A stretch of DNA of 58,437 bases, taken from positions 1-58,437 of the IMG/VR virus record IMGVR_UViG_3300037336_000026. One strand, given 5' to 3'. Positions within the stretch are counted from its first letter, which is position 1; each line of letters opens with the position of its first letter. Positions 1 to 58,437 of the stretch are shown here, piece after piece. The notes beneath the pieces are model-generated. The model made no database searches, had not been told where the DNA came from, and worked only from the letters and a program-made list of their open reading frames with translations. This DNA comes from a virus. The position numbers and the translations under genes are program-made.

Positions 1-137
1 CCGTTGAGATAGTTAACAAAGCTGATGCGCTTACGGCGGAGAATAGTGGTTAGTAGAAACCCCCATACGTCCGCGTCGTCTTTGTACGGGAACACAAGGT
101 ACCAAGTACCGTATACACGTTTTAGTTCTGTTTTCAT
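1..137 (-). CDS. partial copy of 50-aa hypothetical protein (3' end cut by window edge)
   Basis: This is the beginning of the small gene that is complete at 58249-58401. It starts with ATG at 137, preceded by an AAGGAG Shine-Dalgarno and a second in-frame ATG at 140. The reading frame runs off the left edge of the window. It is the same gene seen twice because of the terminal repeat, apart from one Thr/Ala difference. Function unknown. Confidence 0.6.
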   Translation of the reverse strand, partial: MKTELKRVYGTWYLVFPYKDDADVWGFLLTTILRRKRISFVNYLN

Positions 138-173
138 CATAGTCTCCTTAGTAGATGATTACTTCATATTGCT
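1..173. repeat. left copy of terminal direct repeat
   Basis: These 173 bases recur at the right end of the window (58265-58437). I see two differences, both transitions: T at 47 versus C at 58311, and A at 166 versus G at 58430. The repeat either marks a terminally redundant linear phage genome or is the overlap left when a circular or permuted genome was assembled. The first difference changes one codon of the small gene it covers (Thr here, Ala at the right); the second is silent. The unique genome would then be about 58,264 bp. Confidence 0.9.
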
Positions 174-255
174 TAGGAGAAAACTCATTAAGCAACTTAC
201 TGTTGGTGGTCTTCGCTACTAAGACACGGGTCAAGCGGTGGTAAATGAAATACAT
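148..255 (-). CDS. 35-aa hypothetical protein
   Basis: A short gene starting at ATG 255 behind an AAGGAT Shine-Dalgarno and ending TAA at 148, just upstream of the 50-aa gene. Its stop codon runs into the AAGGAG ribosome site of that gene, typical of tightly packed phage early genes. The product begins with a short hydrophobic/aromatic stretch and contains several basic residues. No family recognised. The right-end repeat holds the 3' end of a second copy (58412 onward). Confidence 0.45.
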   Translation of the reverse strand: MYFIYHRLTRVLVAKTTNSKLLNEFSPKQYEVIIY

Positions 256-264
256 GATAGATCC

Positions 265-630
265 TTAGACAGAGATTATGCCGATGAAGTAGACGTTAGG
301 GGAGTAGCTCCTCCCATTTACACTACACGAAAAGAAGATAGCTGTATTACCCACATGCTTCTCCATTCTTGCCATGATATCCGAAGTGGATAACGTGGCA
401 CCGAAAACGTTGTTCACTGTCCTAGTGACAATAGCTCTTATTTTCTTATCTGAACAAGTAACCATGACACGATCGCCCATCTCGAATAGCCCCACTACAG
501 TAGTGGGTTCTGAGGCTTGCGAGCCGGGCAGTGCTTTAAGACGATGTATAGCCAGCACTTGCTTAGGGCTGAATATCTCAGGGGTATCCTCATTAGAATT
601 GAGGGATAGGTTGCTGGTAACTGTGGTCAT
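265..630 (-). CDS. 121-aa hypothetical early protein
   Basis: I place the start at ATG 630, directly behind TAAGGAGACTATA, rather than at an upstream ATG at 702 that has no ribosome site. The leader before this start (TAAGGAGACTATRATG) is almost the same as that before the 50-aa gene at the junction. The middle of the protein (GDRVMVTCSDKKIRAIVT) reads like a small beta-rich fold. No known family; position at the early end suggests a host-interaction role, which is inference only. Confidence 0.6.
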   Translation of the reverse strand: MTTVTSNLSLNSNEDTPEIFSPKQVLAIHRLKALPGSQASEPTTVVGLFEMGDRVMVTCSDKKIRAIVTRTVNNVFGATLSTSDIMARMEKHVGNTAIFFSCSVNGRSYSPNVYFIGIISV

Positions 631-708
631 TATAGTCTCCTTAGTAATGACAATATCGAGCAATAGCGCTCTTGGAAGCCCTCCGTAGAAGGCAACCAGC
701 AAAGCTAT

Positions 709-1059
709 TTAGAACACATAGCCAACCTCTATAGTCAGGCAAGCAATATCATGCTCCCTAAGTGCCTTGGTTAGGATCTCACCACCAGTAAACAGCACAA
801 CACCACGAGCAGCTGCCTCTTGACAGGCATACACAGCCGCTGCTTCGTATGTGCGGAACGAACGAAGGGAACGACTATCGTTATCCATAAGGTCGTGGAT
901 ACAGACAGACCACACAGTCAAAGCACCAAGCTCACAAGCTATCTCGTTACGAGCAAAGTGGAAGTCAGCAAGTGACATCTCAGTACCTACATCGACAGCT
1001 AAAGAGTGCAAAGACTCTTCGTATTGACCAGCAGGTGTGTTTTTATAATTAGCATTCAT
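709..1059 (-). CDS. 116-aa hypothetical early protein
   Basis: Starts at ATG 1059 behind a TTGGAGA Shine-Dalgarno and is followed by the 121-aa gene. The product is mixed alpha/beta in character, with an alanine-rich helix around residues 70-85 (AAAVYACQEAAARG). I do not recognise the family. Its base composition is less AT-rich than that of neighbouring genes. It lies in the block that carries no copy of the phage promoter motif, so it is probably expressed immediately after entry. Confidence 0.6.
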   Translation of the reverse strand: MNANYKNTPAGQYEESLHSLAVDVGTEMSLADFHFARNEIACELGALTVWSVCIHDLMDNDSRSLRSFRTYEAAAVYACQEAAARGVVLFTGGEILTKALREHDIACLTIEVGYVF

Positions 1060-1060
1060 T

Positions 1061-1228
1061 TTAATTCTCCAAGGCGGTTAAGCCCATTATAGACGAAGCA
1101 GACAAGAGTCCACCACAAGAAACAAGTATAAGACAGTCAAACACAGGTAAGTCAACCACGGCACCTAAGGCACCAAGACCGAGAAGGGTACAGCCAATAA
1201 GGCCGAAAGCATTAAAGAGAAAAGACAT
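1061..1228 (-). CDS. 55-aa small membrane protein
   Basis: ATG 1228 has a TTGGAG ribosome site six bases upstream; a longer in-frame extension to 1318 lacks one. Nearly the whole product is hydrophobic, with two likely membrane segments (about residues 4-22 and 28-48) and very few charges. It ends 1 base before the 116-aa gene, so the two are probably cotranscribed. It is the first gene of the leftward arm. Small membrane proteins in this position often alter the host envelope or exclude other phages, but nothing here proves it. Confidence 0.55.
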   Translation of the reverse strand: MSFLFNAFGLIGCTLLGLGALGAVVDLPVFDCLILVSCGGLLSASSIMGLTALEN

Positions 1229-1551
1229 AACGAACTCCAAAGAAAAACAGGACAAAAGCGTCCAACCAACCGACCACCGACCCAGAGAGACAACGAACCA
1301 CAAGGAAGGGGGGTACACCGAAACAGAGAAGGGGTATACTAAACCACATCTTTGATTCTTTCACACACAGAGACAGATACCCATCAACACTCTCTATTAA
1401 AACTCTATATATTAAAACTCTATACCTCCAGAAATCAAAGTAAGGGTACCCCAAAACCTCTCTTGAAAACATCCAAACTTAAAAATAATAGGTTTACTCA
1501 AATAAACTTAATACAAAATATTACCTTTATATATGTAATAATAAGGATTAG
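1229..1551. other. divergent intergenic region between early and late arms
   Basis: About 320 bases with no supportable gene. Genes read leftward from 1228 and rightward from 1601, so this stretch must hold the start sites for the early minus-strand transcript. It is very AT-rich from about 1400 and contains a direct duplication of ATTAAAACTCTATA (around 1397-1425). An open frame continues upstream from terL through here, but its codons look random and it lacks a ribosome site. I see no convincing sigma-70 -35/-10 pair; the best minus-strand match (TTGATT then TTAATA, near 1435-1405) is weak. Confidence 0.5.
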
Positions 1552-1552
1552 C

Positions 1553-1570
1553 CGGTTCCTAATAGAAAAT
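1553..1570 (+). promoter_or_regulatory. putative phage RNA polymerase promoter upstream of terL
   Basis: CGGTTCCTAATAGAAAAT matches the recurrent phage motif with T in place of A at the fourth base of GGTACC. It lies about 30 bases before the terL start codon. It is the only copy between the divergent region and 20.3 kb, so it may drive the whole head and fibre block. Its deviation from the consensus suggests a weaker or later promoter. Confidence 0.6.
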
Positions 1571-1600
1571 ATATATTTTATATTTAAGGACACAAAACTT

Positions 1601-3232
1601 ATGAACAACAAAGACAAGCTAGAAGCGCTGAGAGAACTCAAGAGGAGAGAGAAGCTAGCTGGGTACAAGAATAACTTTGAGTTATTCGCAGAAGAGCAGA
1701 TAAGAATACTTCCAAAAGATTCTTCGCAGGGCTTTCAGCCATTCTTGTTTAACAGTGCTCAGAATATTGTTAATGAAGCGATAGAGAAACAGTTACAAGA
1801 AACAGGTAGAGTTAGAGCGATTATATTGAAAGCTAGACAGATGGGTTTAAGTACCTATGCTACTGGAAGGGTTTTTTGGAAGAGTTATTTTAATGCATAT
1901 AACAAGTCAGTAGTTATGGCTCATGATACAGCCACCTCAGATGCTTTGTTTAGTATGTCCAGGAATACTATTGATAATATGCCTGAGCAGTTTAGACCTA
2001 AATTTAAAAGGTCTAATGCTAAGGAGATCATGTTTGAACATAATGATTCCGGTTACAGATTGTATACTGCTGGTTCACCAGAGGCAGGAAGGGGAACTAC
2101 ACCAACTATTGCACACTTATCTGAGGTTGCCTTTTGGACTCATGATGAGAAGATTCTTGCTGGTATGTTCCAAGGTATTTCACAAGCTGAAGGTACAGAA
2201 GTAATCTTAGAGAGTACTGCTAATGGAGTAGGTAATGCCTTTCACAGGTTATGGTTAGGTGCCGTTAAAGGAGAGAATGAGTATATTGCTATTTTTGTTC
2301 CTTGGTTTCTTATGGAAGAGTACCGTAGAAAAGCCCCAGAAGAATTCAAGAAAAGTGATAAAGAAGAAATATTAGTCACTAGGTTTAACTTAGATGATGA
2401 TCAACTATTCTGGAGAAGATTAAAGATAGCGGAGGGTGGCGAAGATAAATTCCGTCAAGAGTACCCCGCCACAGCTGATGAAGCATTTATTGTTTCAGGG
2501 GCTAGTGTATTTAATATTGAGAAGCTTTCTAAGCTAGTACCTCAACCTATATTAGGTGCTAAGGAGTTTAACTTCGACTCTAATATGATGGAAGATAACG
2601 AAAGAGGATCTATAGAGATATTTAAGTATCCTACCTTTGGTGATTCTTTTGCTATTGGGGCTGATGTAGCTTTGGGAGTAGGTAAGGATTCTTCTGCTGC
2701 TGTAGTTATTAATGCTAACAGAGAAGTATGTGCTGTATACAAAAACAACATGATAGATCCCTCTAAGTTTGGTGATCTTTTGTTTTACCTAGGTAGATAC
2801 TATAACAATGCTTTGTTAGCCGTAGAGTCAAACTCTATGGGTATTGCTACCCTAAACAGACTAACACAGATGCAGTACGTTAATATGTACTATCAGACTA
2901 AGATAGCTAATGTATCTAAGGAAGAAGGTAACAGGATTGGATGGAGAACTACTTCATCTTCTAAACCTGCTATTATCGGATTCTTGAAGAACGCTATTGA
3001 TAGCGAAGATATCTGGATCCCTTCAAGGATAATTATTGGGGAGCTGATGAATTATGTGGCAGATGACTCTGGCAGAACTAACGCTATTGTTGGTCATAAT
3101 GACGATACCGTTATTGCGCTAGCTATTGCTCTTGAAGTTATCAGAACACATGGCGATAAGCTAAAGAACAACAATGTACCCTTCTCTCAGAGGATGGGTA
3201 GCTTTGAACAAATAGAAACTAACTGGTTATAA
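1601..3232 (+). CDS. terL: terminase large subunit
   Basis: The packaging motor that cuts concatemers and pumps DNA into proheads. I start it at ATG 1601 (MNNKDKLEAL), after an AT-rich leader and the phage promoter, giving 543 residues; the in-frame extension back to 1352 is intergenic DNA. The ATPase half has the terminase P-loop variant KARQMGLST (about residues 80-88) and a Walker B region ending HLSEVAFW. The C-terminal RNase-H-like nuclease shows its acidic residues in GADVALGVGKDSS, LAVESNSMG and GHNDDT. Length and motifs are typical. Nearly all arginines use AGA/AGG, unlike the capsid gene. The small subunit is not next to it but probably at 55.7 kb. Confidence 0.93.
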   Translation: MNNKDKLEALRELKRREKLAGYKNNFELFAEEQIRILPKDSSQGFQPFLFNSAQNIVNEAIEKQLQETGRVRAIILKARQMGLSTYATGRVFWKSYFNAYNKSVVMAHDTATSDALFSMSRNTIDNMPEQFRPKFKRSNAKEIMFEHNDSGYRLYTAGSPEAGRGTTPTIAHLSEVAFWTHDEKILAGMFQGISQAEGTEVILESTANGVGNAFHRLWLGAVKGENEYIAIFVPWFLMEEYRRKAPEEFKKSDKEEILVTRFNLDDDQLFWRRLKIAEGGEDKFRQEYPATADEAFIVSGASVFNIEKLSKLVPQPILGAKEFNFDSNMMEDNERGSIEIFKYPTFGDSFAIGADVALGVGKDSSAAVVINANREVCAVYKNNMIDPSKFGDLLFYLGRYYNNALLAVESNSMGIATLNRLTQMQYVNMYYQTKIANVSKEEGNRIGWRTTSSSKPAIIGFLKNAIDSEDIWIPSRIIIGELMNYVADDSGRTNAIVGHNDDTVIALAIALEVIRTHGDKLKNNNVPFSQRMGSFEQIETNWL

Positions 3233-3244
3233 GGTATAATTATT

Positions 3245-3400
3245 ATGGCAACTAAACAAGGATTGTACGACAATATTAATTCTAAACGTAAACGTATAGC
3301 TGAAGGCTCTGGAGAGAAGATGCGTAAGCCTGGAACCAAGGGTGCCCCAACCGCTAAAAGCTTTAAGGAGTCTGCAAAGACTGCTAAGAAGGGCAAATAA
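3245..3400 (+). CDS. 51-aa lysine-rich small protein
   Basis: ATG 3245 to TAA 3400, following terL by 12 bases. The product is strongly basic (MATKQGLYDNINSKRKRIAE at the start, AKTAKKGK at the end), with no hydrophobic core. Similar short 'ATKQGLY..IN.KR.RIA.GSGEKMRKPG' proteins accompany terminase or portal genes in many podoviruses, from memory of such annotations. It could be a DNA-binding packaging accessory or minor head protein. Function unproven. Confidence 0.75.
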   Translation: MATKQGLYDNINSKRKRIAEGSGEKMRKPGTKGAPTAKSFKESAKTAKKGK

Positions 3401-3401
3401 T

Positions 3402-3686
3402 ATGGCTGAAAAAGATTCTAGACTAGCAAAAGCAGGAGTATCAGGATATAATAAGCCTAAGAAAACTCCCAACCATCCTACTAAGAGTCATGTAGTTGTT
3501 GCTAAAAGTAATGATACAATTAAGACTATTAGGTTTGGTGAGCAGGGAACCTCTGGGTCTCCTAAGTCTGAAGGTGAGTCTGATGCAGATAAAAGCAGAA
3601 GAGAATCCTTCAAGGCACGACACGCTGCTAATATTGCCAAGGGGCCGCTATCTGCGGCTTACTGGGCTGATAAGGTTAAATGGTAA
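3402..3686 (+). CDS. 94-aa hypothetical protein (basic, conserved C-terminus)
   Basis: Starts at ATG 3402, two bases after the previous stop; the in-frame frame extends further upstream only by overlapping the 51-aa gene. The first half is rich in Lys, Pro and Ser (SGYNKPKKTPNHPTKSH) and the second half has the pattern QGTSGSPKSEGESDADKSRR ending KGPLSAAYWADKVKW. The C-terminus resembles a common small phage protein found beside terminase genes. It is probably a structural or packaging accessory, which is inferred from position. Confidence 0.7.
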   Translation: MAEKDSRLAKAGVSGYNKPKKTPNHPTKSHVVVAKSNDTIKTIRFGEQGTSGSPKSEGESDADKSRRESFKARHAANIAKGPLSAAYWADKVKW

Positions 3687-3692
3687 ATATAT

Positions 3693-3839
3693 ATGGCTAA
3701 AGACAAAACACATTACTTACCAAATGGTAAAGTACATACTGGTAAGACACACAAAGAAGGTAATATCTTGATGACGGGCGAAAAGCATACGGCAGCAAGT
3801 AAGATCCTGACACATACCCCACCTAAAACTAAAAAGTGA
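3693..3839 (+). CDS. 48-aa lysine/histidine-rich small protein
   Basis: ATG 3693 (MAKDKTHYLPNGKVHTGKTH) to TGA 3839. Polar and basic, with threonine-histidine pairs and no hydrophobic core, so unlikely to fold alone. It is the third in a run of five tiny genes between terL and portal. Its reading frame keeps sensible codons throughout, which supports it being a gene. Confidence 0.6.
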   Translation: MAKDKTHYLPNGKVHTGKTHKEGNILMTGEKHTAASKILTHTPPKTKK

Positions 3840-3853
3840 AGAGGACAATTCTA

Positions 3854-3922
3854 ATGAGAGAATTACCCGTACGTAATATGCGTAAGACACAGAACAAGAA
3901 ACCACCTAAACCTAAGAAGTAA
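3854..3922 (+). CDS. 22-aa basic peptide
   Basis: A very short frame (MRELPVRNMRKTQNKKPPKP, then KK) behind a GAGGACA ribosome site. The next gene begins two bases after its stop. More than a third of its residues are basic. Its regular spacing and Shine-Dalgarno argue for translation, but a 22-residue product is hard to confirm by sequence alone. Confidence 0.4.
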   Translation: MRELPVRNMRKTQNKKPPKPKK

Positions 3923-3923
3923 T

Positions 3924-4067
3924 ATGGCACAAATGAATGTACCTTTAACAGGTAAAGAAAAAGATCAATTTAAAAGCGCCCTGAAACCACAGGGTACCCC
4001 TAAGATTCTTAATCCTAAAGAAAAGATTGGTGAAAAGATTCCTAAGGATTTTAACGCCAGAAAATAA
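3924..4067 (+). CDS. 47-aa lysine-rich small protein
   Basis: ATG 3924 to TAA 4067, two bases behind the 22-aa peptide. Sequence pattern PLTGKEKDQFKSALKPQGTP followed by KEKIGEKIPKDF: basic and proline-containing, like its four neighbours. Likely cotranslated with them. Role unknown; the group may help package DNA or form minor capsid components. Confidence 0.55.
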   Translation: MAQMNVPLTGKEKDQFKSALKPQGTPKILNPKEKIGEKIPKDFNARK

Positions 4068-4106
4068 ATAAGATAAAAGAAGAACCATGTCTAGAGTCAG
4101 TAAGAT

Positions 4107-4190
4107 ATGGCTGATACATAAATTATATGCACACCAGCGCCTGAGGTTATTCTTGATACGCTCGATGGTGAAGTAGTAATGATGATGTAA
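4107..4190 (+). pseudogene. possible broken small gene with in-frame stop
   Basis: In the frame starting at ATG 4107 the sequence reads MADT, then TAA at 4119, then continues without interruption as a protein-like stretch (TPAPEVILDTLDGEVVMMM) to TAA 4190. The second part looks more like real protein than the other frames. It may be the remnant of a sixth small gene, a read-through product, or a sequencing error. A competing 29-codon frame (4087-4176, other phase) has poorer composition. Confidence 0.22.
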
Positions 4191-4309
4191 CACACTTAAA
4201 AGATTTCCCTTTGTGTCAATAGCTGGTAACTCGTTATGGAAGAAAGTAGTTACACCTAATAAACAGCCATTGTTGGCTTGATTGAATGAATGACCAAGAA
4301 AGGTTTACA

Positions 4310-6520
4310 ATGGCTATACGTACGCAGGGTTATAAAGAACCCGTAGACGACAGCGAACTTAAAGCGATGATCGACCAAGGAGTTATGAACTCTGTTGGTG
4401 ACTTCCTCAATAGTTCTGACCTCGCAAAAGAAAGACAGAAGGCTACATACGAATACGGTATGATGCCGATAGCGCACCTTGCACCTCAGGGTGTATCTCA
4501 AATTGTTTCTTCAGATACTGTAGAAGCTATTGAGGGATATAGTGCTATCTTAGCTGAACTTATGTTCAACAACAATAAACTAGCTAGGTTTATTCCATCA
4601 GGCACTAAGCCTACTGATTACAGTAATGCTAAGATGGCCTCAGAGTTAGTTAACTATACTATCTTTAAGCAGAATCCTGGATGGGAAATCTTAAACACAT
4701 GGGTTAAATCCTCTTTGTTATGGAAGAATAGTATTGTTCGTTGGGACTTTATTGAAGATTACGAATATACTTTTGAAGAGTATGATTCAATTAGTCAAGA
4801 GAATTTAGATATTCTTTTGTCTGATGCTGATACCGAGATCATTGGTACTCTTAATTACGATCAAGAGCTGGCCACTGATGAGGAAGGTAATTCTGTATAC
4901 AACACAGTATACAAAGATGTTCGCCTTAAGAAGCAACATGACAAGACAAGAATTAAGATTGAGAACGTTCATCCTGAAGCATTCCGTATCTCTAGAGGCG
5001 CTAAGTCTTTAGATGATGCTGATTTTGTAGGTATTCAGATTGAGATGACTCGTTCTGAGATTAGAAAGTTTTACCCCGATATTGCAGAGAACATCGAGTG
5101 GGACGATATTGGAGATGGCAGCACTTATATGGCTGCTAGCTACAATGAAGAGCAAGCAGCTCGTAAACGTCTATCTGGTGAAGAGTACTGGCAGGGGGGT
5201 AATTCAAGTGGAATCTTTGAAACAGAAGCTAACAGACAAGTAAATGTTATTGAATGTTGGTTGAGAGTTGATCGTGATGGCGATGGTATTGCTGAACTAA
5301 AACACTTTATTGTTGCTGGTGGAACCGTCCTTCTTGAAGAAGATTGTGACTACGTACCATTAGCTACACTATGCCCGTTCGAGATTCCACACGAATTCTA
5401 CGGTCTATCTGTAGCAGATATGATTCGACCATCTACATTAGCAACTACTGCTATTATGCGTGGCTTTGTAGAGAACGTATACCTTACCAACTATGCACCT
5501 AAGTTAGCTGACCCTAACGTAGTAGACTTCTCTGCTTTGCAGAACATGAAGCCTAAACAAATTATTGCTACCAACGGTAACCCTAACGGTGCTGTTGCAG
5601 CTATGACACCTGATACTATTAGTACAGGTACTGTACCTCTTTTAGAGATGCTCCAGTTACATAAAGAACAGGCTACAGGCCTCTCAAAAGCGGCTCAAGG
5701 CCTCAATGATACTCTTTATGTTTCTGGCAACTCTGAAGAAAAGATGCAGAAGGCAATGTCTGCCGCTCAAGTACGTATCCAATTTATGGCACGTAGATTT
5801 GCTGAGACAGGTTTTAAACGGTTAGTTGAAGGTGTGTATAAAACACTCCGTACTAAGCTTCGTGGTAAAGAAATAAAGTTCTTTGATCAGAATGATATGT
5901 ATAAGTCAATCGATCCGGGTATGTTACCTGATAACATGCTAATGTATGTCGATATCGATGTTGGTGAAAATAGCAATAGTAATATTATTAAGAAGATGAC
6001 ACTGATTGGTCAACAGCTAATTCCTGCTTTACAATCAAGTGGTGCTGGTGCAGTAGTTGCCCCTGACGCAGCAGCTAAACTAGCCGTTAAGACTTTAGAA
6101 GCAATGGATGTAGATCCGTTAGACTTCCTGATTGATTACACATCTCCTGAGTTCTTGGAACAAGCTGTTAAAGCTCGTGAAGCAGAACAACAATCAGGTG
6201 ACGTAGCTAAACAACTTGAAGAGAAGATAAAGCAATTAGATGCAGCCCAGCGGGAAGCTACTATTGCACTTACTAATGTACAGTCTAGAAATGCTATGCA
6301 AGACAACACTAAGCAACTTATGGTTGCCTTGGATAAAAGCTATCAAGAATGGGCTAAGCTCACTATTGAAGCTGCTGAAAAAGGTATTGATCTTGGCCCT
6401 CGGCCTAGCGCTGAGGAGTTGCTAACTACTGCTAAATCAATGATTGAAGCTGATGAAAGCCAGTCAAAACCACAACCGGAAGCTATGGGACAGCAGCAAC
6501 CACAACAACCAATGATGTAA
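4310..6520 (+). CDS. portal protein (P22/phiEco32-size)
   Basis: The dodecameric ring at the special vertex through which DNA passes. I prefer the start at ATG 4310 (MAIRTQGYKEP), with AGAAAGG seven bases before it, over ATG 4286, which has no ribosome site; this gives 736 residues. Portals of T7 relatives are about 530 residues, so this belongs to the longer P22-/SU10-like type. The body has the usual charged alpha/beta stretches, including a DRDGDGIAELKHFIVAGG segment, and a C-terminal helical region ending in a Gln/Pro-rich tail. A hairpin follows the stop codon. Confidence 0.88.
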   Translation: MAIRTQGYKEPVDDSELKAMIDQGVMNSVGDFLNSSDLAKERQKATYEYGMMPIAHLAPQGVSQIVSSDTVEAIEGYSAILAELMFNNNKLARFIPSGTKPTDYSNAKMASELVNYTIFKQNPGWEILNTWVKSSLLWKNSIVRWDFIEDYEYTFEEYDSISQENLDILLSDADTEIIGTLNYDQELATDEEGNSVYNTVYKDVRLKKQHDKTRIKIENVHPEAFRISRGAKSLDDADFVGIQIEMTRSEIRKFYPDIAENIEWDDIGDGSTYMAASYNEEQAARKRLSGEEYWQGGNSSGIFETEANRQVNVIECWLRVDRDGDGIAELKHFIVAGGTVLLEEDCDYVPLATLCPFEIPHEFYGLSVADMIRPSTLATTAIMRGFVENVYLTNYAPKLADPNVVDFSALQNMKPKQIIATNGNPNGAVAAMTPDTISTGTVPLLEMLQLHKEQATGLSKAAQGLNDTLYVSGNSEEKMQKAMSAAQVRIQFMARRFAETGFKRLVEGVYKTLRTKLRGKEIKFFDQNDMYKSIDPGMLPDNMLMYVDIDVGENSNSNIIKKMTLIGQQLIPALQSSGAGAVVAPDAAAKLAVKTLEAMDVDPLDFLIDYTSPEFLEQAVKAREAEQQSGDVAKQLEEKIKQLDAAQREATIALTNVQSRNAMQDNTKQLMVALDKSYQEWAKLTIEAAEKGIDLGPRPSAEELLTTAKSMIEADESQSKPQPEAMGQQQPQQPMM

Positions 6521-6528
6521 AACAAAAT

Positions 6529-6556
6529 CCACCCCTCTACCAATAGGTATGGGTGG
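6529..6556 (+). terminator. hairpin after portal gene (terminator or processing site)
   Basis: CCACCC pairs with GGGTGG, and inside it TACC pairs with GGTA around an AATA loop. The stem lies just after the portal stop. It is followed by GTCATATTAAAG and not by a run of T, so a strong intrinsic terminator is unlikely; an RNA-processing or stability hairpin is as likely. Confidence 0.45.
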
Positions 6557-6575
6557 GTCATATTAAAGTAAATAA

Positions 6576-6926
6576 ATGAATCAATATAAGGACGGCTTCC
6601 AGCAGAGAACGAAGCCTAAAATGAATCATGAGACTGGTGAATACAAAGTAGAACCCTTCCGTGATGCTCAATTAGCGTTAGGTAAATCCCAGTTTGCAAA
6701 TAAGGAACGTGAGCAATTCTTTGGAGAAGCATACTCAGAGATCTTAGCAGATCTTTTTGTTACTTGGCTAAAGACAGAACCTCATTGCAGTAAAGAACGT
6801 GAATACCTATACCATACTGCTATGGCGTTAGGTAGTGTTAAAGAAAAGTTAGTCGGCATTGAAATGTACGGTAACAATATGCAGTATATTAATAAACAAT
6901 CCCAAGAAGGGGAAAATCAAGAATGA
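6576..6926 (+). CDS. 116-aa hypothetical protein in head gene cluster
   Basis: Between portal and scaffold. The product is mostly helical and polar, with a central stretch (REQFFGEAYSEILADLFVTW) followed by a second helix (YLYHTAMALGSVKEKLVGIEMY). Its last codons overlap the next gene (ATGA at 6923), showing translational coupling. No family recognised. Position suggests a head-assembly role. Confidence 0.7.
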   Translation: MNQYKDGFQQRTKPKMNHETGEYKVEPFRDAQLALGKSQFANKEREQFFGEAYSEILADLFVTWLKTEPHCSKEREYLYHTAMALGSVKEKLVGIEMYGNNMQYINKQSQEGENQE

Positions 6927-7186
6927 GTAATTACGATTTAGCAACAACTGTGTTAAAGAGAGCACAGCAAGAGATTATCCGTGAGTTGGCGATATGTGGC
7001 CAAAACGGTGGAACTGGACGAGCACAGAGCTATGCCCCAATCCTTGTTACATTAACAAAGGCAATTGAGGTAATTGAATCTCTTGACAAACCTACGGTTA
7101 AAGTCGAAGAGGTTACTACAGCTACTGTAGATCGTATGGCTAAGGTACGTGCAGCTAAAGCTGCCAAAGCCCTTGAAGCCGAATAA
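6923..7186 (+). CDS. 87-aa hypothetical protein in head gene cluster
   Basis: Starts inside the stop of the 116-aa gene. Predicted all-helical, ending with an Ala/Lys-rich tail (MAKVRAAKAAKALEAE) that could be a coiled coil. It directly precedes the scaffold gene. Function unknown. Confidence 0.65.
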   Translation: MSNYDLATTVLKRAQQEIIRELAICGQNGGTGRAQSYAPILVTLTKAIEVIESLDKPTVKVEEVTTATVDRMAKVRAAKAAKALEAE

Positions 7187-7209
7187 ATAGACACAAAGGT
7201 AAAAGAATT

Positions 7210-8355
7210 ATGAACCTAGAACAACTCTCTACCAACACTCCTGCCTCGGAAATTTCGAGCGAGAGTTTTGATGACGGAAGTAATAGTGTAGGCTTGGAAG
7301 CAAAGAGTCTTGATGACATTCTACGGAATTCTCCAGCAGCAAAACTGTTGGGGTTGAAAGAAGAGTCTCTACCACAAGAAGACAATAGCGTCCCGAGTCC
7401 AGATGAATCATCGGAAGAAGAAGAAGAAGCACCCCAAGAGACCGATGAGGAAGCTGAAGATGACCTAGATGAAGAGGAAGAGTCGAAAGATTCAGAGGAA
7501 GAAGAAGAAGTTGAGGATGATACGTCTACCCAAGATACTGATTTGCCGACCGAAGAAGATATTGACTGGGAATATAAAGTACCTGTAACCATTGATGGTA
7601 AAACAGAATACCTTACCCTAGAAGAAGTCCGTAAGGGTTATTCTACTGACAAGCATCTATCTCAAAAAGGGCGTGAACTAGGCGAACTGAGAAAACAGAT
7701 CGAACAAGAGAAGACAGAAAAACTTAAAGAAGTTATTGAATTAGGGCAGATAATCCAACAGGAATTAACTGCTACTGAAACCAATCTTGCCGAAGAGTAT
7801 CACAAGTTAAGTAAGGATATCGATAAAGCAAAGGATGAGGGTGACTCATACTCTGCCAGAGAACTTAAAGAACAACGTGAAACGGTGCAAGAGAAGTACT
7901 GGAAATCCCGGAATAAGCGGGAAGGACAAGCAAAGGCTATTGCCGAACAATTCCAGGCTCAAGTAGAGACGCAACGACAAGAGTTACTAAAGTCATATAA
8001 CGAACGTATCAATACGTTAGTTCCAGACTATTCAGATAAAGTCGCTAAATCTATACGTGAGTTTGCAGTTAAAGAAGGTATCTCGGAAGAACTATTAGGT
8101 TCTATCTATGATCCCCAAATTGTTAAGTTCATCAATGATTATCGTAAGTTAAAAACAGCTAAAGATACTGGTGCAGTTAAGCGTAAAGCAGCTCCTACTG
8201 TGAAGTCGGTACCCTCTAAAAAGGGAACACCTAAATCACAAAAGGAACAGCAAGTCGCTATAACCGCTAGATCTAAAGTTCTGTCAGGTGAAGGTTCGAA
8301 TCAAGACGAATTAGATTTTCTAAAACGTATTTCCTCAGTGAGCAAAAAACTTTGA
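7210..8355 (+). CDS. capsid scaffolding protein
   Basis: Directs prohead assembly and is expelled or degraded before DNA packaging. It is 381 residues and sits immediately upstream of the capsid gene, the standard place. The first 120 residues are extremely acidic, with runs of Glu and Asp broken by Ser; a short folded part follows, then a long charged coiled coil (about 150-270) and a basic C-terminus (KRKAAPTVKSVPSKKGTPKS) suited to binding the capsid shell. The assignment rests on composition and position, not on a recognised sequence family. Confidence 0.82.
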   Translation: MNLEQLSTNTPASEISSESFDDGSNSVGLEAKSLDDILRNSPAAKLLGLKEESLPQEDNSVPSPDESSEEEEEAPQETDEEAEDDLDEEEESKDSEEEEEVEDDTSTQDTDLPTEEDIDWEYKVPVTIDGKTEYLTLEEVRKGYSTDKHLSQKGRELGELRKQIEQEKTEKLKEVIELGQIIQQELTATETNLAEEYHKLSKDIDKAKDEGDSYSARELKEQRETVQEKYWKSRNKREGQAKAIAEQFQAQVETQRQELLKSYNERINTLVPDYSDKVAKSIREFAVKEGISEELLGSIYDPQIVKFINDYRKLKTAKDTGAVKRKAAPTVKSVPSKKGTPKSQKEQQVAITARSKVLSGEGSNQDELDFLKRISSVSKKL

Positions 8356-8386
8356 TTAAAAATCTCATTATAAGGAAACCATTAAA

Positions 8387-9484
8387 ATGGCCGCAACTAA
8401 TTTTGCAACAGGTGGCTCAAAAGCCGCCGCACGTAGCGCATCCGCTACCGGTAAGTCTGTAAACGCTGGCGAGCGTGAAGACCTCGCTAACTTTATTTCT
8501 ATGATCAGCCGTGACGAGACACCTTTCATGTCTTCAATCGGTAAGACAAAAGCTACCGCAGTTTTCCATGAATGGCAAACTGACGAGCTGGCTGCTCCAG
8601 CCTCTTCTGCAGTCGCTGAAGGCGTATCTTACGCTACTCAGAATGGCGCACAAGACGCAGAGCCTTTCCGCACCCGTCTGGGCAACTACACACAGATTAA
8701 CAGCAAGACTGTTACTGTTACCGGTACTAAGCGTGCTGTTGACCAAGCTGGTGTTGCTGACGAATACGCATACCAGCTCAAGAAGCGTGGTACCGAGCTG
8801 CGCCGTGACGTTGAATTCGACATGGTTAACAGCTGGAACAGCTCAAATGGCTCAGGCGTCCGTAAAATGGGTGGCTACCAAGCTTGGGTTAATGATGCAT
8901 CTACTGCATTGAACGTGTTGGCTACTGGTAGTGAGTACACTGCTCCTACTAACACTGGCGCTGGTATTGCTGGTACCTTTACGACCGTTACTTCTACTGA
9001 TAAAGTCAGCTTGCAACTGTCACACATCGATACCGTGATGCAAGCTATCTACGAAAACGGTGGTAAGGCTTCTAAGCTGATGGTATCTCCTGCTAACCGT
9101 CGCGTGTTTTCTGCTAAGGCACAGGCCGCTGGTTCTGCTACCTCTAGTGCTGGTGACGGTAACGTTCGCCGTAACATTGATGCAGACGGTAAGTTGCGTC
9201 AGTCAGTTGAAATCTACATGTCTGACTTCGGTGACATCATGGTTGTTCCTAACTACGTTATGGGTATTGCCAACACTGGTATCTCTGGCTTGGACAACGC
9301 TGCTAACTTCTCAGCATTCTTGTACGACCCAATGTGGTTCAGCTACGCTGCTTTGCGTCCAATGCAAGAAGTTGACTTGGGTCAGCTGGGTGATTCTATC
9401 ATCGGTCAAATTGTTGAAGAAGGTACAATCGAGTGTCGTAATCCTAAGGGTTGCGGTTTGATCTTCGGTTTGTCTGGTCAGTAA
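8387..9484 (+). CDS. major capsid protein (DUF5309/SU10 type)
   Basis: The shell subunit, 365 residues, HK97-fold class by family. Hallmarks of the DUF5309/SU10 group are the N-terminal segment DETPFMSSIGKTKATAVFHEW, the TVTVTGTKRAVDQAG segment and the C-terminal core with IMVVPNYVM. It is preceded by the scaffold gene and followed by a hairpin terminator. All 17 arginine codons are CGT or CGC, and codons overall differ from the AGA-rich neighbours, as expected for the most abundant protein. A strong AAGGAAACC ribosome site lies upstream. Confidence 0.92.
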   Translation: MAATNFATGGSKAAARSASATGKSVNAGEREDLANFISMISRDETPFMSSIGKTKATAVFHEWQTDELAAPASSAVAEGVSYATQNGAQDAEPFRTRLGNYTQINSKTVTVTGTKRAVDQAGVADEYAYQLKKRGTELRRDVEFDMVNSWNSSNGSGVRKMGGYQAWVNDASTALNVLATGSEYTAPTNTGAGIAGTFTTVTSTDKVSLQLSHIDTVMQAIYENGGKASKLMVSPANRRVFSAKAQAAGSATSSAGDGNVRRNIDADGKLRQSVEIYMSDFGDIMVVPNYVMGIANTGISGLDNAANFSAFLYDPMWFSYAALRPMQEVDLGQLGDSIIGQIVEEGTIECRNPKGCGLIFGLSGQ

Positions 9485-9493
9485 TTAACCTAT

Positions 9494-9524
9494 AAAGGGG
9501 TGAGGGAAACCTTGCCCTTTTTTT
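9494..9524 (+). terminator. intrinsic terminator after capsid gene
   Basis: AAAGGG...GG pairs with CC...CCCTTT around a GAAA-type loop, directly followed by TTTTTTT. It sits 10 bases after the capsid stop. In T7 the main terminator also follows the capsid gene, giving more capsid than tail message; the same role is likely here. Confidence 0.8.
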
Positions 9525-9539
9525 ATTAGAAAGAAAATA

Positions 9540-9806
9540 ATGCAATATCTTAAGATTACACAAACAAACGGTACTGCCACGTACTACCCCGGCACTACTT
9601 CTTTTGTTACTATCGCTGCACCTATTTTAGTAGGTAATGTAGTAGTTAATAAAGGTAAGGTCACTTCAGCATCATACAGTAAGATTGTTGGTACTTCAAT
9701 GACATACGTAACAGATACAGTAGCTGCCTTTAATGGTGCTAATGCTAAATACGAGCTTGGTAAATTAGCTCAAGACGGTGCTTTTACAGTAGCACACTCT
9801 AATTAA
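9540..9806 (+). CDS. 88-aa probable minor head or decoration protein
   Basis: Follows the capsid terminator. The sequence is beta-rich, small-residue-rich and almost free of charged helices (ITQTNGTATYYPGTTSFVTI), in keeping with a decoration or head-fibre-type protein. No family recognised. The only support for a structural role is its composition and place between capsid and adaptor. Confidence 0.55.
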   Translation: MQYLKITQTNGTATYYPGTTSFVTIAAPILVGNVVVNKGKVTSASYSKIVGTSMTYVTDTVAAFNGANAKYELGKLAQDGAFTVAHSN

Positions 9807-9820
9807 GTAAAAGAGGACAC

Positions 9821-10144
9821 ATGGGATTTCTATCACAAGACAATAACAAAGATAGCTTTAAAGTAAAAACAGATGATATTAACTTTAAGCTAGAACAAGA
9901 CGTTGGGGCTTACAAAAATTATGCTACACAACAACGGGAATTAGATGCTGCCTCAAGTGGCGCTAGGACATATAGATCCTTTGCAATCATTCCTGATATC
10001 GTAGCTATTGATATTTTAACTAAATACGGCATTGATGTACACTCTCCCGACTTTATGGGTGATCCTGCGAAAATGCGTAAGTTAAAACAAATCATTGATA
10101 GCGATTATCCTGCATTGAAGACAAGCAATATTAAGACATTATAA
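9821..10144 (+). CDS. 107-aa hypothetical protein in head-tail cluster
   Basis: Lies between the putative decoration gene and the adaptor gene, 14 and 10 bases from them. Mixed charged sequence with an IIPDIVAIDILTKYGIDVHS segment followed by a helical DPAKMRKLKQIID end. Could be a head-completion or minor tail protein. No family recognised. Confidence 0.6.
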   Translation: MGFLSQDNNKDSFKVKTDDINFKLEQDVGAYKNYATQQRELDAASSGARTYRSFAIIPDIVAIDILTKYGIDVHSPDFMGDPAKMRKLKQIIDSDYPALKTSNIKTL

Positions 10145-10154
10145 GGAATTTATT

Positions 10155-11042
10155 ATGGCAACACCCCTATATGACGCTCTCGTAGCAAAGGTACGGGACT
10201 GGAGTAACAAAAAAGAAGTAGCTACAATCCCTGATAGCGTCATTGAAGATTGCCTAAAGTATTCTGCTGATGAATGTTACAGGGAACTACGTATCCCGCC
10301 TTTAGAGAGTACCGTTACGTACACAGTTACGGCAGGTAACAACTCAACGGATAGTCGTATCACTGAAATTGAAATACCCTTCAACTTGACAGAATTTATT
10401 CATGTCAGAAAATTACCCTCAAATAACCAATCAAGCTACGAATCTGAAGTATTTAGTCAGGTCAGTAATAGCATATCATTTCTAGATAGCTATACAGAAA
10501 ATTATGCTGGTTATAGCTACATGTGGTTAGATGGTAAAATAAAAATACAACCTCAACTCTCAGTTGATGATGTAGTAGAAATATCTTACTACCGTAGACT
10601 TCCAGATTTGAATGCAACATACAGAGTTATTGCTGCTAACTATTATATTAGCTCTACTGATGAAGCGCAACTATACCTAGAATTAGTTGCTAGCGGAGGT
10701 AGTAACCTTTATTTTGCAGGTACAGGAAGTACCTTAGTAGTCCTTGACAGCTATGATGCCGCATCTCTTTACGATATAAGTTTAGGTAATGATGGGTCTA
10801 ACGTAACAACTAAACAATACATAGGTAAAGAATCCTCTAACTGGTTAAGAGACAGTAATGAAAGACTCTTAATCTGGGGTTCATTGTATAATGTAGGGGC
10901 ATATCTCTTTGATGAAGGTATGGAATCTCGTTACGCAAGAAAATTCAAAGAAAACATCGACAGCCTAAATAGAGCAGAGCAAATGCGCAGAGCCAAAGGT
11001 GGTGTTCTTAGGACAGTTGTAAGTACTAATGGTCTCATCTAA
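10155..11042 (+). CDS. head-tail adaptor (SU10-type, T7 gp11-like)
   Basis: A 295-residue protein that would bind the portal and seat the tail nozzle. The N-terminal helices (ALVAKVRDWSNKKEVATIPD) and the repeated 'YR.L.IPPLE' strand region, then a central beta domain and a C-terminal helical hairpin ending NSLNRAEQMRRAKGG-like sequence, match the layout of phage adaptors of the SU10 group. It precedes the fibre genes. Identification is by pattern and place. Confidence 0.65.
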   Translation: MATPLYDALVAKVRDWSNKKEVATIPDSVIEDCLKYSADECYRELRIPPLESTVTYTVTAGNNSTDSRITEIEIPFNLTEFIHVRKLPSNNQSSYESEVFSQVSNSISFLDSYTENYAGYSYMWLDGKIKIQPQLSVDDVVEISYYRRLPDLNATYRVIAANYYISSTDEAQLYLELVASGGSNLYFAGTGSTLVVLDSYDAASLYDISLGNDGSNVTTKQYIGKESSNWLRDSNERLLIWGSLYNVGAYLFDEGMESRYARKFKENIDSLNRAEQMRRAKGGVLRTVVSTNGLI

Positions 11043-11052
11043 GGAGAAATAA

Positions 11053-14000
11053 ATGGCATATAATCAAACAACAGGCATCACAAGTGATAGCCCTGATGGT
11101 GGAGCATTTGATGAGAGATCATCAAGTTCAATTACCTCCACAAACCAAGCTAGAGATATCTTGGATGCTGCAGCATTACAAGCAGCTTTATCTGCTGAAT
11201 CTGCTACCGATAGCGCTGCTAGTGCTACTGCTGCGGGTATAAGTGAAAGCAATGCTAGTATTAGCGAGGTTAATTCAGCTAGTGATGTAATTTCGGCTGC
11301 AAATTCAGCTACAGAATCAGATGAATCAGCTGCTGCTGCTTTATTATCTGAGAATGCTGCCTCTAATAGCGAAACTAATTCTACTAATAGTGCTACTGCT
11401 GCCTCTATTTCTGAAGGTAACTCTGCTAACAGTGCAATTTCTGCAGCCACCTCTGCAACTGCATCAGCTAATTCAGCTACTAACAGTTCTAACAGCGCCA
11501 CTGCATCAGCTACTAATGCGACTAACAGCGCCAACAGCGCCACTACATCAGCCTCTAGCGCTACTAATGCAGCATCTAGTGCTTCTAGCGCACAAACGGC
11601 TCAAACAGCCGCTGAAACCGCTGAAACTAATGCAGCTATTTTAGCCTCAAACGCAGCCTCTAGTGCTTCTAATGCCGCTTCTAGCGTGTCTACGGCTACT
11701 ACTCAGGCTACTAATGCAGCCTCTAGCGCTTCTTCTGCTGCTACTAGTGCAACAGACTCTGCTTCTTCCGCCTCTACTTCTGCTTCTAACGCTTCTGGTG
11801 CATCTACCTCAGCAACCAATGCTGGAACAAGTGAGACCAATGCGGCTACCAGCGCTTCTGCATCTGCTAATAGTGCTTCTAACGCTGCATCTAGCGCTGC
11901 ATCTGCTGCCAGCGCCTTAGATTCTTTTGATGATCGTTACTTAGGTGCTAAGTCTTCTGCACCTACATTGGATAATGATGGTGATGCTCTTGTTACTGGT
12001 GCTTTGTATTATGACACTACTGAAACAGGAATGTTTGTATATGATGGCTCTCAATGGTTAGTGGCTTCATCAGCTACTCAAGCTATTTTAACCGTTTATA
12101 ATTACACAGCAACTTCAGGTCAAACAACCTTTTCAGGTGTTGATGATAATACAGCTACTTTAACTTATGTGTCTGGTTCTATCATTGTTACTTTAAATGG
12201 TATTTTCCTTGAGGATAATGCTGATTATACTGCAACGAGTGGTACCTCTGTTACGCTTACAACTGGTGCTAACTCAAATGATGAGTTAAACGTTTATGCT
12301 TATAACACGTTTGATTCTGTAAACGTGTATGCTTTAGGCGACACGAGATACTTTCAGCTATCAAGTACAAATGAAGATATCTCAGTAAATTCTATTACAG
12401 CTACTGGCGGTGTCATCAACGGCACAACCATAGGCGCTTCCACGCCATCCACAGGTGCATTCACCTCGCTCAGTACGTCAGGTGTGAACAACTTGGCGGG
12501 GCTAACCGCCTCCACAGCCTTAGCCCTTGATGTCAGCAAGAACGTTGTCAGTGTCGCCAACACTGGCACAGGCAGCAACGTCTTAAACACAAGCCCAACC
12601 CTAGTCACTCCTGCATTAGGTACCCCTAGCAGCGGTGTAGTCACAAACTTGACAGGTACAGCCTCGATAAATATCAACGGCACAGTAGGCGCAAGTACAC
12701 CTGCGGCTGGTGCGTTCACTACGCTGTCGGCATCAGGAACCTCTACGCTGGCTGCTGTGAATGCGAGTGGTGCGATAACCGGAAACAAAACTCTCTCCGC
12801 ATTGGGTGATGCCGCGTTCCTTGCAAGTTCAACTGCCCCATCATACCGGTGGCACATCAGTAGCGGTGGGGTAACTGCCGACCGAAACATCTATGAGATG
12901 CGGGCTTACAACGCAGGGGGCACCGATCACGCTCTCCAGATTAGAACAGTAAACGATGCTAATACTACCGTAAAAACCATTGCATTATTCTCTGACACCT
13001 ACGGCCTAGCAGTAACCGGAGCTATCTCGGCTAGTGACACGATGACATCCACTAAAAGCGGTTTGTTGTTTAATAAAAATGCGGCTAGTACAGGCCCAGA
13101 ATACTTCAATATTCAAAACAATGGTGGGAGAACTATATTTGGTGTAGAAGGTAACGTATCTGGCGGCTTAATTACAGGGAGCACTCCCTATGCCTCGGTG
13201 TTTCACACTGTTACTGCCACGCCAATTCACTTCGGCGTACAAGGTGCGATAAAAGCGACCTTATCCTCCACCGGCCTAGCAGTAACCGGAGCTATCTCAG
13301 CAAACTCAGCAGCCGCCACAGCACCGTTTATTGCCAGTATTAATGGTGGTGAGAAGATGCGGGTGGATAGTGTTGGGAATGTAGGGATTGGGACGAGTAG
13401 TCCTACTAGTAAGTTAGATGTTTCATTTGGCGCGTCCGGTATAAACAACGGGGTATCTGCCCTAACCAATGTAAGCCAGTTGAGTGGTGCCAGAACCACC
13501 ATCCATAATCAAGATAGCGGTGGTACAGGTAACAAGGTGGGGTTGTTCTTTAATCACGCCGGCGACGGCGGTCTTAACGCGGGCATCGTAAGCACAAAAT
13601 CAAGTGGCACATGGGATACTTCTTTAGGCTTCTATGTAAATAATATAACAGGTGTAAATGTAGGTGATGTTCAACTTGCAGCTACTATCGCAAGTAACGG
13701 TAACGTAGGGATTGGAAATCCAACTCCAATTGTTAAACTAGACGTAGATGACACAAGCACAAATAAATTAACTATTATTTCACGATCTGCTAGCGCAAAC
13801 GTTGCTGGAGCTTGGGGTGGTATTGGATTTTCAGGTGAAGTTTCTAATACAAAAGCTGCAATACTATTTAGGAGTCTAGGAACCTCATACGCTAGGGGAG
13901 ACATTCTTTTTGCAATAAATAGCGTAGCTGACCAAACGAGCGCTACCCCAAGCAACACTATAGCCACCATCTCCTCCACAGGCATAGCAGTAACCGGAGC

Positions 14001-14646
14001 TATAAGTGCTACGAAAGCCACAGGAAGCTCATTAGACCTGCGCTCTGGTGCTGCTGGTAACTACACGCAGATGTCAATCGGTCGCACTGCATCAGAGTGG
14101 GAGCTTGGTATAGCGGGTGGAACCAATCAGATCGTCGGTGGCACTGTTGCTGGCGACCTTGTATTAGGAACAGCGCTTGGAACCGCTAGACTGTTGTTCG
14201 CTCCTTCTGGTGGGGGAGCATCGGGGGCTATCCTATCTTCAACAGGAATATACGTTGCTAGTGGAGTAGCCTTCCCCGCCACTCAGGTAGCCAGTGCTAA
14301 TGCCAACACGCTGGATGACTATGAGGAGGGGACTTGGACACCAAATCAGGGTTCGGGGTTAACATTGGTTGGCACGTTTACGTCGAGTGGAATATACACC
14401 AAAATAGGGCGTATTGTTACGGTTCAAGGGTATGTTGGTGGCACTACAACAGCATCGGTACCGGGTGCTGGAATTTTGTGTACCAACCTTCCATTCACAA
14501 GCACAGTATGGCAACCGGGAAGTGTAATCAATTGGACGGCTACTGAAGGGGGCAATTGCTCATCACCGAGTGGGACTACGACTTTGTACTCAACAGAAAT
14601 AGCAGCGACCCTCAGAATTAGTTTCACTGTTAGCTACACCGTTTAA
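11053..14646 (+). CDS. tail fibre 1 (Ala/Ser/Thr-rich shaft, variable tip)
   Basis: A 1,197-residue fibre. Residues 35-290 are a low-complexity repeat of Ala, Ser, Thr and Asn with heptad-like spacing, probably a trimeric coiled shaft. The stretch after it (SFDDRYLGAKSSAPTLDNDGDALVTGALYYDTT) is the common phage fibre junction. From about residue 450 come repeated beta modules (GAFTSLSTSG, GLAVTGAISA, GNVGIGTSSPTSKLDV) and the C-terminus has the widespread tip motif LDDYEEGTWTP. Modules share DNA with fibre 2. The second half is visibly richer in G+C than the first, suggesting acquisition. Confidence 0.85.
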   Translation: MAYNQTTGITSDSPDGGAFDERSSSSITSTNQARDILDAAALQAALSAESATDSAASATAAGISESNASISEVNSASDVISAANSATESDESAAAALLSENAASNSETNSTNSATAASISEGNSANSAISAATSATASANSATNSSNSATASATNATNSANSATTSASSATNAASSASSAQTAQTAAETAETNAAILASNAASSASNAASSVSTATTQATNAASSASSAATSATDSASSASTSASNASGASTSATNAGTSETNAATSASASANSASNAASSAASAASALDSFDDRYLGAKSSAPTLDNDGDALVTGALYYDTTETGMFVYDGSQWLVASSATQAILTVYNYTATSGQTTFSGVDDNTATLTYVSGSIIVTLNGIFLEDNADYTATSGTSVTLTTGANSNDELNVYAYNTFDSVNVYALGDTRYFQLSSTNEDISVNSITATGGVINGTTIGASTPSTGAFTSLSTSGVNNLAGLTASTALALDVSKNVVSVANTGTGSNVLNTSPTLVTPALGTPSSGVVTNLTGTASININGTVGASTPAAGAFTTLSASGTSTLAAVNASGAITGNKTLSALGDAAFLASSTAPSYRWHISSGGVTADRNIYEMRAYNAGGTDHALQIRTVNDANTTVKTIALFSDTYGLAVTGAISASDTMTSTKSGLLFNKNAASTGPEYFNIQNNGGRTIFGVEGNVSGGLITGSTPYASVFHTVTATPIHFGVQGAIKATLSSTGLAVTGAISANSAAATAPFIASINGGEKMRVDSVGNVGIGTSSPTSKLDVSFGASGINNGVSALTNVSQLSGARTTIHNQDSGGTGNKVGLFFNHAGDGGLNAGIVSTKSSGTWDTSLGFYVNNITGVNVGDVQLAATIASNGNVGIGNPTPIVKLDVDDTSTNKLTIISRSASANVAGAWGGIGFSGEVSNTKAAILFRSLGTSYARGDILFAINSVADQTSATPSNTIATISSTGIAVTGAISATKATGSSLDLRSGAAGNYTQMSIGRTASEWELGIAGGTNQIVGGTVAGDLVLGTALGTARLLFAPSGGGASGAILSSTGIYVASGVAFPATQVASANANTLDDYEEGTWTPNQGSGLTLVGTFTSSGIYTKIGRIVTVQGYVGGTTTASVPGAGILCTNLPFTSTVWQPGSVINWTATEGGNCSSPSGTTTLYSTEIAATLRISFTVSYTV

Positions 14647-14649
14647 TTA

Positions 14650-14673
14650 ACTACTTCGGATAACTAAAGTAGT
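14650..14673 (+). terminator. hairpin after fibre 1
   Basis: ACTACTT and AAGTAGT form a 7-base stem with a 10-base loop, 4 bases after the fibre stop. No T-run follows, so it is more likely a weak terminator or message-protecting hairpin. Confidence 0.35.
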
Positions 14674-14702
14674 CAGACCACATTAACTAAAAGGAAAATA
14701 TC

Positions 14703-14972
14703 ATGACAATCACAAAACAAATAGTCGTTGACCAAACCACAGTAACTGAGAATGGCACAGTTCTCTATCGCGAAGCAACTCGCATCATTGAGGACGGTGT
14801 TCAACTGACGCAGACTTACCACCGTTCAAGCCTGACACCGAGTCAAGACCTCACAGGCGTTCCGGCCAATGTTGTGGCTATCTGTAATGCGGCATGGACT
14901 GCTGAAGTCATCGCAGCATACGAGGAGGCACAAGCTGCTGCAGCCGCTGAACGTCAAAACCAAGGAGCTTAA
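14703..14972 (+). CDS. 89-aa fibre-associated small protein
   Basis: Begins behind an AAAGGAAA ribosome site. N-terminal beta region (KQIVVDQTTVTENGTVLYRE) and C-terminal helix (AWTAEVIAAYEEAQAAAAAE). Short proteins with this 'V.E.G.V..REAT.I.EDG..L..TYHR' pattern commonly sit after fibre genes in phages, as I remember them. It may assist fibre folding or be a minor tail component. G+C is high like the neighbouring fibre genes. Confidence 0.65.
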   Translation: MTITKQIVVDQTTVTENGTVLYREATRIIEDGVQLTQTYHRSSLTPSQDLTGVPANVVAICNAAWTAEVIAAYEEAQAAAAAERQNQGA

Positions 14973-14973
14973 A

Positions 14974-15264
14974 ATGACAACATGGAATATTGCACAACTC
15001 GAGCGCCGCACATCTGACGGCTTTGTAACTACCGCGCACTGGACTTGCTCTGATGTTGATGGTGAGTTTAGTAACAACACATACGGCTCTATCGGACTAG
15101 AGGGTGTTGTAACAACAGCTTACGAAGACATCACTGAAGATCAAGCAATTGGCTGGGTTAAATCAGCGATGGGTAAAGAAACTGTTGCAGCTACTGAAGC
15201 ATCGGTGGCAACTCAGATTGAAGCTCAAAAGAACCCTGTGGCGGCCTCCGGTACGCCTTGGTAA
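14974..15264 (+). CDS. 96-aa DUF7936-like small protein
   Basis: ATG 14974 follows the previous stop by one base. The opening MTTWNIAQLERRTSDGFVTT and the pattern TAHWTCSDVDGEF then YGSIGLEG match a small family seen beside phage fibre genes (DUF7936 as I recall). Its C-terminus is helical and Ala-rich. Role unknown, perhaps a fibre accessory. Confidence 0.65.
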   Translation: MTTWNIAQLERRTSDGFVTTAHWTCSDVDGEFSNNTYGSIGLEGVVTTAYEDITEDQAIGWVKSAMGKETVAATEASVATQIEAQKNPVAASGTPW

Positions 15265-15281
15265 ATTAAAGGAATATAAAT

Positions 15282-18044
15282 ATGACTAAAGCAAGAGACT
15301 TAGCAAACATCATCTCCGCAGGAGGAGTTCTTGCTGATGGTGTCGTAAACATATCAGAGGTGGTGGTTGCTGACAATGCCATCAGCGGCGACAAGGTTGA
15401 GGGCGGCACTATTAACGCCATCACGATTAACACGTTGACTAGTGGCATTGTTGATATTAACGGGGGTGCTGTAGACGGCACAAGCGTAGGTGCTTCTACA
15501 CCATCCACAGGTGCATTTACCACGCTGTCGGCATCAGGAACCTCTACGCTGGCTGCTGTGAACTCTGGGGCGTTGGCAGTAACCGGAGCTATCTCAGCCA
15601 CGACAACAATCAACGGCGCACTCAACGGCACACTGGGCGCAACCACACCTGCTGCTGTGACGGCTACTACGGTTACGGCTAGTGGGAATGTAGTATTAGG
15701 CAATGCTTCTACAGATACGCTTAATGTTGGTGCTGGAGGTTTAGTTAAGGACGCCTCCGGGTTTGTGGGTGTCGGCACTGCCAGCCCTACCAGTGTGCTT
15801 CAACTAGGCGATGCAACTGTAAATAGTTCGAACATAATGTTGTTTGGTAAATCAGAAGATTCGACAGAAAACAATTTACCTTCTATACGAAATGCAAGCC
15901 AATTGTCTGTGGGGGCAGGGAATGACCTAGTTTTAGCGGCAACATCGGGTACTGGGGGTATAGTTTTATATACGGGTGCTACTAGTGGCGGTTCTTTAGG
16001 TGTGCTAGGAACTAGCAGCAGCAGGGCTAGGTTGACTATTGACGCAGCAGGGCTGACATCCATAAAAGCCGGCCTAGCAGTAACCGGAGCTATCTCCTCC
16101 ACAACCGACGCAACCCTGTCAGGCTTAACAGTAGGCCGTGGCGCAGGTGCTGTGGTTACCAATACTGCGGTGGGTTCGGGTGCTCTGAACGCCAACACCA
16201 CAGGCTACAGCAATACAGCCAACGGGTTTGAAGCACTCCTCAGCAACACCACGGGTAACAGCAACACAGCCAGCGGGTTGTACGCACTCCTCAGCAACAC
16301 CACAGGCTACAGCAACACAGCCAGCGGCCGGAGCGCACTTCAGAACAACACCACAGGCACTCAAAATACAGCCAGCGGGAAGGACGCACTTCAGAACAAC
16401 ACCACAGGCACTCAAAATACAGCCAGCGGGTTTCAAGCACTCCGCTTCAACACCACCGCCTCTAGCAACACAGCAGTGGGGTATCAAGCACTCTACGCCA
16501 ACACCATAGGCGGCAGTAATACAGCTAGTGGTGTGAGCGCACTTCAGTCCAACACCACGGGCTACAGCAATACAGCCAGCGGGTTTCAAGCACTCCTCAG
16601 CAACACCACAGGCTACAGCAACACAGCCACCGGCCGGGACGCACTCAACGCCAACACCACGGGCGTCAACAACACAGCCACCGGCCGGGACGCACTCTAC
16701 AGCAACACCACAGGCGTCAACAACACAGCTAATGGGGTGAGCGCACTCTACAGCAACACCACAGGAGCTAACAACACGGCTAGCGGGCAGAGCGCACTCT
16801 ACAGCAACACTACAGGCAACAACAACACAGCCAGCGGGTATCAAGCGCTCCTCAGCAACACCACGGGCTACAACAACACAGCCAGCGGCCGGGGCGCACT
16901 CACCTCCAACACCACGGGCAACAGCAACGCAGCCCACGGGCTGGCCGCACTCCGCGACAACACCACAGGCAACTACAACACAGCCAGCGGAGTGAGCGCA
17001 CTCCAAGCCAACACCACGGGCGTTCAGAATACCGCTAGCGGGTATCAAGCACTTTTCAACAACACCACAGGCAACAACAATTCAGCTAGTGGGTTTCAAG
17101 CACTCGTCAGCAACACCACGGGCAGCAGCAACACGGCCAGCGGGTATGAAGCGCTCCGCAGCAACACCACCGCCTCCAACAACACAGCAGTGGGTTATCA
17201 GGCTAGTTACTCAAGCACAACAGGCACACAGAACACAACCTTGGGGTATAGGGCTGGGTACTCAAACAACGCAAACAATAACACCTTTATTGGTGAGCGT
17301 TCTGGCTACAACAATACGACTGGGGCCCAAAACACGTTCCTTGGGCAGTATTCTGGCTACGGCGCAACCAGTGGAATTTTCAACACGTTTATTGGTGACG
17401 CTTCTGGTAGCGCAATTACCACAGGCTCCAAGAACACCATCCTCGGGGTCTACAACGGCAACCAAGGTGGCCTAGACATTCGCACTTCCAGCAACTACAT
17501 CGTGCTGTCGGATGGGGACGGTAACCCACGGGGCATTTTTAACGCGGGTGATTTTTTGGTGGCGTGCACATCCAACCCATCGGCTTCCGTTGCAGGAACT
17601 TTAATAGGCAATAGCGGCCCCGGTGGTCGTATTATTTTGGCAAACACAATAACAGCAACCTACCAAGGTGTTATTTCTTTTATCAATGGAAACGGAACTG
17701 TTGGCGAGATTAACACCAGTGGGTCATCTACTGCGTATGTCACATCATCTGACTATCGCCTGAAGAACACCATCGCCCCCATGACTGGCGCTTTAGCAAA
17801 AGTGGGATTACTCAAGCCTTGCACCTACAAATGGAACGCAGACGGCTCAGATGGTGAAGGCTTCATCGCCCACGAACTCGCTGAATTTGTGCCGCAGTGC
17901 GTGAGTGGCGAAAAAGACGCTGTGGACGCTAACGGCAAGCCTAAGTATCAAGGCATCGACACCAGCTTCTTGGTCGCCACCCTTACAGCAGCTATCCAAG
18001 AACTCAAAGCCGAGTTTGACGAATACAAATCAACCCACCCTTAA
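15282..18044 (+). CDS. tail fibre/spike 2 with YadA-like repeats and S74 chaperone domain
   Basis: A 920-residue fibre. Residues 1-290 hold beta modules shared with fibre 1. Residues about 295-650 are some 20 tandem 17-residue units of the form NTTGxxNTASGxxALxx, like trimeric-autotransporter (YadA) head repeats, which form left-handed beta rolls. The C-terminal ~110 residues are a Peptidase_S74 intramolecular chaperone (SDYRLKNTIAPMTGALAKV then GFIAHELAEFVPQ), which by family cleaves itself after the trimer folds. A long opposite-strand open frame over the repeats is an artefact. Confidence 0.88.
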   Translation: MTKARDLANIISAGGVLADGVVNISEVVVADNAISGDKVEGGTINAITINTLTSGIVDINGGAVDGTSVGASTPSTGAFTTLSASGTSTLAAVNSGALAVTGAISATTTINGALNGTLGATTPAAVTATTVTASGNVVLGNASTDTLNVGAGGLVKDASGFVGVGTASPTSVLQLGDATVNSSNIMLFGKSEDSTENNLPSIRNASQLSVGAGNDLVLAATSGTGGIVLYTGATSGGSLGVLGTSSSRARLTIDAAGLTSIKAGLAVTGAISSTTDATLSGLTVGRGAGAVVTNTAVGSGALNANTTGYSNTANGFEALLSNTTGNSNTASGLYALLSNTTGYSNTASGRSALQNNTTGTQNTASGKDALQNNTTGTQNTASGFQALRFNTTASSNTAVGYQALYANTIGGSNTASGVSALQSNTTGYSNTASGFQALLSNTTGYSNTATGRDALNANTTGVNNTATGRDALYSNTTGVNNTANGVSALYSNTTGANNTASGQSALYSNTTGNNNTASGYQALLSNTTGYNNTASGRGALTSNTTGNSNAAHGLAALRDNTTGNYNTASGVSALQANTTGVQNTASGYQALFNNTTGNNNSASGFQALVSNTTGSSNTASGYEALRSNTTASNNTAVGYQASYSSTTGTQNTTLGYRAGYSNNANNNTFIGERSGYNNTTGAQNTFLGQYSGYGATSGIFNTFIGDASGSAITTGSKNTILGVYNGNQGGLDIRTSSNYIVLSDGDGNPRGIFNAGDFLVACTSNPSASVAGTLIGNSGPGGRIILANTITATYQGVISFINGNGTVGEINTSGSSTAYVTSSDYRLKNTIAPMTGALAKVGLLKPCTYKWNADGSDGEGFIAHELAEFVPQCVSGEKDAVDANGKPKYQGIDTSFLVATLTAAIQELKAEFDEYKSTHP
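16190..17235. repeat. tandem 51-bp repeats in fibre 2
   Basis: About 20 copies of a 51-bp unit coding NTTGxxNTASGxxALxx. Most of the unit is nearly fixed at DNA level; the variation sits at the two-residue slots after TTG (YS, NS, TQ, VN, NN) and after ASG (FQ, LY, RS, KD, VS). Such arrays can gain or lose units by slipped pairing or recombination, changing the length and surface of the fibre. Confidence 0.85.
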
Positions 18045-18056
18045 AAGGAAACTAAA

Positions 18057-18272
18057 ATGAACGACACTATCGAAACCACAGCAGAAAAAATCGCCCGCCA
18101 CTACTCGGCAACAATGGACTCCGTAAACCTCATCAACGCTGGTCAGCCTGAGGGCATGACTGACGAAGACTGGGCTGACACAGTATCACGCAACGTAGAG
18201 CATTTGCAGATTATGCTCGCCAAAGACTTCTGGACAACGGAAGATTTAACTCCGCTACAAGCTGTAGCTTAA
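18057..18272 (+). CDS. 71-aa hypothetical protein after fibre 2
   Basis: Starts 12 bases after the fibre stop behind AAAAGGAAAC. Acidic, helical sequence with the segment GQPEGMTDEDWADTVSRNVE. Its codon use matches the fibres rather than the lysis genes, so it probably travels with the fibre module. Might be a fibre-assembly helper; function unknown. Confidence 0.6.
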   Translation: MNDTIETTAEKIARHYSATMDSVNLINAGQPEGMTDEDWADTVSRNVEHLQIMLAKDFWTTEDLTPLQAVA

Positions 18273-18289
18273 CATAAAGGAAAATGATA

Positions 18290-18520
18290 ATGGCAAACAA
18301 ACAACCCCAAGTCATCACAATCGACGAAGTAGAACACAACGTAGACGATCTATCTGAAAAACAAGTGATGTTAGTAAACCATGTTACCGATCTCGACCGC
18401 AAGATTGGCTCAACTATGTTTCAACTAGATCAATTGCGAGTAGGTAGGGATGCTTTTATGCAGCTTCTAAAGCAGGAGTTGGAAACACCTACAGCAAATA
18501 TAGTTGAAAATGAACAATGA
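18290..18520 (+). CDS. 76-aa coiled-coil protein
   Basis: I choose ATG 18290, eight bases from AAAGGA, over ATG 18284, which lies too close to it. The product is a helical, charged protein with a heptad pattern (EKQVMLVNHVTDLDRKIGS then FQLDQLRVGRDAF). Its 3' end overlaps the next gene by 11 bases. It opens the lysis region, but no lysis role can be shown. Confidence 0.6.
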   Translation: MANKQPQVITIDEVEHNVDDLSEKQVMLVNHVTDLDRKIGSTMFQLDQLRVGRDAFMQLLKQELETPTANIVENEQ

Positions 18521-18740
18521 AGATGTAACACATAAAGAAATATACGAGCGCCTAATAGAGGTGGAAGCTAAAGTAGATAAACTGTCCCAAGATAGTGAAC
18601 AAGTAGTTGCGGCTTTTAATGCAGCCCAAGGAGCCTTCACTGTTTTAGGGTGGTTAGCTTCAGTAGCCAAACCTTTGTTATGGATTGCAGGTGTTGTCAC
18701 CGCTTTCTCTTTTATGATCAGTGAATATAGGATAAAGTAA
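18510..18740 (+). CDS. 76-aa single-membrane-segment protein, possible holin/antiholin
   Basis: ATG 18510 (MNNEDVTHKE) is preferred to a TTG six bases upstream. The N-terminal 45 residues are a charged helix; residues 48-70 are one membrane segment (LLWIAGVVTAFSFM) with a short basic end. Small N-out or C-in proteins like this are often encoded in phage lysis clusters. Stop TAA overlaps the next start (TAATG). Function inferred from place and topology. Confidence 0.6.
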   Translation: MNNEDVTHKEIYERLIEVEAKVDKLSQDSEQVVAAFNAAQGAFTVLGWLASVAKPLLWIAGVVTAFSFMISEYRIK

Positions 18741-19183
18741 TGATTGCTGAACTTGCTATTGCTAACGCAGCCTTTGGGGTAATCAAAGAAACAATTGCTA
18801 ATGGTGGTGACATCATAGCTGCAGGACAACACCTGTTCAAATTCTTTGATTCAAAAGCAGAGATATCAAAGAAAGCTAATAAGTCAGGTTCTGATTCAGA
18901 AGCTTTCTTTGCTCTTGAAACAATTAAACAAAACGAAGCTCAATTAAAAGAACTATTTATTTACCAAGGTCGTCCTGGATTATGGGATGACTGGTTGCAA
19001 TTTCAATCAGATGCTAAACGTAAACGTGAAGCAGATGCTAGAGCAATTGTTTTAGTTGCTCTCAAACGTAAAGAAAAAATCTGGGCATGGATCAACGGTA
19101 TTCTTATTACTATCAGTGTATTAACTGGTGTAGCTGTTATCATTGGTCTTATCTGGGTTATTGTTAATAAAGGAAATATATAA
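18740..19183 (+). CDS. 147-aa membrane-anchored protein in lysis cluster
   Basis: Starts in the stop codon of the gene before it and its stop overlaps the next start. The N-terminus is a mild hydrophobic helix; the middle is charged (DSKAEISKKANKSGSDSEAF, then RPGLWDDWLQFQSDAKRKRE); residues about 117-142 are a strong membrane segment. Similar proteins occur next to holin and endolysin genes of marine-type podoviruses. May help membrane disruption or anchor lysis proteins; not a recognised Rz-type spanin. Confidence 0.6.
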   Translation: MIAELAIANAAFGVIKETIANGGDIIAAGQHLFKFFDSKAEISKKANKSGSDSEAFFALETIKQNEAQLKELFIYQGRPGLWDDWLQFQSDAKRKREADARAIVLVALKRKEKIWAWINGILITISVLTGVAVIIGLIWVIVNKGNI

Positions 19184-19617
19184 TGATTCCAATTTTAGGA
19201 AGTCTAATTGAAATTGGGGGAACTTGGCTTAAAGGTAAACAAGAAGAAACCAAAGCAAAGGGTGAGGCTAAGTTAGTTGAAATCACAGCTGAGTCTGATA
19301 TTAAAAAAGCTAAAGCAATTGCAGCTATTCATGCAGCAAACTCAGGACAACAACAAGATTTTGATTTAGATAGAATTGCCATGGAACAAATGGGTAAGAG
19401 CTGGAAAGATGAACTAGTATTAATAATATTTCTAGCCCCAATGGTTATGGCTTTTATTCCGGGAATGGATAAGTATTCCCTAGCTGGCTTTGAAGTAATT
19501 CAAAAGATGCCTGAATGGTATCAGTATATTATTATCGGTATGGTAGTAGTCATTTATGGTATGCGTGGTATGGTCAAGCAAATAGTCAGCAATAAACTGA
19601 GCGTTAAAAAGGATTAA
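19183..19617 (+). CDS. holin-like protein (3-TM gene-transfer-agent type)
   Basis: A 144-residue protein with an N-terminal hydrophobic stretch, a long charged helix rich in Glu/Lys/Ala (about 16-60), then the signature WKDELVLIIFLAPMVMAFIPG and a final membrane segment YIIIGMVVVIYGMRG. The layout matches the GTA_holin_3TM family, which permeabilises the inner membrane to release particles. It lies two genes upstream of the endolysin, so it is the best holin candidate. Confidence 0.75.
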   Translation: MIPILGSLIEIGGTWLKGKQEETKAKGEAKLVEITAESDIKKAKAIAAIHAANSGQQQDFDLDRIAMEQMGKSWKDELVLIIFLAPMVMAFIPGMDKYSLAGFEVIQKMPEWYQYIIIGMVVVIYGMRGMVKQIVSNKLSVKKD

Positions 19618-19621
19618 CACA

Positions 19622-19819
19622 ATGTTTTTACCCATAGTATTTTATTGTTTAACTAATGGTGTTTGTATGTTTAGTCAAGGTGTTGTTTCAACTGAGCTAC
19701 AAGCATGTATATTACAAAATGAACAGTTAACTATAAGATTTAAAGAAGAAGTAATGGTCAGCGCTTTTCAAACTGACTGTATTGATTTAACTAAACCTAG
19801 AAAGGTTGATAACATCTAA
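19622..19819 (+). CDS. 65-aa secreted or membrane-bound small Cys-containing protein
   Basis: Four bases after the holin-like gene, and its stop overlaps the endolysin start (TAATG). Hydrophobic start (MFLPIVFYCLTNGVCMF) resembling a signal or anchor, then a short domain with two further cysteines (ELQACILQ and QTDCIDL) that could form a disulfide in the periplasm. Similar short proteins often sit in phage lysis cassettes. Function unknown. Confidence 0.6.
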   Translation: MFLPIVFYCLTNGVCMFSQGVVSTELQACILQNEQLTIRFKEEVMVSAFQTDCIDLTKPRKVDNI

Positions 19820-20280
19820 TGAAACTAAGTAAGAATTTTAGTTTAGAAGAATTAACAAAATCAGATCTAGCAATTAGATTATGTGTTGATAACACACCTA
19901 ATGCAACAGTAACAGCTAATCTTCAAGAGTTAGTTGATAATATATTACAACCATTGAGAGACAAGTTTGGCCCAGTAATTATCTCAAGCGGGTATCGTAG
20001 TCCAGAAGTTAACTCAAAAGTAGGTGGCAGCAAAACAAGCCATCATTGCTTTGGTTATGCAGCTGACATCGAAATCCCCGGAATGGATAACCAAGAGCTA
20101 GCACTATACATAAGAGATAACTTTAAGTTTACCCAGTTGATACTAGAGTTCTATAGGTCTGGAGTACCCGACAGCGGTTGGGTGCATATAGCTTTTAACA
20201 TACATGATCTAAAAGGTCAAGAGTTAACAGCAGTAAAAGAGTCCGGTAGAACACAATACAAGTCTGGCATCGTAGCCTGA
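19819..20280 (+). CDS. endolysin, M15-type zinc peptidase
   Basis: Cuts peptidoglycan cross-links at the end of infection (family role: L-alanyl-D-glutamate or D-Ala-D-Ala peptidase). The 153-residue protein matches Peptidase_M15_3: substrate-loop SSGYRSPEVNSKVGGSKTSH, zinc ligands H in SHH, D in AADIE, and the C-terminal H in GWVHIAF. No signal peptide, so it depends on the holin-like protein. It is the last gene before a phage promoter. Confidence 0.88.
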   Translation: MKLSKNFSLEELTKSDLAIRLCVDNTPNATVTANLQELVDNILQPLRDKFGPVIISSGYRSPEVNSKVGGSKTSHHCFGYAADIEIPGMDNQELALYIRDNFKFTQLILEFYRSGVPDSGWVHIAFNIHDLKGQELTAVKESGRTQYKSGIVA

Positions 20281-20282
20281 GG

Positions 20283-20300
20283 CGGTACCTAATAGGGAAT
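20283..20300 (+). promoter_or_regulatory. putative phage RNA polymerase promoter upstream of phoH
   Basis: CGGTACCTAATAGGGAAT is the best plus-strand match to the consensus. It lies 3 bases after the endolysin stop. If transcription begins near the GGG, the leader before phoH is very short. It probably boosts expression of phoH and the tail/ejection genes beyond. Confidence 0.7.
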
Positions 20301-20303
20301 ATC

Positions 20304-20987
20304 TTGAAAAGAAACGACAAACAACGCAATGAACGCATGGTAAGAGAAGACAAGTCTTTTCATTTCCAACCTAAAACTCTTAACCAACAAATGCTATTAG
20401 ATGCTATTAGTGAATTTGAAATCACAGTAGCGTTAGGGCCAGCTGGAACTGGTAAAACATTTTGCTCTGCTAGTAAAGTAGCTCAAATGTTTTTAAAAGG
20501 TGGTTATGATTATATTATATTAAGTAGGGCTAATGTACCTACTGGAAGATCATTAGGTGCATTTCCAGGGACTGTTGAAGAAAAACTAGCTCCTTGGTTA
20601 TTACCTATTACTTTTGTATTAGAAAAGAGATTTGGTAAAACTAAATATGATTATTTAGTAAGTAAGAAGGCAATTCAAATGCAACCATTAGAGACTATTA
20701 GAGGTAGATCCTTTGAAAACTCTTTAGTAATCATAGATGAGGCTCAGAACTTAACATTTGATGAAATCAAAGCTATTACTACTCGATTAGGTGAGAATTC
20801 TAAAATGATTTTATCTGGTGATGCGTCTCAATCAGATGTAAGTAATGGTAATGGTATTACTAAGTTTACTAAATTGTGTGAAAAGAATAATATTGAGATT
20901 CCAGTAATTCAATTTACAGTTAATGATGTTGTCCGTTCAGATATCGTTGGTGCCTTAGTTAAAATGTTTGTAAAAGAGAACGTATAA
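20304..20987 (+). CDS. phoH: PhoH-like ATPase
   Basis: A 227-residue P-loop NTPase with Walker A GPAGTGKTF (about residues 46-54) and Walker B LVIIDEAQN. PhoH-like genes are common in phages, especially aquatic ones; the host protein responds to phosphate starvation and some members have RNA-related ATPase/helicase activity, but the phage role is unsettled. The start is uncertain: a TTG at 20304 lies almost on the presumed transcription start, and the next in-frame ATG at 20337 (MVREDKSFHFQ) also lacks a clear ribosome site. Confidence 0.88.
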   Translation: MKRNDKQRNERMVREDKSFHFQPKTLNQQMLLDAISEFEITVALGPAGTGKTFCSASKVAQMFLKGGYDYIILSRANVPTGRSLGAFPGTVEEKLAPWLLPITFVLEKRFGKTKYDYLVSKKAIQMQPLETIRGRSFENSLVIIDEAQNLTFDEIKAITTRLGENSKMILSGDASQSDVSNGNGITKFTKLCEKNNIEIPVIQFTVNDVVRSDIVGALVKMFVKENV

Positions 20988-21004
20988 ATAAATAAGGAGT
21001 AGTT

Positions 21005-22552
21005 ATGCCAACTAAACAAATCATGGAGTTAGGGAGGGGAGGTATTATTAAAGACTTACCTGCAGTATTACTTCCTGATAACGCATTTAGCGATGGGCTT
21101 AATATTAGATTCGATAATGAATCAGTAGAAACAATTACTGGTGAAATTGTAAGTAATACTTTAAATAGCTTCCAAGCTGACTATGGTTTCCATTGGAATA
21201 GACCAGACCAAGGGTACAATATATACTTAAAAGATGGTAATGCAATTAGAGTTGACTCTGCTAAGAACCAATCAAGTGTTATTGTATTAGGTTCTGGAGT
21301 AGATTATAATGATAGCGTTTGGCAATCAACTTATTTTAACGGCGGATATGCAGTTGTAATTAACAATGGAAGAACAACACCTAAGTATATGCTTTATGGT
21401 GACCTTAACTATAGTAATACCTTTGCGGAAATTCCAGGGTGGAACTATTTTGGAGGATTAGAAGTAACAGCTAGGGTAATTAAACCTTTAGGCTATTCTT
21501 TAGTTGCTGCCAATTTAACTATAAATGATAATGGTACTATTGTTAACGCCCCTTCAACTATTAGGATATCTGTTCAGGCAGTCACTGGTCAATTCCCTAG
21601 CACATGGGAACCCGGAACTACAACAGATACAGCAGATGAATTAGAGATTAACTGCTCTAGCCCTATCTTAGATATGGGAGAATTACGTGGTAATATGTAT
21701 ATATATTCTTCGGATAACATACACGTTCTCTCAATTAATACAGGTATAAGTAGGGTTCAACCTTATGCTATCGGATACGGAATCTTAAATACTAATTGTT
21801 TTGCCGAATTTGATGGTAAGCATTTTGTGGTAGATAAGAATGATATCTACACTCATTCAGGAAGTGGCGGGATACAATCAGTTGCCGATATGAGGATGAG
21901 AGATTACTTCTTCAGCAACCTTAATAGAGATCACTCAGATAAAGTGTTTGTAAAAAGAAATGCTAGGAATGACGAAATATGGGTATGTTATCCTAAGGGT
22001 TCCTCTTCTCTCTGCAATGAAGCTCTAATCTACCAATATAGAAATAACACATGGTCAATTAGAGAATTACCTAATGTAGTATCTATGTTTGAGGCTCCTG
22101 TTAATGAGTCTAATTTGTTTTCTTACTCTGACAATAGACTGCATATGTTGCTTGGCAACTATAAAGTGCTACAAGCAGATACCGGTTATGAAATGTGGAG
22201 TGGTTCTGATTTAGTCCCTTATGATTCTTATATAGCAAGGGAAAAGTTAAATTCAGGAGATACCTTAGGTAGTGTATATATTAGCGGTATAGCCCCTGTG
22301 TTTGACAACGTACCTGTGGATGCCTCAATAAATATTACAGTTACTGGTCAAAACAACTATGTGTCTAATGCTGACTGGTCAAATGTTTCGGGTAGGGATA
22401 CTTTAGAGTTTTTACCCAATGATGATTCTAGTCAAGGATATAAAGTTAATCCGAGAACTACTGGTAGATTATTAAATTACAAAATTAGTAGCGCTAGCTA
22501 TTGGAGATTAGCCTTGATAGGTATTGACGTAGCACCCGCTGATAGGAGATAA
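21005..22552 (+). CDS. probable tail nozzle/tubular protein (gp12-like)
   Basis: 515 residues, beta-rich throughout. The opening pattern GRGGIIKDLPAVLLPDNAFS then GLNIRFDNESVETI is shared by a large group of podovirus tail proteins usually placed as nozzle or stabilisation proteins. Long beta stretches (YNIYLKDGNAIRVDS, GGYAVVINNGRTTPKYML) suggest a propeller or sandwich. It lies between phoH and the tip protein, one base from the latter. T7 gp12-like function is inferred. Confidence 0.6.
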   Translation: MPTKQIMELGRGGIIKDLPAVLLPDNAFSDGLNIRFDNESVETITGEIVSNTLNSFQADYGFHWNRPDQGYNIYLKDGNAIRVDSAKNQSSVIVLGSGVDYNDSVWQSTYFNGGYAVVINNGRTTPKYMLYGDLNYSNTFAEIPGWNYFGGLEVTARVIKPLGYSLVAANLTINDNGTIVNAPSTIRISVQAVTGQFPSTWEPGTTTDTADELEINCSSPILDMGELRGNMYIYSSDNIHVLSINTGISRVQPYAIGYGILNTNCFAEFDGKHFVVDKNDIYTHSGSGGIQSVADMRMRDYFFSNLNRDHSDKVFVKRNARNDEIWVCYPKGSSSLCNEALIYQYRNNTWSIRELPNVVSMFEAPVNESNLFSYSDNRLHMLLGNYKVLQADTGYEMWSGSDLVPYDSYIAREKLNSGDTLGSVYISGIAPVFDNVPVDASINITVTGQNNYVSNADWSNVSGRDTLEFLPNDDSSQGYKVNPRTTGRLLNYKISSASYWRLALIGIDVAPADRR

Positions 22553-22553
22553 T

Positions 22554-24608
22554 ATGAGTTTAACACCACCATTAACAGGTAATGAAGATTTAGATTCATT
22601 CCTTTATAATATGACTATAAATGGGATAGGAGGGGGTAATTTAGAAGACAACATTGTTTATAATGATGATGGATCCTTTTCATTTTTATATAGATATTTA
22701 CATCTTAAGTTTGCAGATAATAATGTTGGTTTAAACTTATCTAATAGTCAAGTTAATAAATCATATTATGGTTTATATAATTTTTCTTCGCTAACCGAAT
22801 CTGACAAATCAGCTAACTATACTTGGTTTAAAACAGATGGTTTTGGTAATGATTATAAGCTGTGGTATAAATTATTAGGTGGTCGTAAAATTGAAATTAT
22901 TGTTTCAATATTAAGGCCAAACAATGATCCTAAGTATATTTTTGATGATAACAATTCTGCTATAGATTTAGATAATATTAAGGTTGAGGGTGAAGATATT
23001 GTTAATACTCCTGGCACTGTAGGGAAAATATTAGATATACTTGAAAACAATATTACTGAAAGCCAGCTGTTCGAAAGCCTTGGGAGCCGTATTGACTTAA
23101 TTGACGCGGATGCTACTGTTGTTGCATCAGTTAGCTACAGGCTACTCGAGGAAGCTAATGCTAGGTTAGCAGATATATCAGCAGAAGCTAATGCTAGAGC
23201 AGCAGCAATAGAAGAAGAACAAACAATAAGACAAACAGAAGACGAATCTTTAGCTGAATCTATAACATTATTAACAACTGCAGTAGATGATAATGTAGCA
23301 GCTATAGTAGTAGAACAAACAACTAGATCAAATGCTGATACAGCTTTAGCTACTAGTATTTCTACTCTAGTTACTGCAGTAGATGATAATGTAGCAGCTA
23401 TAGTAGTAGAACAAACAACTAGATCAAATGCTGATACAGCTTTAGCTACTAGTATTTCTACTCTAGTTACTGCAGTAGATGATAATGTAGCAGCTATAGT
23501 AGTAGAACAAACAACTAGATCAAATGCTGATACAGCTTTAGCTAGTAGTATTACAACTCTAGTTACTGCAGTAGATGATAATTCTTCTGCTATACAAACA
23601 GAACAAACAACTAGATCAAATTCTGATACAGCTTTAGCTAGTAGCATTACAACTCTACAATCAATAAGTAATAGTAATACAGTAGCTATTCAAACAGAGT
23701 CTAGCACTAGGTCTACTGAAACTGGAGAGTTGTTTGGAAAATACACTGTTAAGATTGATAACAACGGTTATGTATCTGGTTTTGGTTTAGCAAGTACGGC
23801 TAACAACTCGACACCTGTAAGTGACTTTCAAGTAAGAGCAGATAGATTTGCCATTACTTCTCCTGCTGGCCCAAGTATTAACCCATCAGTACCTTTTATT
23901 GTTTATACGACTAGCCAAAATATTACAACAGCATCGGGTGAAACTATTACAGTTGATCCAGGTGTATACATACGTAATGCTAGCATTGAGTATATTACGG
24001 CAGATCAAATTGATACCCGTGGGATAGCAGTTAGGGATGCTAATGGTACTACTATTTTCTCTGCTGGAACTCCCTTAGGATCTACTTATATTGCAGATGC
24101 AGCTATTACTAATTCTAAGATACGAGATGCAGCAATCACTAATTCTAAGATACAAGATGCAGCAATCACTAATGCTAAGATAGCCAATCTTTCTGTTGAT
24201 AATTCTAAAATAGTTGATGCCGCAATTACAACTGCCAAGATAGGGGTTGCTCAAATTGATACTTTACGTATTGGAGAAGACCAAGTTACGATACCAAGAG
24301 GTAGTTCTGCTTCTGGTTTTGGTGCAACGGTAACAATAACATTAGCTTACACGGCACCTGTGGCTTTAATAGCTACTTTTTATGGTCAACAAATTTCCGG
24401 CTTTGGACCAGTTATTAGGAGAGATGGAGTAGTTGTTGTACAGGGTTACTCAGCATCAAGTGGTGGTGTTAACCCTGTAATACCCATTACTATTACTGGA
24501 GTTGATAATCCTGGAGTAGGTACCTTTGTTTATACGGTAGATCGAGTTAGCTACGGCGGGGGAACAACCAGCTCCACCTCTCTTTTTGCGTTAGGAGCTA
24601 AACGATGA
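22554..24608 (+). CDS. tail tip/fibre protein with lambda J-like (DUF1983) domain
   Basis: 684 residues. N-terminal ~200 residues are unique; residues 195-385 are a coiled coil built of nearly perfect 32-residue repeats (AVDDNVAAIVVEQTTRSNAD and so on). Next comes KYTVKIDNNGYVSGFGLAST, the DUF1983 signature of lambda-J-type host-specificity proteins, then the repeat NSKIRDAAITNSKIQDAAIT and a small beta C-terminus. In siphoviruses this module sits at the tail tip; here it is part of a short-tailed phage, probably as a receptor-binding fibre. Stop overlaps the next start. Confidence 0.78.
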   Translation: MSLTPPLTGNEDLDSFLYNMTINGIGGGNLEDNIVYNDDGSFSFLYRYLHLKFADNNVGLNLSNSQVNKSYYGLYNFSSLTESDKSANYTWFKTDGFGNDYKLWYKLLGGRKIEIIVSILRPNNDPKYIFDDNNSAIDLDNIKVEGEDIVNTPGTVGKILDILENNITESQLFESLGSRIDLIDADATVVASVSYRLLEEANARLADISAEANARAAAIEEEQTIRQTEDESLAESITLLTTAVDDNVAAIVVEQTTRSNADTALATSISTLVTAVDDNVAAIVVEQTTRSNADTALATSISTLVTAVDDNVAAIVVEQTTRSNADTALASSITTLVTAVDDNSSAIQTEQTTRSNSDTALASSITTLQSISNSNTVAIQTESSTRSTETGELFGKYTVKIDNNGYVSGFGLASTANNSTPVSDFQVRADRFAITSPAGPSINPSVPFIVYTTSQNITTASGETITVDPGVYIRNASIEYITADQIDTRGIAVRDANGTTIFSAGTPLGSTYIADAAITNSKIRDAAITNSKIQDAAITNAKIANLSVDNSKIVDAAITTAKIGVAQIDTLRIGEDQVTIPRGSSASGFGATVTITLAYTAPVALIATFYGQQISGFGPVIRRDGVVVVQGYSASSGGVNPVIPITITGVDNPGVGTFVYTVDRVSYGGGTTSSTSLFALGAKR
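23280..23663. repeat. four tandem 96-bp repeats in tip protein gene
   Basis: Units begin at 23280, 23376, 23472 and 23568. The first two are practically identical; the third differs near its end and the fourth more widely, as if the array grew by duplication from one end. Each codes 32 residues of coiled coil, so unit number sets fibre length. Confidence 0.9.
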
Positions 24609-25039
24609 TTGAGTATAGTATATATAATGAAGTTACTGGGGAAATTATAGCAAATAATTTTTGTTCAGAAACTGATTTTTATAATCAGGGCATAAGAGAA
24701 GGTTTTAAAATTATATTAGGTAACCTACCTTACGACAAGTATTATATTGATACCTCAGATAACACACCTGTTGAAATACCTAGTAGGTCTAATAAGTACT
24801 TTTATTTTGATTATAGTACTAAATCTATAAAAATAGATGTTGACCTCTTAGCTCTAGATAGTAAAGAAAAAAGAGATTTATTACTATCAAGATCTGATTG
24901 GACGGACACACTCTCTGCTAAAGAACGATTAAGTAGCTACTCCTATCAAGAGTGGAAAGATTATAGGCAGGCGCTTAGGGATGTTCCTCAGCAAAAAAAC
25001 TTCCCAGAAAATATTATATGGCCAATTAAACCAGAATGA
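24605..25039 (+). CDS. tail fibre assembly chaperone (Phage_tail_APC-like)
   Basis: 144 residues. The C-terminal third has the signature RDLLLSRSDWTDTL ... EWKDYRQALRDVPQQKNFP ... IIWPIKP found in fibre-assembly proteins that help fibre tips fold. It follows directly on the tip protein and overlaps both neighbours by 4 bases, so it most likely serves that protein. Confidence 0.8.
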   Translation: MIEYSIYNEVTGEIIANNFCSETDFYNQGIREGFKIILGNLPYDKYYIDTSDNTPVEIPSRSNKYFYFDYSTKSIKIDVDLLALDSKEKRDLLLSRSDWTDTLSAKERLSSYSYQEWKDYRQALRDVPQQKNFPENIIWPIKPE

Positions 25040-25473
25040 AAACAACACTAGTAAAGCCTGAACAGGCATTAGAGTACTGGCCTACTTTAGGCCCAATGCT
25101 GAAAGAATCATTGGATCATGGAGTGGGTGAATCTACTCTTACTGACTATATGCGTAAGATATTGTGTTATGATGCACAACTATGGGCATTTATGGATGAT
25201 GATAATAAATTAAAAGGGACTGGGTTAACTCAGTTCATTCAGTATTCTAATCACAAAACACTACATATCATTGCCTGCTCAGGTGTTGACTGGAATGAGT
25301 GGGCAGAACAATATTATGTTGTAGAACAATTTGCCAAAGACAATGGTTGTAAAGCTGTTGAGCAATGGGGTAGAAAAGGCTGGTCAAGAATACTACCAAA
25401 GGTAATCCCTGGGTTTCAGGTAGTGTATCATGTTATGAGAAAAGAAATTCAAGGAGATTTAAATGTCATTTAA
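25036..25473 (+). CDS. GNAT-fold acyltransferase-like protein
   Basis: 145 residues overlapping the chaperone gene by 4 bases. The layout (N-terminal helix pair, ILCYDAQLWAFMDDDNKLKG strand hairpin, LHIIACSGVDWNEWAEQYYV, then a C-terminal FQVVYHVMRKEI strand) is that of small GNAT-like proteins regularly encoded between tail and internal virion genes of podoviruses. I do not see a clear acetyl-CoA Q/RxxGxG/A loop, so it may have lost catalysis. Possible structural or modifying role. Confidence 0.6.
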   Translation: MKTTLVKPEQALEYWPTLGPMLKESLDHGVGESTLTDYMRKILCYDAQLWAFMDDDNKLKGTGLTQFIQYSNHKTLHIIACSGVDWNEWAEQYYVVEQFAKDNGCKAVEQWGRKGWSRILPKVIPGFQVVYHVMRKEIQGDLNVI

Positions 25474-26161
25474 AAAATTAGAGGTTAGTAAGCGTTATGG
25501 TGGTGGTGGTGGCCCTACAGCGCCAACTGAAAATATACCTGAATGGATGAGGCCTTCCATTCAAAAAGTAGGAGCAGAGGCTGAAAAGCTATACGGTTCA
25601 GGTGCTCTTGATAATGTATCTGGGGTATCTGACTTACAAAATAAAGCATTTACTACCGGCGCTGAAGGTATTGAGCAGGCTACTACTGGTGGCTTATCTG
25701 CTCTACAAGAACAACAACAAAGACTAACAGGCTTAGCTACCACTCCTAGCGCAGAAGTATTAGCAGCTCAAAAGGCTGGTATTGTATCTGATGCTCAAAA
25801 AGAAGTGTCTGGGCTTAATACTAACTTTGGTCAAGCAGGTACTTTAGGTTCTGCTCGTCAAGCCGTTATGCAAGGTGCTCAGAACGCAGAAACTGTAGGG
25901 GCATTAGCCCAAGTAGATGCTGACTATGAGAACAAAATGTTTCAAAATAGGTTAGCCGCCGAACAAGCTCTTGGTGGCTCTGTTGGTGCTGCTGGTGATC
26001 TAGCTTCTAGTGGTGCTTCTGGTTTATCTAACTTAGGTGGTCAACAAAGATCTATTGATCAGCAAATTATTGATGCACCTTACCAAGGTCTTCAAAGATA
26101 CGCTTCAACTATTTATGGTAACCCCGCTAGACAACAAGCTGGTGCCAGCGGAGGTAAATAA
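25463..26161 (+). CDS. internal virion/ejection protein 1 (Gly/Ala-rich)
   Basis: 232 residues, overlapping the previous gene by 11 bases. Starts KRYGGGGGPTAPTENIPEWM and continues as a helical, Ala/Gly/Gln-rich protein with long amphipathic stretches. In size and place it matches the small core/ejection protein of podoviruses (T7 gp14 position), which forms the outer-membrane part of the DNA channel. Function inferred from order. Confidence 0.58.
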   Translation: MSFKKLEVSKRYGGGGGPTAPTENIPEWMRPSIQKVGAEAEKLYGSGALDNVSGVSDLQNKAFTTGAEGIEQATTGGLSALQEQQQRLTGLATTPSAEVLAAQKAGIVSDAQKEVSGLNTNFGQAGTLGSARQAVMQGAQNAETVGALAQVDADYENKMFQNRLAAEQALGGSVGAAGDLASSGASGLSNLGGQQRSIDQQIIDAPYQGLQRYASTIYGNPARQQAGASGGK

Positions 26162-26163
26162 TT

Positions 26164-26682
26164 ATGGTCAGAGATCCTTGGGCATGGACCAAAGAAGATA
26201 AAAATAATTTCGGTAGTGTTGGTGGCCCTATGTCTGCTTCAATCCAACCATCTAACGAACAAGCACCTCCACCAGCAATGTCTACACCTGATCCTGTTGA
26301 TCAACAATTGACAAGTATGGCTCTTGGTAAGGGTATTGAGGTAACTGCTTCTGGTGTTAGTGGTGCATTAGGTTCAGGTACAGCTGCTGCAGAAGGTATG
26401 GCAACTGCTGTTGGTACTGGTGCTGCTTCAGGTGCTGGATCACAGGCTGCCATATTAGCCGCACAGAATGCAGGTATGGGAGCATTAGCTCCACAGGCTG
26501 CTGGTCTGACTGCTCAAGCATTAGGTGCAGGTACAGCCGCTACTACTGCAGCTACTACGGGTGCCGTTGCAACAGGTGCTGGTGCCCTAGGTGCTGGGGG
26601 GACCGCTGCTATGGCAGCACTAGGCCCTGTCGGTTGGACTATTGGTGGTCTTTTGCTTGCTAAAAAGTTTGGACTATTCTAA
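26164..26682 (+). CDS. internal virion/ejection protein 2 with hydrophobic C-terminus
   Basis: 172 residues, two bases after the previous gene. Very rich in Ala, Gly and Thr from residue 50, with repeated ATGAGALGAG-type stretches and a final hydrophobic segment (MAALGPVGWTIGGLLLAKKF) that may insert in a membrane. Likely part of the ejection complex with its neighbours. Confidence 0.55.
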   Translation: MVRDPWAWTKEDKNNFGSVGGPMSASIQPSNEQAPPPAMSTPDPVDQQLTSMALGKGIEVTASGVSGALGSGTAAAEGMATAVGTGAASGAGSQAAILAAQNAGMGALAPQAAGLTAQALGAGTAATTAATTGAVATGAGALGAGGTAAMAALGPVGWTIGGLLLAKKFGLF

Positions 26683-26692
26683 GGAGAATCAT

Positions 26693-29098
26693 ATGGATAA
26701 TATTGGACCGTTGTCTACACGACAACAGTTAGACGCTCTTAAGATAGAACAAGAAAGAGCAAAATTACTTAGGCAACAAGCCGAAGCACAAAGATCGGTT
26801 AATAAAATAACTGCAGAAGTACCTAAAGCAATTGAACCTGTTCCACAAGTACCTCAGACTTCTACTCAACCTTTTGATGATTCATTACTTGGTCATATGA
26901 TTAATCAAGAAAGTGGAGGATACCACAGAAACCCTAAGACAGGAGAACTAACAACGCCACCTGTTAAAAAAGGAGAAGTCCCACCTAAATACCCAGCTAA
27001 AGGTATTTTACAATGGAAAGGGGATTCAGCAGCACAACCGGGATATGGTACTACCCCCTTTGATGTTAACACAGCAGATGAGAATACCCAAATCAATGCC
27101 TCTAGACAATACATGACTGGACTTACAAAGGCCTTTGATGGTGATTTAGAAAAAGGATTAGCTGCTTATAATTTTGGCCCAGGAAATCTCAAAAAACATA
27201 TTGCAGCTAACGAAGCAAAGGGTTTAGATTGGAAGGTAGGATTACCAAAAGAAACAGCTAATTATGTCAGTAATATTATGGGTGAGTATTCTTCTGGAAA
27301 TCCTAATGTAGGATCTCAGGTACCTCCTGTTTATCGAGCTTCCATTAATCCAAGAGATACTATGAAAGTGCCGCCAGTAGGCCCGATAGATGAGACTAGT
27401 CTTGTTAGTGTACCTCCACAATCAATGCCTACTGAATTGGAAGTCCGAGCAGCACATCTAGATATCAGAGATAGTAGCAATCTTGTAAAGAGAGCTAAAG
27501 CTCAGATGGTTATAGATAGAGCTAATGGTGTTGAATCATCTCCCGGAATGATTAGGGCTGCTACTTCCAACTTCTCTCCTCAACTACCTAGTACAATTAA
27601 ACCTATGACCGAAGGGGATAACTCTAGTGGTGGTATTGATGCAGCTGATGATCCAGAAGCTCAGGCATTTGCCCCTATCAGTACTAACAATCTCTTAGTA
27701 GTACCTCCATTACAAGATAATGCAGATCAAGTAACACCAGTTACAGTAGAGAGTGGGGTTGTACCACCTCTTGATGAAACAGATTTACCCCCACTGACAT
27801 CAACACAACAAAAGACTATAGATAGCCTAGGTGCTGCTGGTGGCACAGTAAACCCTGCGTCTATAGCTGACACCTTAGTAGGCGTAAGTGGTGACTCTAT
27901 TATAGGTGGCCCTAATTCAGGTAGCGAAGAAGACAAAGCTAAATTACCTGATACATTCTGGAAAGAGCTATCTAAATCATTTAAAGACTTATTTACAGAT
28001 AAAGAGTTTATTAGGTTTGGTATCTTGTTAGCCGGTGGTATGCTTACTGGTGGCTCATTCGGTGGTTCACTTAAGTACGCTGGTTTGTATGCTCTTCAAT
28101 CTGCTGATAAAAGAGAAGCCGTTACAGCTGCTGCTACAGTAACAGCTAAGGCTGCTGCTGCTAAAGACCTAAGTGATAGAGGGAATGCTATTGATAAGAG
28201 TCTCGCATCTGCCTTAGCTAATACAAGTATCCCTGATAATCAGAGGAACTTTGCACTTCAGCAAATGAGAAAGAATGATACTTTACCTTTGGAGCAACGT
28301 GTAGCTGCTAACTTAGCTCTCTTAGAAGGACTCAATTCACTAGCTACTAAAAAAGAGGGTTATAAACCAATACAAAGAGTGGTTGACGGGACAATTACAA
28401 ATCTATATAAAGACCTAGATAACGGTACATTCTCTACAAAAACAGAAGACGCTAAAGGTAATGTAAGCTTTACTGTTGTTCCTAATACACTAAGTGTTGA
28501 TGATTTTACAACCTTAAATAGTGACGTTAAAGGTGCAGTATCATCAATGGTTGGTGCTTTATTAGACCCTGAGCTAAAGAACGCAAACGATATTAAAGAT
28601 AATATTGCTCAACAAACTTTAGATACTACTACTCACATGACAACATATGGTAGTACTATTCAGGCTAGAGATGTAGCTCAGATGGCTAAGGTTGCTATGA
28701 ATACTGTTGGTACTTACAGAGCTGGAATGGACTACGCAGAATGGTCGTCTAAATATGTTGGTGCCTTGTACACTCAAGCTGCTGTTCGTATAGCCCCAAC
28801 TAGAAAAGAATTGTTTATGAATCCTGAAGGGCTCCCCTTATCAGCACCTGCTTATGCCAGAATTAGAACTGAGTTAGCTGGTGATAAGTTAGAACCGGGC
28901 CTTGCTAGACTAATAGGTGAGTACGAAAAATACCGTGACAATGCATCTACTACTAAGGTAGATATTACATTACCAAACAATGGTTCCTTAAAGGTGCCTA
29001 AGGATGTTGCAACATACTTAAATCAAAACAAAGCAGAAAGTCCGTTAACGGCGTATCTTCATTTGCGTAGTCTAGGTAAAGTAGGCAAAGTAAATTAA
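26693..29098 (+). CDS. ejection protein 3 with lytic transglycosylase domain
   Basis: Start at ATG 26693 behind AAGGAGAATC; the in-frame extension upstream overlaps the previous gene. 801 residues. Residues about 60-170 form an SLT-type transglycosylase: catalytic Glu in MINQESGG, the AKGILQW element in place of the usual G-L/M-Q, and the closing AAYNFGPGNLKKHI. T7 gp16 likewise carries such a domain to open peptidoglycan during DNA entry. The rest is proline-rich linker followed by long helices (from about 430) with one hydrophobic patch (FGILLAGGMLTGGSFGGSL). Confidence 0.8.
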   Translation: MDNIGPLSTRQQLDALKIEQERAKLLRQQAEAQRSVNKITAEVPKAIEPVPQVPQTSTQPFDDSLLGHMINQESGGYHRNPKTGELTTPPVKKGEVPPKYPAKGILQWKGDSAAQPGYGTTPFDVNTADENTQINASRQYMTGLTKAFDGDLEKGLAAYNFGPGNLKKHIAANEAKGLDWKVGLPKETANYVSNIMGEYSSGNPNVGSQVPPVYRASINPRDTMKVPPVGPIDETSLVSVPPQSMPTELEVRAAHLDIRDSSNLVKRAKAQMVIDRANGVESSPGMIRAATSNFSPQLPSTIKPMTEGDNSSGGIDAADDPEAQAFAPISTNNLLVVPPLQDNADQVTPVTVESGVVPPLDETDLPPLTSTQQKTIDSLGAAGGTVNPASIADTLVGVSGDSIIGGPNSGSEEDKAKLPDTFWKELSKSFKDLFTDKEFIRFGILLAGGMLTGGSFGGSLKYAGLYALQSADKREAVTAAATVTAKAAAAKDLSDRGNAIDKSLASALANTSIPDNQRNFALQQMRKNDTLPLEQRVAANLALLEGLNSLATKKEGYKPIQRVVDGTITNLYKDLDNGTFSTKTEDAKGNVSFTVVPNTLSVDDFTTLNSDVKGAVSSMVGALLDPELKNANDIKDNIAQQTLDTTTHMTTYGSTIQARDVAQMAKVAMNTVGTYRAGMDYAEWSSKYVGALYTQAAVRIAPTRKELFMNPEGLPLSAPAYARIRTELAGDKLEPGLARLIGEYEKYRDNASTTKVDITLPNNGSLKVPKDVATYLNQNKAESPLTAYLHLRSLGKVGKVN

Positions 29099-29112
29099 AA
29101 AGAGAGGAACTT

Positions 29113-32100
29113 ATGATAGAAGAAGATAAAAAAGATCCTGGCCCACAGGTAAAATTTATTGATGGGAAGCCCGTAGGTTCCTCTTACAGTATAGATGCTG
29201 ACACAACAGTTGTTGATGATCAATCATACCGTATACAAGGCTTTAACGCTTTTGAGACTGCTAAAGATAAAGCAGGAATAATTGTTCCTAACCAATATCA
29301 AGGTGATAGGACACAAGAGTTTGTAAATAGGTTCGCAGAAACGGGTGAGTTTGATCGTCTTAATACGAAAGGTCAAGACCCTGCATTTAAGAATCGTGTA
29401 CTAGCAAGGCAAGTCAATCTTGAAGGAGAAGACTTAGCCTCTGTTATGACCTCTCTTGGCGTAATTGACCCTACTGCTTTCTCAAACCCTGAAGATATTA
29501 ATAACTCAATTGCTAGTGGTAGTATTAGTAGGTTGTTTCCAACAGCAGACAGTACAGATCCATTAAGAGCACTCGCTAAGGAAAAGAAAGACTATGATAA
29601 GGCACAAGGCGTTAGATGGGAAAAGACCTCTAACGTAGCCTCACCAGCAGAGTACAAAGCATTTCAAGATGCTGTTGGCGCTACAGCTGCTGCCACTGCT
29701 GCTACTGAAGTTGAAAGACTCAATGAGGTACTGGCAACAGAAGAAATGAGCGACTCCACAAGAAGTCTCCTCACTACCCAATTAGAAGAGGCAAGAGGAA
29801 GGGTCTTATTTGCTGCATTAACTCCTAGAATTATCGGTGGAGTTAACTATCAACCTAACGATAGAAACATTATGAATAAAGCTACTGGCTTTATTAATCA
29901 ATCTTACGCTGCACTTAACGTTGCAACGACAATGTTCGTTAAGGGTATTGGTGGTGTATTAGAGATGGCTGGTGAAAAAGGTCAGTGGGATTATATAAGC
30001 CAGAAGGGTAAAGAATACCAATTAAAAGCTGAACTGTATGATGCAGACACCCCATCTTACGTTGCTACAGTTTCTGATATAGATACAAGTAATCCATTTT
30101 CTGCAGTAGCAGATACTGGTTTGTTCTTATCTAACAACCTTATCACAATGATTCCGTTGTGGACTTCTGCATTAGCAGCTGGTGGCGTTGCTGCTACCTT
30201 AGGGGCTCCTGCAGTTGTAGCAGCCGGTATATCTGTGTTACCCGGATGGTTAACATATACTGGTGGTATGTATTCAGACCAACCTGAAGGTGAAAAGAAC
30301 CCAGCTCAAGCCTCCTCTTTTGGTTTGTTTGCTTCTGTTCTTGATAGGTTAGGTATTGAAGCTATCTTTGCTAAGGGCGCAAGTAGCCTCCTTACTAAGA
30401 AAGGCTTAGATGAGATGGTAGCGATTGTAGTTGCTAAGAAGGGAGTTACTCCAGAAGTAGCTAAAGAACAAATTGCAACTATAACTAAGAAAGAACTTAT
30501 CGAGACTGCCAAGTTTAGTAGTGCATTTGCAAAGTCGCAAGTAGCTACAATGGCATATGCAACTAAAGCTCTTGCACGTATATCAGCTGCTGGTATTACT
30601 GAGGGTGTTACTGAGACTGCTCAGAGTGCCTTAGAACTTATTGCAGCTACTGGACAATGGAACTTAGATGCTAGGTACCAAAAGGATTTCAACAAGCAAT
30701 TGGTTGATTCCTTTATTGCTGGTGGAGCTATCGGTGGTGTTATTACAGGAGCTGGTGAGGCAAAGACCTTAGCACAACTACATTCAGCTTATGATTATCA
30801 CAGGACTAATACAAGAGATCTAGATGATAACCAAAAAGCACAATTATCTCTTGAAGAAGAATATAACTCTGGATCATTGCCCGGCATTGGTACTGAGTTT
30901 AATACCTTTAACGTAGCTAAGGGTATTCAGTTACAGTCTCATGATTTTATATCAGGTAATCCTAGGAACGCTACTGATGCAGTTAAGATGACTAACAAAG
31001 AAGGCTTTATTAACATACTTACAGATGGTTTTAGACTATTAAGAGGTCATGCTAATCAGATGACTAAAAAGCTTTATAATGCTGACGGTAAATTTCTGAG
31101 AAATAGAGCTGTTATTAAATCGCTTATGTCAGGTATGGGTATAGTTCCGGGTCAACCTTACAGTGGTTTTAAAAGATCACTACTAGGTGAGTGGGCTGCA
31201 AAGCATACCAGCTCTGCAAATATTTCTGCGGAAATGAATATGAGTGAAGTAGAATCTGGTAACGTTATCCTAGATGCTTATAGAAGATTTTGGTCTAAGG
31301 GGTTAGATACACCCGTAGAACATCCTAACTTTGAAGCATTGAACAGGTATCATAGTGAGTTGGGTAACATGCAAAGAACAGCTAGGGGTATGGCTAATGA
31401 GTCTGGCGTTTCTAGTTCTTTGATTGATAATCTTGATTCCCTCTTTGTTCCTGAGATAGATAAACATACCTTCAATAAAAATAAAGATACCATTATTGAT
31501 AAGTTAATGGCACAAGGTATGCCAAGGAGTGAAGCTAATAAAACAGTAGAGAATATTTTCTCTAGTGATAAAGGAAAAATGAGAGATGCCTCTGAAGCAA
31601 TTGCTAATGCAGGTTTATTTAGAGATCCTGAATTAGATCATATCTTTGAGAAGAACTTCTTTAGATCATTAGAAGGTATTAAGGAAAGATTAGCGGCTAA
31701 CATAGCTATCAATAGCTACTACGGTAAAGATGCAGAGATTCTTTATAAGTTAGCGGACATGGCAGATCAGAATGGTGAGTTCTCTAGTCCAGAAGAAAAG
31801 CAAACATACCTCAGTGAAATTAAAGATTACTTTGATATGATTGAAGGTAAGTATAACACATTAGATAATTACCCAGTAATTAAAAATGTATATGCATGGA
31901 CAGGAACCTTGACAATGTTAGCTATGCTAGGTAAGGCAGGATTATCCTCGTTACCTGAGGTTGCATTGTCATTGCTAGGCACAAGAGGAGAGAAGGTAGG
32001 AGACCAATTAGGCTTATGGGCTAAGAATATGCTTAGCGAAATTGGCGATGATGCATTTACTCGTAGTAACTCATTTGTTACTAGTGCTCTACGCATATCT

Positions 32101-33339
32101 AAATTAGGTAACGTAGCTCTTAAGACTCAAGATATTAAGCTTGCAGAACAGATTGCTGAGATAGAGGCCGCGCTAAAAGTAGCTCAGGCTGTAAAAGGTA
32201 ATGACAAAGAGCTTGATGCTATTGGTGTTAAACTGGATAGTTTGTATGAAGAATCTATTGGAAGAACTTTATTTGAAGATCTTGGATTTGCAGAAACTGG
32301 GTTTAACACTCAGTCTAGATTCGAGTATGCAGACAACAGTATGCGTAATGTTATGGGCTTATTCGCAAAGATAACCTTACTTAAGCAAACTACTGAGTCT
32401 ACTCGTATGGCTGCTATATCTATGGCATCTGATACGGTGGCATCTTATGTGGAAGCACTTAGAGGTGTACCAGTCGAAATGTTTAGGACTGGTAAGGGGC
32501 TAACTAAGTTCCAATACCAGGCATTAAAAGAGTTACAAGCATACGGTATGAATGTACCTGATGTAATGTTTTATATCGAAAATACAGAAAGCGGTGAGCT
32601 TAATTCATTGTCTTCAAGATATGAAATGTTTGTACTTAAGGGTAAAGAGGATGTAACTGATGTACCTTTTAATAGTTTCATGAGAAATATTAATACGGCT
32701 GTATCAAACATGGTTGATTCAAACGTTCCTAACCCACAACCACATAACATTCCTAAGTATTATCATGACCCTAGGTTTAGGATTATAACCGTTATGACAA
32801 GGTACCTTGCAGCACTGCAAACCTCAGTCATACCTAAGTTATATAATGATTATATTAAAGATGGTAATGTAGGTATGCGTTATCAAGCGTTCTCAGTTAT
32901 GGTTGGTGCAATGGCTCTTGCTGGATTGGCTAATGGTTTAAAAGATCAATTATCTTACGGAGAAGACAGCCCATATATCAATGGTATAATGAAGAATGCT
33001 CAAAGAACCCTATATGGTGCAGGTTTATTAGGTCGTGGTGAGGTTATTGTAGATGCAATGGCTCCACTATACAATCGTAAAGGCGTTAGCCTAAGTGATG
33101 CAATGAGTCCCGGTAATGATAGAAGTACTATCGGTGGCTGGGTTTATGACACAGCTAAAAGCAATATGGCACCAGTCGCATGGGCTGATAGGTTTGTTAG
33201 AGCAGGTAGTGCTATATCTGATGGTGACTACCCTACAGCTGGAAGACAACTTGCAAGGGCAATGCCTTTAATCGGGTCTGTACCTAGAACATACGATGAA
33301 CTAGAAGAATTATTTGTAAATTCACTTAAGGAAAAATAA
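29113..33339 (+). CDS. large ejection protein with N-terminal SNase-like domain
   Basis: 1,408 residues. Residues about 15-118 follow the staphylococcal nuclease (SNase/TNase) pattern: IDADTTVV (D28, D30, T31), SYRIQGFNAFET (R40, E48), then NRVLARQVNLEGEDL (R95). Compared with the model enzyme, the equivalents of D21, R35, E43 and R87 are kept but D40 is Asn and T41 is Ala, so activity is uncertain. A hydrophobic region at about 335-385 (LITMIPLWTSALAAGGVAA) could cross the membrane. The remainder is helical. Position matches the big internal core protein of podoviruses. One base separates it from the next gene. Confidence 0.72.
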   Translation: MIEEDKKDPGPQVKFIDGKPVGSSYSIDADTTVVDDQSYRIQGFNAFETAKDKAGIIVPNQYQGDRTQEFVNRFAETGEFDRLNTKGQDPAFKNRVLARQVNLEGEDLASVMTSLGVIDPTAFSNPEDINNSIASGSISRLFPTADSTDPLRALAKEKKDYDKAQGVRWEKTSNVASPAEYKAFQDAVGATAAATAATEVERLNEVLATEEMSDSTRSLLTTQLEEARGRVLFAALTPRIIGGVNYQPNDRNIMNKATGFINQSYAALNVATTMFVKGIGGVLEMAGEKGQWDYISQKGKEYQLKAELYDADTPSYVATVSDIDTSNPFSAVADTGLFLSNNLITMIPLWTSALAAGGVAATLGAPAVVAAGISVLPGWLTYTGGMYSDQPEGEKNPAQASSFGLFASVLDRLGIEAIFAKGASSLLTKKGLDEMVAIVVAKKGVTPEVAKEQIATITKKELIETAKFSSAFAKSQVATMAYATKALARISAAGITEGVTETAQSALELIAATGQWNLDARYQKDFNKQLVDSFIAGGAIGGVITGAGEAKTLAQLHSAYDYHRTNTRDLDDNQKAQLSLEEEYNSGSLPGIGTEFNTFNVAKGIQLQSHDFISGNPRNATDAVKMTNKEGFINILTDGFRLLRGHANQMTKKLYNADGKFLRNRAVIKSLMSGMGIVPGQPYSGFKRSLLGEWAAKHTSSANISAEMNMSEVESGNVILDAYRRFWSKGLDTPVEHPNFEALNRYHSELGNMQRTARGMANESGVSSSLIDNLDSLFVPEIDKHTFNKNKDTIIDKLMAQGMPRSEANKTVENIFSSDKGKMRDASEAIANAGLFRDPELDHIFEKNFFRSLEGIKERLAANIAINSYYGKDAEILYKLADMADQNGEFSSPEEKQTYLSEIKDYFDMIEGKYNTLDNYPVIKNVYAWTGTLTMLAMLGKAGLSSLPEVALSLLGTRGEKVGDQLGLWAKNMLSEIGDDAFTRSNSFVTSALRISKLGNVALKTQDIKLAEQIAEIEAALKVAQAVKGNDKELDAIGVKLDSLYEESIGRTLFEDLGFAETGFNTQSRFEYADNSMRNVMGLFAKITLLKQTTESTRMAAISMASDTVASYVEALRGVPVEMFRTGKGLTKFQYQALKELQAYGMNVPDVMFYIENTESGELNSLSSRYEMFVLKGKEDVTDVPFNSFMRNINTAVSNMVDSNVPNPQPHNIPKYYHDPRFRIITVMTRYLAALQTSVIPKLYNDYIKDGNVGMRYQAFSVMVGAMALAGLANGLKDQLSYGEDSPYINGIMKNAQRTLYGAGLLGRGEVIVDAMAPLYNRKGVSLSDAMSPGNDRSTIGGWVYDTAKSNMAPVAWADRFVRAGSAISDGDYPTAGRQLARAMPLIGSVPRTYDELEELFVNSLKEK

Positions 33340-33340
33340 A

Positions 33341-36300
33341 ATGGCTTTATTTGGTAATATACGAAACAGGACGGCACCTGACGCTCGTAACTTAAATATC
33401 CCTCAACCAAGAACATCTCAAGGAGAGATGGACGCACGTTACGGGGATGTTCCTCTCCCAGCAGTTTCTTCAGTAGACGAAGCTGCAAGAAGCATAATGG
33501 AATATGGAGGTGTTCCTCCACAAGCGTTTGGCTTACCACCTGTACCCGCACAAGCTGTTGGTACTCCCCTAGATCCAGATCCGCTGGCTAGGCGTGACCG
33601 TGAAATACCTAATCCAGCAACTAATGACTTATCATTGCTTGATCAAGAGCAAATGCAGAATCAAAGTGTACCTGTAAATCCTGAAGATTATTCAAGGCAG
33701 TTCTTAGATGAACAAGCTAAAGAAAAGGATTTCCAGCAAGGCTTTGAGGCTATGCAATCAGTTGTTGATCCTGCTACTGGCCAAAGAATGCCCGGTGACT
33801 TTACAAAAGCAGCTGAGTTAATCTTAGGTGAAGGTAATGAGAAAGCAAAGTATCTATCTCCCGGAGAAGCTGAAAAGTATGCTGCCACGGAAACACAGAT
33901 TAAGAACGCTGCTGACCGTGTATCTTCACCACTAGCTTTAATCTCTGAAAGAGCTAGACAAAATCTCTTATCATCTAGTAGTATGGTATATGATTCGTCT
34001 AACCCTGATTCACGACAAGCTAAGGGTTACACCTTAATGCTAGCAGAGGGCTTCGAAGATTCTGAGATGGAGACAGTAGCTGATATGGCAGGTATTGCGT
34101 CTTACTCTGCTTTGTCTCAGATCCCTAGGGCAAAGGCAGATGCAGAAGAAGATGTAGCTGTAAACCCAAATACAGGAGTTATTAATTACGATAACGTAAT
34201 TGCTAGCGGTACTCACTTCATGAAAAATATGGCCAAGACTGTTGGCTTACCTGAACCAAGTCCCGGTTTCTTTGAGAGCATAATGGCTACTCATTTTCAA
34301 GCTGAAGTACAAAAAGGTAGCTATGCTCTTAACCGATCTGCGGATGGTAAGATAGAGTATCTCCCTACTGATGCTCAGAAAATTATAGCTAGGAAAGTTG
34401 GTACTGTTGCTAGGATAGCTACAGCTAGGCTTGGTAGGAATGTTTCATCTAGAACACCCCAAATTGTTGGATCAGCCCTTGGTGAGAAACAAACATTCAC
34501 TAAGAGGTCTCTTACAAGCAACTCTGTATTAGGTAGAGACCTAGATACCTCTGCTGCGGAGACTGTAAAGGACATGATGGGTAGTGTAAGCTATCGCTTC
34601 TTACCTTCTCATGTAGCTCTGCAAGAAAAGTTTATGACAGCTATGTTGTCACCTGAGTTCCTAATTAACTCTCCGGATGAAGGTGTATACTCTACTCACT
34701 ACATGGCAGAGCATTATGGTCTTTCCCAGAAAGACTTTAATAAGATTAAGAACAATCAATTACCTCCTAGAGATGAAGCTAAAAGAGTAGGTTGGTCTCC
34801 AATACCGGCTGCTGTTAAGATAATGAACAACATTATCAAGCAGAAGGGTATGGTCTTAGAAGCAATTAAGGGTGCTGAAGGTTTAAGGTTCGCTGAGATC
34901 ATGCACTCAATCATGAACCATCGTTACTTTATTAATAGTTACGATCTTGATTACATGGGTTCCAAGGATATGATTCGTGATATCCTTAACTTCGGTGAAA
35001 GAGATATCGTGTATGGTAAATCGCTTTTCCCTAATGATTTGAATTCTTCTTTAGAGAATGACAGACTTAAATCAGAGGGTCTAAAGATCTTCAAGATAGA
35101 AGATGGTGTAGCAAGAGGGAAAGCCCTTGAGAGTCTAACTCCAGATAAGCTTGGTGCCTTAGGTACAATGATTGATGCTGTACTGAACTATCATACTGTT
35201 GTTAAGCCTTTACCTGATGTACTGAAGATGCCTGATAGAGATCTTATTGGCCTTTACACACCAGAGCTAGCTAACGCGTTAGCAGACTTAGGTGGTCAGT
35301 ATAACGCCTATATAAACGATCCAGAAGGTGATGCTAATAATAAACACAATAACATCTTAACTTACTTAGCAGCAATACCTAAAGGAGAATTCCTTGCTAA
35401 TGCTGCTTTGTGGGATGATATGTTCCAATTGAAGAATGATGCAGCTAACCCTAAGAGCAATAAGCTTGGTAGGTCTATTACTCATACAACAATTAGTGAT
35501 GGTACTCAGAGTGGTTTGTTTATTCAGGCCTTCCAACACGGTAACAGTGAACATGCAGATCGTCTTGGTAGAGCTAAGTATGCCGATGAAGAGCGTGCTC
35601 CAAGAGACCTTCGTGATGCTACTATGGCATCTATGATTGAAGAAGTAGATAGGATTAACCGTAAGAGTGGTACTATTGAGGACTCTAATACTGCAGATGC
35701 ATTTAGTGCTTTCTTTGCAGAGCTACCTGATGTATATCGAGGTGATTACCATGCGATGGCGAATGAGTTCTTTAAAGCGCCATTGATGCAAGTGTCTTAC
35801 TCCAAAGATGCAGGTATGTTTCAAGGTTTCTTGGAAGACACATTATCAAGGACTAACATAGAACCCTTAGTATCTAAGTACTTGTTACCTCACTTTGGTT
35901 CATTATCTGATGCTGCTGCTAGCCTTAATATTTCTTTAGAGAATGTATTAAGAGAAGCTATATCTACTTCAGTTAGGAAGCTACAGGATATTGGTTATGG
36001 TATGGCAATACTTGATAAACCACTGGTTTATAAGAGTATAACAGGTGATGATGTCCTTATCAGCCCTGCTGGTTTAACCACAATACCAAAGACTGTAGAC
36101 TATAACTCATTTACTACTGGTAAGCATGGCTTTAAATTCTTAGCTAGTGGTGTTGAGACAATTGATTTTATGGTTGACGATGGTAGTGGTATGCTGACTA
36201 GTAAGTCTATACCCCGTAAGATGATGGGGCTATTGCCTGGACATGCCAAGCCTGTTCAATACTACTGGGATAACCAAGCAAAAGTATATAGACCTTATAA

Positions 36301-37459
36301 AAGCTTTGCAGGTAGTTCTTTGTCCAGAGAAGCAGCGGTAATGCCTACACAGGCTATCGATGCAGCTTGGATTACATTAACTATGTTAGAAGTAAATAAG
36401 GGAAGATCTAAACCAAGACCAGTTTCTTGGGTACACGATTCAATTATATCTACTGGTGGTCAGGGCCTTATCTATCGTAACGCTTATAACAATATAACAA
36501 TACCTAGGTCAATTAAGACTGTTGCTAAAACTAATGGTGATATTTATAATGCCTACAAAGAAGCTAAAGCACAGGAGCTAAGGCTTATTAAAATTAAAGG
36601 TGTGGTTGGTATAGGTTCTGATGGTCAGTACGAATCTATGGGTGGTTTCTTTGATAGCATGTTCTATCAGTTCGAACCTATGAGTGAGTACAAAGCAATC
36701 TTCCTAAAGAGAAGAAATAGCAGTGGTGCTATGCGTACTGAGCTAGATTGGAATAAGAAAGTACTACAGGTTAACAAAATCCTTGATGAAGCAATCAATA
36801 ATGGATATGTACCTCCTAACCTTGTCCCTGAGTCTGAGCGTAAGAGCATGGCAGTTAATGCAACTGAGTATGAAGCCTTACTAGGATTGTTTGAGACAGT
36901 TAGAGGCATTAGCCCTAGAGTACTACAAGCATGGGCTGATAATTCAGAAGCTAAGGGTATTGAGGCCGGAAAGTTCCTTATTAAGAGAGCTAAATACGGT
37001 GGTATTATACAGATGGCACCTAGTGGTGGTGCAAGGCCAATGTTATCTTCTATGATTACTGAATCACTTGCTTCAGCTAAGAAGCCAGTAACACCCTTTA
37101 AGTTTGCAGCACCAGTAGCAGCTGAAGTGGTTGAAGAAGCACCTGTAAAAGCTAATAGTAGAGCCGGTTTACTTGAGCAAGCTCAACGTGATACTAAGTT
37201 TACTGATGAAGCTACAGAGGTTGATGAAGTACCTGCTGTAACTAGTGGTGATGATATCCCTACAAATGATTCTATATTAACAGACAAGACAAAACCTATA
37301 AGCTTAGTTGACCTTGTTAATCATATAAAATCTAAGAGCCTAATCCCTACTGCTGCAAATACTAACTCATATTTACTTGATCTTAGATTAAAAGGATATG
37401 ATGTTAGCAGTATTACTTATGATGATGTAGACAACTTCTTCAGTAATATACCTATCTAA
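33341..37459 (+). CDS. putative virion RNA polymerase (N4 vRNAP-like single-subunit type)
   Basis: 1,372 residues, last gene of the ejection block. In order I see: motif A-like ISDGTQSGLFIQA (D720); motif B-like FKAPLMQVSYSKDAGMF (K812, Y820, matching T7 K631-x7-Y639); motif C-like VSWVHDSIIS (D1033). Spacings are 92 and 221 residues; T7 has 94 and 181, and N4 vRNAP has larger ones. A DYMGS at 537-541 could be the T/DxxGR loop without its Arg, but that is doubtful. Long N- and C-terminal regions flank the core, as in N4. If right, the polymerase is injected with the DNA to transcribe early genes. The alternative is another ejection protein with chance motifs. It ends at a strong terminator. 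Confidence 0.6.
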   Translation: MALFGNIRNRTAPDARNLNIPQPRTSQGEMDARYGDVPLPAVSSVDEAARSIMEYGGVPPQAFGLPPVPAQAVGTPLDPDPLARRDREIPNPATNDLSLLDQEQMQNQSVPVNPEDYSRQFLDEQAKEKDFQQGFEAMQSVVDPATGQRMPGDFTKAAELILGEGNEKAKYLSPGEAEKYAATETQIKNAADRVSSPLALISERARQNLLSSSSMVYDSSNPDSRQAKGYTLMLAEGFEDSEMETVADMAGIASYSALSQIPRAKADAEEDVAVNPNTGVINYDNVIASGTHFMKNMAKTVGLPEPSPGFFESIMATHFQAEVQKGSYALNRSADGKIEYLPTDAQKIIARKVGTVARIATARLGRNVSSRTPQIVGSALGEKQTFTKRSLTSNSVLGRDLDTSAAETVKDMMGSVSYRFLPSHVALQEKFMTAMLSPEFLINSPDEGVYSTHYMAEHYGLSQKDFNKIKNNQLPPRDEAKRVGWSPIPAAVKIMNNIIKQKGMVLEAIKGAEGLRFAEIMHSIMNHRYFINSYDLDYMGSKDMIRDILNFGERDIVYGKSLFPNDLNSSLENDRLKSEGLKIFKIEDGVARGKALESLTPDKLGALGTMIDAVLNYHTVVKPLPDVLKMPDRDLIGLYTPELANALADLGGQYNAYINDPEGDANNKHNNILTYLAAIPKGEFLANAALWDDMFQLKNDAANPKSNKLGRSITHTTISDGTQSGLFIQAFQHGNSEHADRLGRAKYADEERAPRDLRDATMASMIEEVDRINRKSGTIEDSNTADAFSAFFAELPDVYRGDYHAMANEFFKAPLMQVSYSKDAGMFQGFLEDTLSRTNIEPLVSKYLLPHFGSLSDAAASLNISLENVLREAISTSVRKLQDIGYGMAILDKPLVYKSITGDDVLISPAGLTTIPKTVDYNSFTTGKHGFKFLASGVETIDFMVDDGSGMLTSKSIPRKMMGLLPGHAKPVQYYWDNQAKVYRPYKSFAGSSLSREAAVMPTQAIDAAWITLTMLEVNKGRSKPRPVSWVHDSIISTGGQGLIYRNAYNNITIPRSIKTVAKTNGDIYNAYKEAKAQELRLIKIKGVVGIGSDGQYESMGGFFDSMFYQFEPMSEYKAIFLKRRNSSGAMRTELDWNKKVLQVNKILDEAINNGYVPPNLVPESERKSMAVNATEYEALLGLFETVRGISPRVLQAWADNSEAKGIEAGKFLIKRAKYGGIIQMAPSGGARPMLSSMITESLASAKKPVTPFKFAAPVAAEVVEEAPVKANSRAGLLEQAQRDTKFTDEATEVDEVPAVTSGDDIPTNDSILTDKTKPISLVDLVNHIKSKSLIPTAANTNSYLLDLRLKGYDVSSITYDDVDNFFSNIPI

Positions 37460-37469
37460 AGCAATTTTT

Positions 37470-37508
37470 AAGCCCCTACTCGTAATTGAGTGGGGGCTTT
37501 ATTTTTTT
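37470..37508 (+). terminator. intrinsic terminator ending the late arm
   Basis: AAGCCCCTACTC pairs with GAGTGGGGGCTT (12 bases, one G-U) around GTAATT, followed by TTATTTTTTT on the plus strand. It separates the convergent late and middle arms. On the minus strand the stem is followed by A residues, so it should stop mainly rightward transcription. Confidence 0.9.
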
Positions 37509-37773
37509 AATCTTCTCTGTTCATAGCTGATTTAACAGCTTGTCTAGCATCTTGTGCTTTACCATGAGCCATTGCTAGTGCATCTGACTCAGTCATACCT
37601 TGTGCAAGGTATCCTTGGTAATTGTCTCGATACATTTTATCAATAGCTGCATCATTAATTTTAGGGGTATTGGCTAGCCTAGGGTCTAAACCTAGGGTTT
37701 CGCATACATCTTGATCTGTAGTTTGTGCATCACCTTGTAATGCAAATAGATTATAATGTTTTAATTCAGTCAT
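37507..37773 (-). CDS. 88-aa hypothetical protein, last gene of middle arm
   Basis: Starts at ATG 37773 behind AAGGAAATAAATA and its stop runs into the convergent terminator. Helical protein with the segment MTESDALAMAHGKAQDARQA. Its first 8 bases overlap the 54-aa gene. No family recognised. Because it is far from the last upstream promoter only by the tRNA and one gene, it should be well expressed. Confidence 0.6.
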   Translation of the reverse strand: MTELKHYNLFALQGDAQTTDQDVCETLGLDPRLANTPKINDAAIDKMYRDNYQGYLAQGMTESDALAMAHGKAQDARQAVKSAMNRED

Positions 37774-37930
37774 TATTTATTTCCTTAATATTATATTCAA
37801 AGGTAAAGTTATCTGAGTAGATAGCCATATCAATATAGCTAAACATATTTGATGACTTAACAGTGTTATGTTCAGTCTCATGATCAGCTATCTCATTACA
37901 CATATCTTCTATGTCATAGTTATTAATCAT
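37766..37930 (-). CDS. 54-aa acidic hypothetical protein
   Basis: ATG 37930 (MINNYDIEDMCNEIADHETE) has an AGGAAC ribosome site seven bases upstream, and TGA at 37766 overlaps the next gene by 8 bases. The product is acidic and without membrane segments. It is the first coding gene after the tRNA in the operon started at 38.12 kb. Confidence 0.5.
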   Translation of the reverse strand: MINNYDIEDMCNEIADHETEHNTVKSSNMFSYIDMAIYSDNFTFEYNIKEINND

Positions 37931-37955
37931 ATTTATTGTTCCTACCTTAGGTTAA

Positions 37956-38032
37956 TGGTGCGCCCAGAGAGATTCGAACTCCCGACCCACGCCTTAGAAG
38001 AGCGTTGCTCTATCCATCTGAGCTATAGGCGC
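37956..38032 (-). tRNA. tRNA-Arg (UCU anticodon)
   Basis: A 77-base cloverleaf including a genome-encoded CCA end. Acceptor GCGCCTA/TGGGCGC (one G-U), D arm GCTC/GAGC, anticodon stem ACGCT/GGCGT with loop CTTCTAA giving anticodon TCT, variable loop GGGTC, and T arm GGGAG/CTCTC with TTCGAAT loop. It reads AGA codons (and AGG by wobble). Most phage genes here use AGA heavily, so the tRNA probably offsets a low supply in the host. Confidence 0.95.
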
Positions 38033-38038
38033 ATAGGT

Positions 38039-38061
38039 GCTCATCCTTTACAGCGATGAGC
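38039..38061 (-). other. hairpin just upstream of tRNA
   Basis: GCTCATC and GATGAGC form a 7-base stem with a 9-base loop in the transcript, seven bases before the 5' end of the tRNA. It may guide tRNA processing or protect the leader. No T-run follows. Confidence 0.4.
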
Positions 38062-38106
38062 CTTCTGATAGCTTTACGTACTACAACGCCCTAAGGTAGA
38101 GGGATC

Positions 38107-38124
38107 TTTTACTATTAGGTACCG
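38107..38124 (-). promoter_or_regulatory. putative phage promoter for tRNA operon
   Basis: On the minus strand CGGTACCTAATAGTAAAA. The core overlaps the end of nrdB: GTACCTAA supplies its last two sense codons (Gly fragment, Thr) and the TAA stop. It faces the tRNA and the two small genes at the end of the arm. Confidence 0.7.
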
Positions 38125-39095
38125 ACTATTTCTAGTTCAGGAGCTTTACTCCATCCCCAGTCACCACCCATACCGTTAACAGAGTATTCTGTAACACGCT
38201 TCTCGAAGAAGTTATCATGAGATACACCGTTGAGTACCCAGTCCAACCAAGGTAATGGGTTATCTTTTACTTTGAAGTTAGGTTTAAGACCTAGCTGAAT
38301 GAGTCGGCGATCAGTAATGTAACGAATGTAATCCTTAACCTCTTCTTTAGTAATACCTTCAATAGCATGGTTAGAGAAGGCAAGGTCAACAAACTTATCT
38401 TCAAGGGAAACAATATCCCTAGCAATCTGGTAGATCTTAGCCTTGAATTCATCATTGACAACACGAGGATGCTCATTACAGAACTCACGGAACAATCTTG
38501 CGTTACCTTCTACGTGGATTGTCTCATCACGGATAGACCATTCAACAACTGTACCCATACCCTTCATCTTACCGAAGCGTTGTAGGTTAAGCAGCATAAC
38601 GAATGAAGCAAACAAGGATACACCTTCATTGAACACAGACTTGGCTAATGCTAGGGCTAGACCTGAATGAGTGCTGCTGTCTGATTGTGACATAAACTCA
38701 ATCTTATCAGCCATCTCTGAGTACTCAAGGAACTCGTGGTACTGCTCATCAGGTAGTCCCAATGTATCATTCAACAGGGCATAAGCTCGTTGATGTGTAC
38801 CCTCACGACCTGCAAATGAACCAAGCATTACTCGTACTTCATTGTTCTTAAACTTAGGGATAAGGAAGTCATAATAGTTTTGACCTACCTGTACATCGCC
38901 TTGTGTAAACAAACGGAGAATGTGAGTAATAAACTCTTTCTCATCTTTGTTAAGCTTAAGCTTCCAATCATTAATATCTTCTGATAGGTCAGCTTCGTCC
39001 TCGACCCAGTGGATTTCCTCATGGGTCTTTGTTATAGCTACAGCCCATTCATGGTTAAATGGTTTGTAGGTCTTTGCGAAATTCATTAACGACAT
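38115..39095 (-). CDS. nrdB: ribonucleotide reductase class I, beta subunit
   Basis: Generates the radical needed by NrdA to make deoxyribonucleotides. 326 residues. Di-iron ligands are visible as D in TQGDVQVGQNYY, ExxH in REGTHQRAY, E in FNEGVSLFASF and ExxH in RDETIHVEG. The tyrosine four residues after the first ligand His (QRAY) is in the place of the E. coli radical Tyr122, so a standard tyrosyl-radical enzyme is likely. It follows nrdA by 6 bases in one operon driven from 41.13 kb. Confidence 0.93.
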   Translation of the reverse strand: MSLMNFAKTYKPFNHEWAVAITKTHEEIHWVEDEADLSEDINDWKLKLNKDEKEFITHILRLFTQGDVQVGQNYYDFLIPKFKNNEVRVMLGSFAGREGTHQRAYALLNDTLGLPDEQYHEFLEYSEMADKIEFMSQSDSSTHSGLALALAKSVFNEGVSLFASFVMLLNLQRFGKMKGMGTVVEWSIRDETIHVEGNARLFREFCNEHPRVVNDEFKAKIYQIARDIVSLEDKFVDLAFSNHAIEGITKEEVKDYIRYITDRRLIQLGLKPNFKVKDNPLPWLDWVLNGVSHDNFFEKRVTEYSVNGMGGDWGWSKAPELEIVGT

Positions 39096-39101
39096 TTACT
39101 T

Positions 39102-41090
39102 TTATCCTTCACATGCGAGACATTCATCTGACTCGGTGTTTGTTATTTGGTTTTGTAAGTGGTTACTTAGTTCAGTAAACCCACCAATGTATTCTCCCTT
39201 CAGGTATATCTGAGGTACTGTTCGAACGTCAGGGCGTCCTGTAATTTCAGCTGCAGTCTTACCTTCAACTTCAATATCGATATATTCATACTCAATATTA
39301 TTAAAGGCAAGTAAACCTTTAGCGTTAGCACAGTGAGGACAATTATCCTTACCGTATACAATAGTTCTTTTCTCTTCAATTAACTTATTAGACTCTACCT
39401 TCTTAGATACATTCTCTGCACGAGCAGTTGCCTCAGTACGTAGATAGTATAACCCTTTAAGGCCTTTTTCCCAAGCAGAGAGGTGTACCTTATTAACATA
39501 GGCACGATCAGCACCAGAGGGAAAGAACAAGTTAACAGATTGCCCTTGGCAGATATAACGTTGACGTTGACCTGCTAATTTAACAATATCCATCTGATCA
39601 ATCTCAAAGCTTGTGGCAAATACTTTCTTTGTTTGGTCATCTAAGAAGTCTAAGTGTTGTACTGATCCACTATTAGTGATGATGTTACTCCACACTTCCT
39701 GTGTATTCTTACCAAGAGCTTCTAGTACATCCTTAAGATATAGGTTCTGTACTAAGAAAGAACCAGCACGAGTACGATGAGTATAGGCATTAGCTTTATT
39801 AGGCTCAATACAAGGGGAAGAACTGATTATAATGCTACTAGAGGCATTAGGAGCGATAGCTAGTAGGTGCGCATTACGCATACCGGTACCCACCATATCA
39901 GGAGCTTCTCCACGCTCACCTGCAAGCAACCTGCTAGCCTGTACAGCTGCTTTCTTGATGTAAGAAAACATCTCTTCATTCATAACTACTGAATCTTCAC
40001 TACCAAAGGCAACATTATTACGTTGTAAAGCGTTATGAAAACCCATAGCACCTAGTCCAAGAGACCTTTCTCTTGATGCAGAGTACTTTGCTCGATACAA
40101 AGCAGGAGGGCAATTCTCAATAAAGTATTCGAGTACGTTATCAAGCATAGTAATAAGGTCTGCAATCATTGTGCTACCAACCCAGTCACTATAGTGCTCT
40201 AGATTAACTGAGCTTAAACAACATACAGCAGTACGGTCTTCGTTTGTTACTAGGTGAATCTCATTACAAAGGTTGCTACCATTAATAGATAGACCTAGAT
40301 CCTTCTGTGCTTGTGGTAAAGCCTCATTAGCAGTATCAATAAAGTTAAGATAGGGTTCTCCGGTACGGAAACGGGTTTCTAGAAGCTTCTGCCATACAAC
40401 TCGTGCATCTAACCATTCACCGGTGTTACCCTTCTTAGGGTCGATAAGTTCATATTTAGTTCCTGCTTTTACAGCACTCATGAACCCATCAGTAATATTA
40501 ACAGCATTATGAAGGTTGAAGCACTTACGATTGACATCCCCCGTTGGGATCCTGAGACCGATAAACTCCATAACATCAGGATGATCAACGTTAATATAAG
40601 CAGCATAAGAACCTTTACGTGTTTTACCTTGGCGATATGCCGTCATATCCGCATCTACCGTATGTAGAAACGGGATAGGGCCGGGAGCAATATCCGATAC
40701 ACCTCGTACATCACTCCAATGGCCACCCACACCACCTCCCATAACAGAGAGTAAGCGTAGTTCAGAGCTGTGATCAATAAGACCCTCAATTGTGTCAGGA
40801 ACATACGTTAAGAAGCATGATATTGGTAGACCTTTGGCCTTGTTCGATGAGTCAGGGGCATTAGAAAGAACAGGACTGGCGAACATAAACCAGCCCTTCG
40901 ATACATAGTCATACAAGCGTTGAGCTAACGCTTCATCTCTTATACCTTTAAAATTACTCCATGCCCAAGAAGCACGAGCAAAAATATCTTGTGGGGACTC
41001 CTCACCTTCTTTAGCGTAGAAGTCCATTAACATATCCTGTGAGTAGTCAGCTAGTTGTTTATCACGTTCATAGCTAATTTTAATGTTCAT
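39102..41090 (-). CDS. nrdA: ribonucleotide reductase class I, alpha subunit with inserted glutaredoxin
   Basis: Catalytic subunit, 662 residues. Active-site parts: GLPISCF (first Cys), SNLCNEIHL (Asn-Cys-Glu), AVCCLSS, and GLYYLRTE (radical-transfer tyrosines). There is no N-terminal ATP-cone, so dATP feedback is probably absent. Between the barrel and the usual C-terminal redox tail (DECLACEG, C657/C660) is a complete glutaredoxin domain at about 574-645, with CPHC active site, TVPQIYLKG cis-Pro loop and YIGGFTEL. It can thus be recycled within one chain. A phage promoter precedes it. Confidence 0.93.
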   Translation of the reverse strand: MNIKISYERDKQLADYSQDMLMDFYAKEGEESPQDIFARASWAWSNFKGIRDEALAQRLYDYVSKGWFMFASPVLSNAPDSSNKAKGLPISCFLTYVPDTIEGLIDHSSELRLLSVMGGGVGGHWSDVRGVSDIAPGPIPFLHTVDADMTAYRQGKTRKGSYAAYINVDHPDVMEFIGLRIPTGDVNRKCFNLHNAVNITDGFMSAVKAGTKYELIDPKKGNTGEWLDARVVWQKLLETRFRTGEPYLNFIDTANEALPQAQKDLGLSINGSNLCNEIHLVTNEDRTAVCCLSSVNLEHYSDWVGSTMIADLITMLDNVLEYFIENCPPALYRAKYSASRERSLGLGAMGFHNALQRNNVAFGSEDSVVMNEEMFSYIKKAAVQASRLLAGERGEAPDMVGTGMRNAHLLAIAPNASSSIIISSSPCIEPNKANAYTHRTRAGSFLVQNLYLKDVLEALGKNTQEVWSNIITNSGSVQHLDFLDDQTKKVFATSFEIDQMDIVKLAGQRQRYICQGQSVNLFFPSGADRAYVNKVHLSAWEKGLKGLYYLRTEATARAENVSKKVESNKLIEEKRTIVYGKDNCPHCANAKGLLAFNNIEYEYIDIEVEGKTAAEITGRPDVRTVPQIYLKGEYIGGFTELSNHLQNQITNTESDECLACEG

Positions 41091-41115
41091 TTTTATCCTT
41101 GTTGTTTGTTATTTT

Positions 41116-41133
41116 GTTTGGTATTAGGTACCG
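41116..41133 (-). promoter_or_regulatory. putative phage promoter for nrdA-nrdB
   Basis: On the minus strand CGGTACCTAATACCAAAC, between the end of the RNA polymerase gene and nrdA. The upstream half is a perfect match; AC replaces AG after TAAT. Probably makes the reductase message independently of the polymerase message. Confidence 0.65.
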
Positions 41134-41138
41134 ACTGA

Positions 41139-43337
41139 TTAGCAAAAGAAATACTTTGATTCCATTACATCGATTAAATCTAAACTTCCTAGCTCAGGTT
41201 GTGGTAGAGTGAATGACACTTTGTTATTCATTAGTGTACCTTGTATAACATCAAAGAAGTTTGATACATCATACTGAGCAATGAAAGTCATCTTAGTTAC
41301 TTCCTGTAGAAAGTCCACTCCGGAGGCATGTGTACTGAAGCTATCATGTACAGCTGCAAAGCTTGCATCAAATACATTAATAGTGTTAGCCATATGAGCA
41401 GCATCATAAGAGTGGACAACATTGGGGCTAATACCTGAAGCAAATGATCTACGGCAAGGTACTTTTTCACCTGTATCTTTGTTAAGTACATCCACTCGGA
41501 TAACGTGCATGACACGCCCGTCTTTATTACCGACAATACCTTTGATAGTGCCTCTTTGTTTACGTTCATGTTGTAAGAATGCCTTATATATTACAGGAAA
41601 GCCACTAGGGGTATGCCAATCTAATACGTTACGACCTGAGTTAATCTCATGCTCAACTATCTTTTGCAGATACTTAGTGGTCTTTAACGGGCCATTACAT
41701 ACTGAGTTAATAGCCTTGATAAGATTACCTGACAGCATATTACAATCATCTTCTGTGATGTTGTATTTAACTGTGAAGCCTTCTACGTGGCAGTCATCAT
41801 ACATATTCTTAGAGATACGTTTCTTACCAGCCGAGTATGCACGAGTCATTGAACCTCGTTTAGCGATACCCTTACGAATGTCTTTCATAGGCATACCCTT
41901 ACTGGTAAACCAATCAGGCATTGTAATGATTAGTTCCTTAGCTACAGCTACATAGAAATCTTTTTGGATTTTAGTAGGTACTAAAGAAACTAATTCACCT
42001 GCTTGCTTGTCTTTAGACATAGCTGCTAGGTGCTGCCAACCATTATTACTACCATCAATAGGTATAGGTAATCTAGAGTAATAGTCACCCTTAGAGCTCA
42101 AACATTTAGTTATATCGATACATGCTGCCAAGAAAGCATAAGGCTTTTCTGAGTCATTTATAACCTTTAGATCATTAGCACAACTAATTATGAACTTTAA
42201 ATTCTCCTTAGCCCATGCCTCTCGATCTTCTAAGGTCATCTTATCTACACTAATAGTTTCTAATCCCTCTTCCTTGAGGTAATCTACATAATCAGTTGAT
42301 AACCAATCGATATCTTCTAGCTGATCGATATTGTATGATGCATTGTAGCTATTAGCAGCATGAATAAGCATCCATTTAAAACCTTCTGGAGTAACTTTCT
42401 CCTCGTTATTAAACAAGAACAAACTACGAGACAAGTCACTACCTTGGAACTCCAAGAATGACTCAGCATAATAGATACGACCTCGGTAGTCACATGAAAC
42501 TTCTTGGTAGAAGGTTCTGTCACCAACCATCTCAGCCTTCTTAACTACCTGCATATACTCAAAGTACTTAGAGATCATACGCTGTAGCTTAGGATCTTTC
42601 TTTCCCATGAAAGTAGTACCATCAAGGTGATTAAGCTGCTTAGGTAAATGTAGGTTCTCATGATGTACGTTGTACTCATATAGTACTCCGTCTTCATCTG
42701 TTAACTCTATAATTTCCTTAGGTTTATTATTTTGCATAGCCTTAAGCACATCTAAGTTTAACTTCCAACCTTGCTGTCTTAAAGTTTCAAGAGCCTTAAC
42801 AAAAGGTTTGTCTAAGTACTCATGGAATAGCTTACTGTTAGACCATCCTTTAATGAATGGATCTTTAGTAATACCACTGTACAAACCAGCAATAGGTAAC
42901 GGAGCTTCAAACACAGTACCAATAAGTACTGGCTTAATGTCGTCAGCCTGATTAACAATACGCACCATGTACGGTGCCTTCTGTCCTTCATACTCGCGGA
43001 AGATATCTATCAACCCATCTTGAAGGAATGTTTCTAAGAACAAGTCACCAAGACTTAAAGTTGTTTTGATATTAGTATCATCAACGCCGATAGAACGGGC
43101 GATCCGCTTTCCAATGAGATCACTTGAAAAAGTGAGCTTAACTGAGGCGGTAAACTTGGAGGTTTTATTACGGATACAGTAACGTAGGAGTGTGTCCCAT
43201 GATTCATCTATAAGTCTTTCTAATTCATATTCCCATGTGGGATGGTGTGCTAATAGTCGAGCACCCTCATTATAAATCTTATCTGAGTTTACTACGACTT
43301 TAGATACGCGTTCGGATAAGTATTTTAGTGGATTCAT
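41139..43337 (-). CDS. T7-like single-subunit RNA polymerase
   Basis: 732 residues, shorter than T7 (883) mainly at the N-terminus. Landmarks: DYRGRIYY (T/DxxGR, D283-R287), motif A PIPIDGSNNGWQH (D428), motif B AKRGSMTRAYSAG (K493, Y501), motif C AAVHDSFST (D665), and an aromatic C-terminus (YFFC) comparable to the FAFA end of T7. It would recognise the GGTACCTAATAG promoters and transcribe middle and late genes. The gene follows the primase-helicase gene with no gap, so it starts low in the middle transcript and can boost its own supply. Confidence 0.93.
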   Translation of the reverse strand: MNPLKYLSERVSKVVVNSDKIYNEGARLLAHHPTWEYELERLIDESWDTLLRYCIRNKTSKFTASVKLTFSSDLIGKRIARSIGVDDTNIKTTLSLGDLFLETFLQDGLIDIFREYEGQKAPYMVRIVNQADDIKPVLIGTVFEAPLPIAGLYSGITKDPFIKGWSNSKLFHEYLDKPFVKALETLRQQGWKLNLDVLKAMQNNKPKEIIELTDEDGVLYEYNVHHENLHLPKQLNHLDGTTFMGKKDPKLQRMISKYFEYMQVVKKAEMVGDRTFYQEVSCDYRGRIYYAESFLEFQGSDLSRSLFLFNNEEKVTPEGFKWMLIHAANSYNASYNIDQLEDIDWLSTDYVDYLKEEGLETISVDKMTLEDREAWAKENLKFIISCANDLKVINDSEKPYAFLAACIDITKCLSSKGDYYSRLPIPIDGSNNGWQHLAAMSKDKQAGELVSLVPTKIQKDFYVAVAKELIITMPDWFTSKGMPMKDIRKGIAKRGSMTRAYSAGKKRISKNMYDDCHVEGFTVKYNITEDDCNMLSGNLIKAINSVCNGPLKTTKYLQKIVEHEINSGRNVLDWHTPSGFPVIYKAFLQHERKQRGTIKGIVGNKDGRVMHVIRVDVLNKDTGEKVPCRRSFASGISPNVVHSYDAAHMANTINVFDASFAAVHDSFSTHASGVDFLQEVTKMTFIAQYDVSNFFDVIQGTLMNNKVSFTLPQPELGSLDLIDVMESKYFFC

Positions 43338-44948
43338 CTATTCAAAGTCAATTACAGTGTTTTGAGTTAAACGACCTGTTGCAGTGTCGTATCGAGTTGA
43401 TCCACAATCACCAGTCAAGCCGGTGAATCGTGATTTAAGTACCCTTAATTTAATTGTGTTACGCTCTGATTCTGTTTCAGCAATCATGTTACGAGAAAAT
43501 GCTACGATATCAAACGAGATCTGTTTAATAGAACCAGAACCCTTGATGTCATCTAATGAAGGTAACTTACCCTCTTCAAATGGCTTCATACCAAGACCTG
43601 ATTTACGCAGGTGAGAGATGATACCTAACCATATGTTATGTTTCTTAGTAATCTTAAGCATGTCAGACATGAATGAATCAATTGCTTCATTACCTGTTTT
43701 ACCTTGAACACCCTCAGATACTGCAATAGTAATGTGATCAAGAAAGATATACTTACAACCCATTAAGGCTAAGTGTTCCATCTTATCTGCTAAGGATTCA
43801 TCACTAACAGAGCCTTGGTGATCAAGCATAACTAAACGCTCATCTCCAAACACCTTAGCAAAGGCTTCGTACTTCTCTTCCTCACTAACCTTTTCTCGGT
43901 TAAGATTCTTCTTGAGTTGCATACCAATAAACTTCTCTGCGGTATCACCAACAGATTCTTCTAATGAGACTATACCTACCATATCGGTTGTCTTATCTAA
44001 GATCTCTAGTATAATCTCCTTACTAATAGTAGACTTACCTGCACCTGTGCCTGAGGTAAACAAAACAATATCACCCATACGCATACCATATAGCTTTTCA
44101 TTAAGAGGGTTTAAGCAAATAGGATAGGCAAGTGATACTGTGTTCTGTTTACGCTGGTATTGTTCCCAGATGTCATTACCCTTAACCACACCAGCAGGGC
44201 TGAATGGTCGAGCATCAAACATACAACTCATTAGCGTAACACTACCATGCTTAATTAATACTTCACATGGATCTTTCTCTGGTAGATTAGCTATCTTAAC
44301 TCTTTCGTATCCAATAATCTTAGCAGCAGTCTCGGTTGCCTTACGACCTGCCTCATCATTATCAAACATCAATACAACTTCATCGAAGTTCCTGATCCAG
44401 TCACGTTGAGCAAGGATAATAGAGGTAGCAGACGCTGAAGGGATAGCTACTACAGGATAGAATCTAGAGTACTTATCGTACTGTGCTTGTGCTATTGCTA
44501 ATGCGTCAAGCTCACCTTCAGTAATGATTAATCGTTTACCTGAACCAGCTACGTTCTGACCGAACAATTCAACGTTCTTAAAGTCACCATGAATCAAGAA
44601 GTCCTTTGGTAACTTACGTTCCTTGTAAGCACATACAACGTTATCTTTTGTGTAAGGATAGAAATGAGATTCGATTGTACCATCTTCTGCATAGGCTACC
44701 TTAACTCCGTAGTGTTCAGCTACAGGTTTAGTAATACCTCGTTCTTTAAAGCCACGGGTATCATACGACTTAACTTCATCTAGGTTTAATACATTAGCGT
44801 AGATCATCTTAGCCATAGGTTTTTCTTTCTGGTTTATTAAATTACTTTTCTGACAACTAAAACAAAATCCAAACTCATCATCATCCTTGTAAGAGAATGC
44901 ATCTGATGAGCTGCATTTTGGACATGCTGTGTGATACCATCTGCTCAT
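43338..44948 (-). CDS. T7 gp4-like primase-helicase
   Basis: 536 residues that unwind DNA and make primers. N-terminal zinc ribbon with CPKC (residues 9-12) and CFSC (29-32); TOPRIM primase part with ITEGELDALAIA and LMFDNDEAGRKA; RecA-like DnaB helicase with Walker A TSGTGAGKST, Walker B KYIFLDHITIAV and the arginine-finger region GSGSIKQISFDIVAFSRN. Domain order is complete. It overlaps nothing but abuts the RNA polymerase gene directly. Confidence 0.93.
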   Translation of the reverse strand: MSRWYHTACPKCSSSDAFSYKDDDEFGFCFSCQKSNLINQKEKPMAKMIYANVLNLDEVKSYDTRGFKERGITKPVAEHYGVKVAYAEDGTIESHFYPYTKDNVVCAYKERKLPKDFLIHGDFKNVELFGQNVAGSGKRLIITEGELDALAIAQAQYDKYSRFYPVVAIPSASATSIILAQRDWIRNFDEVVLMFDNDEAGRKATETAAKIIGYERVKIANLPEKDPCEVLIKHGSVTLMSCMFDARPFSPAGVVKGNDIWEQYQRKQNTVSLAYPICLNPLNEKLYGMRMGDIVLFTSGTGAGKSTISKEIILEILDKTTDMVGIVSLEESVGDTAEKFIGMQLKKNLNREKVSEEEKYEAFAKVFGDERLVMLDHQGSVSDESLADKMEHLALMGCKYIFLDHITIAVSEGVQGKTGNEAIDSFMSDMLKITKKHNIWLGIISHLRKSGLGMKPFEEGKLPSLDDIKGSGSIKQISFDIVAFSRNMIAETESERNTIKLRVLKSRFTGLTGDCGSTRYDTATGRLTQNTVIDFE

Positions 44949-45110
44949 TTAATTCCAATCTTGATCTTCTCTGATCTCTCTGATTAACTGCCTACGTTCT
45001 TTAGCTGTTTGTTGTGTATCCCTTTTACGTGTAAATTGATCGCGGTATTCTGACTTAGGGTTTAAGTCTTCAACCTCTTTGTGTTTAGACTTGTCGTCTT
45101 TATTTTTCAT
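44949..45110 (-). CDS. 53-aa charged hypothetical protein
   Basis: Begins ATG 45110, overlapping the TGA of the GIY-YIG gene by four bases (ATGA), and ends at the base before the primase start. Composed almost only of Lys, Glu, Asp, Arg and Gln (KNKDDKSKHKEVEDL ... RRQLIREIREDQ), so probably one long helix. Tight coupling on both sides supports a real gene, perhaps a replication accessory. Confidence 0.6.
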   Translation of the reverse strand: MKNKDDKSKHKEVEDLNPKSEYRDQFTRKRDTQQTAKERRQLIREIREDQDWN

Positions 45111-45526
45111 AACTTAGGTTTAATAAATTTTACTGCACCAATATTACCATTGTACCAGAGTCTCTCTCCTGATTCAATCTCTTCCCTAGATAATACTTCT
45201 GATAGCCATTGCTCCTGTACTTCACGGTAGGTTAACATTCCTTTCCCTATTACCCAGTCATAAATGACAAAGGTAAATGCTCCTTTACCGTACTTCTTAA
45301 TGTCATCGTTCAATTCCTTACATGATGAGGTGTAAACCCTCCAAGCAGATTCCTTAACGGTCTTAACTCGGCGAGACTTACCTTCAACTCTTTTCATAGA
45401 TACACTTACGAGTTGTTTTCTTCCGATATATTTTCTTCCTGTGATAAGGTTTTCGATATAGTAGATGAATCCAAAGGCATCGTCTGGTCTATCACTAAGG
45501 GGGTTCCAGTGTCCGTAATCGTCCAT
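45107..45526 (-). CDS. GIY-YIG endonuclease-like protein
   Basis: 139 residues. The GIY-YIG core appears as GFIYYIENLITGRKYIGRKQL, with a following conserved Arg/Tyr region (WRVYTSSCKELNDDIKKYGKG) and the later catalytic-type Glu (EVQEQWLSE). It stands where T7 has endonuclease I and may resolve replication intermediates or act as a homing enzyme. The first 121 bases overlap the end of the exonuclease gene in another frame, an unusually long overlap. Confidence 0.75.
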   Translation of the reverse strand: MDDYGHWNPLSDRPDDAFGFIYYIENLITGRKYIGRKQLVSVSMKRVEGKSRRVKTVKESAWRVYTSSCKELNDDIKKYGKGAFTFVIYDWVIGKGMLTYREVQEQWLSEVLSREEIESGERLWYNGNIGAVKFIKPKL

Positions 45527-46257
45527 GATAATTTTTCTTCTAGTTGTTCGTAGGTTAACGGGATACAGTCATCCAAGTACTCTCGGATATAGATTAGGTT
45601 AGCACACTTAGTGAACTCTTCCTTCCAATTATAACCTACTTTAGACTTCCAAGTCTCAATAACCCTACTCCATATATAGTCAGTAGGTAGATCTTTAAGA
45701 ATCTTTTCTGCTGTTTTAGGGCCAACACCTTTTAGACCTCTAATGTTATCGGTTGAGTCACCGGTAAGCATCTGTGTCATAAGGAATAGGTAACTCTCTT
45801 GGGGTTCCATGTAGTATAACTTAGTAGTTCTAAAGTTATAATGGTATCCAGGAAGTGTATCTAAGTCTTTATCTATGTGACATATAACATAACGTTTATT
45901 ATCCTTTAATGCTATCTCTCCATAGATACCACAGTAGTCATCAGCCTCTGCTCCATCAGAACAAAAACAGAACGCACCAGCATACTCATATAGCATGTTG
46001 ATACGATCTTTAATCTCTGGGTCTATGTTATTTTTACGATTAGCCTTGTAGTCATCTGTAACTGAGTACCTGAAGTTATCAGTACCTTTAATAAACACAG
46101 CGCCCTCTATTGAGCCTGTGTTAGACATAATCTCTTTTAACTTATCGTCAAAAGCTTTCTTAGCTAATACTGGTGATGGCTGGTAGTGAGCTATCTGGTA
46201 GATAATACTATCAGCATCAATGATTGCTAAGTCAAACTGATCGTCTGATTCAATCAT
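45406..46257 (-). CDS. T7 gp6-like 5'-3' exonuclease
   Basis: 283 residues of the FEN/PIN fold. Acidic metal-binding points in AIIDADSIIY, GAEADDYCG and HIDKDLDTLPG; arch-region basic YKANRKN; helix-three-turn-helix with LTGDSTDNIRGLKGVGPKTAEKIL. In T7 this enzyme removes RNA primers and degrades host DNA. The last 40 residues, which overlap the GIY-YIG gene, are Ser/Glu-rich and probably unstructured. Confidence 0.9.
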   Translation of the reverse strand: MIESDDQFDLAIIDADSIIYQIAHYQPSPVLAKKAFDDKLKEIMSNTGSIEGAVFIKGTDNFRYSVTDDYKANRKNNIDPEIKDRINMLYEYAGAFCFCSDGAEADDYCGIYGEIALKDNKRYVICHIDKDLDTLPGYHYNFRTTKLYYMEPQESYLFLMTQMLTGDSTDNIRGLKGVGPKTAEKILKDLPTDYIWSRVIETWKSKVGYNWKEEFTKCANLIYIREYLDDCIPLTYEQLEEKLSWTITDTGTPLVIDQTMPLDSSTISKTLSQEENISEENNS

Positions 46258-46269
46258 AATCTTCCTTTG

Positions 46270-48117
46270 TTAATGAACGTCTGCATAGGTCTTACCTACC
46301 TTAGCTTCACCACCCATACAGGTGATACCAAACCACTTAGGTGCTTCAGTAAAAGCTTCTTCAGATAGCTCACGTAGTTCTTCTACGTGTTCATCCTTAC
46401 AGACAACTGCCAATTCATCGTGATAATGAAGGACAAAGTAGTGTGGGATCTTTCGTTCCCTTAGTTTTCTTTTGAGATATACTGCTGCGGCTTTACATGT
46501 AACCCCTTCAGCTGTTTGTAGTATGTAGTTAAGTACCTGATGAGGTGATGATACGAATACTAATCGACCATCAATACCACGTACAAAAGCTTTCTCCTTA
46601 CCAAACGCTCCAGCAGTATTATTATACTGAGTCATTATCTTATCTTTAAGTTCTGGTAAGCCCGGTGTGGACTTCTCAAACTTAACCATAGCTTCTTGAC
46701 CTAATTTAGCATCTCGTTTACCGCTAAGTATAAGACCTAACTTACCTGCACCACCACCGAATAGGAAAGCATACAAGAAAGGTTTAGCTAAGTCACGACT
46801 TACATTCAGGGTATCAGCATTACGTTGATGTACGTCACCGTTAATTACCTCATTAGTGAACTCATCGTTACCAATGTAGTGGCAGAGACCACGCATCTGA
46901 TTACCTGATGAGTCGGCACCTACAATAGTAGTTCCCTCTTCACATATCAGTAATGATCGCATCTCTTTACCGTATACAGAGCTTACCTTAGGTAGGTTAG
47001 CTACTACCTCATGACGACATCTGAAAGTAGGTGTACCGATAGTCCACATACGACCATGAAGGCGATTGTCTAATGATTCTTTTACTTCCTTTATCCATCC
47101 TTCTAGAATACTTTTACGGCTACGTATAGTATAGAAGTCACTTAGCAGCATAGCGTCCGCACCTAACAGCGACAATGATGAGTCAGAAAGCTTAGGAGAC
47201 TTGTTGACAAACTTACCGTTGATACGTTCAACATTCCATTCATCGGGTACCCATCCTAGTGAGTACAACCAATCCTTAGCTACCTCAATTGATCCTGCTT
47301 TACCTTGTTCAAATGATACTCTGCAGTATGCACCAAGGATAGGCCTATCTCTTTTACCACTCTCTTGAGTGTAACCGAAGTGCTTAACAGTAGATAATGT
47401 GTAGCAACCATCCTTACGCCATGCAGGTTCTTTGTACTCAGTAGGCTTATCAATCTTGATACATCGCATACCAATCTTAGGCTCCAGCACCTGCTCGATA
47501 GCATCTACCTTATTGTTTATCTTTGTAAGTAGTGTCTGAGCACCAGCCATATCAAACATCCATCCCTTATTACGGATCTCAGCTTCAATCGCAGAGAATT
47601 CCATCTCTACTTCGATACCCTTCTTAAAGTTAGGGTGCTTGCTTATGATCTTACTAGACTCTATGGCAAGCTCTTTGTAGACCTTAACGTTTAACTCTAC
47701 ATCTCGGATACAGTATTTAAGCATCTCTTTAGAGTAAGAATCAAAGTCATTGAACTCTATCTTAGGAAATTCTAACTTACTGCCCCATCCTGCTAGACCA
47801 TGTTTGTGGTCACGCCTGTACTGGTTTATCTGCGACAGTACCCATGTATCGATTACTTGTTGATTATCAGTAGGTGTCCAACCAGTTAGGTGCTCTAACA
47901 CTACTAAGTCATATCCAATAAAGTTATGACCGAATAGAATGTCAGCTGTCCCAATGAACTCTAGACCTTCTTTGAGCGAAGGTAGTTCTTTATCATGGTC
48001 AGAGAACGAGTACACCGTACCCGTATCTGAATCAATAGCAACCATACACCAGATCTTAGAGACATGTGGCATAAAGCCGTTGGTCTCTAAGTCTACGCAT
48101 AGTCTTAATTTACTCAT
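46270..48117 (-). CDS. family A DNA polymerase (T7-type)
   Basis: 615 residues. N-terminal 3'-5' exonuclease with DLETNGF, HNFIGYDL and YCIRDVELN. Polymerase domain with motif A GADSSGNQMRGLCHY, motif B RDLAKPFLYAFLFGGG and motif C HYHDELAVV. It is about 90 residues shorter than T7 DNA polymerase. The region corresponding to the T7 thioredoxin-binding thumb loop cannot be judged by eye. Overlaps the upstream peptidase-like gene by 4 bases. Confidence 0.93.
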   Translation of the reverse strand: MSKLRLCVDLETNGFMPHVSKIWCMVAIDSDTGTVYSFSDHDKELPSLKEGLEFIGTADILFGHNFIGYDLVVLEHLTGWTPTDNQQVIDTWVLSQINQYRRDHKHGLAGWGSKLEFPKIEFNDFDSYSKEMLKYCIRDVELNVKVYKELAIESSKIISKHPNFKKGIEVEMEFSAIEAEIRNKGWMFDMAGAQTLLTKINNKVDAIEQVLEPKIGMRCIKIDKPTEYKEPAWRKDGCYTLSTVKHFGYTQESGKRDRPILGAYCRVSFEQGKAGSIEVAKDWLYSLGWVPDEWNVERINGKFVNKSPKLSDSSLSLLGADAMLLSDFYTIRSRKSILEGWIKEVKESLDNRLHGRMWTIGTPTFRCRHEVVANLPKVSSVYGKEMRSLLICEEGTTIVGADSSGNQMRGLCHYIGNDEFTNEVINGDVHQRNADTLNVSRDLAKPFLYAFLFGGGAGKLGLILSGKRDAKLGQEAMVKFEKSTPGLPELKDKIMTQYNNTAGAFGKEKAFVRGIDGRLVFVSSPHQVLNYILQTAEGVTCKAAAVYLKRKLRERKIPHYFVLHYHDELAVVCKDEHVEELRELSEEAFTEAPKWFGITCMGGEAKVGKTYADVH

Positions 48118-48590
48118 AGTATTTTATCTCCATATTTTTCTGCATAGAAGTACTCTAACATACGAGCTTCCATCTCCATAGGTTCAAAGCAGTATGCTTC
48201 AAACTCATCTAACTTATCGTACTTCAAACCTTTTACAGTAAACCCCTTACGATTACAGAGGAACTGTGCAGCGTGTACGAACTCATGGCATAGTACAGCC
48301 AAGAAGTGATCTACCATGTAGGGATTACCTTCCCAATCATTCATGAAAGGATCTCTTACTTGTATAAGCATACGTCCACAGTCCTCAGACATTGCAGTCA
48401 GTCCCTGTGATTTAGAATCAATATCATATTCAACAAGACATACATGTATCTGCATTGGCTTATCAGTTATTGTTAGCCCATAACGTTTACTGTAGTCTGT
48501 TACTACATTAATTAGTAGTTGTTTAATATCCTTTTCAGACGGAGGTAAACAAGAGACATTAACCTTGATATTCTTGGGTAGCTTATTCAT
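48114..48590 (-). CDS. small HExxH zinc metallopeptidase-like protein
   Basis: 158 residues from ATG 48590 (MNKLPKNIKVNV), which has AGGAGA just upstream; a longer frame starts at 48629. The segment AVLCHEFVHAAQFLC is a zinc-peptidase HExxH motif, and a later EPMEMEARMLEYFYAEKYG could give the third ligand (Glu), as in small gluzincin- or SprT-like proteins. It ends 4 bases inside the DNA polymerase gene. Possible roles: processing a host or phage protein, or a DNA-protein crosslink protease. Function unproven. Confidence 0.6.
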   Translation of the reverse strand: MNKLPKNIKVNVSCLPPSEKDIKQLLINVVTDYSKRYGLTITDKPMQIHVCLVEYDIDSKSQGLTAMSEDCGRMLIQVRDPFMNDWEGNPYMVDHFLAVLCHEFVHAAQFLCNRKGFTVKGLKYDKLDEFEAYCFEPMEMEARMLEYFYAEKYGDKIL

Positions 48591-48777
48591 CTTCTCCTGC
48601 CTCAACGATATCAACGTTTTTAGAGCCATAGCTTTTTAATTCCCTAGCCATTGATACTACTACTTCATAGTATGAGTCTACTTGTTCTTCTAAATCCTTA
48701 ATCTTGTTTAGTAAGTAAGTTAGATAAGCACCTAAAGCAAAAATAGATACCGTCATTACAATAAAATAATCGTTCAT
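48583..48777 (-). CDS. 64-aa membrane-anchored coiled-coil protein
   Basis: Residues 4-23 are one membrane segment (YFIVMTVSIFALGAYLTYLL) followed by a charged coiled coil (NKIKDLEEQVDSYYEVVVSM). Overlaps both neighbours by a few bases (ATGA with the deaminase gene). Could be a membrane tether; no family recognised. Confidence 0.6.
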   Translation of the reverse strand: MNDYFIVMTVSIFALGAYLTYLLNKIKDLEEQVDSYYEVVVSMARELKSYGSKNVDIVEAGEDE

Positions 48778-49223
48778 AGTAACCCTGTCTTTCTCAGTTC
48801 GTCATCGGTAAATAACTTGTTATGGTTTTCTTGTTCATTAACTAACACACCTACTTTACGTAGATATTCTATGCCTTCCATGCTTTTGTAATCATCACGG
48901 TAAACCACTCTAGTAATTCCGCTGCTATAAATAAGCTTCCCGCACTCAATGCAAGGAGAGAGAGTACAGTAAAGCGTAGAACCTTTAGTGGAATTGTTAC
49001 TAGCGGCCACCTTAGCAATCGCAGTAGCTTCAGCGTGTAAGACAGTATGCTTTTGTGTGTCATTGCTTGTACCTCTTGCTGTACCATTATAAGAGAATGA
49101 AATAATGTTATCATCTTTTACAATGATAGCACCTACTTTTTTATCTGTAGCGTAACTCATTTTAGAGATTACATTACAGATATCCATGTACATTACATCC
49201 CAGTCACTCTGTTGCTTGATCAT
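48774..49223 (-). CDS. dCMP deaminase-like protein
   Basis: 149 residues. Zinc-dependent cytidine/dCMP deaminase motifs HAEATAIAK (zinc His and catalytic Glu) and LYCTLSPCIECGKLI (two zinc Cys). By family it converts dCMP to dUMP for thymidylate synthesis. No thymidylate synthase is seen in the window, so the dUMP would go to the host enzyme. It is near the MazG-like and reductase genes, forming a nucleotide-supply set. Confidence 0.9.
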   Translation of the reverse strand: MIKQQSDWDVMYMDICNVISKMSYATDKKVGAIIVKDDNIISFSYNGTARGTSNDTQKHTVLHAEATAIAKVAASNNSTKGSTLYCTLSPCIECGKLIYSSGITRVVYRDDYKSMEGIEYLRKVGVLVNEQENHNKLFTDDELRKTGLL

Positions 49224-49362
49224 ATATTATTTCCATTTCAGACAATGCGTCTAAGAAGTCTAAGAATAAAGTTGTGCTAACACCGTCATGCGGCTTGCGT
49301 AGTATGATTGTTATCTCAGTATAACAGTCATCTGTTGTAGTATCAATTTGCATATGCACCAT
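49204..49362 (-). CDS. 52-aa hypothetical protein
   Basis: Between the MazG-like and deaminase genes, overlapping both. The start is uncertain: the frame is open to 49413, and I chose ATG 49362 (MVHMQIDTTTDD) to limit the overlap with the MazG-like gene to 20 bases; ATG 49353 is also possible. Sequence is a small alpha/beta pattern (CYTEITIILRKP, LFLDFLDALSEME). Function unknown. Confidence 0.5.
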   Translation of the reverse strand: MVHMQIDTTTDDCYTEITIILRKPHDGVSTTLFLDFLDALSEMEIIYDQATE

Positions 49363-49633
49363 CTTTGGGGAAGTATTTATACCAGTCTTGGTAAGTTTCT
49401 CTTTTATTAACATATGCTTCTCCTATAGCATCAAGGTCTAAATCCCATTGCTCAACTAGCATTGTTAACATAAAGTATAGCTGACCGATCTCTGTTTCTA
49501 ACATCTCCTTGTTACTAACACCTGTATCAGGGTGTACTTGGTTGATTCCAAAGCGAAATACCTTAGAGATAGCCTGAATTACTTCAGCACATTCTTCTTG
49601 AGTATTTAATGGTAGGATATCTTCGATTTTCAT
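49343..49633 (-). CDS. MazG-like nucleotide pyrophosphohydrolase
   Basis: 96 residues. The first helix has the EECAEVIQAISK metal-binding motif and the second ETEIGQLYFML, as in the all-alpha NTP pyrophosphohydrolases. Such phage enzymes hydrolyse non-canonical or regulatory nucleotides such as dNTPs or (p)ppGpp-related compounds; substrate cannot be told here. It is the first gene behind the promoter at 49.65 kb. Confidence 0.8.
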   Translation of the reverse strand: MKIEDILPLNTQEECAEVIQAISKVFRFGINQVHPDTGVSNKEMLETEIGQLYFMLTMLVEQWDLDLDAIGEAYVNKRETYQDWYKYFPKDGAYAN

Positions 49634-49643
49634 ATGTTCCTTT

Positions 49644-49661
49644 TGGATCTATTAGGTACCG
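49644..49661 (-). promoter_or_regulatory. putative phage promoter for mazG-replication block
   Basis: On the minus strand CGGTACCTAATAGATCCA, ending about 10 bases before the MazG-like start codon, with AAGGAA as ribosome site. It heads the run through deaminase, polymerase, exonuclease, primase-helicase and RNA polymerase. Confidence 0.7.
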
Positions 49662-49674
49662 GCTGTATGTGTTA

Positions 49675-49980
49675 TTATATGTTTTCCTTTGGCTTAGCAC
49701 CTGACAACTCAGACATTTTAGCTAGTAACTCATCCAGACCTTCAGTCATAAGTGCTCGGCAGCAGCTAATGATTATTGGGTTGAATAGTCTACCACCTGA
49801 ACTCTCTTCGACACGGTTTAAGTATTTATCGAAGAAAACTTTAACACATTCTCTTAATTCAGCGTCACGTTCCTCCTGTTGCATTTCATCAGCTATTGCC
49901 TCAAACTCTTTATTAGTTAGTTGTTCTGGCTTTGCATCGTTCAGCTCATCAATTGATTGTTTTAGTTCTTCATCAGTCAT
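49675..49980 (-). CDS. 101-aa hypothetical protein
   Basis: Starts behind AAGGAGAAGC. Strongly helical; acidic first half (MTDEELKQSIDELNDAKPEQ) and a second half with FNPIIISCCRALMTEGLDEL. It is the last gene before the promoter at 49.65 kb. No family recognised. Confidence 0.65.
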   Translation of the reverse strand: MTDEELKQSIDELNDAKPEQLTNKEFEAIADEMQQEERDAELRECVKVFFDKYLNRVEESSGGRLFNPIIISCCRALMTEGLDELLAKMSELSGAKPKENI

Positions 49981-50002
49981 TGCTTCTCCTTACTTAATTG
50001 CA

Positions 50003-50098
50003 TTATGAAAATAACTCTACGACTTTAGCTAACACATGACCAATAGATAGCCCAGTAATAAACATCATTACGTTTATTAACAATTTAGAATATGTCAT
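50003..50098 (-). CDS. 31-aa membrane peptide
   Basis: ATG 50098 with AAGGAG seven bases upstream; stop TAA at 50003. The peptide is nearly all one hydrophobic helix (SKLLINVMMFITGLSIGHVL) with a short C-terminal tail. It overlaps the 80-aa gene by 14 bases. Good ribosome site and membrane composition favour a real micro-gene. Confidence 0.5.
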   Translation of the reverse strand: MTYSKLLINVMMFITGLSIGHVLAKVVELFS

Positions 50099-50327
50099 AT
50101 TCAGACTCCTTAATGTGACCTAGTTTAATGAGTATTGCTTTTACTTCGGCGGGTAACACTGCTACACCATCATACTCTAGTAGCTGCACCTCGTTGTTAA
50201 ACCACAATCCACCTGCGGAGTCTTCACCTAGTTCTTTATGCTCGAAGTATCCGTAGTTTTCAGTTGATGAGATATCTATTGTGTAAGAGTTTGTATTTAG
50301 GACTACATCAAAATTGTATTCAGACAT
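50085..50327 (-). CDS. 80-aa acidic hypothetical protein
   Basis: Starts 1 base after the GIY-YIG gene at 50.3 kb ends. Beta-rich N-terminus (YNFDVVLNTNSYTIDISST) and acidic overall; the end contains a small helix (LPAEVKAILIKLGHI). No family recognised. Acidic small phage proteins can mimic DNA, but nothing specific supports that. Confidence 0.6.
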   Translation of the reverse strand: MSEYNFDVVLNTNSYTIDISSTENYGYFEHKELGEDSAGGLWFNNEVQLLEYDGVAVLPAEVKAILIKLGHIKESEYDIF

Positions 50328-50328
50328 A

Positions 50329-50934
50329 TTAATCTTTCCTTAGGTTGTTAGACAGGTTGTAGTACATACCTGATTTAGTAGCTTTTAGTTGCATTATTAG
50401 CATAGTTTCTAGCTCAAGCATTTCTTCATCAGTACCATAGGCTAGTATAGTACGGGTGAAGTCAGTAGGGCTATCCTCAAGCTCTTTAAGAAGTGTTTCA
50501 GATGAACATAGGTATCCATCGTCAGGACTACCTTTATGTTTACCGATATACTTCTTATCATTGAGATCAATCCACATATATACGAATGCTTCACCTTCCT
50601 CTCTACTGGGTATGTTTTCTTCTTTGATTGGTTCATTCTTGTCGTTACCTTCAAGATGATTAACCCAGATATCCTTAACATACGCCAGCATGTGATCACC
50701 CTTAGGTGCTCGCCATAGTACTACAAAGGAATCTGTACCTTCATTAGAACATAAGAAGTCATAGACCCATTTGTTATGTAAACCGTAGTATTCAGTACCA
50801 TCGATTGTAACCTTGATCATAAGCTTATCTGAAGCAGAGGTATAAGTCTCAACTTCATTTACCTTACACTCAAATATATCGAAGTATTTATTATTACCAG
50901 CTACATATCTTGTGATAGTGTTTACAAGTTTCAT
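50329..50934 (-). CDS. second GIY-YIG nuclease-like protein with N-terminal extra domain
   Basis: 201 residues. C-terminal ~90 residues carry the GIY-YIG pattern: AFVYMWIDLNDKKYIGKHKG, a following YLCSS and a Glu-rich helix (DEEMLELETMLIMQ) supplying the usual catalytic Glu, ending with the YYNLSNN element. The N-terminal 110 residues are a separate domain of unknown type. Could be a homing nuclease or a host-DNA-degrading enzyme. It differs enough from the 45.1-kb nuclease not to be a recent duplicate. Confidence 0.72.
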   Translation of the reverse strand: MKLVNTITRYVAGNNKYFDIFECKVNEVETYTSASDKLMIKVTIDGTEYYGLHNKWVYDFLCSNEGTDSFVVLWRAPKGDHMLAYVKDIWVNHLEGNDKNEPIKEENIPSREEGEAFVYMWIDLNDKKYIGKHKGSPDDGYLCSSETLLKELEDSPTDFTRTILAYGTDEEMLELETMLIMQLKATKSGMYYNLSNNLRKD

Positions 50935-50973
50935 TTTAACCTTTCTAACTTTTACTGCGGATATTTTGTCCTA

Positions 50974-51321
50974 TTACTTATGTTCGTACATCGCTTTAAC
51001 TAAGTGGTAGAACTTAATCAACTCTTTGTCATACTTACAAGCCCAGTCTACCACCTCACCCTCCGGCTTGTAACTCTCATCCTGCCACATACAGAATCCA
51101 GCCTCTTCAGCCAAGTCTTTAATCTCCTCTGTGAACTCTAGGTCAGCTTCATAATCAGGTGCTAGTTTCTTAGCCTCACCAATCCCCGCCTGAATAGCAG
51201 TGAGGATTCCTAACCGCGTCAAGGCTGCTAGTGCTTCTGGTGGGAAGTCAAACTGGTATACAGCACTGCCATCTTCGTTATCACGTAACAAGGTTACGTT
51301 GCCCGTTCCTTCATCATTCAT
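50974..51321 (-). CDS. 115-aa acidic hypothetical protein
   Basis: Start chosen at ATG 51321 (MNDEGTGNVT), with GGAGG nine bases upstream, instead of 51354. Acidic and Trp/Tyr-containing (ADLEFTEEIKDLAEEAGFCM). Overlaps the preceding gene by 8 bases. Unknown function. Confidence 0.6.
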   Translation of the reverse strand: MNDEGTGNVTLLRDNEDGSAVYQFDFPPEALAALTRLGILTAIQAGIGEAKKLAPDYEADLEFTEEIKDLAEEAGFCMWQDESYKPEGEVVDWACKYDKELIKFYHLVKAMYEHK

Positions 51322-51538
51322 TTGTGTATCCTCCAAAATAATCAATAATAACACTAATAGCGTTTATTCGTTTGTTAATTTCTACAATGTCTTTTTTCTT
51401 GTCTAGCTCAAAGACGGCGCACCCTTCGTTTTGTTTTCTACGGGATAAATCATGCTGTAAGTTTTCTAGTGTCTCCTTTAAGTTGGAAACAGTAATTTTA
51501 TCTGCATCATCATAACATATTGTTAATCTAAAGTCCAT
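51314..51538 (-). CDS. 74-aa hypothetical protein
   Basis: Short alpha/beta protein starting MDFRLTICYDDADKITV with a central charged helix (NLKETLENLQHDLSRRKQN) and a C-terminal helix. Overlaps the 115-aa gene by 8 bases and lies 3 bases from the 66-aa gene. Function unknown. Confidence 0.6.
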   Translation of the reverse strand: MDFRLTICYDDADKITVSNLKETLENLQHDLSRRKQNEGCAVFELDKKKDIVEINKRINAISVIIDYFGGYTNE

Positions 51539-51541
51539 AAG

Positions 51542-51742
51542 TCACCACTCACTTTCATCAGCAACATTAACAGTCATCGTAGTACAGAGACCATTGTATA
51601 CTGTCACCCAACTCATTGTTATGATAGACCCGATACCTGAGCTGCTATCACATTCAATGTTTATGTCAGATACAATGTTGTTTAGTTCTACAACCTCGTT
51701 AATCTTTTCTATATCTCTAGGTAGTAATGTTATTTTACTCAT
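51542..51742 (-). CDS. 66-aa hypothetical protein
   Basis: Between two other small genes with gaps of 2-3 bases. Beta-rich, with many hydroxyl residues (DSSSGIGSIITMSWVTVYNG). No recognised family and no membrane segment. Packing supports a real gene. Confidence 0.55.
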   Translation of the reverse strand: MSKITLLPRDIEKINEVVELNNIVSDINIECDSSSGIGSIITMSWVTVYNGLCTTMTVNVADESEW

Positions 51743-51744
51743 AG

Positions 51745-51957
51745 TTATTCTACTTCAAAATGTTGTTTAATCTTGCTCACGGTCAGAATATCGTATCCTT
51801 CTGAGCAAGGTTGTTCATCGCTCCACACATTCACAACACCCACACATTCCTGCACAATCGATTCAGCAAACGATTGTAGGCATAATTGAAAATGAGGGTT
51901 AGGCTCTATGTCTAAACTCCAAACCTTATCAGCAAGTTTTTTAATTCGTTCGTTCAT
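51745..51957 (-). CDS. 70-aa hypothetical protein
   Basis: Starts at ATG 51957, overlapping the stop of the MSGGHFNY gene by 4 bases. Helical N-terminus (ERIKKLADKVWSLDIEPNPH) and a middle helix ending SIVQECVGVVN, a pattern seen in small phage proteins of unknown function. No further assignment. Confidence 0.6.
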   Translation of the reverse strand: MNERIKKLADKVWSLDIEPNPHFQLCLQSFAESIVQECVGVVNVWSDEQPCSEGYDILTVSKIKQHFEVE

Positions 51958-52235
51958 GTTGTTTCCCTTAATTCTTTTCGTAAGCGTGTATGAAAATCTT
52001 TTTCGCTATCATCCCCAGACACTAGCCAATCTACCCGTCTAACATATATATAAGATTGCCTCAACATCTCGACTGCGGTTTGAAATGCCGAAATAGTTTC
52101 TGCTGTATAGTTATGACCTGTAACATCTCCCCACTCATTCCACTCTCCATTATCATTATCTACAATTAGTTGCTCAATGTCGTCAGCAATTTGAGTTAAT
52201 TGATACTGTGTGTAATTAAAATGTCCGCCGCTCAT
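51954..52235 (-). CDS. conserved 93-aa phage protein (MSGGHFNY family)
   Basis: Opens MSGGHFNYTQYQLTQIADDI, a start shared by a widespread family of small phage and prophage proteins of unknown function. Later segments hold a GEWNEWGDVTGHNYTAETI loop and a helix with aromatic residues. RBS GGAGGAGG upstream is strong. It is one of the better-conserved genes of this block. Confidence 0.72.
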   Translation of the reverse strand: MSGGHFNYTQYQLTQIADDIEQLIVDNDNGEWNEWGDVTGHNYTAETISAFQTAVEMLRQSYIYVRRVDWLVSGDDSEKDFHTRLRKELRETT

Positions 52236-52261
52236 AATCCTCCTCCTTTACCAGTAGTAAC

Positions 52262-52567
52262 CTAAACACTGCGTCTTGCGCGTACGCTGTCGGCGCACCA
52301 GTTGGCGGCAACCATTTCAGGAGCATCGTCTGCGTGTTTGTAACGGGCCACGATTTCGTCACACATCTTTGCACATGTCTCACGCTCTTCCCTGATCACA
52401 TCTTCAATGCACACTTGCCACAACTGTGAATGCTTGTTGTTGTAGTCGTCCACGACAAGGGCGGCAAAATGCTCCAAGTCCTCAATAGCCAAGCTGTGTT
52501 CTTCTATATTCATGTGGCAGTGAAGTTCCGCCTCTTTTGCCATGCGAATAATGTCATCGCGGGTCAT
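52262..52567 (-). CDS. 101-aa conserved phage protein
   Basis: Opens MTRDDIIRMAKEAELHCHMN and ends with the pattern CAKMCDEIVARYKHADDAPE ... WCADSVRARRS. Proteins of this build (helices with repeated Cys and final RAR) are frequent in phages and prophages of Proteobacteria. Its G+C is clearly higher than its neighbours, suggesting recent arrival together with the 59-aa gene that overlaps it by 4 bases. Confidence 0.68.
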   Translation of the reverse strand: MTRDDIIRMAKEAELHCHMNIEEHSLAIEDLEHFAALVVDDYNNKHSQLWQVCIEDVIREERETCAKMCDEIVARYKHADDAPEMVAANWCADSVRARRSV

Positions 52568-52743
52568 GTGTTCTTCTCCCGCAACCTAGCTTCAACTCCC
52601 TCAGCAACACCCTTACCGCTACACCATAGTTGGTAGCCTTCTCTATAATTTGTATTGTTATCAACAATCTGCTCCATCTCCCCCTCGGTTAATCCAACCC
52701 AAGGCTTATGTCTGTATTGATCCATGTTGTGGTCTCCGCTCAT
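52564..52743 (-). CDS. 59-aa hypothetical protein
   Basis: ATG 52743 behind AAGGAGTG; stop TGA overlaps the next start (ATGA). The segment HKPWVGLTEGEMEQIVDNNT followed by YREGYQLWCSGKGVAEGVEA resembles short accessory phage proteins that often precede the MTRDDI-type gene. Good ribosome site and coupling make it a real gene. Function unknown. Confidence 0.6.
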   Translation of the reverse strand: MSGDHNMDQYRHKPWVGLTEGEMEQIVDNNTNYREGYQLWCSGKGVAEGVEARLREKNT

Positions 52744-52758
52744 TTTTCACTCCTTGTT

Positions 52759-52950
52759 TTAATCAAATTGGTTATGTTCTATATATTTCATTTCAAGATA
52801 ATTTATTAGTCTACAGTCAATAATAGATACGATGTTTAAATTACTATCATCGAGATAAACTTCTTCTAAACTACATGTACCTAGGTCGTGGTCATATTCA
52901 AAGTTACATTTGGCGCTTATTCCAGCTTCAAGTTCCATTTTCATTTTCAT
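52759..52950 (-). CDS. 63-aa hypothetical protein
   Basis: Starts within the end of the 129-aa gene (three in-frame ATG codons alternate with AAA/GAA, so the exact start is unsure). Beta-rich, acidic (EYDHDLGTCSLEEVYLDDSN). No family recognised. Confidence 0.55.
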   Translation of the reverse strand: MKMKMELEAGISAKCNFEYDHDLGTCSLEEVYLDDSNLNIVSIIDCRLINYLEMKYIEHNQFD

Positions 52951-53317
52951 ACTCCATGTTAACTATACGAGGTATTTTATCGAAGACCTCTAACGCAGTT
53001 AGTTTACCTTTATAAACTGGATTGTTAGTAAACTTCTTTACGAAGGTGCTGTTTTCATAAGGGTTGTAGGTTATTATATCACCTTTAAACATTTTACCTA
53101 TTGTACCAACATCGATTAGTGTTCCAGTTACACCAGCATGTACGTTCTTTTTTCTTTCACGGATTACCCTTTGACGACCAGCCTCAGATATTTTGAACTG
53201 AGTATGATCTAATACGATTGAATGGCTATAACCTATAACCTTACCTTTACTAGCGCCCTCTAGTGACTTAACACTAAAGAGGCGCTTGTGTAGGTTGAAG
53301 TACACAAACACCTTCAT
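52928..53317 (-). CDS. 129-aa conserved phage protein
   Basis: The N-terminal MKVFVYFNLHKRLFSVKSLE and the central basic block EAGRQRVIRERKKNVHAGVTG form a pattern I know from many phage and prophage proteins of unknown function. The block could bind nucleic acid. The C-terminal 45 residues look less conserved. It overlaps the 63-aa gene. Confidence 0.7.
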   Translation of the reverse strand: MKVFVYFNLHKRLFSVKSLEGASKGKVIGYSHSIVLDHTQFKISEAGRQRVIRERKKNVHAGVTGTLIDVGTIGKMFKGDIITYNPYENSTFVKKFTNNPVYKGKLTALEVFDKIPRIVNMEYENENGT

Positions 53318-53331
53318 GACTCACTCCTTAG

Positions 53332-53787
53332 TTATTTCCAACCAGCTTCTACTTTACCAGTACGATAGTAGTTAGCTAGGCATTGTGCATACCAAGAGAT
53401 TTTAGTAGCGTCTTGCTGTTTAGAATCTTTCTTCCCTAAGCGCATAGAGTACTTATAGATTTGACCTAATAGATGAGCTTCAACACCTGAATACCCTTCA
53501 AGTAGATCCTGCATTAACTCGATATACTGTTTACCAGCAGCTACACTTTTATAATGATCAGGGTTGATAGCATCTCTCTGTCGGTCTTGTATTGCATTGA
53601 TCGTATTAATAGCTATCATAGCTTCTTCTGCTTCAGGGTCAAGATCAGGGTAGTTTAAATTAGCTCTCATTACTTCTTCCTTTTCATCATCAATAATAGG
53701 TTGATTGTACCATAAGTTAGCAGATTTTAACCACTTACTAGATGTCATTTCGTCATAGAAATCATTTTGAGCTGTATACATCGCCAT
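53332..53787 (-). CDS. DUF3310-like protein
   Basis: Start at ATG 53787 (MAMYTAQNDFYDE) behind AAGGAAA; a longer frame reaches 53811. 151 residues. The C-terminal 70 residues have the DUF3310 pattern: INPDHYKSVAAGKQYIELMQ, a central helix ending GQIYKYSMRLGKKD, and TKISWYAQCLANYY. DUF3310 proteins are widespread in phages and sometimes annotated as nucleotide-kinase-like without proof. Overlaps the upstream gene by 26 bases. Confidence 0.75.
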   Translation of the reverse strand: MAMYTAQNDFYDEMTSSKWLKSANLWYNQPIIDDEKEEVMRANLNYPDLDPEAEEAMIAINTINAIQDRQRDAINPDHYKSVAAGKQYIELMQDLLEGYSGVEAHLLGQIYKYSMRLGKKDSKQQDATKISWYAQCLANYYRTGKVEAGWK

Positions 53788-54022
53788 TTTCCTTAATCTT
53801 TTCATCTTCATACGGGGAAACTAACCTACGGTACATCTCAAGCTTACAGCTCTCTAAGGCACCGACTACATCATTCATTGTAGCATATCGCTCTCCTTTA
53901 TTTGAAAGATAGTCTAGACAGACTATTGTTAAGGTATAATTAAGCTCACCTGCATCATTAGGCATACGATCTCGGTAGTCAATTCTTACTTCTGCTCGTT
54001 GGTCTTTTGTTATGTATGGCAT
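53762..54022 (-). CDS. 86-aa conserved phage protein (DUF6899-like)
   Basis: Opens MPYITKDQRAEVRIDYRDRM, with GELNYTLTIVCLDYLSNKGE and a C-terminal helix (LESCKLEMYRRLVSPYEDEK). The layout matches a small phage family I recall as DUF6899. Function unknown. Located between deoxyribosyltransferase-like and DUF3310 genes. Confidence 0.68.
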   Translation of the reverse strand: MPYITKDQRAEVRIDYRDRMPNDAGELNYTLTIVCLDYLSNKGERYATMNDVVGALESCKLEMYRRLVSPYEDEKIKENGDVYSSK

Positions 54023-54030
54023 TTTAGTTC

Positions 54031-54117
54031 CTAAAGTTGTAGTTTCTTTTTACTGAAGATTATAGTGAATAGCATATAGAATGATATCAGAGTCAACAAT
54101 ACAAAGAAAAATTTCAC
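54031..54117 (-). CDS. 28-aa membrane peptide with GTG start
   Basis: GTG 54117 overlaps the TGA of the deoxyribosyltransferase-like gene and has GAGGA about 7 bases upstream. The peptide is one hydrophobic helix (KFFFVLLTLISFYMLFTIIF) followed by SKKKLQL. Composition fits a membrane micro-protein, but size makes it tentative. Confidence 0.4.
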   Translation of the reverse strand: MKFFFVLLTLISFYMLFTIIFSKKKLQL

Positions 54118-54524
54118 AGATATTCCTCAATCAAGGTTTCACAGGCTTTATCTACAGTAGATCGCCACTCGGTAACTAACGACTCAAAGAAAGGGTGTAT
54201 ATGATCACTCTCTGCTTTGAATGCTACAACGGGCTTACCTAAGGTATGTGCTGCGTAGAACACTTCCATAGCTGTACCGTGTTTAGCTAGTTTTGGGTCA
54301 TTGAGGTTTACTAATAGTATATCCGCTTCACGAATATCTCTTAAGTCTAACTCGAAGATACGTTTCATGTAACGTGTTTCGAAGTTATGTAACCTACGGC
54401 ATGGGTCAAGGATATCGTAATGATCTTGTAGCATAGACTTAGCTATGTTACGCCAACCACTTGCTTCTTCTATAGAAACATGTTCCATGCTTCCTGCCAG
54501 ATAGATAGTTCTCCTTTTATTCAT
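54114..54524 (-). CDS. nucleoside 2-deoxyribosyltransferase-like protein
   Basis: 136 residues from ATG 54524 (MNKRRTIYLAGSM). The Rossmann-like pattern TIYLAGSMEHV, DLRDIREADILLVNLND and KHGTAMEVFYAAHTLGKPVV matches the family that exchanges or cleaves bases of (deoxy)nucleosides or nucleotides, with catalytic Glu in GTAMEVFYA. It may salvage bases or destroy modified nucleotides. It overlaps the small HTH-like gene by 8 bases. Confidence 0.78.
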   Translation of the reverse strand: MNKRRTIYLAGSMEHVSIEEASGWRNIAKSMLQDHYDILDPCRRLHNFETRYMKRIFELDLRDIREADILLVNLNDPKLAKHGTAMEVFYAAHTLGKPVVAFKAESDHIHPFFESLVTEWRSTVDKACETLIEEYL

Positions 54525-54678
54525 TGTTATCATCTGACATATCAACGAACATTGTCATAGATAAGGCTTCTAAGACCCAATCAACGGTAACACCAAGGTG
54601 TTCTGCAATAGCCTCTGTTGCTGCTCCTCTTATGTGCATTTGATGGATTGCTAGGTGTAGGTCGCTCATAATACTCAT
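54517..54678 (-). CDS. 53-aa helix-turn-helix-like protein
   Basis: ATG 54678 behind AAGGAAA (an alternative ATG lies at 54669). The middle, GAATEAIAEHLGVTVDWVLE, reads like a helix-turn-helix of the response-regulator or sigma-4 kind. The tail is acidic (MSDDNNE). Could be a small DNA-binding regulator. Not shown to bind DNA. Confidence 0.5.
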   Translation of the reverse strand: MSIMSDLHLAIHQMHIRGAATEAIAEHLGVTVDWVLEALSMTMFVDMSDDNNE

Positions 54679-54687
54679 GATTTTTCC

Positions 54688-54849
54688 TTAGCTAAAGTAA
54701 GTTAGCAAGTTCATAACGTTAGGTGCTTGATCGTAAAAGAAATTACTTTCTAGGCACTCGATTTTAACCCATATTAGGGTCTCTTCTGATACAAAATAAC
54801 AACCTGTTACGGTTTCTCCTATAGTCTCAGTGATTGTAACATTTGTCAT
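54688..54849 (-). CDS. 53-aa hypothetical protein
   Basis: ATG 54849 overlaps the previous stop by ATGA. Beta-rich sequence (TNVTITETIGETVTGCYFVS) with an aromatic end. Cotranslated with the 58-aa gene. No family recognised. Confidence 0.5.
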   Translation of the reverse strand: MTNVTITETIGETVTGCYFVSEETLIWVKIECLESNFFYDQAPNVMNLLTYFS

Positions 54850-55022
54850 ATAGTTACCTTTAAAGCTTCTGGTGAGTTATATACAGCGAACAGATAGATG
54901 GTTGTTTGTTCTTCGTTTTCATGTGTTATTACAAGTTCTCTGCTCTGTGAGTTTACATTATTTTCACTAACTGATCCGAAGTCTACGTTAGTTACGTTGT
55001 GGAAGCTGATATCTATTGACAT
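54846..55022 (-). CDS. 58-aa hypothetical protein
   Basis: ATG 55022 behind AAAGGTTAATC. Polar, beta-leaning sequence (NVTNVDFGSVSENNVNSQSR, then QTTIYLFAVYNSPE). First gene beyond the ssb terminator; expression depends on read-through or on a promoter I cannot see. Confidence 0.5.
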   Translation of the reverse strand: MSIDISFHNVTNVDFGSVSENNVNSQSRELVITHENEEQTTIYLFAVYNSPEALKVTI

Positions 55023-55040
55023 GATTAACCTTTAGCTGAG

Positions 55041-55081
55041 AAAAAAATACCTCAAGAGAGACCCTGTATTTAAGGTCTCTC
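55041..55081 (-). terminator. intrinsic terminator after ssb
   Basis: On the minus strand GAGAGACC and GGTCTCTC form an 8-base stem with a 10-base loop, followed after GAGGTA by TTTTTTT. It lies about 10 bases past the ssb stop and should leave only part of the message for the small genes downstream. Confidence 0.8.
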
Positions 55082-55091
55082 AAGAGATAGT

Positions 55092-55613
55092 TTAGAACAT
55101 TACGTCTTCGTCTGTTTCTGTTGATGCTGCAACACCTTCAGGCATTTCTTCATCAAAGTCCACAAAGTTAGTGTTCTTTGGTTCGTACTTAATCAACTCA
55201 ACTACTTGTACAGCAGTCAGCATTGTAGAGGTACCTTCTTTAGTTACTTTACCGTTAGGAGATTTGATTTGGTATTCTTGCTGGAATACAATCACATTAC
55301 CTACAGAGCCATTACCGATGGTCTTAGAGTCTATATTTTTCTTTGCGCAATCTACAACTCGTACCTTAGCAGCATCAGAGCCATCACGCTTTAAAGCTTT
55401 CTTCTTCAGTTGGATTGCTACGGTACCGGGTTCGAAACCAGCTTTAATCTTACCGAACATAGCCAATTCTTTCTCACGCTTTTTAGGAGCTTGGATAGAT
55501 AATTCCCATTGGTCGGTACCGAAGGGTGATACTGGCTTGTCTAACTTAGCCCAAAAGAGTTTTACTTCTTTGATCATTACGTTAGAACCGGTGTTGTTTG
55601 TTGAATCAGTCAT
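55092..55613 (-). CDS. single-stranded DNA-binding protein (T7 gp2.5-like)
   Basis: 173 residues. OB-fold-like body (VMIKEVKLFWAKLDKPVSPF, GTVAIQLKKKALKRDGSDAA) and a long acidic tail ending TETDEDVMF; T7 gp2.5 likewise ends in acidic residues plus a terminal Phe that contacts the polymerase and helicase. High expression is expected: a phage promoter upstream (56.17 kb) and a strong terminator downstream. Confidence 0.85.
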   Translation of the reverse strand: MTDSTNNTGSNVMIKEVKLFWAKLDKPVSPFGTDQWELSIQAPKKREKELAMFGKIKAGFEPGTVAIQLKKKALKRDGSDAAKVRVVDCAKKNIDSKTIGNGSVGNVIVFQQEYQIKSPNGKVTKEGTSTMLTAVQVVELIKYEPKNTNFVDFDEEMPEGVAASTETDEDVMF

Positions 55614-55659
55614 TTTGTGTCTTTCAGTGGAAGGTTTAATTTGCGAATAGTTCGCTAGA

Positions 55660-55677
55660 TGGTACCTAATAGAGAAT
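55660..55677 (+). promoter_or_regulatory. putative phage promoter for terS
   Basis: TGGTACCTAATAGAGAAT on the plus strand, 23 bases before the terS start. Within the minus-strand arm this is the only plus-strand copy. It lies between the starts of ssb (minus) and terS (plus). Confidence 0.7.
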
Positions 55678-55700
55678 AAACCCTATTAAAAAGGAACCAT

Positions 55701-56102
55701 ATGTCAGGTGGAAAATCAAGAAACGTTAATTCATTAGCTAACCTGAAGCTCATAACTTCAGAGACAGCTAGGATTAACCAAAAGAAAAGCACTCAGTCAC
55801 GACTAGCAAATATTCAAGCAAGAGAAGCTTTCAAATTCTCTGCTAAGAACTTTGCACAGGTCATGAAGGATTTACCAGAAATGTCCTCGTTGGATGTTAT
55901 CAAAATGGCTATGCTGCAAGCCCTTCAAGAGGATAACATTGAAGATGCAGCTCGTTATGCTAGTATGCTAGCAGAATACCAAGCACCTAAGCTACAGCGC
56001 ATAGAACAGAACACTACTACTAGGATATCTGATATGTCTGATGAAGACTTACAGAAGATTATTGATCAAGAAGGTCTTAAGAAAAACCTACCCGAAGAAT
56101 AA
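55701..56102 (+). CDS. putative terminase small subunit
   Basis: 133 residues; the only plus-strand gene between 37.5 kb and the right end. Helical protein: basic N-terminus (SRNVNSLANLKLITSETARI), central helices (MSSLDVIKMAMLQALQEDNI), then AEYQAPKLQRIEQNTTTRIS and an acidic DMSDEDLQKII tail. The 'Y.APKL..IE' element followed by an acidic tail is typical of small terminases that have a DNA-binding N-terminus and TerL-binding end. Its own promoter and terminator isolate it as a late cassette. Placement by pattern; moderate certainty. Confidence 0.6.
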   Translation: MSGGKSRNVNSLANLKLITSETARINQKKSTQSRLANIQAREAFKFSAKNFAQVMKDLPEMSSLDVIKMAMLQALQEDNIEDAARYASMLAEYQAPKLQRIEQNTTTRISDMSDEDLQKIIDQEGLKKNLPEE

Positions 56103-56111
56103 AATAACAAC

Positions 56112-56144
56112 AAGAGAATATATTATAAGTATATTCTCTTTTTT
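56112..56144 (+). terminator. intrinsic terminator after terS
   Basis: AAGAGAATATA pairs perfectly with TATATTCTCTT around TTATAAG, followed by TTTT. It closes the terS transcript just before the minus-strand promoter at 56.17 kb. Confidence 0.88.
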
Positions 56145-56161
56145 ATCGTTACTTACTGGAA

Positions 56162-56179
56162 ACTTCCTATTAGGTACCG
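56162..56179 (-). promoter_or_regulatory. putative phage promoter for ssb region
   Basis: CGGTACCTAATAGGAAGT on the minus strand; the sequence continues TTCCAGTAAG, nearly the same as beyond the promoter at 56.87 kb. It must pass antisense through terS before reaching ssb. Confidence 0.72.
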
Positions 56180-56186
56180 TCTATGT

Positions 56187-56336
56187 TCAAGTGTCAGCAG
56201 CACCTCCTTCATAAGCTTCAATAGCTTCCATTATCATAGGAGCATCGATACCTACATTTGGCATATAACTCCTTTGTAGTTCTTCATTGATGTAGTCAGA
56301 GATATACTCTGCTAGTTTTGGGTAATTCATTTCCAT
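56187..56336 (-). CDS. 49-aa hypothetical protein
   Basis: Start at ATG 56336 (MEMNYPKLAEYI), overlapping the previous TAA and served by GGAG eight bases upstream; stop TGA lies about 8 bases before the next promoter. Helical acidic protein (YISDYINEELQRSYMPN ... MIMEAIEAYEGG). Function unknown. Confidence 0.58.
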   Translation of the reverse strand: MEMNYPKLAEYISDYINEELQRSYMPNVGIDAPMIMEAIEAYEGGAADT

Positions 56337-56662
56337 TATGTATTCTCCAGTATGCTAAGTTGCTGTTCATCACACATGTCTCTGAATCTCTCGAAGTGGT
56401 TTTCTCCACAACATTGAAAGGTACTCTTTACTTCATTACAATAACAACAATACTCGGTATCATCGTCTAGTAACTCTTTTCTTGTATCCATATATACTTC
56501 CTTACTAACTTGTGATCTATAGATATATAACTCAGCTAATAACTCAGAGTTAAGTCTACGTAACCTACTTATATCATCAACTCTATCTTCTAGAGTAGAT
56601 TCTAGTAGAGTTATTCTATTAAGAAGGGATTGGTAGTTACTTCCCTTATTTAGTTCTATCAT
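56336..56662 (-). CDS. 108-aa coiled-coil protein with Cys-rich end
   Basis: First 65 residues form a coiled coil (LLNRITLLESTLEDRVDDIS ... RLRRLNSELLAELY). The C-terminal part has CCYCNEVKSTFQCCGENHFE, a zinc-binding type cluster that I recall in small phage proteins of unknown role. It is the first gene beyond the iteron-like repeats, so a replication-initiation or regulatory role is conceivable but unproven. Confidence 0.6.
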   Translation of the reverse strand: MIELNKGSNYQSLLNRITLLESTLEDRVDDISRLRRLNSELLAELYIYRSQVSKEVYMDTRKELLDDDTEYCCYCNEVKSTFQCCGENHFERFRDMCDEQQLSILENT

Positions 56663-56713
56663 AATATCTTCCCCTTATCTTGATATGTTAGGAGAGAGAG
56701 GTAACTACTACCC

Positions 56714-56851
56714 CTCTCTAGATAATACTCTCTAGATAATACTCTCAGGTTATATTCTCAGGTTATATTCTCAGGTTATATTCTCAGGTTATAGTTCCCT
56801 GTTAATAGTTCCTTGTTAATAACTATCTATTAATATTATCTATTAATAACT
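56714..56851. repeat. degenerate 13-14 bp tandem repeats, candidate replication origin
   Basis: About ten head-to-tail units in four sub-types: TCTCTAGATAATAC twice, TCTCAGGTTATAT four times, GTTCCYTGTTAATA twice and TATCTATTAATA twice. All share a T-C/T-rich start and a TTAATA-like end. The stretch is very AT-rich and non-coding, lies directly downstream of a phage promoter, and no gene occupies it. T7's main origin is likewise an AT-rich region just after RNA polymerase promoters. Confidence 0.6.
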
Positions 56852-56862
56852 TCTTACCGGAA

Positions 56863-56880
56863 ACTTCCTATTAGGTACCG
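56863..56880 (-). promoter_or_regulatory. putative phage promoter at start of middle region
   Basis: CGGTACCTAATAGGAAGT on the minus strand; the TACCTAA part also encodes the last codon and stop of the 68-aa gene. It continues TTCCGGTAAG, almost identical to the 56.17-kb promoter. It is the promoter copy closest to the early end and fires through the AT-rich repeats. Confidence 0.75.
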
Positions 56881-57077
56881 GCTAATATTGACTCTACGTC
56901 AGTGGTAACGTCATCTAGTACTTTCTGTCGTGAACCTTTATAGCCTAGGTCTTTTAGTATCGCATAACTTGTACGTCCACTAGTCATACGTAGTCCTCGG
57001 ATCTCTAGCCTTAGAGCAGTTCTCAGAGTAGCTAGTCGGTAGTTCTCTATCTGTTGTATTTGAGTTAGTATAGTCAT
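56871..57077 (-). CDS. 68-aa hypothetical protein
   Basis: Helical, basic protein (YRLATLRTALRLEIRGLRMT) with a C-terminal acidic helix; resembles short phage proteins of unknown function. Its final residues AGT-stop are written in the next promoter. Upstream lie direct 22-bp repeats that may regulate it. Confidence 0.62.
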   Translation of the reverse strand: MTILTQIQQIENYRLATLRTALRLEIRGLRMTSGRTSYAILKDLGYKGSRQKVLDDVTTDVESILAGT

Positions 57078-57098
57078 ATCTTACTTTCAAAATCTTAA

Positions 57099-57160
57099 AT
57101 TATCGGACAAACAAGCCGAGATTATCGGACAAACAAGTCGAGATTATCGGAGAATAATTC
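57099..57160. repeat. 22-bp direct repeats upstream of 68-aa gene
   Basis: ATTATCGGACAAACAAGYCGAG occurs at 57099-57120 and 57121-57142 with one difference, and a third partial copy (ATTATCGGA) starts at 57143. They fill the gap between two early genes. They may be operator or initiator binding sites; no protein can be assigned. Confidence 0.7.
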
Positions 57161-57161
57161 T

Positions 57162-57587
57162 TCATATCTTTCCTTTGTAGGTATTATTCAGTCCCCTGAA
57201 TAGTGTGTTTAGGAACCTTTGTAGCGCTTCCATAGACTGTGCATCTTGGACCTTCAGAAGCTTTATATAAGAGTTATGTAGGTTAACGTCTGTTGCGTAC
57301 AACTCTGAGGTAAACCGTTTAGAGGCACTTTCCAATGATATACATTCACTATCAAAGTAACTATCTAAGTATCTATCTAAGTACCTATCTATACTCTCGA
57401 TACAGGACTGACATGCCTCCTTGTAGGTTTCGTGGGTATCAACCTTTTGGTTGTATCCCCAAGCTAATTCTGTCGCTCGACAATGCGCTGTGAACTTACC
57501 AGCTTTGGGTGCCGAGTGGTGTTCTGGGTGGTACCACTCTACTGTGTAGTAGATGTCGCGGTGTGTTAGTTGTATTCCAGTTTGCAT
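57162..57587 (-). CDS. 141-aa hypothetical early protein
   Basis: Start at ATG 57587 (MQTGIQLTHRDIYYT) with AAGGAAAC upstream, not the 57650 ATG. N-terminal part has aromatic/His-rich sequence (YYTVEWYHPEHHSAPKAG), the middle a duplicated RYLDRYLDSYFDS, which derives from a tandem 12-bp repeat at DNA level. Helical C-terminus. No family recognised. Early position. Confidence 0.6.
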   Translation of the reverse strand: MQTGIQLTHRDIYYTVEWYHPEHHSAPKAGKFTAHCRATELAWGYNQKVDTHETYKEACQSCIESIDRYLDRYLDSYFDSECISLESASKRFTSELYATDVNLHNSYIKLLKVQDAQSMEALQRFLNTLFRGLNNTYKGKI

Positions 57588-57767
57588 TATTTGTTTCCTT
57601 CTTTGTTTAACTTTTGATACCCGTACAAGATTTACCCATAAAACCTCCATCTAGCCACATTCCCAGCCGTAATTACCGTGTAGAACGTACACAGAGAACA
57701 GCAGAACGGTACCCAGACGAACTTTTTAAGGGTAATCTATACCTGAGGTATTCTTTGGGTAATTATC

Positions 57768-57995
57768 TCAAGAGAACCTCACTTTATTGTACACTTTACC
57801 GTCGAGAACTTCCCTGAAGAAGTTAGTATTACAGTCATTTTCTTCGAGTACTGACTTAAAGGCGATACTTACCTCGTTTATTGATCGTAAATGACCTGCC
57901 CAGTCGTGAGGTCTCCCGTAAGTTTCCTCGAAAGCTCCGATTAGGTCTAGATATGCGTTGATTAGCGCTTCTTGTTGTTCTTTATTCATTAGTTT
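57768..57995 (-). CDS. 75-aa hypothetical early protein
   Basis: Start at ATG 57995 (MNKEQQEALINAYLDL) behind AGGAG, overlapping the previous stop by 7 bases. Helical protein with GRPHDWAGHLRSINEVSIAF. The 180 bases that follow it (57588-57767) hold no gene I can support beyond a possible 10-codon frame with a GGAGG site near 57.64 kb. Function unknown. Confidence 0.6.
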   Translation of the reverse strand, partial: KLMNKEQQEALINAYLDLIGAFEETYGRPHDWAGHLRSINEVSIAFKSVLEENDCNTNFFREVLDGKVYNKVRFS

Positions 57996-58237
57996 ACTCC
58001 TATTTCTGGTGTCATATCGTACACATGGACGTATTCTATTACACATCCGTCTATATCTGCTGTGTTACAGAGGTTTTCCAGTGATAATAGTCGGTCTGAT
58101 ACAGCAAATACGTGAGTTACTCCTGCATAGTCTTTCGATAGTACAGCTTTACAGGCAAATTCTGCTAAAGCCTCTATAATTTCCTCCTGTGTTACGCCAA
58201 TGTTGTCTTCGCTGAGTGGTGTGAGTAGCATATACAT
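57989..58237 (-). CDS. 82-aa hypothetical early protein
   Basis: ATG 58237 with AAGGAAC seven bases upstream. Acidic alpha/beta sequence (TQEEIIEALAEFACKAVLSK, THVFAVSDRLLSLENLCNTA). Overlaps the next gene by 7 bases. No recognised family. Confidence 0.6.
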   Translation of the reverse strand: MYMLLTPLSEDNIGVTQEEIIEALAEFACKAVLSKDYAGVTHVFAVSDRLLSLENLCNTADIDGCVIEYVHVYDMTPEIGVN

Positions 58238-58248
58238 GATAATGTTCC

Positions 58249-58401
58249 TTATATGAGCTTAAAGCCGTTGAGATAGTTAACAAAGCTGATGCGCTTACGG
58301 CGGAGAATAGCGGTTAGTAGAAACCCCCATACGTCCGCGTCGTCTTTGTACGGGAACACAAGGTACCAAGTACCGTATACACGTTTTAGTTCTGTTTTCA
58401 T
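58249..58401 (-). CDS. 50-aa hypothetical protein spanning the genome junction
   Basis: ATG 58401 (MKTELKRVYGTWYLVFPY) behind AAGGAG, stop TAA 58249. Basic and aromatic. Its 5' part lies inside the terminal repeat, so a truncated copy appears at 1-137. The same frame being complete only here shows that the two window ends join in this gene. Function unknown. Confidence 0.65.
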   Translation of the reverse strand: MKTELKRVYGTWYLVFPYKDDADVWGFLLTAILRRKRISFVNYLNGFKLI

Positions 58402-58437
58402 CATAGTCTCCTTAGTAGATGATTACTTCGTATTGCT
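58265..58437. repeat. right copy of terminal direct repeat
   Basis: Repeats bases 1-173 with two transitions (58311 and 58430). The final 26 bases are the 3' end of a second copy of the 35-aa gene whose complete copy is at 148-255. Confidence 0.9.

Follow-up and report, generated by a model that had tools for sequence, protein, structure and literature searches.

Our findings suggest that a podovirus genome encodes a very large ejection protein capped by a nuclease. The window, as we call the whole 58,437-base virus record analysed here, contains a gene for a 1408-aa protein whose residues ~14-120 are almost certainly a divergent homologue of staphylococcal nuclease (SNase), and the protein itself is very probably an ejection protein. 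The explanation that we favour, with some reservation, is that of a LUZ24-type podovirus ejection protein with a genuine, divergent SNase cap, which would be injected as an active nuclease; we infer its presence in the virion, its ejection, its catalysis, the side of the membrane on which it acts and its target.

The window has a podovirus layout, in which a structural block in the order terminase, portal, scaffold, major head protein and tail proteins is followed by four consecutive genes that are Ala/Gly-rich or very large and thereafter by an opposite-strand block encoding ribonucleotide reductase, T7-type RNA polymerase, primase/helicase, exonuclease and DNA polymerase. A PhoH-like gene (20304-20987) lies within the tail/structural block. 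In bacterial genome contigs, the portal protein had no relative. The run of four genes is composed as follows:

26164-26682, plus strand: 172-aa Ala/Gly-rich protein, cysteine-free, in a gp14-like position; putative role judged from position and sequence
26693-29098, plus strand: 801-aa protein with an SLT lytic transglycosylase domain (Pfam, PHROG), cysteine-free
29113-33339, plus strand: 1408-aa predicted ejection protein with a LUZ24-type core and an N-terminal SNase domain, cysteine-free (open reading frame, core homologues)
33341-37459, plus strand: 1372-aa protein, predicted third large member of the ejection set, cysteine-free, its position kept in relatives

The 1408-aa reading frame starts with an ATG at 29113, preceded by the ribosome-binding-like AGAGAGGA. 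It is adjoined upstream by the SLT protein, whose start codon has AAGGAGAA before it and which matches both Pfam SLT (E 6.3e-6) and the PHROG “internal virion protein with endolysin domain” (E 1.1e-6), and downstream by the 1372-aa protein, which has no family match in Pfam or PHROGs; the order is similar in relatives. Homologues of the protein's core were identified in CRP-7 gp34, PaP3 orf19, KPP25 ORF088 and phiA008 gene0066. As deposited, PaP3 orf19 is a “constituent protein,” and the core homologues of KPP25 and phiR18 are each a “virion structural protein.”

Cysteine content points in the same direction. The four-protein run (26164-37459; 172, 801, 1408 and 1372 aa, 3753 residues) contains no cysteine, where about 30 would be expected at the rate of the 31 other genes of the window (92 per 11,389 residues) and about 13 at that of its structural genes (25 per 7,114), although the residue is likewise missing from a few of the window's other structural proteins. 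Cysteine is also absent from T7 gp15 and gp16, from N4 gp50, gp51 and gp52, and from CRP-7 gp33-35, while T7 gp14 has one; among the long reading frames of the family, 30 of 32 have none and two have one each. Taken together, the absence of cysteine and the gene order support ejection through the envelope without proving it, and along with the core homology they uphold the context of an injected virion protein in which the original prediction had placed the domain. The cysteine-free state of the window, T7, N4 and CRP-7 sets may, as a separate observation, serve as a signature of ejected phage proteins.

Taken singly, the window protein does not reveal its N-terminal domain. Neither its first 120-160 residues nor its full length matched SNase in Pfam, PHROGs gave no match over the SNase region, the N-terminus had no credible match among PDB sequences, and NCBIfam held no useful match for the SNase region. 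A disulfide-isomerase identity, indicated by a weak NCBIfam match (E 0.0089, residues 26-76), was rejected as outweighed by the SNase evidence. Because the first 120-160 residues alone matched nothing credible, relatives were gathered, and the SNase signal emerges only when these are included. A tblastn search of phage records returned one relative, Roseobacter phage CRP-7 gp34, whose N-terminus is a canonical-looking SNase that keeps D40 (E 0.012 against the NCBIfam thermonuclease NucI), and further relatives came from viral-contig searches seeded with CRP-7, the portal protein and successive homologues.

The principal alignment, A8, comprises 38 rows, among which some close pairs stay in. 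It excludes identical or near-identical copies (L001, L002, L004, L005, L007, L011, L012, L015-L019) and further such copies (L055-L069, L071, L072, L077, L080, L081, L083, L124, L131, L137, L140), as well as the 5'-truncated L134, the partial L006, L013 and L014, and L128; CRP-7 (L003) is absent from A8 and present in alignment A6, where it shows the same residues. Against 177,635 PDB sequences, the A8 profile aligned end to end with residues 4-135 of S. aureus nuclease (E 9.9e-10), pairing DxDT, R35, D40, E43 and YGR87, and the SNase residue numbers used here are consistent with this alignment. Similarly, an hhalign comparison of the window clade (11 rows) with 21 Bacillota SNases was collinear, with a probability of 95.1 and an E-value of 3.1e-8. 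Single rows sometimes suffice, since 10 of the 38 match Pfam SNase unaided (best E 1.2e-4) and eight match PHROG 452 “endonuclease” (best E 4e-7); the window domain scores under the Pfam gathering score, which is an annotation threshold and not a biological feature. The A8 profile detects the SNase domain in 32 of 33 loci, a count to be read with the facts that many of these rows trained the profile, that the profile is bound to match rows of its own family, and that E-values for the locus set refer to a small target set. The remaining locus, L134, lacks its 5' end, and L128 was detected although it lies outside A8.

The structure model agrees with the profiles. An AlphaFold2 (AF2) model of residues 1-155 (pLDDT 77.4) shows the SNase order of elements; in Foldseek searches of the PDB it retrieved SNases first (best E 0.014, probability 0.97), VIA returned SNases with a best Z of 7.3 over 100-105 residues, the tool's own line being 8, and in BFVD a 1368-residue protein and viral nucleases ranked first. 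Residues 47-53, which contain E48, have pLDDT below 50, so the active-site loop is poorly modelled. As modelled, the N-terminal domain of the window protein has an SNase (OB-type) fold, with middling structure scores. The original prediction had read an SNase signature in the N-terminal residues and had proposed that an OB-fold/SNase match be sought by profile and by structure comparison; such a match appears in both, the signature is confirmed by the A8 profile, the hhalign result and the model, and D28, D30, T31, R40, N45, A46, E48 and R95 lie where they had been placed and pair with SNase residues. The elements of the protein to which the argument refers are these:

29152-29472, plus strand: SNase-like domain, residues 14-120 (A8 profile, hhalign, AF2 model, Foldseek/VIA)
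29194-29205, plus strand: DADT motif, with D28, D30 and T31 corresponding to SNase D19, D21 and T22, each in 38/38 rows
29230-29232, plus strand: R40, corresponding to SNase R35, in 38/38 rows
29245-29256, plus strand: NAFE, with N45 at the place of D40, A46 at that of T41, then F47, and E48 at that of E43 (A8 alignment)
29395-29397, plus strand: R95, corresponding to SNase R87, in 38/38 rows
30169-30240, plus strand: hydrophobic segment, residues 353-376 (Kyte-Doolittle 19-residue mean up to 1.86)

Over the 131 well-occupied columns of A8, the sole invariant positions are M1, D28, D30, T31, R40, E48 and R95, and the equivalents of the six that make up the catalytic set are also invariant in the 21 Bacillota SNases. 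D30, R40, E48 and R95, the counterparts of D21, R35, E43 and R87, are thus kept in every row while identity to the window domain falls as low as 19%. Just before R95, the window protein has an insertion of two residues that most relatives in the clade alignment lack. A catalytic set conserved amid such drift is, on the alignments, the pattern expected from selection for cutting, and we consider it likely that the N-terminal domain is a catalytically active nuclease.

According to the explanation that we favour, the protein would be packed in the head, leave it together with the DNA and fold again in the cell envelope, and its SNase domain would act as a nuclease dependent on a divalent metal, probably Ca2+. 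The hydrophobic segment at residues 353-376 could insert into a membrane and leave the N-terminal domain on one side. The phage's own DNA would travel inside the ejection tube, shielded, and DNA outside the tube, from the host or from a second phage, would be cut; on whether the chief role is to cut DNA that does not belong to the phage, our judgement is evenly balanced. In a narrower form of this explanation, which we regard as rather doubtful, the host chromosome would be degraded in the cytoplasm and feed the nucleotide metabolism of the phage. Such a role would suit a phage that encodes a ribonucleotide reductase, a dCMP-deaminase-like gene, an exonuclease and a DNA polymerase, and the Pfam model finds no further SNase elsewhere in the window. 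However, classic SNase needs Ca2+ at levels that are scarce in the cytoplasm, and the two GIY-YIG genes together with the exonuclease could do the same job.

That the SNase domain is a catalytically dead fold, which would bind DNA or guide the DNA end within the ejection channel, is unlikely. What speaks for it is that position 45, the equivalent of the Ca2+ ligand D40, is Asn in 27 of the 38 rows, including the window, and Ser in two, so that D40 is replaced in 29, and that, in the available part of a review of ejection proteins, sequence-independent DNA binding is reported for the C-terminal part of T7 gp16 (PMC8954989). The original prediction had correctly read Asn at D40 and Ala at T41 in the window protein, and had raised the possibilities that Asn45 marks an altered active site and that it is fixed among homologues. 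Asn45 is not fixed: the other nine rows have Asp, among them L142, the closest non-identical relative of the window, and in a C-terminal tree built from 28 rows the state of position 45 changes at least four times. In Bacillota SNases, the D40 position is Asp in 13 and Asn in 9 of the 22 distinct proteins whose motif could be read by pattern, a count that may be biased because the pattern left 8 of the 30 matches uncounted. Since the homologues carry Asp, Asn or Ser and 9 of 22 genuine SNases carry Asn, Asn at D40 does not by itself point to a dead enzyme; judged from these sequences, it is a normal SNase variant that is commoner in the phage family. At the frequency seen here (Asn or Ser in 29 of 38 rows, as against Asn in 9 of 22), the replacement could reflect weakened metal binding. 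Position 46, corresponding to T41, is Ala in 36 of the 38 rows, a residue found there in one of the 22 Bacillota SNases (L110). A mere binding fold would hardly require all the catalytic residues, and the invariance of those other than D40 favours a kept nuclease over a dead DNA-binding fold. Of the two roles originally offered for the domain, nuclease or DNA-binding fold, the former is therefore retained and the latter disfavoured.

The distribution of the core shows how the SNase domain is carried. In a core profile built from 24 full-length family members, PaP3 orf19 (LUZ24 type) aligns to model positions 273-1273, from PaP3 residue 65, with an E-value of 1e-38 that refers to a small, nine-target search. 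Scanned with the A8 profile, the retrieved stretches of PaP3, KIT05, KPP25 and CRP-810 show no SNase domain; KPP25 ORF088 spans the start of its record and was examined as two separate parts. In the 2050-aa product of gene0066 of Aeromonas phage phiA008, by comparison, an SNase at residues 12-103 clears the Pfam cut-off (36 bits vs 21) and the core begins at 155. Because PaP3 has the core without the SNase and phiA008 has it with one, the SNase can be regarded as a module that caps the N-terminus of a LUZ24-type virion protein. That the nuclease is active but works on the DNA of the phage itself, such as in end trimming or in release at ejection, is improbable: the domain would be packed beside the genome if the protein is indeed an ejection protein, but PaP3 and other LUZ24-type phages manage with the same core and without the domain. 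Also within the core, and outside the SNase region, residues 381-553 give a PHROG hint of “virion RNA polymerase” (E 3.4e-4).

For the injected nuclease that we favour, action in the periplasm is plausible because it fits the Ca2+ need of SNases. The SNase domain would remain at the periplasmic face of the tube and meet high Ca2+ there, and a metal ligand that has drifted from Asp towards Asn or Ser would adjust the enzyme to spare the packaged genome from nicks. In its full form, this reading is speculative and, in our estimate, unlikely to hold: an entire podovirus lineage would carry a virion-delivered periplasmic nuclease that destroys incoming DNA, that of a second phage included, the phage's own genome being protected by the tube. 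Destruction of second-phage DNA in the periplasm would exclude a superinfecting phage ahead of all phage gene expression.

Enzymes known on ejected phage proteins are mainly peptidoglycan hydrolases. For N4-like phages, the available parts of two papers describe an ejected RNA polymerase (PMC10925440, PMC12633501). A nuclease on an ejection protein, if true, would represent a further class of injected enzyme and would make it possible to test directly how, early in infection, the DNA of the phage is spared and other DNA damaged. The SNase-capped protein occurs in two phages in culture, CRP-7 and phiA008.

Compared with known systems, the domain resembles the SNase family (PF00565; S. aureus thermonuclease, PDB 1stn and 2sns) in the order of strands and helices, in DxDT and in the equivalents of D21, R35, E43 and R87, whereas it falls below the Pfam cut-off, has Asn for D40 and Ala for T41, and is fused to ~1300 further residues. 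CRP-7 gp34 (QBQ72827.1) shares gene position, core and N-terminal SNase with the window protein, but is only 24% identical to it overall, keeps D40 and is deposited as hypothetical. A large neighbour of gp34 in CRP-7 (L003:3116-6787) contains a pesticin/phage-lysozyme-like domain (Pfam E 3.6e-6) where the window has SLT, so that between the two phages the peptidoglycan hydrolase is swapped and the SNase kept. The phiA008 protein (UIS74281.1) is likewise a cysteine-free giant that has the shared core and starts with an SNase, but differs in its length, its longer core, its retained D40 and its Pfam-passing score; it too is deposited as hypothetical, and its N-terminal SNase (gene0066, L150:706-6858) is unannotated in the deposit despite that score. 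PaP3 orf19 has the homologous core and lacks the domain.

The window set is predicted to resemble the ejection sets of T7 (gp14, gp15, gp16) and N4 (gp50, gp51, gp52) as a run of large, ejected, enzyme-bearing proteins. It differs from them in that the family profile had no match to T7 gp15 and gp16 or N4 gp50 and gp51 at an E limit of 10, and in that the last 530 residues, when modelled (pLDDT 68.5), gave no credible PDB match, to a T7 or N4 ejection fold or to any other. Stand-alone SNases are common in phages, with 615 phage records matching a phage SNase. The search of open-access literature, outside which most subscription journals lie, returned no account of a podovirus ejection protein that bears an SNase domain; the word “nuclease” is absent from the available main text of the CRP-7 genome paper (PMC6918029) and from that of the review of ejection proteins (PMC8954989). 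The only relevant precedent found there, in the accessible part of its source, is the baseplate-hub protein of BtI1, which has an N-terminal SNase on a virion protein as in the window but belongs to a phage-like element of Bacillus and is a hub rather than an ejection protein (PMC2147016). Its authors stated in that part that the reason for the SNase domain was not obvious (PMC2147016).

Other features of the window concern its opposite-strand block and nucleases of a different type. The ribonucleotide reductase large subunit (39102-41090) has an apparent C-terminal thioredoxin-like domain (PHROG 22, residues 559-648). A GIY-YIG (SegE-like) endonuclease gene (45107-45526) overlaps the exonuclease reading frame, and a second, weaker GIY-YIG candidate lies at 50329-50934.

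Follow-up and report, generated by a model that had tools for sequence, protein, structure and literature searches.

The final gene of the virion block in an aquatic phage genome raises the question of whether it encodes an RNA polymerase (RNAP) and, if so, whether this enzyme is of the type that phage N4 carries in its virion. The window analyzed here is the whole of IMG/VR virus record IMGVR_UViG_3300037336_000026, 58,437 bases in length. A direct terminal repeat of 173 bp with 2 mismatches was found (1-173 and 58265-58437), and because these ends are near-identical, the record probably represents the complete genome, its ends being redundant or variable. The plus-strand virion block is convergent with a minus-strand replication block, and the gene in question (33341-37459, +), a single ORF of 1,372 aa without interruption, is the last plus-strand gene of the former.

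Directly upstream lies the gene of a T7-gp16-like ejection protein of 1,408 aa (29113-33339, +), and before it that of an 818-aa virion protein with an SLT transglycosylase domain and one cysteine (26642-29098, +), probably a further ejection protein. The convergent replication block contains a separate gene for a single-chain T7-type RNAP of 732 aa with 10 cysteines (41139-43337, −), which matches phrog_414 "RNA polymerase" (E 2.5e-95). A tRNA-Arg(TCT) gene (37956-38032, −) is located between the 1,372-aa ORF and NrdB; NrdB and NrdA together occupy 38115-41090 (−), and the C-terminus of NrdA is thioredoxin/glutaredoxin-like.

We considered membership of Schitoviridae, with its genome of about 75 kb, giant virion RNA polymerase (vRNAP) and heterodimeric RNAPII, and rejected it: the record is 58.4 kb with near-identical ends and has a single-chain T7-type RNAP and no giant vRNAP. 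The phage is placed outside Schitoviridae.

Motifs, relatives and predicted fold

The 1,372-aa protein contains ISDGTQSGLFIQA from residue 718, with the motif A catalytic aspartate D720 (35498-35500, +), FKAPLMQVSYSKDAGMF from residue 811, with motif B residues K812 and Y820 (35774-35800, +), and WVHDSIIS from residue 1030, with the motif C catalytic aspartate D1033 (36437-36439, +). The spacing from motif A to motif B is 92. When the protein was shuffled 2,000 times, the ordered three-motif pattern never appeared, and of the 217 other ORFs from related loci that were 700 aa or longer, only 3 contained it, all members of what we call the bridging family, which occupies the same genomic position as the polymerase gene. 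These results, together with the decoy profile scores given below, rule out a chance motif match.

Searching Pfam, PHROGs and PDB with the 1,372-aa protein as a single sequence gave nothing useful, and the family profile, run with hmmsearch on PDB sequences, returned only chance matches (uteroglobin fusions). Direct search identified only one annotated relative, gp33 of Roseobacter phage CRP-7, which is labelled hypothetical; when family members were compared with phage records by tblastn, CRP-7 or nothing came up, and a scan of GTDB genomes yielded zero prophage relatives. By scanning viral contigs with growing alignments, we collected 91 ORFs, corresponding to 52 non-redundant sequences including the window protein, with pairwise identities down to about 15%. 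Informative matches for this family came only from profile-profile and fold comparison.

In the aligned relatives, D720 (49/49), Y820 (49/49) and D1033 (50/50) are invariant. Position 812 is K or R in all 49, being K in the window protein and R in 12, and CRP-7-type members have Arg in place of the motif B lysine. Across the rows of the polymerase and bridging families, R528 and R546 are kept in 51/51 and K542 in 45/51 (34922-34978, +). Nine loci (L047, L040, L079, L080, L045, L085, L046, L041 and L056) form a divergent subfamily, in which motif A reads D-[MA]-[NS]-SAG and FDN replaces HD[SA] at motif C, nearer the FDG form of N4. The bridging family itself comprises three unannotated minus-strand ORFs of 1,211-1,273 aa (L089:6627-10436, L090:7499-11131 and L093:6222-10040), marked by the sequences VEVDGISNG, FLKPPMMTLPYG, PIFDA and NPQ..K..R.

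We modeled residues 181-1260 with AlphaFold2 from an alignment of 47 sequences (pLDDT 85.8, pTM 0.85). In a Foldseek search of PDB, the best 50 listed matches were all single-subunit RNAPs or complexes of them, including yeast mitochondrial RNAP (8c5u, E 2.9e-13), T7 RNAP (8dh3, 1.4e-11) and N4 mini-vRNAP (2po4, 5e-10). The TM-scores were moderate, about 0.4-0.5, as expected for distant members of a superfamily. Matches in a viral structure library were phage RNAPs, including the predicted or annotated virion RNAPs of phi50-12 and RD-1410W1-01. In the model, D720 is on a strand, K812 and Y820 are on a helix or at or just after its end, and D1033 is in a beta hairpin. This predicted secondary-structure placement resembles that in the T7 and N4 enzymes; active-site distances were not measured. 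The model thus predicts a single-subunit RNAP with a right-hand palm/fingers fold.

An earlier sequence-only reading had claimed the three motifs, their residues and the spacing of 92, all of which held exactly, and had taken the protein for a single-subunit RNAP. It would have been refuted by a profile-profile search without a polymerase hit, or by a structure prediction in which the catalytic residues do not come together in a palm/fingers fold. Both analyses were run, and neither refutation was met: the profile search found N4 mini-vRNAP, and the PDB fold matches are of the palm/fingers type. The claim of a single-subunit RNAP held.

Relationship to the N4 virion polymerase

We built an N4-side profile from 11 N4-like mini-vRNAPs; the P-values given here apply to single comparisons, not to database searches. 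The polymerase family matched this profile with P 1.7e-6 and a score of 70.6, while 59 shuffled decoys scored at most 20.3 and the reversed control 19.6. The bridging family matched both the polymerase family (P 6e-13) and N4 (3.9e-12), and when it was added to a joint profile, the match to N4 mini-vRNAP reached P 4.4e-11 over residues 287-1080, in line with a core at about residues 290-1080. Against the T7-type RNAPs of the same phages, the profile P of the polymerase family was only about 0.1. By profile score, the polymerase is therefore N4-type rather than T7-type.

The profile alignment pairs R528, K542, R546, D720, K812, Y820 and D1033 with N4 R424, K437, R440, D559, K670, Y678 and D951, respectively. 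In N4, R424 belongs to the TX2GR motif, and K437 and R440 bind the initiating nucleotide (PMC4496689). The TX2G part of TX2GR is not conserved in the polymerase family, its Arg being R528. Also not conserved is the equivalent of N4 R666, an Arg four residues before the motif B Lys, which is N808 in the window protein and K or S in most relatives.

The family of the upstream 1,408-aa protein matched the N4 vRNAP N-terminal domain (P 2.1e-6, score 69.1, decoys at most 23.1) through residues of about 286-562, and showed no match to the N4 vRNAP polymerase domain or C-terminal domain. The matched N4 domain is likely membrane-spanning. The model of the upstream protein was of low confidence (pLDDT 66), and its named fold matches include internal virion proteins of T7-like phages. 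No significant profile match was found between the polymerase family and the N4 C-terminal domain, and the HExxH motif present in that domain is absent from the nine large plus-strand proteins tested. The ejection-protein gene is directly upstream of the polymerase gene in 74/74 loci where both were recognised, and in 80/80 loci the opposite strand carries the T7-type RNAP; these counts include contigs fetched repeatedly and are not all independent. A lineage outside Schitoviridae thus holds the N4 vRNAP N-terminal and polymerase domains as two adjacent genes, with no detectable C-terminal domain.

Neither the polymerase (0/1372) nor the upstream protein contains a single cysteine, as is also the case across 11 N4-type vRNAPs. 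Per 1,000 aa, the polymerase family has 0.18 cysteines and the upstream family 0.06, compared with 15.4 for the T7-type RNAP of the same phages and 19.1 for the primase; within the window, the values are 17.2 for the minus-strand block and 3.8 for the remainder of the plus-strand block. We infer that this depletion fits proteins that unfold for passage through the tail. Absence of cysteine alone is insufficient as proof of ejection, because the whole structural block is fairly cysteine-poor, as virion proteins generally are. In the StenR_269 paper, protein size, helix content and the absence of cysteine are the only grounds on which a vRNAP was proposed; since homology evidence is lacking there, we do not count that proposal as prior art for this family.

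Proposed role and rival explanations

We consider it very likely that the 1,372-aa protein is an unfused N4-type vRNAP that is injected and starts early transcription. Homology, the predicted fold, conserved catalytic residues, gene order and cysteine depletion are shown. Packaging, ejection, activity, promoter type, the temporal programme and the use of single-stranded DNA are inferred; packaging and injection have indirect backing from gene position and cysteine depletion. Several points speak against the proposal: for no relative did we find proteomics of virions, transcription data or an enzyme assay, the R666 equivalent is not conserved, CRP-7-type members have Arg at motif B, the right 10 kb shows no surplus of N4-like promoter hairpins, the structural block as a whole is fairly poor in cysteine, and single-sequence searches of PDB and Pfam were empty. 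According to this proposal, the polymerase would be made late alongside the structural proteins and packaged in few copies. It would be ejected via the short tail together with the gp16-like protein, which would cross the inner membrane and substitute for the N4 vRNAP N-terminal domain. After refolding in the cytoplasm, the polymerase would act on the incoming DNA and transcribe its first genes, which are probably those running leftward at the window's right end. With this done, the phage could produce the T7-type polymerase that it encodes, which would serve the next stage. An injected enzyme would explain how transcription starts before the T7-type polymerase is made.

The protein might instead be an active RNAP that is not packaged, being expressed late from the structural operon and acting, for instance on late genes, within the cell that makes it. 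The absence of proteomics and the possibility of more than one RNAP per phage leave room for this. We find it unlikely, given that the gene ends the virion block and adjoins that of an ejection protein matching the N4 vRNAP N-terminus, and that the family is nearly cysteine-free (0.18 per 1,000 against 15.4 for the T7-type RNAP). Less likely still is a virion or ejection protein of RNAP descent that is no longer catalytic and serves DNA entry in a purely structural way. The unconserved R666 equivalent and the K-to-R change at motif B in CRP-7-type members speak for it; against it, D720, Y820, D1033, R528 and R546 are invariant in aligned members and K or R is at 812 in all, and since such constraint persists at the lowest identities in the family, a working active site is expected.

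That the protein arose by late duplication of the T7-type RNAP in the same phage, and is not N4-type, is all but excluded. The two belong to one superfamily, motif C has the T7-like form HD[S/A], and the A-to-B spacing is close to that of T7, which is 94. However, HDA at motif C is also seen in several Schitoviridae vRNAPs, and profile comparison gives P 4.4e-11 with N4 mini-vRNAP but only about 0.1 with the T7-type family. Regarding the preferred reading, an injected N4-type vRNAP, the sequence-only reading held in calling the protein possibly N4-type. The second, T7-type polymerase that it claimed (41139-43337) was confirmed. Its size claim, 1,372 against about 3,500 residues, held and is now accounted for, because the counterpart of the N4 vRNAP N-terminal domain is encoded by its own gene upstream, and a C-terminal domain was not detected. 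Injection and a two-polymerase programme remain consistent and inferred. It had held that only N4-like viruses are well known for injecting such an enzyme; an N4-type core is now seen in a lineage outside Schitoviridae, with injection inferred.

Known systems and candidate regulatory sequences

The giant vRNAP has been described as a hallmark of, and unique to, Schitoviridae (PMC10925440), where the enzyme occurs only within one giant protein. Like N4 gp50, the window polymerase has a single-subunit core with equivalents of the seven N4 residues listed above, lacks cysteine and closes a structural block that converges with the replication genes; a homologue of the gp50 N-terminal domain lies just upstream. 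Unlike the Schitoviridae enzyme, a giant chain of about 3,000-3,600 aa, it has its N-terminal domain in a separate gene, no detected C-terminal autoinhibitory domain and no conserved R666; the RNAPII of Schitoviridae is heterodimeric, whereas the window phage has a single-chain T7-type RNAP. CRP-7 gp33/gp34 (MK613349), both annotated only as hypothetical, belong to the same family and share the gene order, the convergent T7-type RNAP and tRNA-Arg(TCT). They differ in identity (about 26% in the best segment) and in the motif B Arg, and CRP-7 has an adenosylcobalamin-dependent RNR instead of NrdA/NrdB. In the consulted passages of the CRP-7 paper, a T7-like polymerase alone is mentioned (PMC6918029). 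The tape-measure-fused vRNAP of P23-45 and those of crAss-like phages are likewise virion-carried and tied to another large protein, and P23-45 also has a second, non-virion RNAP, but their two-barrel fold is related to cellular RNAPs and unrelated to the T7/N4 fold (PMC10770324).

The N4 vRNAP catalytic core is thus found in another lineage, represented by about 50 non-redundant sequences from metagenomes and by a single cultured podovirus, CRP-7, in which the proposal is directly testable. The family would represent a compact natural vRNAP of about 1,200-1,370 aa, with packaging and activity inferred, and it offers a way to connect T7-style ejection proteins with the N4 enzyme in evolution. 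A bolder reading, which we regard as slightly more doubtful than credible, is that the unfused state is ancestral and that a stand-alone injected polymerase and a T7-gp16-type ejection protein later fused into the giant vRNAP of Schitoviridae. If so, these widespread aquatic phages would inject a free polymerase with neither membrane tether nor autoinhibitory domain.

We searched the right 10 kb for N4-like promoter hairpins (stem of at least 6, loop of 3) and found no excess, with 4 seen against 4.4 expected. The 12-mer GGTACCTAATAG has six exact copies (20284+, 38112−, 49649−, 55661+, 56167− and 56868−) and a further copy with 1 mismatch upstream of NrdA (41121−). The copies are mostly intergenic, upstream of genes and oriented with the next gene, and one also precedes the lone plus-strand gene at 55701-56102. 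The 12-mer is likely a promoter for one of the phage polymerases, T7-type or virion, which of the two being undetermined. In addition, a 13-bp unit (AGGTTATATTCTC) repeated four times in tandem and a 22-bp unit repeated twice were observed at 56734-56804 and 57099-57142; they precede leftward genes close to the right end and are possible regulatory sites.
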